The notes beneath the pieces are model-generated. The model made no database searches, had not been told where the DNA came from, and saw nothing but the letters and a program-made list of their open reading frames with translations. From Streptomyces canus (GTDB lineage Bacteria; Actinomycetota; Actinomycetes; Streptomycetales; Streptomycetaceae), in the NCBI RefSeq assembly GCF_001514145.1, contig NZ_KQ948664.1:178523-242522 (forward strand): DNA of 64,000 bases. The letters are read 5' to 3'. Below are positions 1-64,000 of this stretch, piece after piece. The position numbers and the translations under genes are program-made. Each line of letters opens with the position of its first letter. Position 1 is the stretch's first letter.

Positions 1-2
1 CG

Positions 3-1148
3 GCCCACCGCGAAGGGCTCGCACATCTGCGGCTGAACCCGAACGCGGTCCTGCGTACGTCGAGCGGGCAGTGGCGCATCCGCGGTCTCGCCGTGAACGC
101 CGCGCTGCGGGGCGCGAGTTCGGAGACTCCGCAGCGCACCGACACGGAGGCGATCGGCGCGCTCCTGTACGCGGCGCTCACCCAGCGGTGGCCGTACGAG
201 AACGACGCCTACGGTCTGGCCGGTCTGCCCAAGGACGTCGGTCTCATCGCGCCCGACCAGGTGCGGGCGGGTGTCCACCGCGGGCTGTCCGAGCTGTCCA
301 TGCGGGCGCTCGCCAACGACGGTGCCACCGCCTCGCGCCACGAGTCGGCGTGCACCACACCCGAGGAACTGGTCAAGGCGATCGGTGAGATGCCCCGCAT
401 CCGCCCGCCGGAGCCGACGTTCACGGCCCCGCCCGAGTACCAGCGCACGACGTACCAACAGGGCACGTACGGCCGCCCGGCGCCGCACCCCGGCGTCACT
501 CAGCCGGTCCCGACCCCGCCTCCACCCCTCCAGAGCCGTACCGGCCGAGCGCTGAAGTGGGCGGTCTCCGCCCTCCTCATCGCCGCGCTGGGCCTGGGCA
601 GTTGGCAGCTGGCGGACGCGCTGATGGACCAGGGCGGCAAGTCGGACGAGAACCAGACCCAGACGACCGACGACGGCGACAAGAACCCGACGAAGGCGGC
701 CAGCGCTCCGATCACCATCGCCAAGGGGTACGACTTCGACCCGTTCGGTGACGGATCCGAGAAGCCGAACGACATAAAGAAGGCCTACGACAACGACACC
801 TCGTCGTACTGGCAGACGGACTTCTACAAGGGCGCCGACTTCGGGAACCTCAAGCCTGGCCTCGGGATAATCCTCGACCTCGGCAAGGTCCAGGACATCG
901 GGAAGGTCACCGTCACGTTCATGGGCGACACGTCTGTGGAACTGCGCGCCGCCTCAAGCGACGCGAGCTCCAGGCCCACGAGCTTCGACGCCTACACGAA
1001 GGTCGCGGAGGGCTCCGGTACCGGAGTCCCGCTCAAGCCGGACAAGGCCGTGAAGTCCCGCTACCTTCTGATCTGGCTGACCAAGCTGCCGCTGACGGAT
1101 GAAGGCAATTACCGCGGTCGGGTGGCAGACATCAAGATCGCCAGTTAA
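3..1148 (+). CDS. Pseudokinase-like membrane protein, 3' part
   Basis: The reading frame is open from base 3, so the gene starts outside the window; about 381 residues are visible. The first 130 or so resemble the C-lobe of a protein-kinase-like domain, but no catalytic loop or DFG motif is seen in this part. A proline-rich juxtamembrane stretch follows, then one membrane span (about nt 556-612), a charged linker, and an outer domain (nt 720-1145) that looks like a discoidin/galactose-binding fold. In mycobacteria an equivalent pseudokinase plus sugar-binding domain is fused to the lipid II flippase MviN/MurJ, directly before sigM. By position this is probably the separate streptomycete version, acting in peptidoglycan control. 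That role is inference. Confidence 0.75.
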   Translation, partial: AHREGLAHLRLNPNAVLRTSSGQWRIRGLAVNAALRGASSETPQRTDTEAIGALLYAALTQRWPYENDAYGLAGLPKDVGLIAPDQVRAGVHRGLSELSMRALANDGATASRHESACTTPEELVKAIGEMPRIRPPEPTFTAPPEYQRTTYQQGTYGRPAPHPGVTQPVPTPPPPLQSRTGRALKWAVSALLIAALGLGSWQLADALMDQGGKSDENQTQTTDDGDKNPTKAASAPITIAKGYDFDPFGDGSEKPNDIKKAYDNDTSSYWQTDFYKGADFGNLKPGLGIILDLGKVQDIGKVTVTFMGDTSVELRAASSDASSRPTSFDAYTKVAEGSGTGVPLKPDKAVKSRYLLIWLTKLPLTDEGNYRGRVADIKIAS

Positions 1149-1169
1149 CGGGGAGAGGAGGGGGGTCCG

Positions 1170-1895
1170 ATGGCAGATGACACCGCGTACGGCGACACCA
1201 GCGATCAGGACCTCCTGGCCCTTCATGTAGACGGCGACCCCGACGCCTTCGGCGAGCTCGTGCGGCGGCACCGGGATCGGCTCTGGGCCGTCGCCCTCCG
1301 CACGCTGGGAGACCGTGAGGAAGCCGCTGACGCCGTTCAGGACGCCCTTGTGTCCGCCTACCGCGCCGCACACACGTTCCGGGGCCAGTCCGCGGTCACC
1401 ACCTGGCTGCACCGGATCACGGTCAACGCCTGCCTGGACCGGGCCAGAAAGGTGGCCTCCCGTAAGACGTCTCCGGTGGACGACACCGAGCGCCTGGAGC
1501 AGCTCCTGGAGCCGCACGAGTCCGCTTCGGCGCCCGCAGAGCGCAACGACCTCCACCGCCAGCTCCTGGAGGCCCTAGGCACGCTCCCGCCCGACCAGCG
1601 GGCCGCCCTCGTTCTAGTGGACATGCAGGGCTACCCGGTCGCCGAAGCCGCCCGCATGCTCGACGTGCCGACAGGGACAGTGAAGAGCCGCTGCGCCCGA
1701 GGCAGAGCCAGACTGCTCCCCCTTCTCACTCATCTACGGCCGGAAAGAGCCGGAGACGGAAGAGAAACGGGCGCTGGACGGAACCGGACGCAGGGGACAT
1801 CCGTCCCACCCGCAGCGGGACCTCCGTCAGAAGGCCCGCCGGATTCGGGATCAAGCGATTCAGCTGCAGTGAAGGGCGGAGGTGGGCGAGCGTGA
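1170..1895 (+). CDS. sigM: ECF RNA polymerase sigma factor, SigM type
   Basis: This 241-residue protein has ECF region 2 (about residues 25-95, with a DREEAADAVQDALVSAYR core) and region 4 (about 130-185, ending GTVKSRCARGRARL). A C-terminal tail of about 50 residues rich in Gly, Ser and Pro follows and is unlikely to be folded. The ATG sits behind a strong GGAGAGGAGGGGG ribosome site. Its stop overlaps the next start (GTGA), so sigma and anti-sigma are translationally coupled. SigM factors direct envelope or oxidative stress regulons. The call rests on fold plus the conserved place between the MviN-linked gene and trxB. Confidence 0.9.
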   Translation: MADDTAYGDTSDQDLLALHVDGDPDAFGELVRRHRDRLWAVALRTLGDREEAADAVQDALVSAYRAAHTFRGQSAVTTWLHRITVNACLDRARKVASRKTSPVDDTERLEQLLEPHESASAPAERNDLHRQLLEALGTLPPDQRAALVLVDMQGYPVAEAARMLDVPTGTVKSRCARGRARLLPLLTHLRPERAGDGRETGAGRNRTQGTSVPPAAGPPSEGPPDSGSSDSAAVKGGGGRA

Positions 1896-2788
1896 CTTCC
1901 ACGACAGACACAGCCGGGCACCCGGACGTCGCGGAGATCTCCGACCTCACCGAAGGCCTCCTCCCCGCCTCCAGGACCACAGATGTACGTCGGCATCTGG
2001 GCGAGTGCGAACTCTGCGCGGACGTGCACGCGTCGCTGGAGGAGATCCGCGGACTGCTCGGCACACTGCCGGGTCCACCACAGATGCCCTCCGACGTCGC
2101 CGGCAGGATCGACGCCGCCCTCGCCGCGGAAGCTCTCCTGCAGGCAACTGCTCCCGAGGTGGTGAACGCACCGGCGCCGGTCGAGACGCCGCATGTTTCA
2201 CGTGAAACATCGTCCACCACCGCCCGCCCCACGGGACATGCCCGTTCTGCCACCACCGGCCCCGGCCGCAAGGACCGCAAGAGGAACGGACGCCGCAAGA
2301 TTGCCGTCCTCGGCGCCGTCTTCACGGTCGCCGCACTGGGATTCGGCTCCGTTCTGCTGTCGGCGTTGGACGACGGCAAGCCGACCGGCGCGGCACACGA
2401 CCGTGCGACCACCTCCGCCGACACCTTCTCCGCCAGCGGGCTGGAGAGGCAGGTCTCGGATCTTCTCAGCGAGAAGAGTGCGAGCAGTGGCGGGTCTCGG
2501 GCTCCGCACACCAGCATGGGCGCGAATAACGTCCCGGACTCCGGAGATCCCCGCATCCTCGTGACGCCTGAGGTTCCTCAGTGCATCCAGAACGGCATCC
2601 ACACTACTGACGCGCCGCTCGCGACCGAGGACGGCGTCTACAAGGGCACGGACGCACTTCTCGTCGTACTGCGTGACCCCTCTGACAGCACCCGGGTCAC
2701 CGCCTACATCATGGATGCGTCGTGCGTGAAGAACGCACCGACGGGCACCGCGAAGATTCTGCTGAATCAGACCTACGCGCGCTCCTGA
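1892..2788 (+). CDS. Zinc-type anti-sigma factor for SigM
   Basis: The 298-residue protein begins at a GTG sharing bases with the sigM stop. Near residues 30-45 it has the ZAS signature HLGECELC (HxxxCxxC), which binds zinc and the cognate sigma factor. A single membrane span (nt 2299-2370) follows a basic stretch, and the C-terminal 130 residues lie outside. It should hold SigM at the membrane until an envelope signal arrives; the outer domain has two Cys that could form a disulfide. A perfect parS site (2194-2209) lies inside the gene and is read as part of HVSRET in the linker before the membrane span. Confidence 0.85.
   Translation: MTSTTDTAGHPDVAEISDLTEGLLPASRTTDVRRHLGECELCADVHASLEEIRGLLGTLPGPPQMPSDVAGRIDAALAAEALLQATAPEVVNAPAPVETPHVSRETSSTTARPTGHARSATTGPGRKDRKRNGRRKIAVLGAVFTVAALGFGSVLLSALDDGKPTGAAHDRATTSADTFSASGLERQVSDLLSEKSASSGGSRAPHTSMGANNVPDSGDPRILVTPEVPQCIQNGIHTTDAPLATEDGVYKGTDALLVVLRDPSDSTRVTAYIMDASCVKNAPTGTAKILLNQTYARS
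2194..2209. promoter_or_regulatory. parS: parS site, perfect
   Basis: TGTTTCACGTGAAACA is a perfect 16-bp palindrome matching the actinobacterial parS consensus. It lies inside the anti-sigma gene. ParB (5292-6392) should load here. Confidence 0.95.
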
Positions 2789-2859
2789 CCACTCACGCCT
2801 CGTCTCCGTCCTGCGTGGTAATCCGTACGGTGTGAGCTCTCCGTGTGCCCGGACACACC

Positions 2860-2886
2860 GGGAATGCGCGCCCCTTAGGATCCGTT
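2860..2886 (+). promoter_or_regulatory. SigR-type promoter of trxBA
   Basis: GGGAAT at 2860-2865, an 18-bp spacer, then GTT at 2884-2886. This matches the established SigR consensus (GGGAAT-N18-GTT), which drives trxBA under thiol-oxidative stress in S. coelicolor. It is 70 bp upstream of the trxB start. Confidence 0.85.
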
Positions 2887-2955
2887 GGGTGGGGTGAGAG
2901 TTCTGAGTGGGCTCCACCGGTCCGACGACGCAGTCCAGAGACGAGGAACCAAGCC

Positions 2956-3924
2956 GTGAGCGACGTCCGTAACGTGATCATCATCGGCTCCGGGCCCGCC
3001 GGCTACACGGCGGCGCTCTACACCGCGCGCGCGTCGCTGAAGCCGCTGGTGTTCGAGGGCGCCGTCACCGCCGGCGGCGCGCTGATGAACACCACCGAGG
3101 TGGAGAACTTCCCCGGCTTCCAGGACGGCATCATGGGCCCCGAGCTCATGGACAACATGCGCGCCCAGGCCGAGCGCTTCGGTGCCGAACTCGTCCCGGA
3201 CGACATCGTCAGTGTCGACCTGACCGGTGAGATCAAGACCGTCACCGACACCTCGGGCACAGTGCACCAGGCGAAGGCCGTGATCGTCACCACCGGCTCG
3301 CAGCACCGCAAGCTCGGCCTCCCGAACGAGGACGCTCTCTCCGGGCGGGGTGTCTCGTGGTGCGCCACTTGTGACGGCTTCTTCTTCAAGGACCAGGACA
3401 TCGCCGTGATCGGCGGTGGTGACACCGCGATGGAGGAGGCGACCTTCCTCTCCCGCTTCGCCAGGTCCGTGACGATCGTCCACCGCCGTGACACCCTGCG
3501 CGCCTCCAAGGCGATGCAGGAGCGCGCCTTCGCCGACCCGAAGATCAAGTTTGTGTGGGACAGCGAGGTCGCCGAGATCCAGGGCGACCCGAAGCTCTCG
3601 GGCCTGAAGCTGCGCAACCTCAAGACCGGCGAACTCTCGGACCTGGCGGTCACCGGCCTGTTCATCGCGATCGGCCACGACCCGCGCACCGAGCTGTTCA
3701 AGGGCCAGCTCGAACTGGACGGTGAGGGCTACGTGAAGGTGGAAGCACCTTCTACTCGCACCAACCTGACCGGTGTCTTCGGCGCCGGTGACGTGGTCGA
3801 TCACACCTACCGCCAGGCGATCACCGCGGCCGGCACCGGCTGCTCCGCCGCTCTCGACGCCGAGCGTTTCCTCGCCGCCCTCGCGGACGAGGAGAAGGCC
3901 GAGCCCGAGAAGACCGCTGTCTGA
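2956..3924 (+). CDS. trxB: Thioredoxin-disulfide reductase
   Basis: The enzyme transfers electrons from NADPH through FAD to thioredoxin. The FAD-binding glycine motif [18 protein letters not shown] is near the N-terminus, the redox pair is CATC near residue 140, and the NADPH motif [10 protein letters not shown] lies just after. The C-terminal FAD motif ([10 protein letters not shown]) and length (322 residues) are normal. The GTG at 2956 is chosen because it opens directly on the conserved first strand and has a GAGGAA ribosome site; an upstream in-frame start at 2845 would include the promoter. It is co-transcribed with trxA 44 bp downstream under the SigR-type promoter. Confidence 0.96.
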
Positions 3925-3968
3925 CCCCCATCCCGCCCCACCGCACCAACCCAGTTAAGGAGCCCGCC

Positions 3969-4301
3969 GTGGCCGGCACCCTGAAGAATGTGACCGACGA
4001 TTCCTTCGAGCAGGACGTCCTGAAGAGCGACAAGCCCGTCCTGGTGGACTTCTGGGCCGCCTGGTGCGGTCCTTGCCGTCAGATCGCGCCGTCCCTCGAG
4101 GCGATCGCCGCCGAGTACGGCGACAAGATCGAAATCGTCAAGCTGAACATCGACGAGAACCCGGGTACGGCCGCCAAGTACGGCGTCATGTCCATCCCGA
4201 CGCTGAACGTGTACCAGGGTGGCGAGGTCGCCAAGACCATCGTGGGTGCCAAGCCGAAGGCTGCGATCGTCCGCGACCTTGAGGACTTCATCGCCGAGTG
4301 A
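3969..4301 (+). CDS. trxA: Thioredoxin
   Basis: This 110-residue thioredoxin has the active site WCGPC near residues 34-38 and the conserved cis-Pro motif (SIPTLNVY). It is the cytoplasmic disulfide reductant recharged by TrxB. The start is GTG with an AAGGAGCCC ribosome site. A parS-like site begins immediately after the stop, followed by the terminator that ends the trxBA operon. In mycobacteria cwlM follows here; in this window a minus-strand GNAT gene does. Confidence 0.96.
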   Translation: MAGTLKNVTDDSFEQDVLKSDKPVLVDFWAAWCGPCRQIAPSLEAIAAEYGDKIEIVKLNIDENPGTAAKYGVMSIPTLNVYQGGEVAKTIVGAKPKAAIVRDLEDFIAE

Positions 4302-4317
4302 CGTTTCACGTGAAACA
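4302..4317. promoter_or_regulatory. parS: parS site, one mismatch
   Basis: CGTTTCACGTGAAACA differs from the 16-bp consensus only at its first base. It lies between the trxA stop and the terminator. Confidence 0.9.
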
Positions 4318-4351
4318 CGATGGGGCCGGCCCGAAAGGGCCGGCCCCATCG
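4318..4351. terminator. Bidirectional terminator, trxA / GNAT gene
   Basis: A perfect 15-bp stem with a GAAA loop, placed between the convergent trxA and acetyltransferase genes. There is no long U tract, as is usual in Streptomyces. Confidence 0.85.
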
Positions 4352-4353
4352 CA

Positions 4354-4971
4354 TTACAGGGGGCGCAGCGCTGGCTCCTTCTGTACCGCCCCCAGAAGCC
4401 GGTCCAGTGCCATCTCCACGTCTTCCTTCCACGAGAGCGTGGTGCGCAGCTCCAGCCTCAGCCTCGGATACGCGGGGTGGTGCCTGACCGTCTTGAAGCC
4501 CACGGCAAGGAGATGGTCCGCGGGGAGCAGGCACGCCGGCTCCTTCCAGCGAGCGTCACCGAAGGCCTCGACGGCCTTGAAGCCCCGTCGCAGCAGATCC
4601 TTGGCGACCGTCTGCACCATCACCCGGCCCAGGCCCTGTCCCTGATAGCCCGGCATGATGAACGACGTCATCAACTGGACCGCGTCCGGAGAGACAGGGC
4701 TCGTGGGAAACGCCGTCGAACGAGGAACGTACGCGGGAGGGGCGTAGAGGACGAAGCCGACCGGTACGTCATCGACGTACACGACTCGACCGCACGATCC
4801 CCAGTCGAGGAGGACGGCAGAGATCCAGGCTTCCTTCTCCAGCGCGGGTGTTCCCGCCTTTACCGCGGCTTCTCCGCTGACGGGGTCCAACTCCCAGAAG
4901 ACACACGAGCGGCAACGCCGGGGGAGGTCCGGAAGGTTGTCCAGCGTGAGCGGTACGAGCCGACGCCCCAT
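4354..4971 (-). CDS. GNAT family acetyltransferase
   Basis: The 205-residue protein carries the acetyl-CoA pyrophosphate-binding signature GYQGQGLGRVMV (about residue 115) within a GNAT fold; the N-terminus holds a Cys pair (RSCVFWEL). Substrate unknown. It is transcribed towards trxA and ends at the shared terminator. Related GNAT proteins occupy the same place beside parB in other streptomycetes, so the gene is probably core. The start overlaps a possible small upstream reading frame. Confidence 0.8.
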   Translation of the reverse strand: MGRRLVPLTLDNLPDLPRRCRSCVFWELDPVSGEAAVKAGTPALEKEAWISAVLLDWGSCGRVVYVDDVPVGFVLYAPPAYVPRSTAFPTSPVSPDAVQLMTSFIMPGYQGQGLGRVMVQTVAKDLLRRGFKAVEAFGDARWKEPACLLPADHLLAVGFKTVRHHPAYPRLRLELRTTLSWKEDVEMALDRLLGAVQKEPALRPL

Positions 4972-5117
4972 GAAGGCTGATCCTCGCTTCCTTCGCCCGC
5001 CGCGTCGCGGGCGGCCGTCAGAGCGCTCCGTTCCCTGAGCAGGCTACCGACGAATCCGCCGACCGCCCCCAGTCCCAGGCCCGCGCTCACCAGTCCGCTT
5101 CGGCTCATCGTTCGCAT
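4860..5117 (-). CDS. Possible small membrane protein
   Basis: An 85-residue frame opens with a glycine-rich hydrophobic segment (GLVSAGLGLGAVGGFVGSLL) that could span the membrane. An AGGAGAGG sequence lies upstream. It overlaps the start of the acetyltransferase gene by about 110 bp in another frame, and its C-terminal half has no recognisable features. It may be a real leader gene of the acetyltransferase or an artefact. Confidence 0.3.
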   Translation of the reverse strand: MRTMSRSGLVSAGLGLGAVGGFVGSLLRERSALTAARDAAGEGSEDQPSWGVGSYRSRWTTFRTSPGVAARVSSGSWTPSAEKPR

Positions 5118-5210
5118 GGCCCCTGCCTCTCCTCAGAGGTACTGCCGGGAGGATGTGCCGCACCCCTTCGCATCGTATCCACACAGCGATTCCATCGATA
5201 CCGCCTGAGA

Positions 5211-5260
5211 GCAAAGAGCGGGCCGTGTCCGGTACACACCGGACACGGCCCGCTCTTTGC
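5211..5260. terminator. Terminator of the parAB operon
   Basis: A perfect 23-bp stem with a 4-base loop (ACAC), beginning GCAAAGAGCGGGCC. It lies 31 bp past the parB stop and is one of the strongest hairpins in the window. Confidence 0.9.
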
Positions 5261-5291
5261 GCCTGGCTCAGGCGGTGCCGCGGGGCCTGGA

Positions 5292-6392
5292 TCAGGCTTC
5301 CGTCTCGTCGGCCTCATCGTCCAGCAGGCTCTTCTGCAGAACCGGTCCTTCACCCGGGGCGAGAGAGCTGAGGATGCGCTCAAGGTCCTCCATCGAGGCG
5401 AACTCGACCGTGATCTTGCCCTTCTTCTGTCCCAGGTCGACCTTCACCCGTGTCTCGAAGCGGTCCGAGAGACGGGTCGCGAGGTCGGTCAGCGCCGGGG
5501 AAACGAGGGCGCCGGCACGCGGCCCCTTAGAGCGCTGGGCGGTCTGCGGCCGCGACCCCATGAGGGTCACGATCTCCTCGACGGCACGCACCGAAAGTCC
5601 CTCGGCCACGATCCGGTGGGCCAGCCGGTCCTGCTCCTCCGAATCATCTACGGAGAGCAGCGCCCGGGCATGTCCCGCGGAGAGAACTCCGGCGGCCACC
5701 CGGCGCTGGACAGCAGGTGAGAGCTTCAGCAGACGCAGTGTGTTGGAGACCTGGGGCCGGGATCGGCCGATACGGTCCGCCAACTGGTCGTGCGTGCAGT
5801 TGAAGTCCTTCAGCAACTGGTCGTAGGCGGCTGCCTCTTCCAGCGGGTTCAGCTGAGCACGGTGCAGGTTCTCCAGGAGCGCGTCCAGGAGAAGCTTGTC
5901 GTCGTCCGTGGCCCGCACGATCGCCGGGATCGCCTCCAGGCCCGCCTCACGGCAGGCCCGCCAACGCCGCTCGCCCATGATGAGCTCGTAGCGGGCGGGA
6001 CCCAACTGCCGCACGACGACCGGCTGGAGGAGGCCGACCTCCTGGATGGAGGTGACCAGCTCCTGAAGAGCGTCCTCGTCGAAGACCTCACGCGGCTGGC
6101 GCGGGTTCGGCGTGATGGAGTCGAGAGGGAGCTCCGCGAAGTGGGCGCCCAGGGGAGGCGCGGGCGACTCCACGTAGCCGTTGACTGACGGCTCCTCGGT
6201 TTCATGTGAAACAGGCGGCAGCGTGGCCACCTTCGCCGCGGCCACCCCACGGTCGGTCGTCAGCACCGGAACGGACGTCGGGGAGGCAGAGCCAGCGCCC
6301 CCCATCGCCGCCGGGGTCGGCGTCTTCTCTGTCGGGGCAGCGGGGATCAATGCGCCGAGCCCACGGCCCAAACCCCTCCGTCGCTCGCTCAC
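5292..6392 (-). CDS. parB: Chromosome partitioning protein ParB
   Basis: ParB is a CTP-dependent clamp that loads at parS and spreads to form the segrosome. This 366-residue protein has the conserved N-terminal ParA-stimulating tip ([12 protein letters not shown]), a long variable linker, the ParB/Srx-fold core with GERRWRA (about residues 140-150), and the helix-turn-helix (about 195-225, [20 protein letters not shown]). The C-terminal dimerisation region is complete. The start overlaps the parA stop by 4 bp (ATGA), so the two are co-translated. A degenerate parS lies within its own coding sequence. Confidence 0.97.
6198..6213. promoter_or_regulatory. Degenerate parS-like site in parB
   Basis: GGTTTCATGTGAAACA has two differences from consensus (first base and one central base). 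Binding would be weaker, if it occurs. In the parB frame it encodes part of VSHET, parallel to VSRET at the other intragenic sites. Confidence 0.55.
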
Positions 6393-7462
6393 TGGATCCC
6401 CTCCACCATGCTCGGGTTACTCTGTGCGCCGATGTGCGCCTGAGTCGGGTCGTAGCTGACGCCGACTCCCTTCAACGCGATCTCTCGCGCCGCCTCAAGG
6501 TAGGACAGGGCACCGCTCGATCCCGGATCGTACGTCAACACCGTCTGTCCATAGCTCGGCGCCTCGGAGATACGGACCGAGCGAGGAATGCTCGTCCGTA
6601 GCACCTCGTCACCGAAGTGGGTGCGCACCTCGTCTGCGACCTGGGACGCAAGCCGCGTCCGGCCGTCGTACATGGTGAGCAGGATGGTCGATACGTGCAA
6701 GGTGGGGTTGAGGTGACCCCGCACCAGGTCGACGTTGCGCAGCAGCTGACCCAGGCCCTCCAGCGCGTAGTACTCGCACTGGATCGGGATGAGTACCTCC
6801 GCACCAGCCACCAACGCGTTGACCGTCAACAGGCCAAGCGAGGGCGGGCAGTCGATGAGGATGTAGTCCAGGGGCTGCTCGTACGCCTGGATCGCTCGTT
6901 GCAGTCGGCTCTCCCGGGCCACCAGGGACACCAGCTCGATCTCCGCACCGGCGAGATCGATGGTGGCGGGGGCGCAGAAGAGGCCTTCGACATCGGGGAC
7001 CGGCTGGACGACCTCGGCCAGCGGCCTGCTTTCGACCAGGACGTCGTAGATGGACGGCACTTCCGCATGATGGTCTATACCCAGCGCTGTGGACGCGTTG
7101 CCCTGGGGGTCGAGGTCGATGACCAGGACACGGCCGCCGTGCAGAGCAAGCGAAGCGGCAAGATTGACGGTCGTCGTCGTCTTGCCCACCCCGCCCTTCT
7201 GGTTGGCTACGACCATGATCCGGGTCTGCTCGGGCCGTGGCAGGCCCTCGCCGGCACGGCCCAAAGCCTCTACTGCCAGTTGGGCAGCACGACCGATCGG
7301 CGTGTCGTCCATCGGGGGCGGTGTTTCACGTGAAACATCCTCCCCCATCGACTCGGTACGGGGACCGGGGACCGGATCGGTCATCGGTCCCGCGATGTTG
7401 GCGTCGGACCGCAAGGATTCACTCTCCTCGACTTCAGGCTCGCAATGAACAGAGCCTCCCAT
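6389..7462 (-). CDS. parA: Chromosome partitioning ATPase ParA
   Basis: ParA is the Walker-type ATPase that positions ParB-oriC complexes, notably in sporulating hyphae. The deviant Walker A motif [10 protein letters not shown] is at about residue 90, followed by DLDPQGNAS and the Walker B segment YILIDCPPS. Length is 357 residues from the chosen ATG at 7462, which opens the conserved [13 protein letters not shown] segment. The frame stays open upstream to 7636 and would add 58 residues starting in a parS site, with no clear ribosome site. A perfect parS lies in the N-terminal region and encodes VSRET. Confidence 0.95.
7322..7337. promoter_or_regulatory. parS: parS site, perfect
   Basis: TGTTTCACGTGAAACA, full consensus, inside the 5' part of parA. 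Confidence 0.95.
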
Positions 7463-7619
7463 GTCTTCGGGGTCGTGAACCAGTGAGGCCTGTTGTTCTG
7501 TGGAGAAATCCACCTCTGTGGACAACTCCGTTACCTCTCCGAGTGACCCGAGAGGCTTTCGGTCGCGGGGTTCGGCCGCGGCGCGGCCCCGGCTGATGAT
7601 GCCGTGCAGCAGTGAGCGA

Positions 7620-7635
7620 CGTTTCACGTGAAACA
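7620..7635. promoter_or_regulatory. parS: parS site, one mismatch
   Basis: CGTTTCACGTGAAACA differs only at the first base. It lies in the rsmG-parA intergenic region, so ParB bound here could also affect parAB transcription. Confidence 0.9.
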
Positions 7636-7727
7636 CGATGCAGGGCGACCGTGCCCGTTCTGCCGCGACACTCCGGCATGCAGAGGTTTGGCAGCTTGTG
7701 TGGAGTACGTCTCGTCGTCAGGACGGT

Positions 7728-8444
7728 TCAGCGACGTCGACGAGTGCGGCCGGTACGGGCCGCCTTGGCGCGCTTGGCCGCGAAACGGACACCACCGGGA
7801 CTCTCCCCGACCTCGACCCTCACCACCGTGGACAACGGGTCGACCACGCCCTCACCCACATGCAGGATGGAGGTCTCCACGGCGCCGAGCTTGCTCAGGG
7901 CCGTACCTGCCGCCTTGAGCTCCTCCTCCGCGGTGTCGCCCTTGAGCGCGAGCATCTCGCCATAGGGCCGCAGCAGCGGGACGCCCCACGCCGCCAGTCG
8001 GTCGAGCGGGGCCACGGCCCGCGCTGTCACCACATGCACGGGAGTCAGTTTGCCCATGACCTCCTCGGCACGGCCGCGCACGACTGTCACATGGTCCAGG
8101 CCCAGCAGCTCCACGACCTCGGTGAGGAAGGTGGTGCGCCGCAGCAGCGGCTCCAGCAGCGTGATCTTCAGATCCTCGCGTACAAGCGCCAGGGGGATGC
8201 CGGGCAGCCCTGCGCCGGAGCCGACGTCGCACACCGTCACGCCCTCGGGAACCACCTCCGAGAGCACCGCGCAGTTCAGCAGGTGCCGCTCCCAGAGGCG
8301 GGGCACTTCACGCGGGCCGATGAGACCGCGCTGCACCCCCGCCTCGGCGAGCAGCTCCGCGTAGCGAACCGCATCGTCGAAGCGATCGCCGAACACCTCA
8401 CGCGCCTGCTCGGGCGCAGGGGGGAGCTCCGCTGCCTCCGTCAC
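7728..8444 (-). CDS. rsmG: 16S rRNA (guanine-527-N7) methyltransferase RsmG
   Basis: RsmG methylates G527 of 16S rRNA; its loss confers low-level streptomycin resistance. The 238-residue protein has the SAM-binding motif VCDVGSGAGLPGIPLAL (about residues 70-86), an RxxLxxRH-like segment upstream (WERHLLNC) and the ARAVAPL motif. The C-terminus is a short basic tail (RTGRTRRRR). It lies in the conserved rsmG-parA-parB order but is separated from parA by 265 bp carrying a parS site. Confidence 0.95.
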   Translation of the reverse strand: MTEAAELPPAPEQAREVFGDRFDDAVRYAELLAEAGVQRGLIGPREVPRLWERHLLNCAVLSEVVPEGVTVCDVGSGAGLPGIPLALVREDLKITLLEPLLRRTTFLTEVVELLGLDHVTVVRGRAEEVMGKLTPVHVVTARAVAPLDRLAAWGVPLLRPYGEMLALKGDTAEEELKAAGTALSKLGAVETSILHVGEGVVDPLSTVVRVEVGESPGGVRFAAKRAKAARTGRTRRRR

Positions 8445-8514
8445 GGGGAACCGTCCTTCCGTACCGCATCAGCGCACGGGCGCCGACAACCAGAACTATC
8501 AGGCTGACAAAGTT

Positions 8515-8547
8515 CGGCCCCGCCTGCTCTACAGACAGACGGGGCCG
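8515..8547. terminator. Possible hairpin after jag
   Basis: CGGCCCCG and CGGGGCCG form an 8-bp stem around a 17-base loop, just downstream of the jag stop on the minus strand. It may terminate the rpmH-to-jag operon. Confidence 0.45.
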
Positions 8548-8565
8548 GAGGAACGTACGGACCGA

Positions 8566-9078
8566 TCAGGCGGGAAGCACGACGACGAAGCGCTGCGGCT
8601 CCTCGCCCTCGGACTCACTGCGCAAGCCGGCGGCCTTGACCGCGTCGTGCACGACCTTGCGCTCGAACGGCGTCATCGGATCGAGCTTCACGGACTCGCC
8701 GGTGCTCTTGACTTCGGCAGCTGCCTTGGCGCCCAGCTCGGAGAGCTCGGCGCGCTTCTTGGCCCGGTAACCACCGATGTCCAGCATCAGCCGGCTGCGG
8801 TCCCCGGTCTCCCGGTGCACAGCCAGGCGCGTGAGCTCCTGCAGGGCTTCCAGCACCTCGCCGTCCCGGCCGACCAGCTTCTGCAGGTCGCGGCCGCCCG
8901 CGTCGCTGATGATCGAGACAGCGGCGCGGTCGGCCTCGACGTCCATGTCGATGTCGCCGTCGAGATCGGCGATGTCGAGCAGACCCTCGAGGTAGTCCGC
9001 CGCGATCTCACCCTCCTGCTCCAGGCGGGTCAGGGTGTCTGCGCCCTCGGCAGCGGCGGAGGTGGTGCCTTCCGTCAC
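8566..9078 (-). CDS. jag: Jag/KhpB-type RNA-binding protein
   Basis: The 170-residue protein has an acidic N-terminal segment, a KH-like domain (about residues 60-100, with the KLVGRDGEVLEALQ loop) and a C-terminal R3H domain (about 110-168, with MTPFERKVVHDAV). Family members bind single-stranded RNA and affect cell elongation and division. It follows yidC by 15 bp in the rpmH-rnpA-yidD-yidC-jag operon. Confidence 0.9.
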   Translation of the reverse strand: MTEGTTSAAAEGADTLTRLEQEGEIAADYLEGLLDIADLDGDIDMDVEADRAAVSIISDAGGRDLQKLVGRDGEVLEALQELTRLAVHRETGDRSRLMLDIGGYRAKKRAELSELGAKAAAEVKSTGESVKLDPMTPFERKVVHDAVKAAGLRSESEGEEPQRFVVVLPA

Positions 9079-9093
9079 GGGATGGACTCCTTC

Positions 9094-10383
9094 TTACTTC
9101 TTGGACGGGGACTTGGGCCGCTGCGGACCCTTGCGCTGTCCGGACTGGGCCTTGCTGCGGGTACCGCCGCCGGACTGCTTCTTGGCGGGTTCGGCGGGCT
9201 TGGCGTCCTCTGGCTCATCGGACTTGGTCAGTGAGGTCGGCTCCGGCGACGGGGCATCACCGGCCGCCTTACCACCCGAGGCCGCCGCGCCGCCCGACTG
9301 CCGCTGGGACTTGCTCTGCCGCTTGGGCTGCTGACGCTTGGGGGCTGCCGCGCTGGTCGACGCGCCGTCCTCGGTCTGGACCGCGGCCTGGGACTCGCTC
9401 TGGACGACGGAGCCGTCGGCCTGGGCCGCCAGGCCCGCCTTGTTCAGACCGTTGATGAACTTGCGCTCGAACTCGTTGCGGTCGCGGCCCTTGGCGACGA
9501 TCGCCTTGATGATGGTGCGCTCGCTGCGCTTGCGGGCCTTGCCGTGGTTCGTGACGTGATGGGTGAGGCGCTCCAGGTAGGCGGCCTGGGCCTTGGAACC
9601 CGGCGTCGGGTTGTTGCGGATGACGTACATCTGCTGGCCCATGGTCCACACGTTGGTGGTCAGCCAGTAGACGAGGACACCGACCGGGAAGTTGATGCCG
9701 AAGACGGCGAACATGACCGGGAAGACGTACATCAGCATCTTCTGCTGCTGCATGAACGGCGTCTTGACCGTGGTGTCGACGTTCTTCGTCATCAGCTGGC
9801 GCTGCGTATAGAACTGCGACGCCGACATCAGGACGATCATGACCGCGGTGACGACCCGGACGTCGGTCAGCGAGGCGCCGAGTGCCTCGACCTTGCTCGA
9901 ACCGTCCGTGAACTTCGCGGCCAGCGGGGCACCGAAAATGTGCGCCTTACGGGCACTGGCCAGCAGCGAATCGTTGATGACGCCGATCGTCGAGCCGGTC
10001 GCGATGCCGTTGAGCACGTGATACAGGGCGAAGAAGAACGGGGACTGCGCCAGGATGGGAAGGCACGAGGAGAGCGGGTTGGTGCCCGTCTCCTTGTACA
10101 GCTTCATCATCTCTTCGGACTGACGCTGTTTGTCGTTCTTGTAGCGCTCCTGGATCTTCTTCATCTCGGGCTGGAGCGTCTGCATGGCCCGCGTCGACTT
10201 GATCTGCTTCACGAAGAGCGGGATCAGGCAGATACGGATCAGGATCACGAGGGACACGATCGACAGGCCCCAGGCCCATCCGGTGTCAGGGCCGAAGATC
10301 TTGCCGTACACCGTGTGGAACTGGACGATGACCCAGGAGACGGGTGTCGTGATGAAGCTGAAAAGACTGGCAATCGTGTCCAC
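9094..10383 (-). CDS. yidC: Membrane protein insertase YidC
   Basis: This is an Oxa1/YidC insertase of 429 residues. The N-terminal segment (first about 60 residues) includes a membrane anchor, and the conserved hydrophobic core has five likely spans, with the basic cytoplasmic loop around residues 60-105 ([20 protein letters not shown]). The C-terminal 140 residues are hydrophilic and low in complexity (Lys, Gln, Ser, Ala, Pro), a tail common in actinobacteria that may contact ribosomes. It sits 3 bp after yidD. Confidence 0.96.
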
Positions 10384-10386
10384 TAA

Positions 10387-10737
10387 TCATGCTCCTTGGG
10401 CATGGGACGGAGTCTCTGCGGCCGGGCTCGAAGGAGTCTGTCCCTCGGTGGCCGAGGCGGCGGAGGGCCCGCCCCTACGTGCACGCCAGGCGTTACGCAG
10501 CATTTCGTGCCACCGCGGACGCTTGCGCGGCGGGACATGGTCCACACCGCCCAGCGACCACGGATTGCACCGCAGGATGCGCCAGGCGGTGAGTGCCGTT
10601 CCCTTGATCGCACCATGCCGGTCGATGGCCTGGAAGCCGTAGTGGGAGCACGACGGGTAGTACTTGCACACCGGCCCCAGCAGCGGACTGATGGTCCACT
10701 GGTACAGCTTGATCAGCGCCAGCAGCGGATACTTCAT
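10387..10737 (-). CDS. yidD: Membrane protein insertion efficiency factor YidD
   Basis: This 116-residue protein has the typical YidD core: an N-terminal amphipathic helix, the Cys-containing [10 protein letters not shown] motif, and [14 protein letters not shown]. YidD assists YidC-dependent insertion. The C-terminal 40 residues are a disordered tail. The start overlaps the rnpA stop by 4 bp. Confidence 0.95.
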
Positions 10738-11105
10738 CGTGCGCCCCCTCCCAGCAGCCGCTGAACGGCGGCGTCCAGGTCTCGGGCCAGCTGTTCGTGA
10801 TCGGCGTCGCCCGCCTCGGGCAGCGCTCGTACGACTACCAGGCTACCGGGGGGAAACAGAGCGACCCTGTCGCGCATCAGATGACGCAGTCTGCGCTTCA
10901 CCTTGTTGCGCACGACCGCGCCGCCCACGGCCTTGCTCACGACGAAACCCGCACGCGTCGGGGGAGCGCTCTCCCCAGGCGCGTGCGGGTCCGTGGCACC
11001 GCTACGAAAATGGACGACGAGGGACGGGCGTCCGGCCCGGCGCCCTCGTCGTACTGCGGTCGCGAAGTCCTCGCGCCGCCTCAGCCGGTTCTCGGTGGGC
11101 AGCAC
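10734..11105 (-). CDS. rnpA: Ribonuclease P protein component
   Basis: RnpA binds the RNA subunit of RNase P for tRNA 5' maturation. This 123-residue protein has the RNR motif as [16 protein letters not shown] (about residues 65-80) and starts [14 protein letters not shown], typical of actinobacteria. Start is GTG. It lies 21 bp after rpmH. Confidence 0.95.
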
Positions 11106-11126
11106 GACGGCATGACCTGACCGGGA

Positions 11127-11264
11127 TCAGGCGGACAGGCTGGCGCGACCCTTGCTGCGGCGGTTCGCCAGAATCGCGCGGCCGGCACGGGTACGCATCC
11201 GCAGGCGGAAGCCGTGGGTCTTCGCGCGACGACGGTTGTTCGGCTGGAAGGTGCGCTTGCTCAC
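11127..11264 (-). CDS. rpmH: 50S ribosomal protein L34
   Basis: This 45-residue protein starts at GTG and reads [20 protein letters not shown] at its N-terminus, a near-invariant L34 sequence, ending in ASLSA. It is the first gene of the minus-strand operon running to jag, with its promoter in the region shared with dnaA. Confidence 0.97.
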
Positions 11265-11647
11265 TCGGGGGCTCCAGAAATAAATCGGTGGTGGCGGGTG
11301 CCGTCCTGGCTGTCACCGTGCGCCCACGAGTAGCTCGCAGTAACGCCCGAGTGCACCGCTTCCCGATCACCCGAAGCGATCTGTGCCCATCGGAGGCAGG
11401 CGGCAGCAGCCATCGACAACTCGACCTGGTTACGGTACGCGCGGCTGCGCCATCCGGTCAAACCAGTGGTCACCAGGAGACACTATCCACAGGCTGGGGA
11501 CAACAACTTGAACCGCACCCGTCGCCCTGACTACCGTGGCTGAACTCCGATTCGTTCCCTTGACCCCTCTGTTTCGGCTCCACCCCATTTGAATCCCGAC
11601 TCGTCCCACAACCACACGTTCGTGGGACCCGTGAGAGAGCGTGCCCT
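11265..11647. other. Divergent rpmH-dnaA promoter region
   Basis: These 383 bp contain no coding sequence I can support. They should hold the promoters of rpmH (minus) and dnaA (plus). One DnaA-box-like sequence (11483-11491) and a nearby GGGGACAAC, a weak box on the other strand, would suit the known autoregulation of dnaA in Streptomyces. Confidence 0.7.
11483..11491 (+). promoter_or_regulatory. DnaA box upstream of dnaA
   Basis: CTATCCACA, one base from TTATCCACA. It lies about 160 bp before the dnaA start and is a candidate autoregulation site. Confidence 0.6.
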
Positions 11648-13600
11648 GTGGCTGACGTACCTGCCGATCTTGCCGCAGTGTGGCCACGCGTACTCGAGCA
11701 ACTTCTCGGCGAGGGCCGCGTCCAGGGTGTGGAGGCGAAAGACGAGCACTGGATCCGGCGCTGCCAGCCGCTCGCGCTGGTCGCCGACACCGCCCTGCTC
11801 GCCGTACCGAACGAATTTGCGAAAGGCGTACTGGAGGGCCGGCTGGCCCCAGCCGTCAGCGAGACCCTGAGCCGTGAGTGCGGCCGCCCGATCCGTATCG
11901 CGATCACGGTCGACGACTCCGCGGGCGAGCCCCCGGCACCGCCCGCGCCTCCGGCCCCCCGGCCCCAGTCGCGCTACGAGGAACCGGAACTCCCCTCCGG
12001 CCAGTACGACAACCAGTACGAGGGCTACGGCCGTCACCGCGCCGACGACTCCCGTCCGAACCGCGGCGACCAGCGTCCCGGGCACCAGGGCGACCACGCC
12101 CCCCGCCCGGACCAGCTCCCGACCGCCCGCCCCGCCTACCCCTCGGAGTACCAGCGCCCCGAGCCCGGCGCCTGGCCGCGGCCGCAGCAGGACGAGTACA
12201 GCTGGCAGCAGCAGCGACTCGGCTTCCCGGAGCGCGACCCGTACGCCTCGCCGTCGCAGGAGCCGTATCCGCAGGAGTCGTACGGCCCCCCGTCGCAGGA
12301 CTACCGCCCGCAGCCGATGGACCGCTCCTCCTACGACAGTCCGCGCCGCGACTACGACGAGCGCCCGGACTACGACAAGCCGCGTCCCGACTACGACCAG
12401 CCCCGGTCCGACTACGACCAGCGCGACGCCCGCCGGGACCTCCCCGACCCCCCGCCCGGCTCCGGACATGTGCATCGCGGCGGCCCGGTCGGCTCCAGCC
12501 TGCCCACCACCGGCGCTCCCGGTCCGCTCGCCGCGCAGCCCGCGCCGGCAACCGGCCCCGGTGAGCCCACCGCGCGGCTGAACCCGAAGTACCTCTTCGA
12601 CACGTTCGTCATCGGCGCCTCCAACCGCTTCGCCCACGCGGCCGCGGTGGCGGTCGCCGAGGCGCCGGCCAAGGCCTACAACCCCCTCTTCATCTACGGG
12701 GAGTCGGGGCTCGGCAAGACCCACCTGCTGCACGCGATCGGGCACTACGCGCGCAGCCTGTATCCCGGCACGCGCGTGCGGTACGTGAGCTCGGAGGAGT
12801 TCACCAACGAATTCATCAACTCCATCCGCGACGGCAAGGGCGACAGCTTCCGCAAGCGCTACCGCGAGATGGACATCCTGCTCGTCGACGACATCCAGTT
12901 CCTCGCGGACAAGGAGTCGACGCAGGAGGAGTTCTTCCACACCTTCAACACGCTCCACAACGCGAACAAGCAGATCGTCCTGTCCAGCGACCGGCCGCCC
13001 AAGCAGCTGGTGACGCTGGAGGACCGGCTGCGGAACCGTTTCGAGTGGGGTCTGATCACCGACGTCCAGCCGCCCGAGCTGGAGACACGGATCGCGATCC
13101 TGCGCAAGAAGGCGGTACAGGAGCAGCTCAACGCGCCGCCGGAGGTCCTGGAGTTCATCGCCTCCCGGATCTCGCGCAACATCCGCGAGCTGGAGGGCGC
13201 GCTGATCCGGGTGACGGCGTTCGCGTCGCTCAACCGGCAGCCGGTCGACCTGGGCCTGACGGAGATCGTCCTCAAGGACCTGATCCCAGGCGGCGAGGAC
13301 TCGGCCCCGGAGATCACCTCCACGGCCATCATGAGCGCCACGGCGGACTACTTCGGCCTGACCGTCGAGGACCTGTGCGGCACCTCGCGCGGGCGGGCGC
13401 TCGTCACGGCCCGCCAGATCGCCATGTACCTGTGCCGGGAGCTGACGGATCTGTCGCTGCCTAAGATCGGCGCGCTGTTCGGCGGCCGCGACCACACCAC
13501 GGTCATGCACGCCGACCGCAAGATCCGCAATCTGATGGCCGAGCGGCGCTCCATCTACAACCAGGTCACCGAGCTGACGAACCGCATCAAGAACGGCTGA
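11648..13600 (+). CDS. dnaA: Chromosomal replication initiator DnaA
   Basis: DnaA binds the oriC boxes and melts the origin. Of 650 residues, domain I spans about 1-90, and domain II is very long (about 95-310), disordered and rich in Pro, Arg, Tyr, Asp and Gln, including a run of RxDYD-type repeats (about residues 228-266). The AAA+ domain III carries Walker A ([15 protein letters not shown]) and Walker B (ILLVDDIQF), and domain IV ends with the box-contacting motif [13 protein letters not shown] long domain II is typical of Streptomyces. The GTG start is chosen for its match to the conserved [20 protein letters not shown]-terminus. Confidence 0.98.
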
Positions 13601-13630
13601 CAGAGGCGGAGTTACGTCGGTTTCGACGCT

Positions 13631-13669
13631 GAAGGGCGCCCTGGGGACGAGATCCCGGAGGCGCCCTTC
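13631..13669. terminator. dnaA terminator
   Basis: GAAGGGCGCC and GGCGCCCTTC form a 10-bp stem 30 bp after the dnaA stop. Confidence 0.75.
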
Positions 13670-14469
13670 TTCATGCCGCCGTAGCCGGCTGTTCGATTCC
13701 CGGCCGGGTTACGGCCTCTCTCCACAGATCCGGTGACTTTTTCCCGTCCACATCCTGGGGACCGCGAAGTTGTCCAGATCACGGTCCACAGGCTCCCTGT
13801 TGAAAGACCATCAGGCCAGGTCAGGTGGTTGTGGATTCGTGGACGAACGATCTCCACAGACTGTGGACAGCGAGAAGATCCACAGGCTGTGCACCGAGTT
13901 GTCCACCGGCAACCCACAGGCCGGGGCCGGTTGTCCCCAGCGATCACCGGGTTCTCCACATGCCTGTCCACTGTTCGGCAACGCGACGCGCCTGATCACC
14001 GGGTCGAGTGAAAGGCGTCACACGAAGGTGCCGGGTTGGGCTGTGGGAAACGTGGGTAAAGCTGGGGACGGCGCTGGGGAGAAGTCGCCTCAGGCTGTGC
14101 ACGGAGTGTGCAGAACTTTCTGTTCTCCACAGATACGCCCGGTTGTCCACCGCCTCCGCCCACAGGGCCAGTGGACAAAATTTCCCCTCTGAGCTGGGAA
14201 AACGGGGTTATCCACGGTATCCACAGCCCCTACTACTACTCCCAACTAGAGAGAGCTGGGAATCCGTTTCGAAGTGGGGCCTGTGCACAACTCGCTGTCC
14301 GGCTCCCGACTGCCCCTCGTCACGACTTGACCCCGAGAGGCACCTACTGTCAGTGGGGTGCGTCAGACTGTTCCCCGGTGTCCTTCCCGGCACAGGGACC
14401 GACGACACCGAGACAGACGACGAAGCCAGGCAGGCCGAGCAGCGCCGGCAACAGCAGGAGGCGGCAACA
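13670..14469. other. oriC: Origin of replication oriC
   Basis: This non-coding dnaA-dnaN interval is packed with DnaA boxes on both strands. Best matches to TTRTCCACA: TTATCCACG 14208-14216, GTATCCACA 14217-14225, TTGTCCACC 13899-13907 and 14143-14151, TTCTCCACA 13952-13960 and 14123-14131. Reverse boxes: 13862-13870, 13829-13837, 14170-14178 and 14282-14290. Weaker ones: TTGTCCAGA 13770-13778, CGGTCCACA 13782-13790, CTGTCCACT 13964-13972, TTGTCCCCA 13931-13939. The only notably A/T-rich pockets are near 14175-14190 and 14228-14260. Many mostly imperfect boxes without a classic AT-rich 13-mer array is the known Streptomyces pattern. Confidence 0.95.
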
Positions 14470-15600
14470 GTGAAGATCCGGGTGGAACGCGACGTACTCG
14501 CGGAGGCAGTGGCCTGGGCGGCGCGCAGCCTCCCGGCCCGTCCGCCGGCGCCTGTCCTCGCCGGCCTTCTCCTGAAGGCCGAGGAAGGCCAGCTGAGCCT
14601 GTCCAGCTTCGACTACGAGGTCTCCGCGCGGGTGTCCGTGGAGGCCGAGGTCGAGGAGGAGGGCACGGTGCTGGTCTCCGGCCGCCTGCTCGCCGACATC
14701 TGCCGCGCCCTCCCCAACCGTCCGGTGGAGATTTCCACAGACGGTGTACGGGCCACGGTGGTCTGCGGCTCCTCGCGGTTCACACTCCACACCCTGCCTG
14801 TGGAGGAGTACCCGGCGCTGCCGCAGATGCCGAGCGCCACGGGCACCGTCCCCGGTGAGGTCTTCGCCTCCGCCGCCGCCCAGGTGGCCATCGCCGCGGG
14901 CCGTGACGACACGCTCCCCGTCCTGACCGGTGTGCGCATCGAGATCGAGGGCGACACCGTCACGCTGGCGTCCACCGACCGCTACCGCTTCGCCGTCCGC
15001 GAGTTCCTGTGGAAGCCGGAGAACCCGGAGGCGTCCGCGGTCGCCCTGGTGCCCGCCAAGACGCTCCTGGACACCGCCAAGGCGCTTACGAGCGGCGACA
15101 GCGTCATCCTGGCGCTGTCCGGTTCGGGTGCGGGCGAGGGCCTGATCGGCTTCGAGGGCGCGGGCCGCCGTACGACCACGCGTCTGCTCGAAGGCGACCT
15201 GCCGAAGTACCGCTCGCTGTTCCCGACGGAGTTCAACTCCGTCGCCGTGATCGAGACCGCCCCCTTCGTGGAGGCCGTCAAGCGTGTGGCCCTGGTCGCC
15301 GAGCGCAACACCCCGGTGCGGCTGAGCTTCGAGCAGGGCGTGCTGATCCTGGAGGCCGGTTCCAGCGACGACGCACAGGCTGTGGAAAGGGTGGACGCCC
15401 AGCTGGAGGGCGACGACGTCTCGATCGCCTTCAACCCGACCTTCCTGCTGGACGGCCTGAGCGCCATCGACTCCCCGGTGGCCCAGCTGTCCTTCACGAC
15501 GTCCACCAAGCCGGCGCTGCTGAGTGGCAAGCCGGCCCTGGACGCCGAGGCGGACGAGGCCTACAAGTACCTGATCATGCCGGTGCGGCTGAGCGGCTGA
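14470..15600 (+). CDS. dnaN: DNA polymerase III beta sliding clamp
   Basis: The 376-residue clamp has the three repeated clamp domains and normal length, ending in the conserved LIMPVRL segment. The GTG at 14470 follows an AGGAGGCGGCAACA ribosome site, opening on VKIRVERDVLAEAVAW. The frame is open upstream to 14008, but that would run through oriC. It is the first gene right of the origin, with gnd following after 126 bp. Confidence 0.97.
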   Translation: MKIRVERDVLAEAVAWAARSLPARPPAPVLAGLLLKAEEGQLSLSSFDYEVSARVSVEAEVEEEGTVLVSGRLLADICRALPNRPVEISTDGVRATVVCGSSRFTLHTLPVEEYPALPQMPSATGTVPGEVFASAAAQVAIAAGRDDTLPVLTGVRIEIEGDTVTLASTDRYRFAVREFLWKPENPEASAVALVPAKTLLDTAKALTSGDSVILALSGSGAGEGLIGFEGAGRRTTTRLLEGDLPKYRSLFPTEFNSVAVIETAPFVEAVKRVALVAERNTPVRLSFEQGVLILEAGSSDDAQAVERVDAQLEGDDVSIAFNPTFLLDGLSAIDSPVAQLSFTTSTKPALLSGKPALDAEADEAYKYLIMPVRLSG

Positions 15601-15617
15601 GTCAAAGCCCCAGGTGA

Positions 15618-15643
15618 GGGCATACGTTTGAGCGCGTATGCCC
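15618..15643. terminator. Inverted repeat after dnaN
   Basis: GGGCATACG and CGTATGCCC, a 9-bp stem with an 8-base spacer, lie 17 bp after the dnaN stop. It may be an attenuating hairpin or an operator for gnd. Confidence 0.5.
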
Positions 15644-15726
15644 ACAGGTGTGCGTGAGCGTCCGGGTTTAGGCTCGTACGTGGGTACGAAAGTGCTCTCA
15701 CGCCACAGCAACCTAAGGAACCATTG

Positions 15727-16602
15727 ATGGAGCTCGGTCTCATCGGCCTCGGCAAGATGGGCGGCAACATGCGCGAGCGGATCCGCCGCGCAGGCCACAC
15801 CGTGATCGGATACGACCGCAACCCGGACCTCGCCGATGTCCACAGCCTGAAGGAGCTTGTGGACGCGTTGCAGGGCCCGCGGGTCGTGTGGGTGATGGTC
15901 CCGGCCGGTGCGCCGACCCAGGCGACGATCGACGAGCTGGCCGAGCTCCTGGAGCCCGGTGACGTCGTGGTGGACGGCGGGAACTCCCGCTGGACGGACG
16001 ACGAGAAGCACGCCGAGGAGCTGGCCGCCAAGGGCATCGGCTTCGTCGACTGCGGCGTCTCCGGTGGTGTGTGGGGCCTGGAGAACGGCTACGCGCTGAT
16101 GTACGGCGGCGACGCGGAGAACGTCGCCAAGGCGCAGCCCGTCTTCGACGCCCTCAAGCCCAAGGGCGACGCCGGTGCGGTGCACGCCGGCAAGGTCGGC
16201 GCCGGCCACTTCGCGAAGATGGTCCACAACGGCATCGAGTACGCGATGATGCAGGCCTACGCCGAGGGCTGGGAGCTCCTTGAGAAGGTCGACTCCGTGA
16301 CCGACGTCCGGGAGGTCTTCCGCTCCTGGCAGGAGGGCACGGTCATCCGTTCCTGGCTTCTCGACCTCGCGGTCAACGCCCTCGACGAGGACGAGCACCT
16401 GGACAAGCTGCGCGGTTTCGCACAGGACTCCGGCGAGGGCCGGTGGACCGTGGAAGCCGCCATAGACCACGCGGTACCGCTGCCGGCGATCACCGCGTCG
16501 CTGTTCGCGCGGTTCGCGTCCCGCCAGGACGACGCGCCGCAGATGAAGATGATCGCGGCGCTGCGGAACCAGTTCGGCGGCCACGCGGTCGAGACGAAGT
16601 AA
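15727..16602 (+). CDS. gnd: 6-phosphogluconate dehydrogenase, short NAD-type
   Basis: The 291-residue enzyme has an N-terminal Rossmann motif ([12 protein letters not shown]) and the substrate motif [19 protein letters not shown]. The catalytic Lys region is [20 protein letters not shown]. Length near 300 fits the short Gnd/YqeC class, not the 470-residue form. It oxidatively decarboxylates 6-phosphogluconate. The ATG at 15727 follows AAGGAACC. Its place between dnaN and recF is a conserved streptomycete and mycobacterial insertion. Confidence 0.93.
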
Positions 16603-16667
16603 TCCACAGGGCTGCGGAGCAATCCACAAGCCGCAGTCCACAACCTGGGGGAGGTCGGCGACCGACC

Positions 16668-17789
16668 ATGCACGTCACGCATCTGTCGCTGGCCGACTTC
16701 CGCTCGTACGCCCGGGTCGAAGTTCCGCTCGACCCGGGCGTCACCGCGTTCGTGGGCCCCAACGGGCAGGGCAAGACGAACCTGGTCGAGGCGATCGGCT
16801 ACCTTGCCACCCTCGGCAGCCACCGGGTTGCCTCCGACGCCCCCCTGGTCAGGATGGGCGCCGACCGTGCGATCGTCCGGGCGCAGGTCAGACAGGGCGA
16901 GCGGCAGCAGCTGGTCGAGCTCGAGCTCAATCCCGGCAAGGCGAACCGCGCCCGGATCAACAGGTCCTCACAGGTCAGGCCACGTGATGTGCTCGGGATC
17001 GTGCGGACCGTGCTGTTCGCGCCGGAGGATCTCGCGCTGGTGAAGGGCGACCCGGGCGAGCGGCGCCGCTTCCTGGACGAGCTGATCACCGCCCGCTCCC
17101 CGCGCATGGCCGGCGTCCGCTCGGACTACGAGCGCGTCCTCAAGCAGCGCAACACCCTGCTGAAGTCGGCCGCGCTCGCGAGGAGGCACGGCGGTCGCTC
17201 GATGGACCTGTCCACCCTCGACGTGTGGGATCAGCATCTGGCGCGCGTGGGCGCCGAGTTGCTCGCTCAGCGGCTCGATCTGATCGCCGCGCTCCAGCCG
17301 CTGGCCGACAAGGCGTACGAGCAACTGGCACCCGGCGGCGGCCCGGTCGCTCTGGAGTACAAGCCGTCCGCGCCGGGCGAGGCACACACGCGTGAGGATC
17401 TCTACGAGCAGTTGATGGCCGCTCTCGCGGAGTCGCGCAAGCCGGAGATCGAGCGGGGTGTGACCCTCGTAGGACCGCATCGGGACGATCTGCTTCTCAA
17501 ACTCGGTCAGCTGCCCGCCAAGGGATACGCCTCGCACGGCGAGTCCTGGTCGTACGCGCTGTCGCTGCGCCTCGCGTCGTACGACCTGCTCAGGGCCGAG
17601 GGCAACGAACCCGTGCTGATCCTCGACGACGTGTTCGCCGAGCTGGACACCCGTCGCCGTGAGCGCCTGGCCGAGCTCGTGGCGCCCGGTGAGCAGGTCC
17701 TGGTGACGGCGGCGGTCGACGACGACGTGCCGCACGTGCTGATGGGGACGCGGTACACCGTGTCCGAGGGGACAGTGGAGCGCGTATGA
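16668..17789 (+). CDS. recF: DNA replication and repair protein RecF
   Basis: RecF is an SMC-like ATPase loading RecA at gaps. This 373-residue protein has Walker [16 protein letters not shown] (about residues 30-44), the signature region near residue 275 and Walker [12 protein letters not shown] near 320. The ATG is chosen for its match to [14 protein letters not shown]. It overlaps the DUF721 gene by 4 bp, so they form one operon. Confidence 0.96.
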
Positions 17790-18328
17790 CCGACGAACAA
17801 CCGCCCGCGGAGATCCCCAAGCCCGCCGAGCCGTCCGGCGTCGACCTCGCGCGCGTGGCGCTCAGGGCCGCGAAGGAACAGGCACGCGCGCGTGGGGACG
17901 CGGCGCAGCAGAAGCGCCAGGCCCGGCGCGGTGGCGGGCTGCGCTCCGGCGCGCGCGCCGACGGACGCGACCCCATGGCGTTCGGGGCCGCCATCAACCG
18001 CCTGATCACCGAGCGCGGTTGGGAGACGCCCGCCGCGGTGGGCGGGGTGATGGGGCGCTGGCCGCAGATCGTGGGCGAGGACCTGGCCAAGCACTGTGAG
18101 CCGGAGAAGTACGACGAGGACGAGCGGGTCCTGGTGGTGCGCTGTGACTCGACCGCGTGGGCGACGAATCTGCGGCTGCTCGCGCCGCAGCTGGTGGCCC
18201 GTCTGAACGAGGATCTCGGGCACGGCGCCGTTAAGTTGATCAAGGTGAACGGCCCCGGCGGCCCCGCCCGCCGCTACGGTCCGCTGCGCGCCCCGGGCAG
18301 CACAGGACCCGGTGACACCTACGGGTGA
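17786..18328 (+). CDS. DUF721 domain protein
   Basis: The 180-residue protein has a basic, disordered N-terminal third and a DUF721 domain (about 65-155, with [16 protein letters not shown] and [17 protein letters not shown]). The family contains DciA, a replicative helicase loader or operator in many bacteria. In actinobacteria the gene always lies between recF and gyrB, which supports a replication role; that role is inference here. Confidence 0.88.
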
Positions 18329-18341
18329 TGGACATCACATC

Positions 18342-18382
18342 AAGGGCGTCGGCGGTGCCTTCGGGGCATCGGCGACGCCTTT
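18342..18382. terminator. Terminator of recF-DUF721 operon
   Basis: A long near-perfect stem (about 17 bp) around a TTCG loop, ending in TTT, 14 bp past the stop codon. Confidence 0.8.
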
Positions 18383-20773
<2,391 letters not shown>

Positions 20774-20815
20774 GTCGGTCTCAGCTGACCGCACCAGGAA
20801 GGATCTTCACCCGCA

Positions 20816-23413
<2,598 letters not shown>

Positions 23414-23431
23414 CACGAGGAGTGAGTCATC

Positions 23432-24235
23432 GTGAGCGGAGCCACGGGCGCCGGATCGACCGGAACCTCTACGGGTTCTTCCCCCGGCTCGGGGGCGGAC
23501 GGCGGCGGCCGTGGCTCTGCCGCGCGTGCGGCAGAAACGCAGCCAACAGATACGCACACGACTCAACTCAAGGCGATCAAGCCGCCCGCGACGGACTCGC
23601 GCTCGCCCGAGACTCATGGATCCCAGGGGGGACCTGTGACGGACACCCAGCCGCCGGCCCAGCCGACGGCGCCCGCCGCACCGCCGAAGGCGGCGGCTCA
23701 GCCGCAGCCCGCGGTGCAGCCCCAGCCTTCGCCCTCTCCGCTGCCGGGGGAACGCCGGCCGCAGCAGCAGGCCGGTCCGTACCACCCACCGCAGGCCTAC
23801 CCGACGCAGGCCACGCCGGCCGGTGCCGTACGGCGCCCGCGCACCGGCGCGCGCACCACGCCCCGTACCCGCAAGGCACGTCTGCGGGTGGCCAAGGCCG
23901 ACCCGTGGTCCGTCATGAAGGTCAGCTTCCTGCTCTCCATCGCGCTGGGCATCTGCACGATCGTCGCGGCCGCCGTGCTGTGGATGGTCATGGACGCGAT
24001 GGGCGTCTTCTCGACGGTCGGCGGGACGATCTCCGAGGCGACCGGCTCGAACGAGTCGAACGGCTTCGACCTCCAGGCGTTCCTCTCCCTGCCGAACGTC
24101 CTGATGTTCACGTCGATCATCGCGGTCATCGACGTCGTCCTCGCGACGGCTCTCGCGACCCTCGGCGCGTTCATCTACAACCTCTCCGCGGGCTTCGTCG
24201 GCGGCGTCGAGCTGACGCTGGCGGAGGACGAGTAG
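23432..24235 (+). CDS. DUF3566 transmembrane protein
   Basis: The 267 residues begin with about 150 disordered residues (Gly/Ser/Thr, then Pro/Gln/Ala). A DUF3566 domain follows: a basic stretch (TRKARLRVAKADPWSVMKVSFLLS), two membrane spans (about 170-192 and 225-250) and an outer loop between them. Function unknown. It follows gyrA by 18 bp, as in mycobacteria (Rv0007), and may be co-transcribed with gyrBA. GTG start with GAGGAG. Confidence 0.88.
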   Translation: MSGATGAGSTGTSTGSSPGSGADGGGRGSAARAAETQPTDTHTTQLKAIKPPATDSRSPETHGSQGGPVTDTQPPAQPTAPAAPPKAAAQPQPAVQPQPSPSPLPGERRPQQQAGPYHPPQAYPTQATPAGAVRRPRTGARTTPRTRKARLRVAKADPWSVMKVSFLLSIALGICTIVAAAVLWMVMDAMGVFSTVGGTISEATGSNESNGFDLQAFLSLPNVLMFTSIIAVIDVVLATALATLGAFIYNLSAGFVGGVELTLAEDE

Positions 24236-24277
24236 CGCTGCCTCAAACCTGCGGAGGCGGTCCTCGGGGAACCGATT

Positions 24278-24306
24278 TTGGGACTGCCCACGTCGTGCGC
24301 TAATCT
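24278..24306 (+). promoter_or_regulatory. Housekeeping promoter of tRNA-Ile
   Basis: TTGGGA at 24278-24283, a 17-bp spacer and TAATCT at 24301-24306, 40 bp before the tRNA. It resembles an HrdB (primary sigma) promoter. Confidence 0.6.
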
Positions 24307-24346
24307 TCAGGAGTCAGCGCGCGGGACACACTCCGCAGAGCGCGGC

Positions 24347-24423
24347 GGGGCTATAGCTCAGTTGGTTAGAGCGCATCCCTGATAAGGATGAGGCCACAGG
24401 TTCAAATCCTGTTAGCCCCACCA
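24347..24423 (+). tRNA. tRNA-Ile (GAU)
   Basis: A full cloverleaf: the 7-bp acceptor stem GGGGCTA/TAGCCCC, D-loop AGTTGGTTAGA, anticodon GAT at 24381-24383 in a CTGATAA loop, and T-arm GTTCAAATC. CCA is encoded at 24421-24423. It follows gyrA-DUF3566, as ileT does in mycobacteria. Confidence 0.97.
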
Positions 24424-24431
24424 GCACGAAG

Positions 24432-24460
24432 GCCCCCAGCCGATCTTGGTTGGGGGTTTT
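24432..24460 (+). terminator. tRNA-Ile terminator
   Basis: CCCCCAGCC and GGTTGGGGG, one G-T pair, followed by TTTTTG. A degenerate copy of the tRNA end plus this terminator recurs at 24894-24945. Confidence 0.85.
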
Positions 24461-24519
24461 TGTCATGTCCGACGGATATCAGTTGCGGGGGCCGCGTCAC
24501 GCGTGCCTAGACTCCGCAG

Positions 24520-24873
24520 ATGACCTTGGAATGGGAACAGGTAATCGTTCACTCGGTGGATCCGGTCGCCCTGGGTCAGTGGTGGGCCGAGGCTCTTGGC
24601 TGGGTGGTCGTCCACTCCTCCGATGAGGAGTTCGAGATCCGCCCGGAGCCGGATCGCCTGCCAGGGTTGGACTTCGTCAGGATCACAGAGAGCAAGAAAG
24701 TCAAAAGTCGGCTGCATCTCGACTTCCGGCCCGATGACCAGGCCGCCGAGGTGGCTCGCCTTGAAGCTCATGGTGCCAAGCGTGTCGACATCGGTCAGGG
24801 GGACCAGTCGTGGGTCGTCATGGCAGACCCTGAAGGCAACGAGTTCTGTGTTCTGGGCCAACGGCGTCAGTGA
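24520..24873 (+). CDS. VOC (glyoxalase-like) family protein
   Basis: The 117-residue protein reads as one vicinal-oxygen-chelate fold, with two beta-alpha-beta-beta-beta halves. WAEALGWVVVHSS marks the first half; LHLDFRPDDQAAEVARLEAHG and MADPEGNEFCVL mark the second. The metal positions would be His in LHLDF and Glu in EGNEFCV. Substrate unknown; relatives serve in resistance or detoxification. It lies between the two degenerate tRNA-end repeats, so it may be an acquired cassette. Confidence 0.82.
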   Translation: MTLEWEQVIVHSVDPVALGQWWAEALGWVVVHSSDEEFEIRPEPDRLPGLDFVRITESKKVKSRLHLDFRPDDQAAEVARLEAHGAKRVDIGQGDQSWVVMADPEGNEFCVLGQRRQ

Positions 24874-25078
24874 GAACGCCTGAGCCCATCCTCTTGGCTC
24901 CACCGGACACGAAGACCTTCAGCCGGTTCCGGTTGGGGGTCTTCGGCGTACGGGCGGGTGTTTTCGTGCGGTGCTGTGCGCGACGTCGTCATTTCTTCGG
25001 CGCTTCTTTGATGCGTCTTCGGTGCGTCTTTGCTGCGTAATCAATACGTTTAGGCGTTTCTCAGATGCTGCAGTGGCG

Positions 25079-25405
25079 TCAGGCACAGTCCGCTGCAGCG
25101 GGCTGGGCTGTGTCCGCTTCCGTGGCTGTGGCCGTGTCGGCGAGGGAGCGGGAGCGGCAGCTGGGGGTCTTGCCGTGGGCCTCGGCCCGGATGCGCTGCT
25201 TCATCGTGGGAGGCAGGGATCTGACGTAGGACCACAGGCCGTGCATCGCCAGGGGCTCCGGGTGTGCGACCGCGCTGTTGCGGGCCGGCTGGGTCTGCGG
25301 TACGGCAGCGGCGGCGGTCGTCGTGACGAGTCCGAGCGCCGTGAACAGCGCGACAAAGGCGGTGACGACGACGGTCCACAGCTTCATGACCTTGTTCATG
25401 GCCAT
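25079..25405 (-). CDS. Small secreted or membrane-anchored protein
   Basis: This 108-residue protein has an N-terminal hydrophobic segment (about residues 8-32, TVVVTAFVALFTALGLVTTT) followed by AAAA, which looks like a signal peptide or anchor. The rest is hydrophilic, with a short conserved-looking block (LWSYVRSLPPTMKQRIRAEAHGK) and two Cys. I do not recognise a named domain. A GAGGG ribosome site precedes the ATG at 25405. It is divergent from the DLW-39 gene. Confidence 0.6.
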   Translation of the reverse strand: MAMNKVMKLWTVVVTAFVALFTALGLVTTTAAAAVPQTQPARNSAVAHPEPLAMHGLWSYVRSLPPTMKQRIRAEAHGKTPSCRSRSLADTATATEADTAQPAAADCA

Positions 25406-25745
25406 GGTCCCTCACTTTCGGGGTCGGTCGATTTGCGTACTTTCCTCATGATGTGTATGGGCGTCGCGAAAGCACGGACCCGAGGTCGTGGCGCGTCGAT
25501 CTTCAGATGAACAGCACACGAATGGGTGCATAGAAGGAGAAAAATGGGAGAACCTGGGCGATACGGGGTTAAGTGACCGTCCGTGGAGATGTGATCACCC
25601 TCTGATCGGAGGTCCCTGTTCCGCTTCTACTGGGCCGCTCGCGACGGGAGTTGAGGGCTCGGACGCAGGTCACCGATCGGTATCGGTCGGTGTGTATAGT
25701 CGGGCGCCAGAGGTCCCCTACGTCAAGGAAAGACGAGGTCGCACG
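25406..25745. other. Divergent intergenic region before DLW-39 gene
   Basis: 340 bp without a supported gene. It presumably holds the promoters of the minus-strand small protein and of the DLW-39 gene. No clear -10/-35 pair or operator was found. Confidence 0.4.
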
Positions 25746-25874
25746 GTGAAGAAGCTTCTTCTGGTCGCACTGGCCGCCATCGGCGGGCTCCTCGTGTACC
25801 GCCAGATCCAGGCGGATCGCGCCGAGCAGGATCTGTGGACGGAGGCGACTGACTCCGTGCCCACGGGTTCGTGA
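25746..25874 (+). CDS. DLW-39 family small membrane protein
   Basis: A 42-residue protein starting at GTG: a single N-terminal membrane helix (KKLLLVALAAIGGLLVY) and a short tail with the family's DLW motif (RAEQDLWTEATD). The family is small, actinobacterial and of unknown function, and is typically found near gyrA and tRNA-Ile. A GGAAAGACGAGG sequence upstream contains the ribosome site. A terminator follows at 25900. Confidence 0.85.
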   Translation: MKKLLLVALAAIGGLLVYRQIQADRAEQDLWTEATDSVPTGS

Positions 25875-25899
25875 GTACCGAGATCCGATTCTGAACAGA

Positions 25900-25923
25900 C
25901 CCCGGCCGTTGTTGCGGTCGGGG
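25900..25923 (+). terminator. Terminator of the DLW-39 gene
   Basis: CCCCGGCCG and CGGTCGGGG with a 6-base loop, then TTTTGTG. Confidence 0.8.
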
Positions 25924-26093
25924 TTTTGTGTTGCCCGGGACCGGCGGCCGGAGGTTTAGGACGGGCGTACGGATTGCGAGGGTGGGCGGCGATCCGGCGG
26001 GGCAGGATGGGCCACGGCCGGCCGTACAGGTGGTCGTGTCGCATCGATGACGGTAGTGGGAGCGCGGGCACGGGCACGGAGGGGTGGCGCGGG

Positions 26094-27476
26094 ATGGGGC
26101 GGCGTACGGCGTGGTGGCGGGTGGCCGTCGTGGGGATCGTGCTGGGAGCGGTGGCTGGTGCGCCGGGGTCTCCTGGCTTCGCCGCCTCCGCCTCGCCCTC
26201 CACGTCTCCCCCCGCCCCTCCTCCTACCTCCGCCTCTCCGTCTTCCTCCGCTACGGCCTCCTCGTACGCCTTCGCCGAAGACGCCCCGTCGGTCACCGGA
26301 GCGGCGGACACCGCGGACGCCGAGATCCTCGAACCCGGCAGGACGTACCGGAGTTCGCTGCCGAGTGACGGCAAGGTCTACTACCGCCTCCGACTCGACG
26401 GCACGTCGACCGTGTACGTCGCCGCGACGGCCGTACCCCCGACCGACGTGGCGGTCACTCCCACCGAAGGCGTCAGGGTGTCCGTGCAGGACGCCGACGG
26501 ACGTTCCTGCTCCGCGGCGGACACCGCCAGCATCGGCGCCGGCCGCAGCCCGCGTCCCCTCACCGTGTGGGGCGCTCGTCAGCTCTCGCCGAGCCGGTCG
26601 CTGTGCCAGGGCGCCGGGACGTACTACGTCGTCGTCGAGCGCGTACTGCGCACCGAGTCCACGCCGGGCGACTGGGACCTGGAGCTCGCGCCCGTGCTGG
26701 AACCGCGGTTGCGGAAGGCCGGTTCGACCAGTGCGCCCGAGGCCTGGGACTCGGCCACGCCCTCGCCTCCCGCCGGGACTGCCGTGCGGGTGCGGGGCGG
26801 CGGGGGATTCGGCTCGTCGACCGCGCTGGAGCAGGGGGTCTGGCGCGACGACGTGAGGCCCGGGCAGACGCTGTTCTACGAAGTGCCGGTCGACTGGGGA
26901 CAGCAGGTGTACGCCACCGCCGATCTGAGCAGTGCGAGCGGCGGCGGGGCGGGTGGGGGTTTCGTGCCGGGGGGCGTGAATCTGGCGCTGTACAACCCCG
27001 TGCGCGGACTCGTCGACGCCACGAGCATCAGTTACAACGGCAGCCAGAAGTCGGGCGCGCTCGCTGCCCTGCCGCCGGTCGGGTACGACAACCGGTACGC
27101 CGTTTCCGACCGGGTGAACGGGATGCGGTTCGCCGGGGCCTACTACCTCGTCGTGCATCTCGCCGCGCGGGTGGGCGAGGAATTCGGCGACGGGCCGTTC
27201 GGACTGGTGCTGCGGGTGCGGGTGAAGGGGGAGGCGACGGCCGGGCCCGGTTATGCGGGACAGTCCGAGCCGTCGGGAATCTTCCAGGTGGGGCTACTCG
27301 GGCAGAGTTCCGGGGCGGCGGGCCAGGCGGACTCGAGCGGCGGTGACGGTGGTGGGAGCGGCGGTGATGCCGGAATGAAGCTGGTGGCCGCCGGGGGGAT
27401 CGGGGCTGGGACCGTGGTGTTGGTGGTGCTCGGGGTGTGGGTTGTGGTGGGGCGGCGTAGGGCTGCCGGGGTGTAG
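26094..27476 (+). CDS. Secreted protein with C-terminal membrane anchor
   Basis: From the ATG at 26094 (ribosome site GGAGGGG) the protein is 460 residues. A Sec signal peptide (RRTAWWRVAVVGIVLGAVAG) ends near residue 27, followed by a Ser/Pro/Thr-rich stretch. Two similar beta-rich regions follow (about 70-200 and 220-390), each opening with a GxxYR or GQTLFYEVPV-type strand and resembling bacterial pre-peptidase C-like domains. A Gly/Ser linker leads to a membrane span (about 430-452) and a VVGRRRAAGV stop-transfer end. The frame is open upstream to 25926, but the signal peptide fixes the start. No catalytic motif seen; function unknown. Confidence 0.75.
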   Translation: MGRRTAWWRVAVVGIVLGAVAGAPGSPGFAASASPSTSPPAPPPTSASPSSSATASSYAFAEDAPSVTGAADTADAEILEPGRTYRSSLPSDGKVYYRLRLDGTSTVYVAATAVPPTDVAVTPTEGVRVSVQDADGRSCSAADTASIGAGRSPRPLTVWGARQLSPSRSLCQGAGTYYVVVERVLRTESTPGDWDLELAPVLEPRLRKAGSTSAPEAWDSATPSPPAGTAVRVRGGGGFGSSTALEQGVWRDDVRPGQTLFYEVPVDWGQQVYATADLSSASGGGAGGGFVPGGVNLALYNPVRGLVDATSISYNGSQKSGALAALPPVGYDNRYAVSDRVNGMRFAGAYYLVVHLAARVGEEFGDGPFGLVLRVRVKGEATAGPGYAGQSEPSGIFQVGLLGQSSGAAGQADSSGGDGGGSGGDAGMKLVAAGGIGAGTVVLVVLGVWVVVGRRRAAGV

Positions 27477-27785
27477 GGGCGGGGTCAGGGCGTCGGGCCT
27501 GCCTGGGCGTTTGGCTGTGGGCTGGGCCTGAGGGCTGTACCTGGGGGCCTGGGGCCTGGAGGGCATGTGAGGCACGCGGGCTGTGGGCCTGGGATGCAGG
27601 GCTCGTGGGGTGCTGGGGCCTTGGGGATACCGGGGCGGGGCATCGCGGGGTTCTCCGGAGGCGTGTGGCTGCCTTGCCGCCGAGCGGTGCCCGCGTGAGA
27701 TTTCGGGGCGGCGGTGCGTCAGGACCGCGGGGCTGCACACGGCGCAGGCGGCTTGGGATTGTGGTCTGTCCGGGGTGCAGGGTCC
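27477..27785. other. G-rich intergenic spacer
   Basis: 309 bp between convergent genes with strong strand bias: the plus strand is G- and T-rich and C-poor, with many GGGG and GGGCCTGGG-like runs up to about 27640. No gene or clear hairpin is seen. It may form G-quadruplexes, or it may be the decayed end of a neighbouring gene. Confidence 0.5.
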
Positions 27786-30218
27786 TCAGATCTGGGTGAG
27801 TGCCCAGAACCCCACGGCGTAGCAGGCCAGGGCCAGGAGCAGGAGGGGGATCGCCACCTTTGCGGGTGGGCCGGTCCGGCGTGCTCGCGAAAGTGACGGG
27901 GCGCGGGGTGGAACCTGCGGGCTCTGAGCGGTGTACGAAGCAGTAGAGGCATCAGCGTTGGGCTGGTACGGGACTGGTGTGGGGGCCTGCGTGGGGAAGC
28001 GTGGGGCGTGGGGCTGAGGGGAGGGCAGGACATGAGTCGGGGGTGTGGGGTCGTGGGGGGAGACGTAGGCGGAGTGGGACGGGGCAGGCCGGTATGGCTG
28101 TCCCTGGGCCTGCGGGTGGTGGTGATGCGGCTGTGCCTGGTGCTCCGGTGGGGTGGAGGGCTGGGAGCGCGAGTCCGCGGGCCGGGGCGGTGGCAGATGG
28201 AAGCTGCCGGTGTCCGACACCGAGGGTGGCTGGGTGGGTGCGGGTGGGGTGTGATGCGTGGGCCAGGGCATGGCGCTTCTTTCGCCGGGCGGGGGAGATT
28301 CGCTCCTCTCGCTGGGGCGGGGCGATTCCCTGTACTCGCCGGGTCGGGCCGGGTCGTTGCCTTCGCTGGGCCAGGGCGCGGCGCTTCTTTGACCGAGCCA
28401 GGGCGACTCGTTGTCCTCACCGGGCCGGGACACAGGCCCGTTCGTCCCACCGAGCTCGTGCACAGTGTCGTTCGCTTCGCCGTGCGGGTAGGGAGCGCCC
28501 TTCGTCCCACCTCGCTGGTTGGCCGCGTCGCTTGCCTCACGAGGGCGGTGAGGGATTCCACTCTCTTCGCCGTGCCAGGGCACCCTGCCTGGCACCCCTG
28601 GCTGGGAGGACCACCCCACGCCTTCGCCGTGCCAGGAGGGGGTCCCGCTTGCTTCACCGGGCTGGGAGGAGACTGGTCCATTCCCTTCGCCGGGCCAGTA
28701 GGGGGCTCCGTCCGCTTCACCGGGCTGGGAGGAGACTGGTCCATTCCCTTCGCCGGGCCAGTAGGGGGCTCCGTCCGCTTCACCCGGTTGGGAGGAGGCC
28801 GGCCCATCCCCTTCGCCGGGCCGGAAGGGGGATCCCTCCGCTTCACGAGGCTGGGAGCCTGCCCCAGAACTCACCCCGTTTCCCTCACCGAACCAGGAGG
28901 ACGCCCCACCGCCCCCATTGCCCGCACCGGGCCGAGACGTCTCGTTGCAGCCCTGGCCGGGCCAGGAAGACGACACGTCCGCCTCGCCGGCACCGGAAGC
29001 AACATCGGGGCCAGCACCGAACCCGACACCGGCGCCCGAGCCGGCTCCCGACCCACCACCAGCGCTGGGTCCGGTAGAAGCACCGGAGGCGACGCCGGCA
29101 CCCGGTCCAGTACCGACCCCACGCCAGTCAGCCGCCCCGTCTCCTCCGCGGACGGCAAAACCCCCCGTGCTTCCTCCGCCCCCGGAAGGCGTCCCGCTCC
29201 CTCCGCCGACGCCGGAAGGCTCCCCGCCTGCTCCGCCCCCAAAAGACCCCAGGCCGTCACTGGTCCCGAAGCGCGGATCTCCCCCCGCCCCGGAGACCCC
29301 GCTCCGTGTCCGGTTGGGGTCCACGCCCGGGGCTCGCTTGAGGGGGCCTTCCGGGCCGAACCCCGGAGGCACGGGGCCGAGTTGGTCGAAGATTTCGATG
29401 GACTCGTCGTCGGGGCCGGGCTCCGGGAGGAGTTCTCTGGCCGCGGCGAGGGCTTTGCGGGCCCCCGTGGCCGTGCGGAAGCGGGCCTGGGGGTCCGGCT
29501 GGAGGAGCGAGGCCACGACCTGCCAGAGCGGTTCGGGGACGCTCTGGGGCGCTCCGGGGGTGCCGTGGGCGGCGAAGTACTCGATGAGTGCCTTGGCGTC
29601 GGGCTTGGCGCCCTCCAGGAGGTACAGCGCGACCAGGCCGACGGCGAACAGGTCGGCGGGGAAGTCCGGTTCCGCGCCCATCATCTGCTCGGGGGCGAGA
29701 TAACCGGGCGTGCCCACGACGAGGTTGGTCTCCGTCAGGCGCGGTTCACCCAGCCGCATGGCGATACCGAAGTCGGACAACCGCAGTCGCGGGCGGGCGG
29801 TGCCGGTGGCCTCGAGCAGGATGTTGGCGGGCTTGATGTCCCGGTGCACGACGCCTTCCGCGTGCACCGCGGCCAGCCCCGCGAGGAGTTGGTCGAGCAG
29901 AGTGCAGACGAAGACCGGTGGCAGGGGGCCGTAGTCCCCGACCAGATGGACCAGCGAGCCGCCGGCGACCAGGTCCATGGTGAACAGGACCTTGTCGTCG
30001 TCGGCGGCCCAGCTGGCGGGCGCGAGGACATGGGGGTGATCGATCCGCAGGGCCTGTTCGCGGACGAAGCGCAGCAGAGAGTGCGCGTCGCTCTGCAGCA
30101 GCACCTTGGCGGCCACATAGCGGCGGCGCCGGTGGTCCCAGGCACGCCAGACGGCGCCGACGCCTCCGCGTCCGATCGGATCGGCCAGTTCGTACCGGCC
30201 GGCGAACACCTCACCCAT
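27786..30218 (-). CDS. Tail-anchored Ser/Thr protein kinase with repeat-rich linker
   Basis: This 810-residue protein has an N-terminal kinase domain (about 1-265) with glycine loop GRGGVGAVW, Lys in VAAKVLL, catalytic HRDIKPAN and DFG in LSDFGIA, so it should be active. About 500 low-complexity residues (Gly, Ser, Pro, Glu) follow, including 21-residue tandem repeats. The C-terminus is a membrane helix (about 788-808, VAIPLLLLALACYAVGFWAL), so the kinase faces the cytoplasm on a C-terminal anchor with no outside sensor. Its start lies 240 bp after an HTH gene in the same direction. The linker is probably variable between strains. Confidence 0.88.
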   Translation of the reverse strand: MGEVFAGRYELADPIGRGGVGAVWRAWDHRRRRYVAAKVLLQSDAHSLLRFVREQALRIDHPHVLAPASWAADDDKVLFTMDLVAGGSLVHLVGDYGPLPPVFVCTLLDQLLAGLAAVHAEGVVHRDIKPANILLEATGTARPRLRLSDFGIAMRLGEPRLTETNLVVGTPGYLAPEQMMGAEPDFPADLFAVGLVALYLLEGAKPDAKALIEYFAAHGTPGAPQSVPEPLWQVVASLLQPDPQARFRTATGARKALAAARELLPEPGPDDESIEIFDQLGPVPPGFGPEGPLKRAPGVDPNRTRSGVSGAGGDPRFGTSDGLGSFGGGAGGEPSGVGGGSGTPSGGGGSTGGFAVRGGDGAADWRGVGTGPGAGVASGASTGPSAGGGSGAGSGAGVGFGAGPDVASGAGEADVSSSWPGQGCNETSRPGAGNGGGGASSWFGEGNGVSSGAGSQPREAEGSPFRPGEGDGPASSQPGEADGAPYWPGEGNGPVSSQPGEADGAPYWPGEGNGPVSSQPGEASGTPSWHGEGVGWSSQPGVPGRVPWHGEESGIPHRPREASDAANQRGGTKGAPYPHGEANDTVHELGGTNGPVSRPGEDNESPWLGQRSAAPWPSEGNDPARPGEYRESPRPSERSESPPPGERSAMPWPTHHTPPAPTQPPSVSDTGSFHLPPPRPADSRSQPSTPPEHQAQPHHHHPQAQGQPYRPAPSHSAYVSPHDPTPPTHVLPSPQPHAPRFPTQAPTPVPYQPNADASTASYTAQSPQVPPRAPSLSRARRTGPPAKVAIPLLLLALACYAVGFWALTQI
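28651..28839. repeat. 63-bp minisatellite inside the kinase gene
   Basis: Two identical 63-bp units (28651-28713 and 28714-28776) are followed by a diverged third (28777-28839). Each encodes 21 residues, so copy-number change keeps the kinase in frame. Weaker related units flank the block. Confidence 0.9.
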
Positions 30219-30458
30219 GACTGCGCGTCGCTCCTCCCCCTGCGGTTACCCCCCTTGCTTCCCCCTCGATGAGCGGTACGACCCCTCGTGGCCTCCCGGA
30301 TGAGAGATACGGCCCCGTGTTCCTCGTCTCCTCGGAGGCTGACACACCCCCGTGTGTCAGCCCCCCCGGTGAGAAGCGCGACCCCCCGCGCTCCTCCGTG
30401 CCGCCTGCGCAGCCCCCGGCCCGGCTGCCGAACCCCCTTCGGCCACCGGGCGGACGGC

Positions 30459-31007
30459 TCAGTTCTGGTGGGACTGGTAATGCGTGACCGCGTCGGAAGT
30501 GCGGCCGGCGCCGTAGACCCGGAGGAACTCTGCCAGTTCCGGATGGGTCGGAGCGAGGGTGTCCGCCGCGTCGATGATGTCTCCGGCGGCAGCTACCGAG
30601 CGCAGCAGCGACTGGATCTCACGGACGACCCGCTTGACCGTCGGCGCTCCCGAACTGCTCGTCGTGGTCGTGGTGTTGCTGAGCACCGAGCCCCCCTGCG
30701 ATTTCTTGATCTCGTCCATGCGCTCGGTCGCCTCGGCCGCGCTCACGCTGCCGTCCGCGACCTGCCCCGCCAGGTCCTGCAGCAGCTGCACCCGCTGGAC
30801 CACGGCGGGATTGCCGATCTTCGCCCGCTGACCGCTCATCAGCTGAGACAGCATCGGAGCCGACAGCCCCAGCACCGCCGCGAGACGAGCCTGGTTGAGA
30901 CCAAGGTCGTCTATGAGCTTACGGAAGAGCGCCCCCAGCGGCTCCCCATACCAGTTCCGCTGCAGTTCCCGCGCTCTTGCGGTCGCTTCCTGCTGTGCGG
31001 CGTCCAT
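30459..31007 (-). CDS. Helix-turn-helix DNA-binding protein
   Basis: The 182-residue protein has an XRE-like helix-turn-helix at about residues 30-65 (LNQARLAAVLGLSAPMLSQLMSGQRAKIGNPAVVQRVQLL), in which SAPMLSQLM would be the recognition helix. A predicted helical region with a Thr/Ser-rich break follows (TTTTTSSSG), then a conserved C-terminal helix bundle. Target unknown. It sits between tRNA-Ala and the tail-anchored kinase, probably in one transcription unit with the kinase. Confidence 0.8.
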   Translation of the reverse strand: MDAAQQEATARARELQRNWYGEPLGALFRKLIDDLGLNQARLAAVLGLSAPMLSQLMSGQRAKIGNPAVVQRVQLLQDLAGQVADGSVSAAEATERMDEIKKSQGGSVLSNTTTTTSSSGAPTVKRVVREIQSLLRSVAAAGDIIDAADTLAPTHPELAEFLRVYGAGRTSDAVTHYQSHQN

Positions 31008-31191
31008 GTGCGTCTCCCCATCGCTTCCCCAAAAATCCGTGGTTCGCGACAGCGAACCACGCCGAGCATCTTACGGAGAGTGGTCGTTCGCGGGGACCCC
31101 CAATCCTTTTGCGGAATACTGGGGGTGACCCGGTACTCTGGTCTGCGGCGCCCACCGGTACGTGGTTCTTCCGGCGGACGTTTCTCTTCCC

Positions 31192-31264
31192 GGGGCCTTA
31201 GCTCAGTTGGTAGAGCGCTGTCTTTGCATGGCAGATGTCAGGGGTTCGACTCCCCTAGGCTCCA
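31192..31264 (+). tRNA. tRNA-Ala (UGC)
   Basis: Acceptor stem GGGGCCT/AGGCTCC (one G-U), D-loop AGTTGGTAGA, anticodon TGC at 31225-31227, T-arm GGTTCGACTCC. CCA is not encoded (the gene is followed by CTT). Confidence 0.96.
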
Positions 31265-31271
31265 CTTCAGA

Positions 31272-31310
31272 AAACCCCTCCGACCTGCGCATATGCGGGC
31301 GGAGGGGTTT
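31272..31310 (+). terminator. tRNA-Ala terminator
   Basis: AAACCCCTCCG pairs with CGGAGGGGTTT around an inner CCTGCGCATATGCGGG hairpin. Confidence 0.85.
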
Positions 31311-31341
31311 CTCGTGCCCAGGGCCACCGGGCCGCCCCGGC

Positions 31342-32292
31342 CTACTTCATCAGCGAGCGGTAGACCGCCGACGACCTCGGATGGGCCCGGCAGACCCACA
31401 CGCCGTGCGGGCAGTAGTCGGTGATGGCCTGGTAGAGGGGGCGCTGCCGGGCGAACCAGGTGAGCATGCCGTACATGTACACCGGGTTGTCGCCGTTCTC
31501 GTACAGACCCCACTCCTGGTACGAGAACGGTTTGCCATGGGCGCGGGCGAAACGGACGTGGGCGCGCAGGCCGTACGGCTCGTTCACCTGGTCGGTGAAG
31601 CGCAGGCCGCGCGGGGCGTCGTAGGCGTCCATGCCGACGATGTCGACCACCTCGTCGCCCGGATAGCAGCGCGGCCACGGGATCGCGTCACGGCCGCGGT
31701 TGGGCGTGAACTCGAAGCGGAAGCGCTGACCGGGTACCGAGCGCATCGCGCGCACGATCCTCCTCCAGTACGCCTTCCACGCGGCCGGGTCCGGGCCACA
31801 GCGGTGGGTGTAGGTGGTGCCGTTCATCTCCCAGCCGAGCACCACGATCGTGTCCGGGACGCCGAGAGCCGTCAGCCGGCGCGCCAGGGTGCGGAAATGG
31901 CCGTCGTAGTCACCGGCCGCCCCGCGCCGCAGCTCGGTACGGACCGTGCTGTCGGGGAGACCGGCCTCGGTGCGTTCCAGCATCGGCACGTCGAGGACGA
32001 ACATCCGCCGCGGGTCGGCCCGCCGCCATGACGCCCAGGACTCCAGAAAGCCCGGCGCACCCTCGATGTTGCTCCAGCGGTCGCCGGGCAGATACACATG
32101 CCCCACCCGGGGCGCGGGCCCGCCGAGCCAGGCACCGAGCTCGCCGAGACGGCCCACGTCGGCGGGCCCGTAGCCGACGTACGCGCCGTACGCGGAAGCC
32201 GCCGAGGGCTTGGGGGCGCGAGCAGTGCAGGCCGAAGCCAGGAGCAGCAGTACGGCGGCCAGGGCGGCCGGCCCACGGCGCGAGGGCTTCAT
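31342..32292 (-). CDS. GH26-like beta-mannanase lipoprotein
   Basis: The 316-residue protein opens with a lipoprotein signal (ALAAVLLLLASAC, lipobox ASAC; Cys near residue 22). The rest resembles a glycoside hydrolase family 26-type TIM barrel: the acid/base Glu would be in VLGWEMNGTTY (about 155) and the nucleophile Glu in FSYQEWGLYENG (about 255). If active it would hydrolyse beta-mannan or a related polysaccharide outside the cell. Some close relatives are annotated only as hypothetical lipoproteins, so substrate is uncertain. It stands alone between tRNA-Ala and the DUF5324 gene. Confidence 0.7.
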   Translation of the reverse strand: MKPSRRGPAALAAVLLLLASACTARAPKPSAASAYGAYVGYGPADVGRLGELGAWLGGPAPRVGHVYLPGDRWSNIEGAPGFLESWASWRRADPRRMFVLDVPMLERTEAGLPDSTVRTELRRGAAGDYDGHFRTLARRLTALGVPDTIVVLGWEMNGTTYTHRCGPDPAAWKAYWRRIVRAMRSVPGQRFRFEFTPNRGRDAIPWPRCYPGDEVVDIVGMDAYDAPRGLRFTDQVNEPYGLRAHVRFARAHGKPFSYQEWGLYENGDNPVYMYGMLTWFARQRPLYQAITDYCPHGVWVCRAHPRSSAVYRSLMK

Positions 32293-32401
32293 CAGGGCGG
32301 CGGTCCATCCGGTGCGGAGACGTGTCCCTGCGAACTGTGGCGCAAGGGAGCCCTGCGAGCCCTACCGCACCGGTCGCGTCACACCGTCGGGTGAACACGA
32401 C

Positions 32402-32429
32402 GGTGGGGCGGAAAAACATCCGCCCCACC
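32402..32429. terminator. Terminator of the DUF5324 gene
   Basis: GGTGGGGCGG and CCGCCCCACC with an 8-base loop AAAAACAT, just past the stop on the minus strand. Confidence 0.8.
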
Positions 32430-32452
32430 ACTGGTACACGCCGATGTCGGCG

Positions 32453-33154
32453 TCAGCGCCCTTCGTCGTGCCGCGCGGCGTCCTCCTCGGCCTCCTTCGC
32501 CTGGACCTCCGGATCCAGGACGGACTGACCGCTGCCGTCCACGGACGTCAGACGGCCCGTCTCAGGCACCTCGGTCGCGGCTGGCGGCTCGACCAGCCAG
32601 TCGGGATTGGCCTGCTTGTCCCACCACTTCCAGGCGGCGAAGGCACCACCCGCCACGAGACCCGCGACCGCCAGCGCCTTGGCAAGGCGTCCTGCACGGG
32701 CACGCCGCTCGTGCTTGCGGACCAGCTTCTGGACCTCCTTGGGCGTGATCTGGCCGCGCAGTGCGGCCAGTGCGGCCACGCTCCGGGCCGTGGCCTCATC
32801 ACGGACCGGACCGGCCGCGGCGACGGCCTGCTCGACCCTCGGACGGGAGTAGTCGGCGGCCTGACGGGCCGCCTTGCGCGTGCGTACGGCAGCCTCATGG
32901 GCGGCCTGGTCGACCTTCGGCGGAACATGCGTACGAGCCTGCTCCAGGCGCGGCGCGACATGGGCGCCGTACTGGACACGCGCCTGCTCGGCCGCCTGCG
33001 AGACCTTCGGCGCGAGCCGTACGCGTGCCTCCGTCGCGTAGTGCGAGGCCTTGTCCTTGGCCGTGTCGGCGTAGGGCGCCACCACTTCCGCGGCGTGCAG
33101 CACGCTGTCCTTCGCCGAGCCGGTCGCGGCGCGCACGCTGTCGATGCGGGTCAC
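32453..33154 (-). CDS. DUF5324 family protein
   Basis: This 233-residue protein is largely helical and Ala/Lys/Arg/Glu-rich, with apolipoprotein-like amphipathic stretches in residues 1-130. A single membrane helix lies near 157-175 (LAKALAVAGLVAGGAFAAWKWW), and an acidic tail follows. It is typical of the Streptomyces DUF5324 family; function unknown. The start codon has GAGGAGGATCC upstream. Confidence 0.8.
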   Translation of the reverse strand: MTRIDSVRAATGSAKDSVLHAAEVVAPYADTAKDKASHYATEARVRLAPKVSQAAEQARVQYGAHVAPRLEQARTHVPPKVDQAAHEAAVRTRKAARQAADYSRPRVEQAVAAAGPVRDEATARSVAALAALRGQITPKEVQKLVRKHERRARAGRLAKALAVAGLVAGGAFAAWKWWDKQANPDWLVEPPAATEVPETGRLTSVDGSGQSVLDPEVQAKEAEEDAARHDEGR

Positions 33155-33396
33155 GGGATCCTCCTCCTCGGTGGCGTATGGTATTTCGACTTTCCACCCT
33201 TTTACGGATCATGCCTGCCGGAGTGCAGCCCGGCACCTGAGGGCGGGCATCCGGATCAATAACGGATGAATACGTGGCAACAGGAGCTTGTCGACGACAA
33301 TGCCACGGATCGCTGCTCCGCGCCCCTGCCCGGACCCTCCTCGGTCGGATCCGTGCGAGGATCGGTCGGGCACAAGAAGACAACGGAAGGCAGATC

Positions 33397-33930
33397 GTGG
33401 CCGAGCAGCTTTACGCCACCCTGAAGACCAACCACGGCGACATCGAAGTCCGGCTCCTGCCGAACCACGCCCCGAAGACGGTCAGGAACTTCGTCGAACT
33501 CGCCCAGGGCGAGCGCGAGTGGACGCACCCGGGCACCGGGGAGAAGTCCACCAAGAGGCTCTACGACGGCACGATCTTCCACCGCGTCATCAGCGGCTTC
33601 ATGATCCAGGGCGGCGACCCGCTGGGCACCGGCATCGGCGGTCCGGGCTACGAGTTCGAGGACGAGTTCCACCCGGACCTCGGCTTCAACAAGCCCTACC
33701 TGCTCGCCATGGCCAACGCGGGCCCCGGCACCAACGGCTCGCAGTTCTTCATCACCGTCTCCCCGACGGCCTGGCTGAACCGCAAGCACACCATCTTCGG
33801 CGAGGTCACGGACGCGGCCAGCCAGAAGGTCGTGGACGTCATCGCCGGCGTCAAGACCACCCGCCCCAACGACCGGCCGGTGAACGACGTCGTCATCGAG
33901 CAGGTCGTCGTGGAGACCCGCCAGGGCTGA
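33397..33930 (+). CDS. Peptidyl-prolyl isomerase, cyclophilin type
   Basis: The 177-residue cytoplasmic cyclophilin carries FHRVISGFMIQGGDP (catalytic Arg and the surrounding pocket), ANAGPGTNGSQFFITVSPTAWLNRKHTIFGEV, and normal length. It has no signal peptide. The GTG start follows GGAAGG; earlier in-frame starts lie in the spacer. The rhomboid gene lies downstream beyond a terminator. Confidence 0.93.
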   Translation: MAEQLYATLKTNHGDIEVRLLPNHAPKTVRNFVELAQGEREWTHPGTGEKSTKRLYDGTIFHRVISGFMIQGGDPLGTGIGGPGYEFEDEFHPDLGFNKPYLLAMANAGPGTNGSQFFITVSPTAWLNRKHTIFGEVTDAASQKVVDVIAGVKTTRPNDRPVNDVVIEQVVVETRQG

Positions 33931-33960
33931 GCCCCGGGCGACACCGCGAAGGGAACCAAA

Positions 33961-33992
33961 CGCCCCGCTCAACCGTAAGGATGAGCGGGGCG
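33961..33992 (+). terminator. Cyclophilin gene terminator
   Basis: CGCCCCGCTCA and TGAGCGGGGCG, an 11-bp perfect stem with a 10-base loop. Confidence 0.85.
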
Positions 33993-34034
33993 GTGCACGT
34001 GGGCACGGCGACTCAGGGCGACTTAGGGGATGGC

Positions 34035-34919
34035 ATGAATCAGGAGGCGGGCAGCACGCCGGAGGCCCAGAACCTGCCTGGCTGCTACCGGCACCCGGAC
34101 CGTGAGACCGGCATCCGCTGCACCCGCTGCGAGCGCCCGATCTGCCCCGAATGCATGGTCAGCGCCTCCGTCGGCTTCCATTGCCCCGAGTGCGTGCGCG
34201 ACGGGGGCGGCGGCGGACCCGCTCCGGCCGCGGCGAGGCCCCGCACCCTCGCGGGCGGGACGGTGACGGCCGATCCCAGGCTGTTCACGAAGATCCTTAT
34301 CGGGATCAATGTCGCGGTGTTCATCGCCATCCAGGCCAACGCGTCCCTGGCGGCGGACCTCAGCCTCATCGGTGCCTGGCCGCCGGCGCCGTTCCAGCCC
34401 ACCGAGGGTGTCGCGGACGGGCAGTACTACCGCCTGGTGACCTCGATGTTCGCCCACGAGCAGTACTGGCACATCGGCTTCAACATGCTGAGCCTGTGGT
34501 GGCTCGGCGGCCCGCTCGAAGCGGCCCTGGGCCGCGCGCGCTATCTCGCGGTCTATTTCGTCTCCGGTCTCGCGGGCAGCGCTCTGGCCTATCTGCTGGC
34601 CGATCCGGGTACCCAGACGCTCGGCGCCTCCGGTGCCATCTTCGGCCTCTTCGGCGCGACCGCGGTCCTGATGCGCCGGCTCAACTACGATCTGCGGCCG
34701 ATCATGGCGCTCCTCGTGATCAACCTGATCTTCACCTTCGGCTGGAGCAGCATCTCCTGGCAGGCCCACATCGGCGGTCTGGTTGCCGGTGTCGTCACGG
34801 GGTACGCGATGGTCCACGCCCCACGCGAGCGGCGGTCGCTGGTGCAGTACGGCACCTGCGCGCTGGTCCTGCTGGTCATCGTGGGCATGACGCTGTTCAG
34901 GACCGCCCAGCTGACCTGA
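34035..34919 (+). CDS. Rhomboid family intramembrane serine protease
   Basis: This 294-residue protein starts at ATG 34035. The first 60 residues hold an eight-Cys/His B-box-like zinc finger (CYRHPDRETGIRCTRCERPI, then CPEC, FHCPEC). The rhomboid domain follows, with about six spans. The catalytic Ser is in TLGASGAIFGLFG and the partner His is in SWQAHIGGL. HIGFNMLSLWWLGGPLE is the typical HxxxN loop. Fusion of a zinc finger to rhomboid is common in actinobacteria. Substrate unknown. Confidence 0.92.
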   Translation: MNQEAGSTPEAQNLPGCYRHPDRETGIRCTRCERPICPECMVSASVGFHCPECVRDGGGGGPAPAAARPRTLAGGTVTADPRLFTKILIGINVAVFIAIQANASLAADLSLIGAWPPAPFQPTEGVADGQYYRLVTSMFAHEQYWHIGFNMLSLWWLGGPLEAALGRARYLAVYFVSGLAGSALAYLLADPGTQTLGASGAIFGLFGATAVLMRRLNYDLRPIMALLVINLIFTFGWSSISWQAHIGGLVAGVVTGYAMVHAPRERRSLVQYGTCALVLLVIVGMTLFRTAQLT

Positions 34920-34928
34920 GTCGGCCCG

Positions 34929-35138
34929 TTGTCCACAGTGAGTGCCGGATCTTGTGCATACAGTGCGGGAACAGCTGTGCCCCCTGCCGCTGACCCATGT
35001 TTGAGCAGGTCAGGCAGGGGGCGAACAGGCTTGCGGGGGCTGGTGCGATGGTCGTACCGGCGTCAACGTCCGATGGGTTATCCACAGATCGTCGTCTTTT
35101 CCCCAGGTCCTGTGGAAATTGCTCCAGGCTGTGGATAA
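34929..35138. promoter_or_regulatory. Cluster of perfect DnaA boxes outside oriC
   Basis: Within 210 non-coding bp between the convergent rhomboid and crgA genes lie TTGTCCACA (34929-34937), TTATCCACA (35078-35086) and TGTGGATAA (35130-35138, TTATCCACA on the minus strand). A weaker TGTGGAAAT lies at 35111-35119. These match the consensus better than most oriC boxes. Candidate DnaA-titrating or regulatory site. Confidence 0.75.
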
Positions 35139-35162
35139 CTCAGCGGATACCCCTGGGGAGAG

Positions 35163-35417
35163 CTACTTCCACTGGGTGGAGACGCCGAATCCGGCGGCGA
35201 TGAAGCCGAAGCCCACCACGATGTTCCAGTTGTCCAGAGCGTCGATGGGGAGCGAGCCGTCCGTCACATAGAAGACGACGATCCAGGCGAGCCCGATGAG
35301 GAACATGGCCAGCATCACGGGGGCCACCCACGTGCGACTGGTCAGCTTGATGGCGGTCGCCTGCTTCGCCGGTGGCGGCGTGTAGTCGGCCTTCTTGCGG
35401 ATACGTGACTTCGGCAC
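35163..35417 (-). CDS. crgA: Cell division protein CrgA
   Basis: The 84-residue membrane protein starts with a basic N-terminus ([15 protein letters not shown]) and has two membrane spans (about 31-52 and 62-80) separated by a short loop. CrgA inhibits or coordinates FtsZ ring formation during aerial-hypha septation in Streptomyces and recruits divisome partners in mycobacteria. Start GTG at 35417. It is divergent from the DUF881 gene, and its 3' side carries the DnaA-box cluster. Confidence 0.94.
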
Positions 35418-35557
35418 GAGGGTCTCTCCTGTCGATGCGCTGCGTGGCCGCGCAGGTAACTGGTCGGGCTCGGGGCAGCGTACAAGGGGACACTGAGTGC
35501 TCCCCCGGGCGTCCGTTAGCGTAGTGCTTCCGTAGCGCTGAAGGAGATAAGGGTACG

Positions 35558-36337
35558 TTGAGCAATTCTGCCCACTCACCCCAGTCCGGATCCAGTCCTG
35601 TCCGCAGGCGGGGTTTCCGGCCGGTGAGGGTGCTCACGGTGGCCGTCTTCGCTCTCGCGGGACTCATTTTCTTCACGAGTTTCAATACGGCCAAGGGCAC
35701 CAACATCCGCACGGACGCGTCCCTGCTCAAGCTCTCGGACCTCATCCAGGAGCGCAGCCACAACAACGGTGAGCTCGACGAGTCGAACGGCTCGCTGCGC
35801 CGGGACGTCGAGGCACTCGCCGAGCGCGACGACGGCAGCACCAAGGCCGAGGACGACAAGCTCGCCGCCCTGGAGGACAGGGCGGGCACCCAGAAGATCA
35901 AGGGGAAGGCGGTCACGGTCACGCTCGACGACGCCCCGCCGAACGCCACCGCCAAGCTCCCCGGCTACCCCGAGCCGCAGCCCGACTACCTGGTCATCCA
36001 CCAGCAGGATCTCCAGGCCGTGGTCAACGCCCTGTGGAAGGGCGGCGCGCGGGGGATCAAGGTGATGGACCAGCGGCTGATCTCCACCAGCGCCGTGCGC
36101 TGTGTCGGCAACACCCTGATCCTCCAGGGCCGCGTCTACTCGCCGCCGTACAAGATCCAGGCGGTCGGTGACCCCGGGAAGCTGAAGCAGGCGCTCGCGG
36201 ACTCCAAGGCGATCCAGAACTACATGGTCTACGTCAATGTCTACGGCCTTGGCTGGAATGTCGCCGACGACGGCACGGTGACTCTTCCCGGCTACTCGGG
36301 CACAGTGGATCTGCAGTACGCCAAGCCCGTGGAGTGA
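35558..36337 (+). CDS. DUF881 family membrane protein
   Basis: The 259-residue protein begins at TTG with AAGGAGATAAG upstream. One N-terminal membrane helix (about 25-43) is followed by a coiled-coil (about 55-105, with [20 protein letters not shown]) and a DUF881 domain (about 110-255). DUF881 proteins sit beside divisome and sortase genes in many Gram-positives; role unknown. A 27-bp gap to the next gene suggests an operon with the sortases. Confidence 0.88.
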
Positions 36338-36364
36338 GCACGGGGTGAGTCCCTGGAGCCGCCG

Positions 36365-37054
36365 GTGCGTGTCGTCGTCAGGACCGTCAGCGAGCTGTGT
36401 ATCACCGTCGGCGCCCTGATCGTGCTGTTCGTCGCCTATGTGCTGTTCTGGACCGGTGTGAAGGCCGACACCGTCATGGACGACCAGATCGACCAGTTAC
36501 AGAACCAGTGGTCCAAGGGGAGCGTGCAGCAGCCGAAGGTGACGGCCGGTGCGACGGCGATTCCGGCGGAGCCGGCGCCGTACCGGAGCGGGGAGCCCTT
36601 CGCGATCATGTACATCCCGTGGCTTGGTTTCACGTGGAACAAGCCCGTGCTCGAAGGCACCGGGGTCGGCACCCTGAAGAAGGGGCTCGGCCACTACGCG
36701 AACACCGCGCAGCTCGGTCAGCAGGGCAACTTCTCGGTCGCCGGGCACCGGCGCACCTACGGGGATCCGTTCAAGGACTTTCCGAAGCTTCGGCGCGGTG
36801 ACGCGGTCGTCCTGACCGACGGGACCACTTGGTTCACGTATCGGATCGACAAAGGGCCTTACAAAACAGTGCCCACCGACATTGAGGTGATCGATCCTGT
36901 GCCACGTAAATCCGGGTACACGCGGCCTGGCCGCTATCTCACGCTGACCACGTGCGATCCGGAGTGGGGACACAGTCACCGGCTGATCGTCTGGGCACAC
37001 CTGGACGCCACACAGCCTGTGGAGGACGGCAAGCCTGTGGCTCTACGCCGTTAG
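36365..37054 (+). CDS. Class E sortase (first of three)
   Basis: This 229-residue enzyme has an N-terminal membrane anchor (about 10-32), a short stalk and a sortase beta-barrel. The catalytic His is in VAGHRRTYGDPF, Cys in TLTTCDPEWGHSHRLIVWA and Arg in SHRL. Class E sortases anchor LAXTG-type proteins to peptidoglycan. It is co-transcribed with DUF881. A degenerate parS lies within it. Confidence 0.9.
   Translation: MRVVVRTVSELCITVGALIVLFVAYVLFWTGVKADTVMDDQIDQLQNQWSKGSVQQPKVTAGATAIPAEPAPYRSGEPFAIMYIPWLGFTWNKPVLEGTGVGTLKKGLGHYANTAQLGQQGNFSVAGHRRTYGDPFKDFPKLRRGDAVVLTDGTTWFTYRIDKGPYKTVPTDIEVIDPVPRKSGYTRPGRYLTLTTCDPEWGHSHRLIVWAHLDATQPVEDGKPVALRR
36626..36641. promoter_or_regulatory. Degenerate parS-like sequence in sortase gene
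   Basis: GGTTTCACGTGGAACA has two mismatches to consensus. It could be chance or a weak ParB site. Confidence 0.35.
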
Positions 37055-37106
37055 TCTGGTGCGGTACGGCGTGAGTCTGGTGCCGTGGTGCGACGGAAGG
37101 GACGGC

Positions 37107-37268
37107 ATGTACGGCTGGATCTGGCGGCATCTGCCGGGGAACGCATGGGTGAAGGCGTTCCTCTCACTCGTGCTGGTCGTTGCTGTGGTCTACGTCCTGT
37201 TCCAGTACGTGTTCCCGTGGGCCGAACCGCTGCTGCCCTTCAACGATGTGACGGTGGACAACCAGTGA
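37107..37268 (+). CDS. Small membrane protein in the sortase cluster
   Basis: A 53-residue protein with ATG after GGAAGGGACGG. The central span (AFLSLVLVVAVVYVLFQYVF, about 17-36) is flanked by aromatic residues on both sides, and an acidic C-terminus follows. Its TGA overlaps the next GTG (GTGA). No domain recognised. Its tight packing between a sortase and an amidotransferase gene argues that it is real. Confidence 0.7.
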   Translation: MYGWIWRHLPGNAWVKAFLSLVLVVAVVYVLFQYVFPWAEPLLPFNDVTVDNQ

Positions 37269-37903
37269 GCGCGCGCATTCTCGTCGTCGACAACTACGAC
37301 AGCTTCGTCTTCAACCTGGTCCAGTACCTCTATCAGCTGGGCGCGGAGTGCGAGGTGCTGCGCAACGACGAGGTGTCGACGGCGCACGCCCAGGACGGCT
37401 TCGACGGCGTCCTGCTCTCGCCCGGCCCCGGTACACCGGAGGAGGCCGGGGTCTGCGTCGAGATGGTGCGTCACTGTGCCGCGACCGGGGTGCCCGTCTT
37501 CGGCGTCTGCCTGGGCATGCAGTCGATGCAGGTGGCGTACGGCGGTGTCGTGGACCGTGCTCCCGAGCTGCTGCACGGCAAGACCTCCCTGGTCGAGCAC
37601 GAGGGCCGGGGCGTCTTCGCCGGGCTGCCGACGCCGTTCACGGCGACCCGGTACCACTCCCTGGCCGCCGAGCCAGCGACGGTCCCGGCCGAGCTGGAGG
37701 TCACCGCGCGGACGCACGACGGGATCGTCATGGGGCTGAGGCACCGTGAACTGCCGGTCGAGGGCGTGCAGTTCCACCCGGAGTCGGTGCTGACGGAGCA
37801 CGGGCACCTGATGCTGGCCAACTGGCTGGTGGAGTGCGGGGACCAGGGCGCGGTGGCGAGGTCGGTGGGGCTCGCCCCGGTGGTGGGCAGGGCCACGGCG
37901 TGA
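37265..37903 (+). CDS. pabA: Aminodeoxychorismate/anthranilate synthase glutamine amidotransferase
   Basis: The 212-residue class I amidotransferase releases ammonia from Gln for PabB or TrpE. The nucleophile Cys is in GVCLGMQSMQVAYGG (about 80) and the His/Glu dyad in VQFHPESVLTEHG. Opening VDNYDSFVFNLVQYL and SPGPGTPEEAG are diagnostic. Sequence alone does not separate PabA from TrpG. Its 4-bp overlaps with genes on both sides place a folate/tryptophan enzyme inside the sortase operon. Confidence 0.9.
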   Translation: MSARILVVDNYDSFVFNLVQYLYQLGAECEVLRNDEVSTAHAQDGFDGVLLSPGPGTPEEAGVCVEMVRHCAATGVPVFGVCLGMQSMQVAYGGVVDRAPELLHGKTSLVEHEGRGVFAGLPTPFTATRYHSLAAEPATVPAELEVTARTHDGIVMGLRHRELPVEGVQFHPESVLTEHGHLMLANWLVECGDQGAVARSVGLAPVVGRATA

Positions 37904-39033
37904 CGGCCCTGCGCCCCGAGCGCGAGGACTTGTACGGCGACGCGTCGTACGAGTCCTACGGTGGCGATGCCTACGGCGGGGAGTCCTTCGGCGGTGGTTC
38001 CTACGCCGAGAAGCCCTACGCCGAGGAGCCGCGCGTCGAGGAGCCGTACGCCGAGGGGTCTTTCGGTGGGGCGCCTTCGGGTGGCGGGTCGGCGCCGTAC
38101 GTGCCACCGGCCGATGACGAGACGGTGGCGCTGCGTATCCCTGATCCGCCGCCGCCCTCCATATCCGCCTCTGCGGCCTCTTCCGTCACATCCGCCACTG
38201 GATCCCCACGCGGCGGCCGCGCGGCCCGCAGAAAGGCCGCCAAGGGCCGTCATGGACGTCATGGTGGCGGAGCCGCCGCCGAGTCGTTGTCCGAACAGGA
38301 GTCGCCGGACGGGAAGCCGCTCTCCCGGATCGAGGCCCGTCGGCAGGCAAAGGCACGCAAACCCGGCGCGGCCGTCGTCGTGAGCCGCGCGCTCGGTGAG
38401 GTGTTCATCACCACCGGCGTCTTGATGCTGCTGTTCGTCAGCTACCAGCTGTGGTGGACGAATGTGCGGGCGCACGCGCAGGCGGACAAGGAGGCCAGCA
38501 GCCTCCAGAACGACTGGGCGAGCGGCAAGGGGGCGCCGGGCACCTTCGAGCCGGGTCAGGGCTTCGCCCTGCTGCACATTCCCAAGCTGGACGTTGTGGT
38601 GCCGATAGCCGAGGGCGTCAGCAACAAGAAGGTCCTCGACAAGGGCATGGTGGGCCACTACAGCGAGGGTGCGCTGAAGACGGCGATGCCCGACGCCAAG
38701 ACCGGCAACTTCGCCCTCGCCGGGCACCGCAACACCCACGGCGAGCCCTTCCGTTACATCAACAAGCTCTCCCCGGGCGACGCGATCGTCGTCGAGACGC
38801 AGGACGACTACTTCGTCTACAAGATGACGTCGACGCTGCCGGTGACGGCTCCGAGCAACACGAGTGTGATCGACCCCATCCCCAAGGGATCCGGTTTCAG
38901 CACGGCCGGCCGCTACATCACTCTCACCACCTGCACGCCGGAGTTCACCAGCAAGTACCGGTTGATCGTCTGGGGCAAGATGGTCGAGGAACGGCCGCGC
39001 AGCAAGGGCAAGCCGGATGCGCTCGTCCAGTAA
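37900..39033 (+). CDS. srtE1: Class E sortase with long N-terminal extension
   Basis: The 377-residue protein starts at GTG overlapping the amidotransferase stop. About 160 cytoplasmic residues are acidic, Tyr/Gly/Glu-rich and then basic (RRKAAKGRHGRHGG). One membrane span (about 165-190) follows, then the sortase domain with His in LAGHRNTHGEPF, Cys in TLTTCTPEFTSKYR and the final Arg. By position and structure it corresponds to SrtE1 of S. coelicolor, which anchors long chaplins; that assignment is inference. Confidence 0.87.
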   Translation: MTALRPEREDLYGDASYESYGGDAYGGESFGGGSYAEKPYAEEPRVEEPYAEGSFGGAPSGGGSAPYVPPADDETVALRIPDPPPPSISASAASSVTSATGSPRGGRAARRKAAKGRHGRHGGGAAAESLSEQESPDGKPLSRIEARRQAKARKPGAAVVVSRALGEVFITTGVLMLLFVSYQLWWTNVRAHAQADKEASSLQNDWASGKGAPGTFEPGQGFALLHIPKLDVVVPIAEGVSNKKVLDKGMVGHYSEGALKTAMPDAKTGNFALAGHRNTHGEPFRYINKLSPGDAIVVETQDDYFVYKMTSTLPVTAPSNTSVIDPIPKGSGFSTAGRYITLTTCTPEFTSKYRLIVWGKMVEERPRSKGKPDALVQ

Positions 39034-39046
39034 GGGCAGATGACTA

Positions 39047-39784
39047 GTGGCAGCGACCACCGAGCAAGAGCAGAACACCGGCACTCCAGCGCCGCGTCGC
39101 CGCGGCCCAGGCCGGATCGCCATGGCGGTCGGCGTCTTCGGTGAACTCCTCATCACCGCGGGCCTGGTGCTCGGCCTGTTCGTCGTCTACTCGCTGTGGT
39201 GGACGAATGTCGTCGCGGACCGCGCGGCGGACAAACAGGCCGACAAGGTGCGCGACAGCTGGACCGAGCGGACCACCGGCGGTCCCGGTGCGCTGGACAC
39301 CAAGAACGGCATCGGCTTCCTGCACGTCCCCGCGATGAAGAACGGCGAGGTCCTGGTCGAGAAGGGCACCTCGACGAAGATCCTCAACGACGGTGTGGCC
39401 GGCTACTACACCGACCCGGTCAAGGCCACGCTGCCCACCGGCGGCAAGACGGGCAACTTCTCCCTTGCCGCCCACCGCGACGGCCACGGCGCGAAGTTCC
39501 ACAACATCGACAAGGTCAAGAAGGGCGACCCGATCGTCTTCGAGACCAAGGACGAGTGGTACGTCTACAAGGTCTACGCCGTCCTCGCCGAGACCTCGAA
39601 GTACAACGTCAAGGTCCTCGGGCAGATCCCCAAGGAGTCCGGCAAGAAGAAGGCGGGCCACTACATCACGTTGACGACGTGCACGCCGGTGTACACCTCG
39701 CGGTACCGGTATGTGGTCTGGGGTGAGCTGGTGCGTACCGAGAAGGTGGACAGCGAGCGGACGCTGCCGAAGGAACTGACCTAG
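39047..39784 (+). CDS. srtE2: Class E sortase (third)
   Basis: The 245-residue sortase has an N-terminal anchor (about 22-45) and the barrel with His in LAAHRDGHGAKF, Cys in TLTTCTPVYTSRYRYVVWG and Arg. It follows srtE1 by 13 bp and closely resembles it, so it is probably a tandem paralogue (SrtE2). A strong terminator closes the operon. Confidence 0.88.
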   Translation: MAATTEQEQNTGTPAPRRRGPGRIAMAVGVFGELLITAGLVLGLFVVYSLWWTNVVADRAADKQADKVRDSWTERTTGGPGALDTKNGIGFLHVPAMKNGEVLVEKGTSTKILNDGVAGYYTDPVKATLPTGGKTGNFSLAAHRDGHGAKFHNIDKVKKGDPIVFETKDEWYVYKVYAVLAETSKYNVKVLGQIPKESGKKKAGHYITLTTCTPVYTSRYRYVVWGELVRTEKVDSERTLPKELT

Positions 39785-39791
39785 CATGAGG

Positions 39792-39832
39792 GAGGCCCGA
39801 AGCCGCAACTTTCTCTTGCGGCTTCGGGCCTC
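39792..39832 (+). terminator. Sortase operon terminator
   Basis: GAGGCCCGAAGCCGCAA pairs perfectly (17 bp) with its complement around CTTTCTC, followed by TTT. Confidence 0.9.
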
Positions 39833-39849
39833 TTTGCGTCAGGCCGTGC

Positions 39850-40227
39850 CTACTGCAGGACTTCCAGTGGTTCCCCGGCGTTCCACTGCTCCAGCAGGCC
39901 ACGGTGTACGACGGTGATCCCGGTCTCGGTGGCGATGCTCAGGGCTTCCGAGGTGAACGGGCACGTGGCCACGAAGAGCGCCACCTCCGCGCTGTGGAGA
40001 ACCTTGGCCGCCCCGACGAACCTCTGCATGTCGGGGCTGACTGCGACCTCGAAATAGGCCGCCACCATCGCCGTGGTCACATGCATCCCGTCCGGCAGCA
40101 GCGACAGTGCTGTGACCTTGTCGAGTACGTCCGTGCGTCCGAGCACGCCGTGGCGCAGGCTCTTCGACTCCACCAGTGCCTATTCGTTGATCACGTTCTG
40201 CCAGATGTGAGACCACCGGAGCGTGAA
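39850..40227 (-). pseudogene. Fragment of a restriction-endonuclease-like protein
   Basis: The open frame from GTG 40173 encodes 107 residues resembling the C-terminal part of a Mrr-cat-like nuclease (LFVATCPFTSEALSIATETG, VVHRGLLEQWN). Codons upstream keep making sense in the same frame (FTLRWSHIWQNVINE) but are cut off by an in-frame TAG at 40180-40182. No ribosome site precedes the GTG. This is probably the remnant of a longer gene whose 5' part is lost at the neighbouring terminator. A short expressed protein is not excluded. Confidence 0.5.
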
Positions 40228-40262
40228 AGAGGTGGGCCGGGTGAACCGGCCCACCTCTTTCG
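40228..40262. terminator. Terminator of the pknB operon
   Basis: AAAGAGGTGGGCCGG and its exact complement form a 15-bp stem around GTGAA, 13 bp past the pknB stop. Confidence 0.9.
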
Positions 40263-40275
40263 TTCGGGCGGATGG

Positions 40276-42270
40276 TCAGCCGTTTCCGCCTCCGAAGAAG
40301 CCTCCGCCGTTGTTGCCGCCGTTGTTGTTGCCACCGCCGACGCTCACCGTGGCCAGGGTGATCTGGGTGTTGCCCGGGTCGTCGGCCTCGTCGCCCGCGT
40401 TCGGGTTCTGCTGGGCCACGAGCGCGGTGTCGCTCTGGTCGCTGCCGTTCGCGAACTGGATGTTCGTGAAGCCGGCGTTGTTGAGTATCTGCCGGGCCTG
40501 GGCGACCGTCTGGCCGACGACGTTCGGGACCTCGGTCTTGTCGGCCGGCTTGCCGATCTGGATGTTGACCGACGAGTTCTTGTCGGCCTGGGTGCCGGCC
40601 TGCGGCGAGGTCGCGATGACCTTGCCGATCTTGCTGGTGTCGTTGGTCTCCACCTCGGTGCAGTTGCCGACGAGGTTGTTCGCCTGCATCTGTGCCCTGG
40701 CGTCGTCACAGGATTGGCCGATGACGTCCGGGACTGTGGACTTCTCCTCGGGCTTGGCGATGGTGAGGGTGATGGTGGAACCCTTCTCCACCTCTTCGCC
40801 GAGCTCCGGGTCCTGGTTCAGGACGGTGCCCTCCTTCTCGGTGGACACCTCCTGCTTGGTCTTGACGACGAACTGGTACTTGTCGTCCTGCAGCGTCTCC
40901 GTGGCCTGGTCGATGTCCTGGCCGAGGACACTGGGGACGGCCACCTTGGGTGCCCCGGTGGACACCACGATGCTGACGGCGGACTGCTTGTCGACCGTCT
41001 GGCCGCTCGCCGGGTCCTGCGAACAGACATTGCCCTTGGCCGTGTTCTCGCAGGGCTTCGGGGTGATCTGACCGAGCTTGAGGTCGCTGTTGGTCAGCAG
41101 TTTCTCCGCGTCGGCCTGCGACTGGTTGACGAGGTTCGGCACCTTCACGGTGTCGTTGCCCGCACCGCCGCCGCTGAAGATCCATTTGCCGATCAGGATC
41201 GCGCCGACGAGCACCAGGACACCCGCCACCACCAGCAGGATCGTCGAGGTGTTCGACTTCTTCTGGCGGCGCCGGTCGGGGCGGTCGTCGTAGCCGAAGC
41301 CGCCGTCGTCCGGGCTCATGGGCGGCAGCATGGTCGTGGCGCCCGCGTCGGCGCGCAGGGCGGTGGTCGGCTGGTCGTCCGGGTAGCCGCCGTAGCCCAC
41401 CGAGCCCATCGCGGCGGTGGCCGCGACCGGCTGGCCGTCGAGGCAGGCCTCGATGTCGGCGCGCATCTCGTCGGCCGACTGGTAGCGGTAGTTCGGGTCC
41501 TTGACCAGGGCCCTGAGGACGATGGCGTCCATCTCGGGCGTGATCTCCGGGTCGAAGACCGACGGAGGCTGTGCCTCCTCGCGTACGTGCTGGTACGCGA
41601 CGGCCACCGGGGAGTCGCCCACGAAGGGCGGCCGGACCGTCAGCAGCTCGTAGAGGAGACAGCCGGTGGAGTAGAGGTCCGACCTTGCGTCGACCTGTTC
41701 GCCCTTGGCCTGCTCCGGTGAGAGGTACTGGGCGGTGCCGATCACGGCGGACGTCTGGGTCATCGTCATGCCGGAGTCGCCCATGGCGCGGGCGATGCCG
41801 AAGTCCATCACCTTGACCTGGCCGTTGCGCGTGAGCATGACGTTGGCCGGCTTGATGTCCCGGTGGACGATCCCGCTGCGGTGCGAGTACTCCAGCGCCT
41901 GGAGGATCCCGATGGTCATCTCCAGGGAGCGCTCCGGCAGCAGCTTGCGGCCGGAGTGCAGCAGCTCACGGAGCGTGGAGCCGTCGACGTACTCCATGAC
42001 GATGTACGGGATCGAGACCCCGTCGATGTAGTCCTCGCCCGTGTCGTAGACCGCCACGATCGCGGGATGGTTGAGCGAGGCGGCCGACTGGGCCTCCCGG
42101 CGGAACCGGGCCTGGAAGGACGGATCACGCGCGAGGTCCGCGCGCAGCGTCTTCACCGCCACCGTGCGGCCGAGGCGCGTGTCCATGGCGAGGTAGACCT
42201 CCGCCATGCCACCACGGCCGAGCACCTGGCCCAGCTCGTACCGGCCGCCGAGGCGACGCGGCTCTTCCAT
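40276..42270 (-). CDS. pknB: PASTA-domain Ser/Thr protein kinase PknB
   Basis: This 664-residue kinase has an N-terminal catalytic domain (about 10-275): GRGGMAEVY loop, Lys in VAVKTL, HRDIKPANV, DFGIA, and activation loop Thr residues in MTMTQTSAVIGTAQYLSPEQ. A cytoplasmic linker leads to one membrane span (about 345-367) and four PASTA domains (about 380-650), each opening VPxxxGQxxxxA. PASTA domains bind muropeptides or lipid II. It phosphorylates cell-wall and division proteins; PstP reverses this. It is the last gene of the fhaA-fhaB-pstP-rodA-pbpA-pknB operon, 169 bp after pbpA. Confidence 0.96.
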   Translation of the reverse strand: MEEPRRLGGRYELGQVLGRGGMAEVYLAMDTRLGRTVAVKTLRADLARDPSFQARFRREAQSAASLNHPAIVAVYDTGEDYIDGVSIPYIVMEYVDGSTLRELLHSGRKLLPERSLEMTIGILQALEYSHRSGIVHRDIKPANVMLTRNGQVKVMDFGIARAMGDSGMTMTQTSAVIGTAQYLSPEQAKGEQVDARSDLYSTGCLLYELLTVRPPFVGDSPVAVAYQHVREEAQPPSVFDPEITPEMDAIVLRALVKDPNYRYQSADEMRADIEACLDGQPVAATAAMGSVGYGGYPDDQPTTALRADAGATTMLPPMSPDDGGFGYDDRPDRRRQKKSNTSTILLVVAGVLVLVGAILIGKWIFSGGGAGNDTVKVPNLVNQSQADAEKLLTNSDLKLGQITPKPCENTAKGNVCSQDPASGQTVDKQSAVSIVVSTGAPKVAVPSVLGQDIDQATETLQDDKYQFVVKTKQEVSTEKEGTVLNQDPELGEEVEKGSTITLTIAKPEEKSTVPDVIGQSCDDARAQMQANNLVGNCTEVETNDTSKIGKVIATSPQAGTQADKNSSVNIQIGKPADKTEVPNVVGQTVAQARQILNNAGFTNIQFANGSDQSDTALVAQQNPNAGDEADDPGNTQITLATVSVGGGNNNGGNNGGGFFGGGNG

Positions 42271-42439
42271 AGCTTCCTACCAGCCCTCTCCGTCGGTCCC
42301 GACGAACACGTGTGTGCCGTCGGAGGCTGCACTCCGGGCCTACCGTACCCGGCTAGCTTTGTGTGACCTGGCCAAGTGCGTCACCCGATACAGGACCGGT
42401 ATCGCAACGTGCACCGATGTGAAGGCGACGTGAGCGGGG

Positions 42440-43912
42440 TCACTTCTTGGAGTCGATGACCGCCTCCATGACGCTCTTGGCGATCGGTGCGGCGAGGCCG
42501 CTGCCGGAGATGTTCTCGCGGACCGCGTTGTCGTCCTGGACGACCACGGCCACGGCGACCGGCGCGCTGTCACCGACCTTGGCGTAGGAGATGAACCAGG
42601 CGTAGGGGTTCTTGCTGTTGTTCTCGCCGTGCTGGGCGGTACCGGTCTTGCCGCCGACGGTGACGCCCTGGATCTGGGCCGTGGTGCCGGTGCCCTTCTG
42701 GACGACCGTCTCCATCATCGACTGGAGGATCTGGGCGTTCTCCGCGGACAGCGGCTCGCTCATCTTCTCCGGTTCGGTCTTCTCCAGGGTGTCCACGTTC
42801 GGGGCCTGGAGGGAGTCGACCATGTACGGCTTCATCAGGGTGCCGTTGTTGGCGACGGCGGAGGCGACCATGGCCATCTGGAGCGGGGTCGCGGCGGTGT
42901 TGTACTGGCCGATGGAGGACAGCGCGGTCTGCGAGGGGTTCATGTCGTCGGAGAAGACCGACGAGCTGGAGCGCACCGGCGTGAACTGTTCCTCGGTGAA
43001 GCCGAACTTCTTTGCCTCTTCGAGCATCTTCTCGTTGCCGAGGTCGGAGCCGACCTTGCCGAAGACGGTGTTGCAGGAGTACTGGAGGGCGACCCGCAGG
43101 GTGGCGTTCTTGCAGGGGATGTTGCCCTCGTTCTTCAGCGGGGTCGTGGTGCCGGGCATGGTCCAGGGCAGCGGGGAGTCGGTCTTTTCGTCGGCCGACT
43201 TGTACAGGCCGTTCTCCAGCGCGGCGGCCGCGGTGACGACCTTGAAGGTGGAGCCGGGCGGGTAGACCTCGCGCAGCGCCCGGTTGAGTGAGGGGTCGTC
43301 GGGGTTGTTCTTCTTGTCGAGCTTCTTCCAGGCCTCCGCGTCGGAGTCACTGCCGCCGGCGATCGTCGAGGGGTCGTACGACGGGTAGGAGGCCAGCGCC
43401 AGGATCTTGCCGGTGGAGGGCTCGATGGCGGCGACCGCGCCCTTGCCGCCCTGCTTCTTCAGACCGTCGTAGGCGGCCTTCTGCGCGGCGGCGTTGAGGG
43501 TGGTGACGACGTTGCCGCCCTCCTTCGGCTTGCCGGTGAGCATGTCGAGGGTGTTGCGGAAGAAGAGCCGGTCGTCGGTGCCGGTGAGGATGCCGTCCTC
43601 GATGGACTCCAGTTGGGTGGCGCCGTAGGACTGGGAGACGAAGCCGGTGACGGGCGCCCACATCGCGCCGTCCTTGTAGGTGCGCTTGTACTTGAAGTCG
43701 CCGGAGGTGGTCTCCGCGTGCCCGGTGATGGCCTTGCCGTCGACGATGATGTCGCCGCGGGGAGTGGCGTACCGCGCGATGAGCACACGGCGGTTGTCCG
43801 GGTCCTCCCTGAGGCTGTCGGCCTTGACGTACTGGAGCCAGTTGTCGCGGATGAGCAGGGCCAGGACCAGGAGGCCGCAGAAGATCGCGATCCGGCGCAG
43901 GGGCTTGTTCAT
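42440..43912 (-). CDS. pbpA: Penicillin-binding protein 2 type (class B) transpeptidase
   Basis: The 490-residue protein has an N-terminal membrane anchor (IAIFCGLLVLALLI), a dimerisation region with RGDI (about 50) and a transpeptidase domain. SxxK is in PPGSTFKV (about 225), SxN in QYSCNTVF and KTG in GGKTGTAQH. It crosslinks peptidoglycan made by the adjacent SEDS protein. The ATG overlaps the rodA stop by 4 bp; a longer upstream frame is inside rodA. It is homologous in place to mycobacterial PbpA. Confidence 0.94.
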   Translation of the reverse strand: MNKPLRRIAIFCGLLVLALLIRDNWLQYVKADSLREDPDNRRVLIARYATPRGDIIVDGKAITGHAETTSGDFKYKRTYKDGAMWAPVTGFVSQSYGATQLESIEDGILTGTDDRLFFRNTLDMLTGKPKEGGNVVTTLNAAAQKAAYDGLKKQGGKGAVAAIEPSTGKILALASYPSYDPSTIAGGSDSDAEAWKKLDKKNNPDDPSLNRALREVYPPGSTFKVVTAAAALENGLYKSADEKTDSPLPWTMPGTTTPLKNEGNIPCKNATLRVALQYSCNTVFGKVGSDLGNEKMLEEAKKFGFTEEQFTPVRSSSSVFSDDMNPSQTALSSIGQYNTAATPLQMAMVASAVANNGTLMKPYMVDSLQAPNVDTLEKTEPEKMSEPLSAENAQILQSMMETVVQKGTGTTAQIQGVTVGGKTGTAQHGENNSKNPYAWFISYAKVGDSAPVAVAVVVQDDNAVRENISGSGLAAPIAKSVMEAVIDSKK

Positions 43913-45363
43913 GACGGGCGGACCACCTGGGTCATCTCGGCGTCGGGGCTGGGGGCGGGGGCGGGCGCCGGGCGGCGTGCGGTGTCGCTGATTCTGATCA
44001 GGATGCCGATCAGGGCCCAGTTGGCGATGACGGAGGAACCGCCGTACGCCAGGAAGGGCATGGTCATACCGGTCAGCGGGATCAGGCCCATCACACCGCC
44101 GGCCACCACGAAGACCTGGAGCGCGAAGGCGCCCGAGAGGCCGATGGCGAGGAGCTTGCCGAAGGGGTCGCGGGCGGCGAGGGCGGTGCGTACGCCGCGC
44201 TCCACGATCAGCCCGTAGATCAGCAGGATCGCCATGAGGCCCGCCAGGCCCAGCTCCTCGCCGAAGGTGGCGAGGATGAAGTCGGAGTTGGCGGCGAAGC
44301 GGATCAGCTCGGAGTGGCCCTGTCCCCAGCCGGTGCCGAGGGTGCCGCCGGAGCCGAAGGCCCACAGGGCCTGCATGGCCTGCTCGGAGTGGACGAGGCC
44401 GTCGTTGCTGCCGTTGCGGCTGAGCAGGTACTCGTGCATCGGGTTGAGCCAGGCCTGGACACGGGTCTGGACGTGGGGCTCGAAGCTGGCCACGCCGACG
44501 GCGCCGGCCGCGGACATCAGCAGACCGAAGACGATCCAGCTGGTCCGCTCGGTGGCGACGTACAGCATGATGATGAACATTCCGAAGAACAGCAGCGAGG
44601 TACCGAGGTCGGTCTCGAACACCAGGATGAGGATCGACATCATCCAGACGACGATGATCGGGCCGAGGTCGCGGCCGCGCGGCAGGTACAGGCCCATGAA
44701 GCGGCGGCTGGCGAGGGCGAGCGCGTCCCGCTTGACCATGAGGTAGCCGGCGAAGAACACCGCGAGGACGATCTTGGCGAACTCGCCGGGCTGGATGGTG
44801 AAGCTGCCGACCTGGATCCAGATCTTGGCGCCGTAGGTGATGTTGGCGCCCAGACCCGGGACCAGCGGGAGGAGCAGCAGGACCAGCGCGCCGACCATGG
44901 AGATGTAGGTGTAGCGCTGCAGGACCCGGTGGTCCTTAAGGAAGACCAGGACGACGGCGAACAGGGCGATGCCCATCGCCGTGTAGATCAGCTGGTTGGT
45001 GGCCTTGCCGCCGGCGACATGGATCTGCTGGAGCAGTTTGGACTGGTCGAGGCGCCAGATCGCGACGAGCCCGAGGCCGTTGAGCAGGGTGGCCAGCGGC
45101 AGCATCAGCGGGTCCGCGTACGGGGCGAACTTGCGGACGACGAGGTGGGCGACGCCGGCCAGCAGACCGAGGCCCAGGCCGTAGCTCAGCAGCCCGGTCG
45201 GGACCTGGTCGTCGATGGCCAGGCCCACGTTGGCGTAGGCGAAGACCGGGATGAGGACGGCGAACACCAGCAGCGCCAGCTCGGTGTTGCGGCGACTGGG
45301 AGCGCCGATCGCGCCGATCGTGGACGTGTGGTGCGTCGACGTGTTCGAAGTACTGCTGCTCAT
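43909..45363 (-). CDS. rodA: SEDS peptidoglycan glycosyltransferase (RodA/FtsW family)
   Basis: This 484-residue integral protein has 10-12 predicted spans and the SEDS landmarks: FTIQPGEFAKIVLAVFFAGY, FETDLGTSLLFF and the C-terminal IPLTGMTMPFLAYGGSS. SEDS proteins polymerise lipid II with a partner class B PBP, here pbpA with a 4-bp overlap. Tails at both ends are disordered (Ser/Thr at the N-terminus, Pro/Ala at the C-terminus). Whether it serves elongation, sporulation or division is not shown by sequence. Confidence 0.93.
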   Translation of the reverse strand: MSSSTSNTSTHHTSTIGAIGAPSRRNTELALLVFAVLIPVFAYANVGLAIDDQVPTGLLSYGLGLGLLAGVAHLVVRKFAPYADPLMLPLATLLNGLGLVAIWRLDQSKLLQQIHVAGGKATNQLIYTAMGIALFAVVLVFLKDHRVLQRYTYISMVGALVLLLLPLVPGLGANITYGAKIWIQVGSFTIQPGEFAKIVLAVFFAGYLMVKRDALALASRRFMGLYLPRGRDLGPIIVVWMMSILILVFETDLGTSLLFFGMFIIMLYVATERTSWIVFGLLMSAAGAVGVASFEPHVQTRVQAWLNPMHEYLLSRNGSNDGLVHSEQAMQALWAFGSGGTLGTGWGQGHSELIRFAANSDFILATFGEELGLAGLMAILLIYGLIVERGVRTALAARDPFGKLLAIGLSGAFALQVFVVAGGVMGLIPLTGMTMPFLAYGGSSVIANWALIGILIRISDTARRPAPAPAPSPDAEMTQVVRPS

Positions 45364-45390
45364 CGTGTGCCAGGGCCTCTCACGGCTTGC

Positions 45391-46923
45391 CTACTGCGTT
45401 CCGCAGTTCCCGACGACCTGCTTCTCCTCGTCCGAGAGGGTGGGGCCGGGGGTGGGAGTGGGCTTCGGGGATGCGGAAGCGCTCGGGGACGGGGAGGTCG
45501 TGCTCGTCGGGGTCGGTGTGGCCTTTGACGCGAGAGAGGACTGGGTGGTTCCCGTGGTGCCGCCGGCCTCGCCCTCGCCCGTCTTGGAGTTCTTCTCGCT
45601 CTCCTTGGCCTGCGCCTCCGCCTGCTTCCTGCAGGCGGAGGCCTGGACGCCCAGTTCGTCGATCTTCTTCTGGGCCGTCTTCAGGCCGCCTTCGGCGATG
45701 GTGCCCTCGACCGACTTCTGCTGGTACGGCGGCAGGTACTTGAGTTCGATCTCGGGGTGGTCCTTGGACACCTTCGAGAGCGAGACCCACGCCAGGTCCT
45801 GGCTGATGCCGCGGTACAGCGCCACGTGCTCGTCGTTGACGCCGACGTAGTACTGGGTCTGCGTCCAGCGCCAGCCGCCGTAGAGGCCACCGCCGATGAC
45901 GGCGAGCGCGAGGACCGAGTAGAACGATCTCTTCAGCCACTTGCGGCCCTTGCGGGGCTTGACGAAGTCGTCGTCGGAGTAGTCGCCGAAGCTGCCCGCG
46001 GGGATGTAGCCGGTGGTGTCACCGGACCCGGGCTGTCCGTAGTCGCCGCCGCCCTGTCCGTGGCCCTGGCGGCCGAGCCCGGAGGCGCGGCCCGCGGGGG
46101 TCTGCATGATGCCGTTGTCGTGCAGCTGGTGCTGGTTCTCGGCGACCGCGCCGACCACGACGGGGGTGTCGGAGAGCTGCCCGGCGAGGGTGTCCCCGGT
46201 GTCCAGGTCGAGGACGTCCGCGACGATGACCGTGATGTTGTCGGGGCCGCCGCCGCGCAGTGCGAGCTGGATGAGCTCCTGCACGGTCTCCTGGGGGCCC
46301 TGGTAGCTGGCGAGGGTGTCCTCGAGCGTCTGGTGGGAGACGACGCCGGACAGTCCGTCGGAGCAGATCAGGTAGCGGTCGCCGGCGCGGACCTCACGGA
46401 TGGAGAGGTCGGGCTCGACGTGTTCGCCGCTGCCCAACGCCCGCATCAGCAGGGAGCGTTGGGGGTGGGTGGTGGCCTCTTCCTCGGTGATGCGGCCCTC
46501 GTCGACCAGGCGCTGCACCCAGGTGTGGTCCTGGGTGATCTGCGTGAGGACGCCGTCGCGCAGCAGGTACGCGCGCGAGTCGCCGACGTGCACGAGGCCG
46601 AGTCGCTGGCCCGTCCACAGCAGCGCGGTCAGTGTGGTCCCCATGCCTTCGAGCTGGGGGTCCTCCTCGACCATGGAGCGCAGCTGGTCGTTGGCGCGCT
46701 GGACGGCCACGCCGAGCGAGGTGAGGACGTCGGAGCCGGGCACGTCGTCGTCGAGGGCGACGATGGTGGAGATGGCCTCGGAGGAGGCGACCTCGCCGGC
46801 GGCGGCGCCGCCCATGCCGTCGGCGATGGCGAGCAGGCGGGGCCCGGCGTATCCGGAGTCCTCGTTGCCCTCCCGGATCATGCCTTTGTGCGATCCGGCG
46901 GCGAAGCGCAGTGACAGACTCAT
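45391..46923 (-). CDS. pstP: PP2C-type phosphoprotein phosphatase PstP
   Basis: From the ATG at 46923 (GAGGTG ribosome site) the protein is 510 residues. The PP2C domain spans about 1-240, with metal-binding motifs GNEDS, AIADGMGG, HVGDSRAYLL, CSDGLSG and GGGPDNITVIV. A linker, one membrane span (about 310-330) and an outer domain with two Cys follow, then a Ser/Pro/Thr tail. It dephosphorylates PknB substrates. An upstream ATG (46953) would add ten residues. Paired kinase and phosphatase in one operon is the conserved arrangement. Confidence 0.94.
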   Translation of the reverse strand: MSLSLRFAAGSHKGMIREGNEDSGYAGPRLLAIADGMGGAAAGEVASSEAISTIVALDDDVPGSDVLTSLGVAVQRANDQLRSMVEEDPQLEGMGTTLTALLWTGQRLGLVHVGDSRAYLLRDGVLTQITQDHTWVQRLVDEGRITEEEATTHPQRSLLMRALGSGEHVEPDLSIREVRAGDRYLICSDGLSGVVSHQTLEDTLASYQGPQETVQELIQLALRGGGPDNITVIVADVLDLDTGDTLAGQLSDTPVVVGAVAENQHQLHDNGIMQTPAGRASGLGRQGHGQGGGDYGQPGSGDTTGYIPAGSFGDYSDDDFVKPRKGRKWLKRSFYSVLALAVIGGGLYGGWRWTQTQYYVGVNDEHVALYRGISQDLAWVSLSKVSKDHPEIELKYLPPYQQKSVEGTIAEGGLKTAQKKIDELGVQASACRKQAEAQAKESEKNSKTGEGEAGGTTGTTQSSLASKATPTPTSTTSPSPSASASPKPTPTPGPTLSDEEKQVVGNCGTQ

Positions 46924-47051
46924 GCGCACCTCGCCCGTCGGCTCCGGGTACATCCGCACGGTGCCCACCCTCCGGTCGGGAGCGCGCCGGGGCCCGGGGT
47001 GGGGGCCCACACCGCGTGCTCGCTCCGCTCGCGCCTATTCATGATGTAGCA

Positions 47052-47564
47052 CTACTTCCGCAGCTCGATGACGGTCTTGCCGATGCGGATCGCCGCGCCC
47101 AGCGGAATCGGCGTCGGGGTCGTCAGCCGCGTTCGGTCGAGATACGTGCCGTTGGTGGAGCCCAGGTCCTCGACGATCCACTGGCCGTCGCGGTCCGGGT
47201 AGATCCTGGCATGGCGGCTGGAGGCGTAGTCGTCGTCCAGCACGATGGTGCTGTCGTGCGCCCGGCCCAGCGTGATGGTCTGGCCCTGAAGGGCGACCGT
47301 GGTGCCGGTGAGGGTGCCCTCGGACACGACGAGCTTGGTGGGGGCGTTACGGCGCTGGCGGCCGCCGGCCGCCGGCTGCTGGCGCTGCTGCGGAGGCGCC
47401 TGCCGCTGGGCCTGCTGGGCCCGGCCGGCTTCCCGGCGCGAGCCGCGCTGGGTGACACGCGTACCGAACAGGTCGCTGCGGATGACCTGCACGGCCACGA
47501 TCACGAACAGCCACAGTACGGCCAGGAAACCCAGCCGCATGACCGTGAGGGTCAGCTCTGACAT
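47052..47564 (-). CDS. fhaB: FHA domain protein FhaB (FipA-like)
   Basis: The 170-residue protein has an N-terminal membrane span (about 8-27), a basic Gln/Arg-rich linker and a C-terminal FHA domain (about 90-168). Phosphothreonine-binding landmarks are TLGRAHDSTIVL, SSRHARIY and GSTNGTYLD. It should read PknB phosphorylation at the membrane. It lies between fhaA and pstP, with a 10-bp gap to fhaA. A longer frame upstream is inside fhaA. Confidence 0.92.
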   Translation of the reverse strand: MSELTLTVMRLGFLAVLWLFVIVAVQVIRSDLFGTRVTQRGSRREAGRAQQAQRQAPPQQRQQPAAGGRQRRNAPTKLVVSEGTLTGTTVALQGQTITLGRAHDSTIVLDDDYASSRHARIYPDRDGQWIVEDLGSTNGTYLDRTRLTTPTPIPLGAAIRIGKTVIELRK

Positions 47565-47574
47565 TGCCCCCGCT

Positions 47575-48459
47575 TCACCCTTCGGCTTGCCGGTAAATGA
47601 TGGTGGTACTGCCCACGACGATCCGCGAGCCGTCGCGGAGCGTAGCGCGGGTGGTGTGCTGCCCGTCCACCACGATGCCGTTGGTGGACCCGAGATCCTG
47701 GATCGTCGAGGGCGTTCCGGTCCGGATCTCACAGTGCCGGCGCGAGACGCCGGGGTCGTCGATCCGCACGTCGGCTTCGGTGCTGCGACCCAGCACCAGC
47801 GTTGCGCGGGAGATCTGATGGCGGGTGCCGTTGATCTCGATCCAGTGGCGGGTACGGGAGCCGGGCGCGGGCGCGCCGACCGGGCCGCCGGCGCCGGGGC
47901 GCTGGGCCTGGGCGGGCTGCGGATAGCCGTAGCCGCCGGGGGCGCCACGGCCGGGAGGCGGGGCGGACGGCATGGGCGGAGCGCCTGCCGGAGCGGCCGG
48001 CGGGTAGCCGTAGCCGCCAGCTCCCGCGCCCGGCGCGGCGGGCCGGGCGGCCGGGGCCGCGGTGCCGGGGGCCTGCTGGTCGGTGGAGCCGGCGAGCGTA
48101 CGGCTGCGCACCCGGTACAGACCGGTGTCGAGGTCGTCCGCCTTCTCCAGGTTGACCTTGATCGGGCCCATGAAGGTGTAGCGCTGCTGCTTGGCGTAGT
48201 CGCGCACCATGCCGGCGAGCTCGTCGCCGAGCTGGCCCGAGTAGGGGCTGAGCCGCTCGAAGTCCGGCGTGCTCAGCTCCACGATGAAGTCATTGGGCAC
48301 GACCGTGCGGTCGCGGTTCCAGATGGTGGCGTTGTTGTCGCACTCCCGCTGGAGCGCGCCCGCGATCTCCACGGGCTGCACCTCGGACTTGAACACCTTG
48401 GCGAAGGTGCCGTTGACCAGACCTTCGAGACGCTGCTCGAACTTCTTCAGGACTCCCAT
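47575..48459 (-). CDS. fhaA: FHA domain protein FhaA with DUF3662 domain
   Basis: This 294-residue protein has an N-terminal DUF3662 domain (about 1-120, GVLKKFEQRLEGLVNGTFAK), a Gly/Pro/Ala linker and a C-terminal FHA domain (about 205-290: LVLGRSTEADVRIDD, SRRHCEIR, GSTNGIVVDG). In mycobacteria FhaA binds the phosphorylated pseudokinase of MviN; the likely counterpart partner here is the gene at 3-1148. First gene of the operon, ATG after GGAGGTGCCTC. Confidence 0.93.
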   Translation of the reverse strand: MGVLKKFEQRLEGLVNGTFAKVFKSEVQPVEIAGALQRECDNNATIWNRDRTVVPNDFIVELSTPDFERLSPYSGQLGDELAGMVRDYAKQQRYTFMGPIKVNLEKADDLDTGLYRVRSRTLAGSTDQQAPGTAAPAARPAAPGAGAGGYGYPPAAPAGAPPMPSAPPPGRGAPGGYGYPQPAQAQRPGAGGPVGAPAPGSRTRHWIEINGTRHQISRATLVLGRSTEADVRIDDPGVSRRHCEIRTGTPSTIQDLGSTNGIVVDGQHTTRATLRDGSRIVVGSTTIIYRQAEG

Positions 48460-48927
48460 GAGGCACCTCCTCCGTCCTTGCCGTCCTGGGTACTGCGCTG
48501 TGTGCTGCTTACCTGGTACTGCTTACTGATCGTATCCACGCGCCGGTGAATCGGCTGGTTCCCCCTGTCGGCACTGTCGACGGGTGTCGACGCCTCCGAA
48601 GTTCCCTCTGGAGCTCCACTTCGAACTCCGCGGTCGAACTCCTCTGTCAAGGATCGTAGAGGCGGCCGGAGACCAGTGTCCCGCACCTGACTGTGGAGCC
48701 CGACCGGCTCCTGGGCAGACGGGCGCTACCGGTACGAGGTTGATACGTGAACAAGCACAGGTTGATACGTGGCCGACGGCACCCGGGTTCGGTGGACCGC
48801 ATCCGAACCCGCTGGTGGGCGGCTGCCCCGGGATATGGGATGTGAACCCACCCCCTCCCGCGTGCTAATGTTCTGCGTGTCGGAGGGCGCCGCACCGCAA
48901 GGCGGGGAGCCCGAGGACACACCCAAT
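48460..48927. promoter_or_regulatory. fhaA / tRNA-Leu intergenic region
   Basis: 468 bp with no supported gene. It must hold the fhaA operon promoter (minus) and that of tRNA-Leu (plus); a -10-like TAATGT lies at 48866-48871. A 13-bp direct repeat AGGTTGATACGTG occurs at 48737-48749 and 48759-48771. Confidence 0.6.
48737..48771. repeat. 13-bp direct repeat, 22-bp period
   Basis: AGGTTGATACGTG twice, start to start 22 bp, about two helical turns, so both copies face the same side of DNA. It may be an operator upstream of the fhaA-pknB operon or tRNA-Leu. Confidence 0.7.
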
Positions 48928-49014
48928 GCGCGGGTGGCGGAATAGGCAGACGCGCTGGATTCAGGTTCCAGTGCCCGAAAGGGCGTGGGGGTTCAACTCC
49001 CCCCTCGCGCACCA
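48928..49014 (+). tRNA. tRNA-Leu (CAG)
   Basis: A class II tRNA with a long variable arm (GTGCCCGAAAGGGCGT). Acceptor stem GCGCGGG/CTCGCGC, anticodon CAG at 48962-48964, T-arm GGTTCAACTCC, CCA encoded at 49012-49014. Confidence 0.97.
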
Positions 49015-49017
49015 CTG

Positions 49018-49050
49018 GAAGCCCCTCAGGTCCTGGACCTGAGGGGCTTC
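49018..49050 (+). terminator. tRNA-Leu terminator
   Basis: A perfect 16-bp palindrome around one T (GAAGCCCCTCAGGTCC and complement), then TTGTTG. Confidence 0.88.
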
Positions 49051-49505
49051 TTGTTGTTCCGGTGCGGGGGGCCGGGTGGTGGCGGGGCTCACGCTGTGAG
49101 GTCTCTCTCACTGGCATCAATCTGCACCCCGGGCCGGGGTCCGGGGGTGGTGGCGGCCGTAGCGACAGGTCAGTCGGCTCCGGCCGCGGAGCGGGATTTT
49201 CGGGGGCGGAAACCGACGGGGTGTATTCCGCTGTCAGCACCTTTCCGGCGCAGCTCCCTGCATTGCTTTTCTCTGGGGTGTGTGGAGTTCCTCGGTGAAG
49301 ATTCGGTTGTCGGCGAGTCGGGGAAATCCGGTCGACGGAATCGCAAAGAAATTTTGATTCTTGATTTCCGAGGCGCGAGCGTTTCTGCCGCCGCCTCCTG
49401 TTCCGCCCAGGTGGCCGGGGTGTCGACGGACAGCCCGGACGAGGACCCCCTCTGGGGAAGAGCCGGCCCGCAGATCGGCGGCACTCTGTGATCACTGGGG
49501 GAGGA
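49051..49505. other. Gene-free stretch after tRNA-Leu
   Basis: About 450 bp; the part from 49200 to 49380 is unusually A/T-rich for this chromosome. I see no gene. Low G+C next to a tRNA gene and pseudogenes suggests acquired or decaying DNA. Confidence 0.5.
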
Positions 49506-50095
49506 AGGGCACAGTTGCCGGAGCCGCTCTGGCTGCCGTCCCATGTGTCCGAGATCTACCGGTCGCTACTCAGACAGCGGGGGTCCGTGGAGGACTTCCT
49601 GGGGCGCGCCGGAAAACCTGCGTGCGGTGAGTCCGGAGGTGGCGCTCCAGGCCCTGGTGGCGCGTCGGGAAAGCGAACTCCTGGAAAGGCAGAAGGAATT
49701 GGCCGAGGCGCGGACGGAATTCGCGCGATTCATCGACGACCACAACGCCGCGCACCAGGATCACGCAGAAATGCGAGGCCGAGCTGTCGACGTTCGCGGC
49801 TGGAGGACCCCAGACCGCGGAGAGCCCGCAGACGAGCCGGACGCTCTGCGAGGACCTCGCGGGACGCGGGGTGGCTGGGGGCGCTGGTGCTGGTCGCGCT
49901 GGGCGAGCTGTTCGAGCGGGTGTGGGAGAACGCGCTGCCCTTCACCCGGGGGCGGCCGCAGCACCGGGAACGCGGGGACAGGGAGCTGACCTCGCAGGAG
50001 CAGGCGGTGCTGCGGCTGCTCGGGAAGGGCTCACGGACGAGGTCGTGGCGCGCAAGCTCGGGGTCTCGGTGCGGACGGGGCGGCACGGGGTCACG
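49506..50095 (+). pseudogene. Decayed LuxR-family regulator
   Basis: Coding sense is spread over three frames. It begins LPEPLWLPSHVSEIYRSLLR (about 49515), continues in another frame with RAVSPEVALQALVARRESEL and a helical segment to about 49790, then ELTSQEQAVLRLLGKG (about 49985), and ends GLTDEVVARKLGVSVRT after a further shift. Together this is the plan of streptomycete LuxR-HTH regulators with an N-terminal TrmB-like domain. At least three frameshifts make it inactive. Confidence 0.65.
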
Positions 50096-50218
50096 CCCGC
50101 GTTGCGGTGTGGGGCGCGGCGGGTGCTGGTGAACGCGTACGGGTTCGGCGGGAACAACGCGTCGGTGGTGTTGGCGGCGGCCGACGGTTTGCCGTCCGTG
50201 GGGGGTTCCGATAGGTGA
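50096..50218 (+). pseudogene. C-terminal remnant of a beta-ketoacyl synthase
   Basis: RVLVNAYGFGGNNASVVLAA is the hallmark C-terminus of FabF-like ketosynthases. It is fused in frame to the tail of the decayed LuxR gene, with no ketosynthase sequence upstream. This looks like a deletion scar. Confidence 0.6.
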
Positions 50219-50525
50219 GATCGCTGTCACCGTGGTGGGAGTCGTTCCTGCCTGGGGCGATGAGCCCGGGGTCGCGGCGGCCCACGGGCGCGGGGTACGA
50301 GTACCTTCCCGCCGCCCAGTCCGTGCTCGCCCAAGCGCGGCCGCGGTCGCCGGCGGGGCCTGGGCCGATGCGGTGCCCGCCGACCGGCGGGGGCTGCTAC
50401 TCGCCACCAACGCCGGTCTCGCCTCGACGACGAGGACCTTCCCGCCAACACCCACTACGGCGCCGGCGGCCGTATCCCCGACAAGACCGCCCACGGCCGT
50501 GAGCCGTTCACCGGTCCACGCAAGA
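50215..50525 (+). pseudogene. Fragmented ketosynthase-like N-terminus
   Basis: Pieces in shifting frames: IAVTVVGVVPAWGDEPGVAA, GYEYLPAAQSVLAQAR, VPADRRGLLLATNAGLAS. These resemble the first 100 residues of a ketosynthase-like protein. A further readable piece (PANTHYGAGGRIPDKTAHGR) of unknown origin follows. No intact gene remains. Confidence 0.45.
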
Positions 50526-50538
50526 TCGCGGTGCCCGT

Positions 50539-50554
50539 TGTTTCACGTGAAACA
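50539..50554. promoter_or_regulatory. parS: parS site, perfect, distal
   Basis: TGTTTCACGTGAAACA, the full consensus, about 36 kb right of oriC, in decayed DNA before the ABC transporter operon. Confidence 0.95.
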
Positions 50555-50617
50555 TGTGCCGTAGTAGCTGTACGACGGCCGGGACGGGGGAGGTACCGAT
50601 CGGCGCCGGTGAGGGGG

Positions 50618-53059
50618 TCACTCCCGCATACCGGCCAGTTCCACCGCCCGGCGCCGCATGGCCAGCCAGGCGGGGGCGACGGAGAACACCACCGTGAGCA
50701 CGGCACAGGCACCCACGGTCGCCCCGAGTTCCGCCCACGGCATCTCCACCGGGCTCCACACCGACAGCAGACCGAGCGCGCTCCACATGCCCGCCAGGTT
50801 GAGCCCGGCGACCAGGATTCCGAGCACTCCGCCGACCGCGACGACCATCAGTGCCTCACCGGCGACCAGCCGCAGCACCTGCCACTGAGTGGCCCCGGCC
50901 AGCCGCAGGACGGCCAGGTCGCGCACCCGGTCGGAGGTCGCCATGACCATCGTGTTGGCCAGCGAGATCCCGGTGTAGAGGAGGGCGATACCGAGGACCA
51001 GCATGAAGCCGTACCGGGTGGTCCGGTTGGTCTCGGGGTAACTGGCCCGCACCCACTGGTCCTTGGTCAGGACATGTCCGCCCGCCTTGGTGAGCGCGGC
51101 GGTCACCGCGGCCGGGTCGGCACCGTCGGCGAGGGCCACGTCCACCCGGTCGACGCTCGCGCCGGGGGCGTTGGCGGGGGTCACGTAGGCGCCGTTGTTG
51201 CCGGTGCCGGTCGTCATCACCGCGGCGATCCGCAGCGACTTCTTCGTGCCGTCCCCGAGCCACACGTCCACGCTCTGCCCGACGGTGTGCTTCTCCCACT
51301 CCTCGTTGACGATGATCGAGTCGTCGTCGAGATCGCTCACCTTCCCGGCGGTCAGCGGCAGATGCACGGTCTTCGCGAGGGGGCCCGCCTCGGCCGCGCG
51401 GGCCTCGGACTTGATGAGCGCGACACCCTCCTCCAGGACGTACACGGCACTCGACGAGGTCGTCGAGACCACGGCACCCTTGACCGCTTTGAGCTTCTTC
51501 ACGGTCGCCGCGTCGAACCCGGCGTCCCCGGCCGGGGTGGCGACGAACGAGGCGGCCGTCTGCTCGCGGGTCTCGGTGGCCTTCGCCTCGTTCAGGGTGG
51601 CCGTGGCGCCCAGCAGGGAACCCGCGAGGGCGACGGTGACCAGGACGGGCGCCGCGATCGCCGCCGTCCGGCGGATGCCGGCGGCCGCGTTCTCCCGCAC
51701 CAGCATCCCGCCCGCACCGGGCAGTTGGGCCGGCAGCCAGGCGATCACCCGGGTGAGCGGACGCACCAGGATCGGCGCGAGCAGCGCGATCGCGGTGATC
51801 AGCAGCATCGGACGGCTCACATAGGTCTTGCGGTGCAGCAGCTCGCCCGGGTCGGTGACCAGGGCGAGCCCCAGCGTCACCGCCGCGGCCAGCAGCAGTC
51901 CCGCCCCGAACAGCCAGCGGCCCCAGGTCATCGCCTTGGTGTCCACGGACGCCTCGCGCAGCGCCTGGGTGGGCCCGGTGCGGCCGGCCCGCCAGGACGC
52001 TGCGATCACCCCGAGCAGCGCGACGAGCAGACCGGTCCAGAAGGCCATGTGGTACGGCCAGGTGAAGTCGCCGATGGTGAACCAGCTGGGCGCGAGACCG
52101 CCGTCGACCACCCACGCGGCGAGCTTCGGGGCACCGTACGCGCCCAGCACACAGCCGGCCGCCGACGCGAGCACGCCGACCACCAAGGCCTCCGCGAACA
52201 CCATCCGCCGGATCTGGCCGGGCGTGGCCCCCGCGGTGCGCAGCAGGCCGAACTCCCGGCGCCGCTGGGCGACCGCGAAGGCGAACGTGGACGCCACCAC
52301 GAACACCGACACGAACGCGGTGACCCCGCCGGCGGTGCCGAACATGGCGTTCATCGCGGTGAGCGCCTCGCTGTCGCGGTCCGGATCGGCGTCGGCGAGA
52401 CGGCGGTCGGTGCCGGTGAGGACCTGGAGATCCTGGTCTCCGACGGCCTCGCGCACCGCCGCCGCGTCCGCCCCGACCACCAACTGAGTGCTCTCAGGCG
52501 ACAGTTCGGCGGCACGGGCGTCGGTGTACAAGACGGCGTCCTCGAATCCGCGGGAGGCGACGGTGCCGACGACCGCCACGGTGCCGCGGTCGGTCGTGAC
52601 GTGCTCACCGGGCCGCGCCCAGTCGCCGCTGACGACGACCTCGTCGGCCGCGCGGGGAGCACGGCCCGCGCCGATCTCGTACGGCGCGAAGGCGGCCGTG
52701 GACCACGGGTGGCCGACCAGGTCGCCGGGGCCCTTCGCGGCCCGCACGGCGAAGGACCGGTCCGCGACGACCGTGCCGAGCCGCCGCAGCTTCGCCACGG
52801 TCTCCTCGGGCACCGGGCGCGGGTGGGCGAGCTTCTGGGTGCGGTCGCCGATCGGGGTCGGCACGGACAGGGTGTTCTGCCCCTGGACGACGACCGGTGC
52901 CGCGGCGAACCGCTCCGGCTGTCGCTCGGGCGCGTCCAGGGAGGAGGCGAGCGCCAGGCCCATCACGGCGAGCAGGGCGACACCCAGCGAGAGCGCCACG
53001 AAGCTGCCGACGAAGGTGACCCAGCGGGTGCGCAGGGTGCGCAGGGCGACGCTCAGCAC
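50618..53059 (-). CDS. ABC transporter permease, FtsX/MacB type
   Basis: The 813-residue protein has an N-terminal span, a large outer domain, an FtsX-like core of three spans near residues 255-400, a middle pair of spans, a second outer domain and a final three-span FtsX core (about 690-800, ending RRRAVELAGMRE). This duplicated layout fits drug, peptide or lipoprotein exporters. It overlaps the ATPase gene by 7 bp. Substrate unknown. Confidence 0.88.
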   Translation of the reverse strand: MLSVALRTLRTRWVTFVGSFVALSLGVALLAVMGLALASSLDAPERQPERFAAAPVVVQGQNTLSVPTPIGDRTQKLAHPRPVPEETVAKLRRLGTVVADRSFAVRAAKGPGDLVGHPWSTAAFAPYEIGAGRAPRAADEVVVSGDWARPGEHVTTDRGTVAVVGTVASRGFEDAVLYTDARAAELSPESTQLVVGADAAAVREAVGDQDLQVLTGTDRRLADADPDRDSEALTAMNAMFGTAGGVTAFVSVFVVASTFAFAVAQRRREFGLLRTAGATPGQIRRMVFAEALVVGVLASAAGCVLGAYGAPKLAAWVVDGGLAPSWFTIGDFTWPYHMAFWTGLLVALLGVIAASWRAGRTGPTQALREASVDTKAMTWGRWLFGAGLLLAAAVTLGLALVTDPGELLHRKTYVSRPMLLITAIALLAPILVRPLTRVIAWLPAQLPGAGGMLVRENAAAGIRRTAAIAAPVLVTVALAGSLLGATATLNEAKATETREQTAASFVATPAGDAGFDAATVKKLKAVKGAVVSTTSSSAVYVLEEGVALIKSEARAAEAGPLAKTVHLPLTAGKVSDLDDDSIIVNEEWEKHTVGQSVDVWLGDGTKKSLRIAAVMTTGTGNNGAYVTPANAPGASVDRVDVALADGADPAAVTAALTKAGGHVLTKDQWVRASYPETNRTTRYGFMLVLGIALLYTGISLANTMVMATSDRVRDLAVLRLAGATQWQVLRLVAGEALMVVAVGGVLGILVAGLNLAGMWSALGLLSVWSPVEMPWAELGATVGACAVLTVVFSVAPAWLAMRRRAVELAGMRE

Positions 53060-53790
53060 GAAACGGCCTCCAGCTTGGTCATACGGGCCGCGATGTCGTC
53101 CGCGTTCGCGCCGATCAGCTCACCGTTGACGCGGCCGTCGACGAGGAAGACCACGCGGTCGGCGTAGGAGGCGGCCACCGGGTCGTGGGTGACCATGATG
53201 ATCGTCTGTCCCTCGCGGTCGACCATGGAGCGCAGCAGTGCCAGCACCTCACGGCTGGTCTGCGAGTCCAGGGCGCCGGTCGGCTCGTCGCCGAAGAGGA
53301 CCTCGGGGCGGGTGATCAGCGCGCGGGCCAGCGCGACGCGCTGCTGCTGGCCGCCTGACATCTCGGTGGGCCGGTGCCGGGCGCGGTCGCCGAGCCCGAC
53401 CTGCTGGAGCACCTCCCGGACGCGGGATTTCGGCACTCGCCGGCCGGCCAGCCGCAGCGGCAGGGCGACGTTCTGCTCGGTGGTCAGCGCCGGCAGCAGG
53501 TTGAACGCCTGGAAGACGAACCCGATGCGCTCGCGTCGCAGCAGCGTCAGCTTGGTCTCACTGAGCTTGGTCAGCTCGGTGCCGCCCACCGAGACCGAAC
53601 CCGAGGTGGGACGGTCCAGCCCCGCGGCGCACTGGAGCAGGGTCGACTTGCCGGAGCCGGAGGGGCCCATGACGGCGGTGAAGGTGCCGCGCGGGAAGGC
53701 GAGGGAGACCTGGTCGAGGGCCGTCACGGCGCTGTCGCCCGACCTGTAACTCCTGCTGACGGAGCGCATGTGGATGGCGTCGTTGTTCAT
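53053..53790 (-). CDS. ABC transporter ATP-binding protein
   Basis: From ATG 53790 the protein is 245 residues: Walker A GPSGSGKSTLLQCAAG, Q-loop VFQAFNLLP, signature MSGGQQQRVALARAL, Walker B VLFGDEPTGALD and H-loop VTHD. It is of the LolD/MacB class that pairs with FtsX-like permeases. Longer upstream frames run through the DedA-like gene antisense and are not credible. It forms an exporter with the next gene. Confidence 0.92.
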   Translation of the reverse strand: MNNDAIHMRSVSRSYRSGDSAVTALDQVSLAFPRGTFTAVMGPSGSGKSTLLQCAAGLDRPTSGSVSVGGTELTKLSETKLTLLRRERIGFVFQAFNLLPALTTEQNVALPLRLAGRRVPKSRVREVLQQVGLGDRARHRPTEMSGGQQQRVALARALITRPEVLFGDEPTGALDSQTSREVLALLRSMVDREGQTIIMVTHDPVAASYADRVVFLVDGRVNGELIGANADDIAARMTKLEAVSC

Positions 53791-53969
53791 CTGTCCCAAC
53801 TCGTTCCGTGTCGGTCCTCCCGCACACCTGGGCGGGACGGAGGGTTCGGGGCTTGGAGAGCCGGCACCGGCACGGCCATGGTGGGCGGGGCCGGGGTGCC
53901 GGGTCCGACGTAGCGCGTGGCAGGTGACTGCCGTGGCAGGAGGCTGCGTGGGCCGCCGCCAGGGCGGTG

Positions 53970-54377
53970 TCACCCCGGTCCTGCGGGCCCGATGCCATGG
54001 CCGATCAGCACGAACGCCGGGGCCCACACCGTGCTGCTGACCACGGACCACAGCAGATGGCGCCGCAAGGGCATCCGGGTCGCCCCGCACAGGGTCGGCA
54101 GCAGGGTGCGCAGGACGGCGGTGAAGGTGCCGACGAACACCGCGGCGACGCCCCGGCGTTGGGTATGCCCGAGGGCCCGCTCGGTGTACCGGCGCCGGCC
54201 CGCCCCTGCCTGGAGCGGTGCCGGCACCCGGCGCTTCCAGCGCCGCCCGACCGCGTATCCGGCCAGGTTGCCGAGGACGGCACCGACCAGGGCCGCCTCC
54301 ACCGCAGGCAGCAGCACCACGGCGAGAATGCCGACGCCGTCGTGCGCCGCCAACTGCTCCGCCGGCCAAGCCGTCAT
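53970..54377 (-). CDS. Short DedA/SNARE-associated-like membrane protein
   Basis: A 135-residue protein with hydrophobic spans and DedA-like pieces (VEAALVGAVLGNLAGYAVGRRW, then a FVGTFTAVLRTLLPTLCGATRM block with the conserved Arg, and a final span). Usual DedA proteins are about 200 residues, so the N-terminal part is short. It may be truncated or a divergent small member. Confidence 0.6.
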   Translation of the reverse strand: MTAWPAEQLAAHDGVGILAVVLLPAVEAALVGAVLGNLAGYAVGRRWKRRVPAPLQAGAGRRRYTERALGHTQRRGVAAVFVGTFTAVLRTLLPTLCGATRMPLRRHLLWSVVSSTVWAPAFVLIGHGIGPAGPG

Positions 54378-54492
54378 CCGGGTGCCGCCTTTCTCGTCCT
54401 GTCGGTGACTCCACGAAACCGCGTGAGGACACTCCGGCGCAGTGCGGCAGGGACGAGACTTGGGGTAGGGCTGGGCATACCCCCGCCGGCGC

Positions 54493-55549
54493 TCAACCCG
54501 CCGCCGTGAGCCGCCTGTCGGCGGTCCTGCCGGCCGTCTCGGTCAGCGTCGCCAGGCGCACCAGTTCGTGGAAGCGGTAGCGCGGGCCGCCCTCCGCGTC
54601 GGATGCCCGCCATCTCGCGCAGCGCGCCCTCGACCAGCCGTTCCAGCAGTTCCTCGGCCGTGTCCTCGGACAGCCCCGCCTCCCCTGCGGCCTCGGCCGC
54701 GGTGAACGTGCCGCCGGCGGCCGACGCCGGCACACCCGCGAGGTGCCGTTCGCCGTGCGGCCGCGCCCGCAGGGCCGAGCCGAGGACGCGGCCCACGTCC
54801 AGGTCGCCGGTGCGCAGCTCGCCGAGCCGGGCCGCAGCGCGGGGTCGGTGCCGCCGGACCAGCCGCGCCGCAGGCCGGTGCGGACGGGCGGCGAGCCGGA
54901 TCGCGGCGGCCCGCAGCGCGAGCGGCAGCCCGGCACAGGCCCGCACGATCACGTCGGCCGCCTCCGGCTCGACCACGATCAGGCTCTTCCCGGCGATCGT
55001 CGCGAGCAGCGCGAGGGACTCCGAGGCACCCATCGGCTCCAGGACGACGGTGCGTGAACCGGGCAGGGCGGTGAGCCGGTTGCGGCTGGTCACCAGCACC
55101 GCCGCGTCCGTCGTGGGCGGCAGCAGCGCGTCCAGCTGGAGCTCGCCCGCCGCGTCGTCCAGCAGGATCAGCGGCCGGCGCCCCGCCGCACGGGTGCGAT
55201 AGCGGTGGATCAGGTCGTCCAGCCGGTCCGGGGCGTCCGGCGCCGCCATGTCCTCGCTCCGCCCACCGAGCGCCCGCAGCAGCCGTACGAGCACCTCGGC
55301 CGAGTCCTTGACCGTGCCGTCCTCGTTCCGCAGCCGGGCGTGCAGCAGCCCGTCGGGAAACTCCCCGGCTACGGCGTGCGCCACCTGAAGGGCGAGGGCG
55401 GTCTTGCCGACCCCGGCCATCCCGGTGATCAGCAGGCGCCGCGTCCGGAAACCCGCGGTACGGCCGGCCGGCGCCACCCTGGCCCACGGAACGACCCGGC
55501 CGGCGCGGAACGCCGAAGCGTCGTCCCTTGGCCATTGTCCGCACCGCAC
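54493..55549 (-). pseudogene. NB-ARC (AfsR-like) ATPase, frameshifted
   Basis: The reading frame from 55549 has Walker A ITGMAGVGKTALAL, Walker B PLILLDDA, VTSRNRL and GLPLALRAAAIRL, typical of the NB-ARC ATPase of streptomycete AfsR/SARP-like regulators. Near 54600-54612 the sense moves to another frame, where SDAEGGPRYRFHELVRLATL continues to a stop at 54493. The upstream part lacks the usual DNA-binding or FTGR segment. It is likely inactive, unless a sequencing error caused the shift. Confidence 0.65.
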
Positions 55550-55850
55550 GTTGGCGGAATGACGCCTTCAATCTGGCAGCAGCCTGCCGGGGCAAGAGCC
55601 TGCGAGCGGACGGCCGTGACCCGTCGCGGGGCGGCCGGGGCCGCCGTACGACTGCCCGGCCGGCCGTACGGCAGACTCGCGCCCCGGCGCTGACCTGGCC
55701 GGATCCCGTCGCTCCCGCTGCCGGGGGTATGGCTGGCCCTACCCCCGGCCCGCCCCCTGGACCCATGGCCGGGCGTATGGCTGGCCCTACCCCCGGCCCG
55801 CCCCCTGGACCCATGGCCGGGCGCCCGGCCGCCCTTCTACGGTGATTCCC
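55550..55850. promoter_or_regulatory. Promoter region of the two-component system
   Basis: 301 bp without a gene. Its right half holds a 48-bp tandem repeat (55727-55822) and an inverted repeat (CCGGGGGTA, 10 bp, TACCCCCGG at 55721-55748), both likely control sites for the downstream kinase gene. Confidence 0.6.
55727..55822. repeat. Perfect 48-bp tandem duplication
   Basis: Two identical 48-bp units (55727-55774 and 55775-55822), each starting GTATGGCTGGCCCTACCCCC. They end 28 bp before the sensor kinase start, so promoter or operator elements are doubled. Confidence 0.92.
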
Positions 55851-57158
55851 ATGCACCCTCGGAACGTGTGGCAGGCCTTGTCCCGGCCGGGCTTCCTGCT
55901 GTCGGCGTGGCCCTGGCGCTCGGTCGGTTACCTGCTGACCGGCGCGGTCACCGGAGTCCTCGCCCTGGTGGGGCTGGTGATGCTGGCGGCCGTCGGCGGG
56001 GCGCTCGCCATCGTGCTCGTCGGGCTGCCGCTGCTGGTCGTGCTGGCCCTCGCCGGTCTTCCGGTGGCCTGGGTGGAGCGGCGCAGGCTCGGCCTGGTCG
56101 ACCTGGACCCGGCACCGGACCCGCACCAGGCACCGGCCGCCGAGGGACTGATGTCCTGGCTGACGACACGGTTGAAGGAACAGGTCACCTGGCGCGAACT
56201 CGCGTACACCGTGCTGTTCGCGGTCCTGCTGTGGCCGCTGGACGCACTGGTGTTCACGGTCGCGCTGCTCTTCCCTGTCTCCATGGCCGCCACCCCGGTA
56301 CTCATGGCCACCATCGGCGAGGGCAGCGAGACGAAGGTGCTCAAGCAGTGGACGGTCACCACCTGGCCGACGGCGTTCGGGGTCGCCGTGCTCGGTGTCC
56401 TGCTGCTGGCTCTCGGCGCCTACGTCCTGGGCGTCGCGGCCGGCGCCCGCGCCGAGCTGACCCGGCTGCTGATCGCCGATCGGGACGGCGACCTGGGCGC
56501 CAGGGTCGTCGAACTGAACCGGTCGCGGGTACGGCTGGTGGACGCCTTCGAGGCGGAGCGCCGACGCATTGAACGCGATCTGCACGACGGTGCCCAACAG
56601 CGCCTGGTCGCGCTGACGATGACCCTGGGCCTGGCCCGCCTCGACGCCCCGCCCGGACCGCTCTCAGACCAGCTCGCCAAGGCCCACGACGAGGCGGGCA
56701 GGGCCCTCGCCGAACTGCGTGAACTCATCCACGGCATCCACCCGAAGGTCCTGGCGGACTACGGCCTCGGGGCCGCCGTGGCCGACGCCGCCGACCGGTC
56801 CGTGGTCCCCGTCGACGTGGACCTCCCGCTGCCGGGACGGTTCGAGCAGGCGGTGGAGGCGGCCGCGTACTTCGTGGTCTGCGAGGCCCTCGCCAACATC
56901 GCCAGGCACAGCAGGGCCGGCCGCGCCCAGGTGAGTGGCGGGTACACGGGCGGGCGGCTGGTCCTCGAGGTGCGTGACGACGGCCGCGGCGGCGCCGACG
57001 CCTCGGCGGGCAGTGGACTGACCGGACTCGCGGACCGGGTGTCGGTGCTGGATGGCAGACTCTCCCTGTCCAGCCCGCCGGGCGGACCGACCCTGCTGCG
57101 TGTGGAGTTCCCTTGCGAGGTGAGCGAGTTGAGCGAGGCGGCCGATCGCTTCGCGTAG
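55851..57158 (+). CDS. Sensor histidine kinase, DesK/NarX type
   Basis: The 435-residue kinase has four likely spans in two pairs (about 22-70 and 110-205), a HisKA_3 dimerisation helix with phospho-His in [18 protein letters not shown] (about 245) and a HATPase domain (about 330-425, [18 protein letters not shown]). No separate sensor domain is seen, so it probably senses within the membrane. It overlaps the response regulator by 46 bp. The repeated promoter region lies just upstream. Confidence 0.92.
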
Positions 57159-57790
57159 TCCTGGCCGAGGACAGTGTGCTGCTGCGCGAGGGACTCATAG
57201 GCCTGCTGGGCCGCTGCGGTCACGAAGTCGTCGCGGCCGTCGGCGACGCGCAGGCGCTGATCGCGGCGGTCGAGGAGCACGGCCCGGACATCGTGGTCAC
57301 CGACGTCCGCATGCCGCCCGGCTTCCAGGACGAGGGCCTGCACGCGGCGGTCCGCCTCCGGGAGAGCCGCCCCGCCCTGCCGGTGCTGGTGCTCAGCCAG
57401 TACGTGCAGCGGACGTACGCCTCCGAACTCCTCGACTCCGGCGACGGCACGGGCGTCGGCTATCTGCTCAAGGACCGTGTCGGCCAGGTCGAGGAGTTCG
57501 TCGACGCGCTGTCCGAGGTCGCGGACGGTGGCACGGTCGTGGACCCCGAGGTCGTACGGCAGTTGCTGCGCCGGCGCCGTGATCCGCTGGAGCGGCTCAC
57601 CCCGCGCGAGCGGGAGGTCCTGGCGCTGATAGCGGAGGGCAAGTCCAACGGGGCCATCGCGCGGGAGCTGGTGGTGTCGGAAGCGGCGGTGGGCAAGCAC
57701 ATCGGGGGAATCCTGACGAAGCTGGATCTGCCGCCGACGGACGAGACGCATCGACGGGTGCTGGCGGTGCTCGCCTATTTGCGGGCGTGA
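57113..57790 (+). CDS. NarL/FixJ-type response regulator
   Basis: The protein is 225 residues from the TTG at 57113 (GGAG upstream). Receiver domain: acidic LAEDS and phospho-Asp in [11 protein letters not shown]-terminal LuxR helix-turn-helix: [19 protein letters not shown] and [13 protein letters not shown]. Starting inside the kinase gene is unusual but the frame leaves no later good start before the conserved RVVLAED. Likely binds the inverted or direct repeats upstream of its kinase. Confidence 0.9.
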
Positions 57791-57997
57791 CGCCCGCGCG
57801 CAGCGCTCTGGTCTTGCGCCTGGTCGACGCCGGTGGGTGGGACCTCCTTCCACAGCTGCGGCATGCGTGCGGCATGGGGCTTCCACGGAGTTCTTCCACA
57901 GCGGCGGAGTTGTCCACAGGGTCTGACGCGTTTCGGCTGGTGGTTGTACGGTCGGCACGAGTTGATGTTCCTGCGAGTCATGGGGGAGGCGGTCGCG

Positions 57998-59449
57998 GTG
58001 ACCGAGGCCGGTGTGGAGACGACGGCCGGGGCGCGGACCGGTGAGACGGCCGGCGCTGCGGCCGGGGCCCGGCGGCCCCTGGTGCGTGGCCTCGCGCAGT
58101 GGCCCGTGGAGGGCTCGCCCAAGAAGGAGGGCAAGGCACTGCGGGAGAGCGTCCCGCGTGCCGCCCATGCCGCGCTGGACCTCGACATCTCCCGTCCCGG
58201 CGCGGTGGAGGCGGTCGACGAGTCGAGCCGGGGCCGCATCCCCGAGCTGACCCCGCTGCGGGTGGGGCGGATGGCGGCCACACCGTTCGCCTTCCTGCGC
58301 GGCTCCGCGGGCCTCATGGCGCACGACCTCGCCCGCACCCCGATGACCAGGATCCGCGCCCAGATCTGCGGCGACGCCCACGCGGCGAACTTCGGCCTGT
58401 ACGGCGACGCCCGCGGCGACCTGGTCATCGACCTGAACGACTTCGACGAGACGGTGTTCGGGCCCTGGGAGTGGGACCTCAAGCGGCTCGCCGCCTCCCT
58501 GGTCCTCGCGGGCCGGGAGACCGGCGCCGACGAGGACACCTGCCGCGCGGCGGCGCACGGCGCGGTGGGTGCCTACCGGCGCACCATGCGGCTGCTCGCC
58601 AAGCTGCCGGTGCTGGACGCGTGGAACGCGATCGCGGACGAGGAGCTCGTCTCCCACACCGACGCCCATGACCTCGTGGGCACGCTGGAGCGGGTCTCGG
58701 AGAAGGCGCGGGCCAACACCAGCGGGCGCTTCGCGGCGAAGTCGACGGAGCCGACCGAGGACGGCGGCCGGCGGTTCGTGGAGGCCCTGCCGGTGCTGCG
58801 TCGGGTACCCGACGCGGAGGCCGCGGCGGTGGCCGCGTCCCTGGAGCACTACCTGACGACCCTCTCCGAGGACCGCCTCCCCCTGCTGGCCCGCCACGCG
58901 GTGCACGACGTGGCGTTCCGGGTGGTCGGCACGGGCAGCGTGGGCACGCGTTCCTACGTCGTCCTGCTGCTGGACCACCGCGGTGAACCGCTGGTCCTCC
59001 AGGTCAAGGAGGCCAGGCCCTCGGCGCTCGTGCCCCACCTGGTCACCGCGGGCTTCGAGGCCCCGTCGGTCGACCACGAGGGCCGCCGGGTGGTCCTGGG
59101 CCAGAAGCGGATGCAGGTCGTCAGCGACAACCTGCTGGGCTGGACGACCGTCGAGGACCGCCCCTTCCAGGTCCGCCAGTTCCGCAACCGCAAGGGCAGC
59201 GTGGACCCGGCCGCCCTCTCCGCCGACCAGGTGGACGACTACGGCCGCATGACCGGCGCCCTCTTGGCCCGCGCCCACTCCCACAGTGCCGACCCGCGCC
59301 TCATCTCCGGCTACTGCGGCAAGAACGACGAACTCGACGAGGCGATCGCCACCTTCGCCGTCACCTACGCCGACCGCACGGAGGCGGACCACTCGGACCT
59401 GGTGGCGGGGATCCGGTCGGGGAAGGTGGCGGCGGAGACGGGGGTGTGA
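57998..59449 (+). CDS. DUF2252 domain protein
   Basis: From GTG 57998 (GGAGG, 8-base spacing) the protein is 483 residues. The DUF2252 hallmarks are FLRGSAGLMAHDLARTP, ICGDAHAANFGLYGD and DLNDFDETVFGPWEWDLKRL, which resemble kinase-fold phosphotransferase motifs (GDxHxxNF and DFD). Function unknown; possibly a small-molecule or protein kinase-like enzyme. ATG starts at 57965 and 57980 lack good ribosome sites. Confidence 0.88.
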   Translation: MTEAGVETTAGARTGETAGAAAGARRPLVRGLAQWPVEGSPKKEGKALRESVPRAAHAALDLDISRPGAVEAVDESSRGRIPELTPLRVGRMAATPFAFLRGSAGLMAHDLARTPMTRIRAQICGDAHAANFGLYGDARGDLVIDLNDFDETVFGPWEWDLKRLAASLVLAGRETGADEDTCRAAAHGAVGAYRRTMRLLAKLPVLDAWNAIADEELVSHTDAHDLVGTLERVSEKARANTSGRFAAKSTEPTEDGGRRFVEALPVLRRVPDAEAAAVAASLEHYLTTLSEDRLPLLARHAVHDVAFRVVGTGSVGTRSYVVLLLDHRGEPLVLQVKEARPSALVPHLVTAGFEAPSVDHEGRRVVLGQKRMQVVSDNLLGWTTVEDRPFQVRQFRNRKGSVDPAALSADQVDDYGRMTGALLARAHSHSADPRLISGYCGKNDELDEAIATFAVTYADRTEADHSDLVAGIRSGKVAAETGV

Positions 59450-59609
59450 GGAGGCGGGCGCACCGGCGGGCGTGGCTGTCCCCCACTCGGGGGCGCGGGG
59501 AACGGCGCGAGAAGCCCCCACACACTCCCCACTCGCCCGCACCCGCCCGACAACCCGCTCGGGTACCTCCGATGGCGCCCGGCGCCGTCGGCGCAGCTAG
59601 GCTGTTCGG

Positions 59610-60425
59610 ATGACGTCCCCGGAAGCCGACCCTCACGGCGCAGCCGCCGCAGGCACCGCGCGGCTGGAGCGTGCCGTACGGGCCGCCGAGCAGGCGCTCA
59701 TCGAGTACGAGATCGCGGTGGACACCTTCCGCATCGAGGTGGAGAACTTCTCCCGCCTGCACCACCAGAAGCTCGGCCCCATGTACACCCGCCTCGACGA
59801 GCTGGAAGCACAGATCGCGGAGGTCCGGGCCGCCCGCACCGGTGATCCCGAGGACCTGCGCAAGGCGGACGAGGCCCGTGCCCGGGTGATGCCGATGCCC
59901 GGCGTCGAAGAGCTGTTCCACGGCTGGATGGACGGGGAGGGCCTGTTCCCCGAGGCCGAGGCGATGCTCACGGACCAGCCGGTGCGGCCCCCGCAGCGGG
60001 TGCGCCCCAGCGACGAGGCCCGCAAGCTCTACCGCGAGCTCGCCCGTAAGGCCCACCCGGACCTCGCCCAGGACGAAACCGAACGGGCGCGGCGTGAGGA
60101 GTTCATCACCCGGGTCAACGCGGCCTACTCCCGTGGGGACGAGCCACTCCTGCGGGAACTGTCCGAGGAGTGGGCCGCCGGGCCGAAGCCCCCGGAGCAG
60201 GGACCCACCCCCAGCGAGGAGCTCTACGCCCGCCTCGAATGGCTCGCCCAGCGCAAGGAACTGCTCTCCGTGGTCGCGCGTGAGCTGGAGGAGAGCGCGA
60301 TCGGTTCGATGCTCCGGATGGCACCGGACGACCCGGACCGCCTCCTGGAGGAGATCGCCGAGAAGCTCCTGGCCGACGTCTCCACACGCGAGGCGGAGCT
60401 CGCGGAGCTGCTCGCACAGGAGTGA
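59610..60425 (+). CDS. J-domain (DnaJ-like) protein
   Basis: This 271-residue protein has an N-terminal coiled-coil (about 20-85) and a J-domain near 140-185 with the HPD motif in LARKAHPDLAQDE. A helical C-terminal region follows. It lacks the zinc and C-terminal substrate domains of DnaJ, so it probably recruits DnaK to a specific task. The rhodanese gene begins 38 bp later. Confidence 0.85.
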   Translation: MTSPEADPHGAAAAGTARLERAVRAAEQALIEYEIAVDTFRIEVENFSRLHHQKLGPMYTRLDELEAQIAEVRAARTGDPEDLRKADEARARVMPMPGVEELFHGWMDGEGLFPEAEAMLTDQPVRPPQRVRPSDEARKLYRELARKAHPDLAQDETERARREEFITRVNAAYSRGDEPLLRELSEEWAAGPKPPEQGPTPSEELYARLEWLAQRKELLSVVARELEESAIGSMLRMAPDDPDRLLEEIAEKLLADVSTREAELAELLAQE

Positions 60426-60463
60426 CCGGCCGCGTCCTGAGGGCGTCGGGTAGCGTCGGCCCC

Positions 60464-60811
60464 ATGAATTTCGGTGCTGGTGTGCCCACGGTCCAGGTGA
60501 CGGACCTCAAGGACGGCGATTTCCTGCTGGACGTCCGCGAGGACGACGAATGGCAGGCGGGTCACGCCGAAGGGGCTCTGCACATCCCCATCAGTGAGTT
60601 CGTGGCCCGCTACGGCGAGCTGACCGAGGCCGCCCCGCAGGACGGCCGTGTCCACGTGATCTGCCGGTCCGGCGGCCGCTCGGCCCAGGTCACGATGTAT
60701 CTGGCCCAGCAGGGCATCGACGCAGCGAACGTCGACGGCGGCATGCAGCTGTGGGCCGAGACGGGCCGCCCCGTGGTGACCGACGACGGCCGACCGGGCT
60801 TCGTGCTCTAG
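60464..60811 (+). CDS. Rhodanese-like sulfurtransferase
   Basis: A 115-residue single rhodanese domain: LLDVREDDEWQAGHAEGALH and the active Cys in HVICRSGGRSAQ. Single-domain rhodaneses move sulfane sulfur. An alternative GTG at 60422 would overlap the J-protein stop. Partner unknown. Confidence 0.9.
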   Translation: MNFGAGVPTVQVTDLKDGDFLLDVREDDEWQAGHAEGALHIPISEFVARYGELTEAAPQDGRVHVICRSGGRSAQVTMYLAQQGIDAANVDGGMQLWAETGRPVVTDDGRPGFVL

Positions 60812-60839
60812 CCTCCGGCGGTCCCGGGCGGCGGGGGCC

Positions 60840-61022
60840 TCAGTCGTCTTGGCCGCTCGGGTTGCGGTCGTAACGGCTCGCGCGGCGGGCCAGCTCGCCC
60901 GCCGCGAGGGTCGCGGCGGACACCGCGCGCGTCCAGCGCGGTCCGCCCCGGGCCGCCCACCAGACGCAGACGCACCCCCCGATGGTGAGTGCGAGGATGC
61001 AGGACAGGACGAGCACCATCAT
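60840..61022 (-). CDS. Small membrane protein
   Basis: 60 residues: an N-terminal span with two Cys (VLVLSCILALTIGGCVCVWW) and a basic tail (RRASRYDRNPSG). An almost perfect ribosome site (AAGGAGG, 6-base spacing) precedes the ATG, which supports a real gene despite its length. Convergent with the rhodanese gene. Function unknown. Confidence 0.6.
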   Translation of the reverse strand: MMVLVLSCILALTIGGCVCVWWAARGGPRWTRAVSAATLAAGELARRASRYDRNPSGQDD

Positions 61023-61092
61023 GCTCGGCCTCCTTCCGTCGGTGCGGTTCCGTCATCCTCTCAGTCGCCGATCAAGGGCCTCGCGGTTTCGC

Positions 61093-62235
61093 CTATCCCA
61101 GAGAATGGGCCGCCAGCAGGTCGCCCAGCGCCTCCTCGTGCGCCGCCGCCGGGCCCAGCGACAGCTCCAGGTGCTTGGCCCAGGCGTGGTACCGGTGCAG
61201 CGGGTAGTCGACGTCGGCGCCGAACCCGCCGTGCAGATGCTGTGCCGTCTGTACCACCCGGCGTACCCCCTCGGATGCCCAGATCTTCGCCACGGCGACG
61301 TCCCCCGCGACCGGCAGCGTGCACCGCGCTCCCGAAGCGATCCGCCAAGCGGCCTGCCACAGCGTGACCTCCATCGCGCGCAGGTCGATGTAACGGTCGG
61401 CGGCCTGCACGGCGACCGCCTGGAAGGTGGCGACCGGGAACCCGAACTGCTCCCGCTTGCTGGTGTATTCACTGCTCATCCGCAGCACCCGCTCGCCCAG
61501 ACCGAGCGCCAGCGCACACGTCCCCGTGGTCAGCAGATCCCGCAGCCACTCCCACGCGCCCTCGACGTCGATCACGTCCCGCGCGGCGATCCGCGCCGAC
61601 TCCAGCCGCAGCTCGCCCAGCCGCTCCCCGCTGGTGGAGAACTGCTCGCCGAGCGCCACGCCGTCATGGCCCCGGGGCAGCAGCGCGAGGACCGTCCGGT
61701 CCGCGGCCGTGTGCGCGGGGACGACGACGTAGTCCGCGTCGTACGCCCACGGCACCGCCGTCTGCACGCCGTCCAGGATCCAGTCGGCTCCCTCCCCCTC
61801 CTCCTGCCGTGCGGTGACGGCGAGTTCGGCCGGGTCGTGGCCGGTGCGGCCGCTCGAGGCGACGGTCAGCACGACCTCCCCGCGCCCGGCCCGCTCCAGC
61901 AGCTCCGCCCTCAACTCATGGCCGCCGTACGCCTGTACGGCCGCCATGGCCGCACTGCTCTCCAACAGCGGCACCCGCGCAAGCACCTTCGCCGACTCGC
62001 GCAGCACCAGGCACAGCGCGACCGCGTCCAGGCCCGCCCCGCCGTACTCCTCGGCCGACAGCAGGCTCAGCAGGTCCGCGTCGGCGAGCCTGGCCCACAG
62101 CGCGCGGTCGAACTCGTCGGCCACGGCACCCGTGGTCAGCGCCGGAGACGGCACCGCGTCCGGCGCGACATCGGCGAACACCCCCCGCGCCGCCTCGGCC
62201 GCCGCCTGCTGCTCCTCGCTGAAGGTGAAGTCCAC
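61093..62235 (-). CDS. Acyl-CoA dehydrogenase family protein
   Basis: The 380-residue protein has the three-part acyl-CoA dehydrogenase fold: FSEEQQAAAEAARGVF at the N-terminus, a middle beta domain, and C-terminal helices with SSEYTSKREQFGFPVATFQAV and HLHGGFGADVDYPLHRYH. The usual catalytic Glu position near the end is not obvious, as in many FadE-like partner subunits. It oxidises an acyl-CoA (or is a non-catalytic partner). The paa operon lies upstream on the same strand. Confidence 0.85.
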   Translation of the reverse strand: MDFTFSEEQQAAAEAARGVFADVAPDAVPSPALTTGAVADEFDRALWARLADADLLSLLSAEEYGGAGLDAVALCLVLRESAKVLARVPLLESSAAMAAVQAYGGHELRAELLERAGRGEVVLTVASSGRTGHDPAELAVTARQEEGEGADWILDGVQTAVPWAYDADYVVVPAHTAADRTVLALLPRGHDGVALGEQFSTSGERLGELRLESARIAARDVIDVEGAWEWLRDLLTTGTCALALGLGERVLRMSSEYTSKREQFGFPVATFQAVAVQAADRYIDLRAMEVTLWQAAWRIASGARCTLPVAGDVAVAKIWASEGVRRVVQTAQHLHGGFGADVDYPLHRYHAWAKHLELSLGPAAAHEEALGDLLAAHSLG

Positions 62236-62335
62236 GGTCCCTGTCCTTCCGACGGGTCGGCAGATCGGGTCAGCTGATCTGACGGTCCGTCAAGATAGAA
62301 CAGGTTCTAGAAGAAGGGAACGGGCTCCCCTCGAC

Positions 62336-63394
62336 CTACCTGTCGAAGTCCAGCTCCACCTTCTCCGTCACCGGATGCGACTGGCACGCCAGTACATAGC
62401 CCGCCTGTGTCTCCTCCGGCTCCAGCGCGAAGTTGCGGTCCATGCGCACCTCGCCGGAGACCAGGAAGGCCCGGCAGGTCCCGCACACCCCGCCCTTGCA
62501 GGCGTAGGGCGCGTCGGACCGGTTGCGCAGCACCGTCTCCAGAAGCGACTCACCGTCCTGGACGGGCCAGCTGCCGCCACGTCCGTCGAGCCGGGCGGTC
62601 ACCGTGCTGTGCGCGGGCGCGGGGGCCGTCTGCGCAGGGGCAGCCCCGGCATCCACATGGAAGATCTCCTCATGGATACGGGTACGGGCAACCCCGAGCT
62701 CCCGCAGCGCCTTCTCCGCGCCCTGCACCAGTCCGAACGGTCCGCACAGGAACCACCCCGCCACCCGGTCCACCGGCAGCAGCGCCGGCAGCAGCCCGGT
62801 CAGCCGCTCCCGGTCGAGCCGCCCGGACGGCAGCCCTGCCTGCTGCTCCTCCCGGGAGAGCACCGTGACCAGCTGGAAGCGCTCGGGGTGGCGGTCCTTC
62901 AGGTCGGCGACCTCCTCCAGGAACATCGTGGACGCCGAGGTGCGGTCGCTGCGGATCAGGCAGAACCGGGCCCCGGGCTCGCGCGCCAGCAGCGTCGCCG
63001 CGATCGACAGCACCGGGGTGATGCCACTGCCGCCGACGATCGCCGCGTACAGACCGGGCGCCGGGGCGAGGGTGAAACGGCCCGCCGGGGTCATCACCTC
63101 CAGCTCGTCACCGACGTTGATCTCCTTGAGCGCGTACGTGGAGAAGGCCCCGCCCTCCACCAGCCGCACGCCGACCCGCAGTGCGCGAGGTCCCTCCGCG
63201 TCGGGTGCCGGGGAGCAGATCGAGTAGGTGCGCCGTATCTCCTGGCCGTCGGCCATGCGGCGCAGGGCGAGATGCTGGCCGGCGGCGTGCCGGTACTCCT
63301 CGCGCAGCTCGGGCGGCACGGTGAGCGTCAGGGCCACGGAGTCGTCGGTGAGCCGGTCGACCGCGGCCACCGGGAGCGGGTGGAAGCGGGCCAT
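62336..63394 (-). CDS. paaE: Phenylacetyl-CoA epoxidase reductase subunit PaaE
   Basis: PaaE passes electrons from NADPH to the PaaABC(D) epoxidase. This 352-residue protein has an FAD domain (RRTYSICS, about 55), an NAD domain (GGSGITPVLSIAATLL; WFLCGPFGLV) and a C-terminal plant-type 2Fe-2S domain with CKGGVCGTCRA plus a later Cys. ATG at 63394 follows AAGGAG. The start overlaps the paaD stop by one base, so the operon reads paaC-paaD-paaE. Confidence 0.93.
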   Translation of the reverse strand: MARFHPLPVAAVDRLTDDSVALTLTVPPELREEYRHAAGQHLALRRMADGQEIRRTYSICSPAPDAEGPRALRVGVRLVEGGAFSTYALKEINVGDELEVMTPAGRFTLAPAPGLYAAIVGGSGITPVLSIAATLLAREPGARFCLIRSDRTSASTMFLEEVADLKDRHPERFQLVTVLSREEQQAGLPSGRLDRERLTGLLPALLPVDRVAGWFLCGPFGLVQGAEKALRELGVARTRIHEEIFHVDAGAAPAQTAPAPAHSTVTARLDGRGGSWPVQDGESLLETVLRNRSDAPYACKGGVCGTCRAFLVSGEVRMDRNFALEPEETQAGYVLACQSHPVTEKVELDFDR

Positions 63395-63921
63395 CACAAC
63401 TCCTTGAAGTGGTCGAACGGTTCACGGCAGTCGAGGCACCGCCGCAGCGCCTTGCACGCGGTGGAGGAGAACCGGCTGAGCAGTTCGGTGTCGGCGGAAC
63501 CGCAGTGCGGGCACAGGACGGCCTCGGCCGCCGGGTCGAGCGTCCGCGTCGGCCCGAGCCGCACCGCGACCGGTCCGGCCGCCGCCGCGAGACGGGGCGG
63601 CGCTATGCCGAACTCCCGCAGCTTGCGGCGCCCTTCGGCCGTGATGTCGTCGGTCGACCAGGCGGGCGCGAGCACCGTGCGGACGGTGACCTCCCGCACG
63701 CCGTGTTCCTGCAGCACCCGCTCTATGTCCAGGGACATCGCCTCGATCGCCGGGCAGCCGGTGTACGTCGGGGTCAGCTCGACCTCGACCGAGTCCGCGT
63801 CCCGGACGTGCACCGCGCGCAGCACACCCAGCTCGTGCAGGGTGAGCACGGGCAGTTCGGGGTCGGGCACCGAACCGGCGAGCGCGAACAGCTCGGTCTC
63901 CAGCGGGGTGAGCGTCACCAT
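63394..63921 (-). CDS. paaD: Phenylacetate degradation protein PaaD
   Basis: The 175-residue protein has a DUF59/MIP18 domain (about 10-95, VPDPELPVLTLHELG and TPTYTGCPA) and a C-terminal four-Cys cluster (CPHCGS then CLDCREPFDHFK) that may bind a metal or Fe-S cluster. PaaD helps mature the epoxidase. It overlaps paaC by 7 bp. Confidence 0.92.
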   Translation of the reverse strand: MVTLTPLETELFALAGSVPDPELPVLTLHELGVLRAVHVRDADSVEVELTPTYTGCPAIEAMSLDIERVLQEHGVREVTVRTVLAPAWSTDDITAEGRRKLREFGIAPPRLAAAAGPVAVRLGPTRTLDPAAEAVLCPHCGSADTELLSRFSSTACKALRRCLDCREPFDHFKEL

Positions 63922-64000
63922 GACGCCCCCGGGTGGCTGCGGTGCAGGTGCTGCATCTCGGCGAGCATCCGGCCGAAGGACTCGGTGTGCAGGCCCTGTC
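63915..64000 (-). CDS. paaC: PaaC, C-terminal end only
   Basis: The last 27 codons (TESFGRMLAEMQHLHRSHPG) before a TGA at 63915-63917, immediately before paaD. The sequence fits the end of the structural subunit PaaC of phenylacetyl-CoA epoxidase. The gene runs off the window. Confidence 0.85.
   Translation of the reverse strand, partial: QGLHTESFGRMLAEMQHLHRSHPGASW

What the first reader, a model, noticed from the sequence alone, without database searches (positions are those of the whole stretch)
34929..35138. Cluster of perfect DnaA boxes beside crgA, 21 kb from oriC
Three 9-mers match TTRTCCACA exactly within 210 bp of non-coding DNA, both strands represented, plus one weaker box. The oriC in this window has no better boxes. 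The spot lies between convergent genes, so promoter control is unlikely for the rhomboid gene. Known precedent: DnaA-box clusters outside oriC that affect initiation timing have been described in S. coelicolor. Titration, or a link between replication and septation through crgA, is inference.
Basis: partly seen in the sequence, partly recalled or inferred. Interest (0 to 1): 0.6.

Follow-up and report, generated by a model that had tools for sequence, protein, structure and literature searches.

The report
Ancient DnaA-box cluster beside crgA
A short non-coding stretch near the replication origin carries several landing sites for DnaA, the protein that starts DNA replication, and a similar arrangement next to the cell-division gene crgA recurs in many families of the same old class of bacteria, mycobacteria among them.

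Summary
Confirmed: three exact TTRTCCACA boxes in the 243-bp gap between the convergent rhomboid and crgA genes, ~21 kb from oriC, which has none. About 6e-5 such triplets are expected genome-wide. 198 of 199 Streptomycetaceae loci have at least 2 exact boxes 3' of crgA. Outside the family 42 of 68 loci from 35 families have an exact box within 250 bp; reversed motif 0 of 68. A pheA-serS cluster (probably S. coelicolor D78, recalled) was found only within Streptomycetaceae, so oriC proximity alone does not explain this. In 45 of 68 loci a second palindrome (AATTACACnnnTGTAATTC-like) sits at fixed offsets from the boxes; similar sites lie before whiB2 and nrdR. In mycobacteria the same gap is one of five main DnaA sites, its mutations resemble dnaA mutations, and neither flanking gene changes expression in dnaA mutants (Hicks 2020, passages), which argues against DnaA control of crgA. 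Best reading: an ancient off-origin DnaA control site, probably S. coelicolor's cluster H69 (recalled). Titration versus DnaA nucleotide switching is undecided. I found no description of the class-wide conservation or the palindrome in the papers I could search.

The parts
34929..34937 (+). distal DnaA box TTGTCCACA (box C)
   Evidence: exact match; 8 of 9 columns at least 0.97 conserved and the ninth 0.96 in 104 distinct close relatives
35078..35086 (+). DnaA box TTATCCACA (box B)
   Evidence: exact match; all 9 columns 1.00 (rounded) in 104 rows
35130..35138 (-). DnaA box TTATCCACA (box A, crgA-proximal)
   Evidence: exact match; all 9 columns 1.00 (rounded) in 104 rows
35111..35119 (-). weak DnaA box ATTTCCACA; in many relatives a second box lies here in tandem, 12-13 bp from box A (19 bp in this genome)
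   Evidence: two mismatches; exact same-strand (+) pairs are 12 or 13 bp apart in 39 of 42 counted
35097..35105 (+). weak box TTTTCCCCA; in several other genera of the family it directly faces the tandem pair
   Evidence: two mismatches; sequences of L141-L160
34952..34960 (+). weak box TTGTGCATA; TTGTGCACA in many relatives
   Evidence: two mismatches; one-mismatch lists
35051..35066 (-). conserved block TTGACGCCGGTACGAC, the possible Streptomyces form of the second palindrome
   Evidence: TTGACGCCGGT columns 0.92-1.00 in 104 rows; once per genome, beside crgA, in 6 of 8 genomes searched; relatives of the block match TTACACnnnTGTAA at 7-9 of 11 positions, and the window itself has no match of 9 or more
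34979..35022 (.). G+C-rich inverted repeat, probably the shared terminator hairpin of the two convergent genes
   Evidence: arms located; fold of 34920-35162 z = -3.46; the T-run terminator scan calls nothing here
35163..35417 (-). crgA (84 aa cell-division protein)
   Evidence: ORF; PF06781, E = 5e-30; NCBIfam cell division protein CrgA over cut-off
34035..34919 (+). rhomboid-family membrane protein gene, convergent with crgA
   Evidence: ORF (start chosen by me); PF01694, E = 2.5e-35
13770..14290 (.). oriC box array downstream of dnaA, for comparison; no exact TTRTCCACA, 11 with one mismatch
   Evidence: DnaA C-terminal domain match ends at C9:192047 = window 13525

Best explanation
The gap 3' of crgA is a dedicated off-origin DnaA-binding control element, inherited since early in the class. 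Shown here: exact boxes kept at restricted spacings over the family and present beside crgA in most families sampled. Shown by others for mycobacteria: strong DnaA binding in vitro and in vivo. Inferred: several DnaA molecules bind cooperatively to the facing boxes and pack or loop with the distal box about 149 bp away. Because the site is copied soon after initiation, its two new copies take up DnaA or change its state just after oriC fires and so damp further initiations. It thus acts on DnaA activity rather than on crgA transcription. Whether it works by simple titration, by promoting ATP hydrolysis (datA-like) or by nucleotide exchange (DARS-like) is not decided.
For: At least 2 exact boxes in 198 of 199 Streptomycetaceae loci; an exact box in 42 of 68 loci from 35 other families, reversed-motif control 0 of 68. 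Box columns 0.999 conserved against 0.807 for the rest of the gap in 104 rows. A-B distances fall in 31-35, 41-47 and 52-57 with none at 36-40 or 48-51 in 195 loci; the same gaps hold in the 154 loci with a single + box. B-C distance is 148-149 in 115 of 182 loci counted. The Rv0010c-Rv0011c gap is one of five highly enriched DnaA regions by IDAP-seq with M. tuberculosis DnaA, and ChIP-seq in M. smegmatis found homologues of the same five; site mutants have longer cells as dnaA mutants do, and expression of the two flanking genes is unaltered in dnaA mutants (PMC7738170 passages). Two later papers describe S. coelicolor clusters as repressing untimely initiation (PMC10950094; PMC4585315); both speak of clusters in general, not of this one.
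Against: No DnaA binding or replication data for this genome. The recalled S. coelicolor phenotype belongs to D78, not to the crgA cluster. A pure titration site need not keep such geometry or a second palindrome. 26 of 68 loci outside the family lack an exact box within 250 bp and 7 lack even a one-mismatch box. In the f30, f19 and f36 genomes G376, G455, G326 and G478 neither the crgA side nor the rhomboid side has a box. The distance groups may partly reflect which of two tandem slots 12-13 bp apart holds the exact box, and the loci share ancestry, so phasing is suggestive only.
Confidence: 0.55

Rival explanations
1. DnaA bound at the 3' end of crgA controls crgA output in cis (transcription roadblock, termination, mRNA 3' end or antisense), coupling replication state to septation.
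For: The element more often stays with crgA. In ten loci of nine families where the rhomboid gene is not adjacent, no box (one mismatch allowed) lies within 640 bp 3' of the rhomboid match (L350-L354, L356, L360, L361, L363, L365), while the crgA side has exact boxes (f4, f9, f10, f15, f35) or only one-mismatch boxes (f13, f17, f18, f28). CrgA is described as a septation inhibitor (PMC4255298 passage).
Against: In M. [quoted passage not shown] In G310, G327 and G389 boxes and palindrome lie beside the rhomboid and not beside crgA. The sigma-70-type scan found no promoter-like site in 34700-35700; other promoter types were not covered.
Confidence: 0.2
2. The gap is a joint operator: a second regulator binds the palindrome and DnaA binds beside it, forming one complex; the same regulator also governs whiB2 and nrdR. 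WhiA or WhiB-type factors are candidates.
For: Palindrome (at least 9 of 11) in 45 of 68 loci, 25 families; boxes with up to two mismatches pile up at +14/15, +25/26, +28 and +37/38 against about 0.2 per offset elsewhere. Other genomic copies lie before whiB2 in ten genomes and before nrdR in one, the latter with a one-mismatch box right behind it as at crgA (WhiB and NrdR names checked by models). nrdR is a WhiA target in S. venezuelae with a GACAC motif, and treZ has GACGC motifs (PMC3781837 passages).
Against: crgA does not occur in the main texts of the WhiA and WhiB ChIP-seq papers. The palindrome is only partly recognisable in Streptomyces, where the block was seen only at crgA. Of 32 distinct sites in 36 genomes found with a looser pattern, 6 are at crgA, 8 at whiB2, 2 inside dnaA and 16 I did not assign. 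No binding protein is known to me.
Confidence: 0.17
3. A part or relic of the replication origin itself (a second origin module that helps oriC).
For: Strong boxes near oriC; bipartite origins exist in other bacteria (PMC4285127 passage).
Against: crgA-dnaA distance ranges from about 9 kb (G380) to 177 kb (G425) among genomes where both lie on one contig, too loose for an origin module. No search for an unwinding region was made.
Confidence: 0.05
4. Chance cluster without function.
For: None found.
Against: Conservation beside crgA with no exact hit for the reversed motif and about 6e-5 expected triplets.
Confidence: 0.01

Closest known systems
S. coelicolor DnaA-box clusters H69, H24 and D78 (Smulczyk-Krawczyszyn 2006, PMC1595370, not held; names and content recalled)
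   Same: DnaA-box clusters outside oriC but near it. By recalled cosmid names H69 should hold crgA (SCO3854, PMC4255298 passage) and D78 pheA-serS; the pheA-serS gap of this genome has four exact boxes including a tandem pair (Pfam names).
   Different: That H69 is the crgA gap rests on recall. The crgA cluster reaches across the class, whereas the pheA-serS cluster was found in 11 of 14 Streptomycetaceae and 0 of 16 others.
Rv0010c-Rv0011c DnaA interaction site of mycobacteria (Hicks 2020, PMC7738170; outline, abstract and passages read)
   Same: Same place, 3' of crgA (Rv0011c, recalled). Two Mycobacterium-type loci here (L204, L240; type judged by recall of the next gene) carry palindrome, facing boxes and an exact TTATCCACA between crgA and an ORF starting MQQT. 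DnaA binding shown in vitro and in vivo.
   Different: The paper's main text holds no mention of Streptomyces, actinobacteria, crgA, whiB2 or nrdR. In those loci the downstream gene is codirectional with crgA; here it is convergent.
E. coli datA and DARS; B. subtilis DnaA-box clusters
   Same: Non-coding DnaA-box clusters off oriC that tune DnaA (passages).
   Different: No IHF site or nucleotide-switching activity tested; box layout not compared base by base.

Membership tests
Streptomyces off-origin DnaA-box cluster (H69/H24/D78 kind) | several strong DnaA boxes in non-coding DNA near but outside oriC | tested here: met
Streptomyces off-origin DnaA-box cluster (H69/H24/D78 kind) | conserved among relatives | tested here: met
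   198 of 199 loci
Streptomyces off-origin DnaA-box cluster (H69/H24/D78 kind) | identical locus to H69 | not testable with these tools
   primary paper not held; cosmid content recalled
Streptomyces off-origin DnaA-box cluster (H69/H24/D78 kind) | binds DnaA and affects initiation frequency | not testable with these tools
   needs ChIP, gel shift and deletion
mycobacterial Rv0010c-Rv0011c DnaA site | lies directly 3' of crgA | tested here: met
mycobacterial Rv0010c-Rv0011c DnaA site | cluster of facing DnaA boxes | tested here: met
mycobacterial Rv0010c-Rv0011c DnaA site | adjacent TTACACnnnTGTAA-like palindrome (seen here in L204 and L240, not a feature named in the paper) | tested here: inconclusive
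   9 of 11 in L204 and L240; mostly 7-8 of 11 in Streptomyces, on the other side of the boxes
oriC | about 19 boxes beside dnaA with an unwinding region | tested here: not met
   3 exact and 3 weak boxes, about 21 kb away; unwinding region not searched
datA (DnaA-ATP hydrolysis site) | IHF site and stimulation of DnaA-ATP hydrolysis | not testable with these tools
   needs biochemistry; no IHF-site model applied
DARS (DnaA reactivation site) | defined three-box core and ADP release | not tested
   layout not compared with E. coli; activity needs biochemistry

The most novel reading that the evidence does not exclude
The crgA gap carries one ancient composite element of this bacterial class: a palindrome for a still unidentified cell-cycle regulator, shared with whiB2 and nrdR promoters, locked at fixed distances to a facing DnaA-box array. 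It joins division or dNTP state to DnaA activity, and it is the reason why the corresponding mycobacterial site affects cell length and drug susceptibility.
Probability: 0.3. Interest if true: 0.8.

Novelty: new member of a known kind. Interest (0 to 1): 0.6.

Why it matters
Control of DnaA outside oriC is poorly understood in actinobacteria. If the crgA gap is one conserved element, the mycobacterial site tied to isoniazid tolerance and the Streptomyces cluster become the same problem, which can be studied in harmless Streptomyces. The second palindrome offers a handle on an unknown regulator that may link division genes, dNTP supply and replication.

Tried and rejected
Phage DNA: no megablast match for 34700-35600. 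RNA families: only three tRNAs in the window, none in the gap. Sigma-70-type promoter in the gap: none, so a promoter for a small RNA is not supported. Strict anchoring to crgA: rejected after G310, G327 and G389 showed the element beside the rhomboid gene. Simple oriC proximity as the cause: weakened by the pheA-serS contrast; that contrast is imperfect, since L317 and L318 are distant SerS relatives and pheA adjacency outside the family was not checked. MtrA as palindrome binder: its motif is a direct repeat (PMC6265350 passages), so unlikely. WhiA/WhiB remains a guess. Helical phasing: the Rayleigh values do not correct for shared ancestry, and tandem slots 12-13 bp apart can mimic the steps. 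The 12 genomes were mostly picked because their crgA-side palindrome was good, so '10 of 12' there is not an unbiased rate. Of its 22 distinct sites, 10 are at crgA, 6 at whiB2, 1 at nrdR and 5 I did not assign. Two matches lie inside dnaA coding sequence (L272, L275).

Paper searches: ten. In one search two listed papers hold all four of dnaA, crgA, Streptomyces and 'DnaA box'; the passages I saw do not join them. Listings were capped and subscription papers are mostly absent, so this is weak evidence of novelty.

Full report
Observation. They lie in the 243-bp gap between the stops of a rhomboid gene (34035-34919) and crgA (35163-35417, minus), which converge (names by Pfam). Three weaker boxes with two mismatches lie among them. 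oriC at about 13770-14290 has no exact box and 11 with one mismatch. In the whole 11.57-Mb genome there are 72 exact boxes against 24 for the reversed pattern. Three in 210 bp are expected about 6e-5 times, and 15 of 72 fall in a post hoc 160-kb span around oriC where 1.0 is expected.

Conservation in the family. A CrgA search found the gene in 196 of 199 Streptomyces genomes. I examined the 3' side of crgA in 30 of these (the best matches), 80 named genome contigs, 30 divergent Streptomyces, 40 of intermediate distance and 20 loci from 16 other genera of the family. Of 199 loci counted, 147 have 3 exact boxes, 38 have 4, 13 have 2 and one has none in the 420 bp (first 110 loci) or 600 bp (others) examined. 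The exception, L156, has three at 672-735. The sample leans to near relatives and holds six duplicate pairs. In 104 distinct close relatives the 27 box columns average 0.999 identity against 0.807 in the rest of the gap.

Architecture. Read from crgA the order is box A (+), a tandem slot usually 12-13 bp on, a facing weak box, box B (-), then box C (-), 148-149 bp further in 115 of 182 loci counted. The A-B distance takes values 31-35, 41-47 and 52-57 and none between in 195 loci. The same holds for the 154 loci with one + box. This fits insertions of whole helical turns, as expected if DnaA molecules must sit on one face of the helix, but part of the pattern may come from which tandem slot holds the exact box; I call it suggestive. 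A hairpin between B and C probably terminates both genes.

Depth. Outside Streptomycetaceae I first took 39 loci from 32 families. 23 have an exact box within 250 bp 3' of crgA, against 0 of 39 for the reversed motif there, 0 of 39 in crgA itself, 1 of 39 in the 300 bp upstream and 0 of 39 at 250-1200 bp downstream. A second set of 29 loci, adding three families, gave 19 of 29 against 0 of 29. Together 42 of 68 loci from 35 families have an exact box; 61 of 68 have one with at most one mismatch, against 18 of 68 for the control. These 68 are part of the 176 non-family genomes with a CrgA match. The crgA-dnaA distance varies from about 9 kb (G380) to 177 kb (G425) among cases on one contig. By contrast, the pheA-serS gap on the other side of oriC has at least two exact boxes in 11 of 14 Streptomycetaceae and none in 16 others.

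Anchor. Where the rhomboid gene is no longer next to crgA, the boxes mostly remain with crgA: ten loci of nine families, exact in five families and one-mismatch only in four. In G310 (exact boxes), G327 and G389 (one-mismatch boxes) they remain with the rhomboid, and crgA has none within 250 bp. In G376, G455, G326 and G478 neither side has any. The element is therefore a locus in its own right at the old crgA-rhomboid junction, and it can be lost.

Second element. Beside the boxes lies a palindrome, best described as AATTACACnnnTGTAATTC. In the first 39 loci 27 score at least 9 of 11, against 1 of 117 control windows and 9 of 780 shuffles. In the second set 17 of 29 do. With 300-bp segments it is 45 of 68, from 25 families. 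Boxes with up to two mismatches sit at fixed offsets from it: + at 14/15 (32 counts) and 28 (11), - at 25/26 (14) and 37/38 (30), against about 0.2 per offset elsewhere. A genome-wide search in 12 genomes, mostly chosen for a good site at crgA, found 22 distinct sites: 10 at crgA, 6 before whiB2, 1 before nrdR and 5 not assigned. A looser pattern in 36 genomes found 32 distinct sites in 21 genomes: 6 at crgA, 8 before whiB2, 2 inside dnaA and 16 not assigned. whiB2 copies come from ten genomes in all (L243, L250, L254, L260, L261, L263, L264, L265, L276, L282). The WhiB family is confirmed by Pfam for L243 and L254; the subtype WhiB2 is my recall of its signature. NrdR in L245 is confirmed by an NCBIfam equivalog, and there a one-mismatch box follows the palindrome as at crgA. 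In Streptomyces the nearest equivalent is TTGACGCCGGTnnGAC, found once per genome beside crgA in 6 of 8 genomes. It matches mostly 7-8 of 11 positions and lies on the other side of the boxes, so homology is uncertain.

Literature. The mycobacterial equivalent is known. Hicks et al. 2020 (PMC7738170; outline, abstract and passages read) mapped DnaA by IDAP-seq and, in M. smegmatis, by ChIP-seq and found five main regions, one of them Rv0010c-Rv0011c. Mutations there recur in clinical isolates; those tested lengthen cells and give intermediate isoniazid resistance, like dnaA mutations, and neither flanking gene changes expression in dnaA mutants. Rv0011c being CrgA is recalled; my Mycobacterium-type loci L204 and L240 agree in layout. 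They describe a palindrome made of two DnaA-box-like sequences, which fits the facing box pair best; the second palindrome abuts it, and the passages I saw do not separate the two. The S. coelicolor clusters H69, H24 and D78 are recalled (primary paper not held); two later papers state that such clusters repress untimely initiation. S. coelicolor DnaA is said to bind a single box only weakly (PMC4285127 passage), which fits the need for a cluster.

Verdict. A real, ancient, very probably DnaA-binding control locus. It is ordinary in kind and probably already listed as H69 in one species, but it has class-wide depth, restricted geometry and a co-conserved palindrome that I did not find described. 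How it acts on DnaA is inferred.

Noticed in passing
L201 6687-7000 (genome contig C9:110687-111000): Four exact boxes (two in tandem 13 bp apart) in the pheA-serS gap, probably the S. coelicolor cluster D78 (recalled); at least two exact boxes in 11 of 14 Streptomycetaceae and 0 of 16 others.
   Followed up: partly
L201 18387-18440 (C9:122387-122440): Two facing exact boxes 25 bp apart plus TGATCCACA between a MerR-family regulator gene and a KptA-family gene.
   Followed up: no
window 7499-7525: TTGTCCACA and TTCTCCACA 18 bp apart, about 100 bp from a GTTTCACGTGAAAC (parS-type, recalled) site; possibly cluster H24 (recalled name).
   Followed up: no
L371, L372, L373 (genome G289): Three crgA matches within about 20 kb, alternating in orientation, each with its own four exact boxes; duplication or assembly artefact.
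   Followed up: partly
L243, L250, L254, L260, L261, L263, L264, L265, L276, L282; L245: TnACACnnnTGTnA palindrome before a whiB2-type gene in ten genomes and before nrdR in one; unknown regulator.
   Followed up: partly
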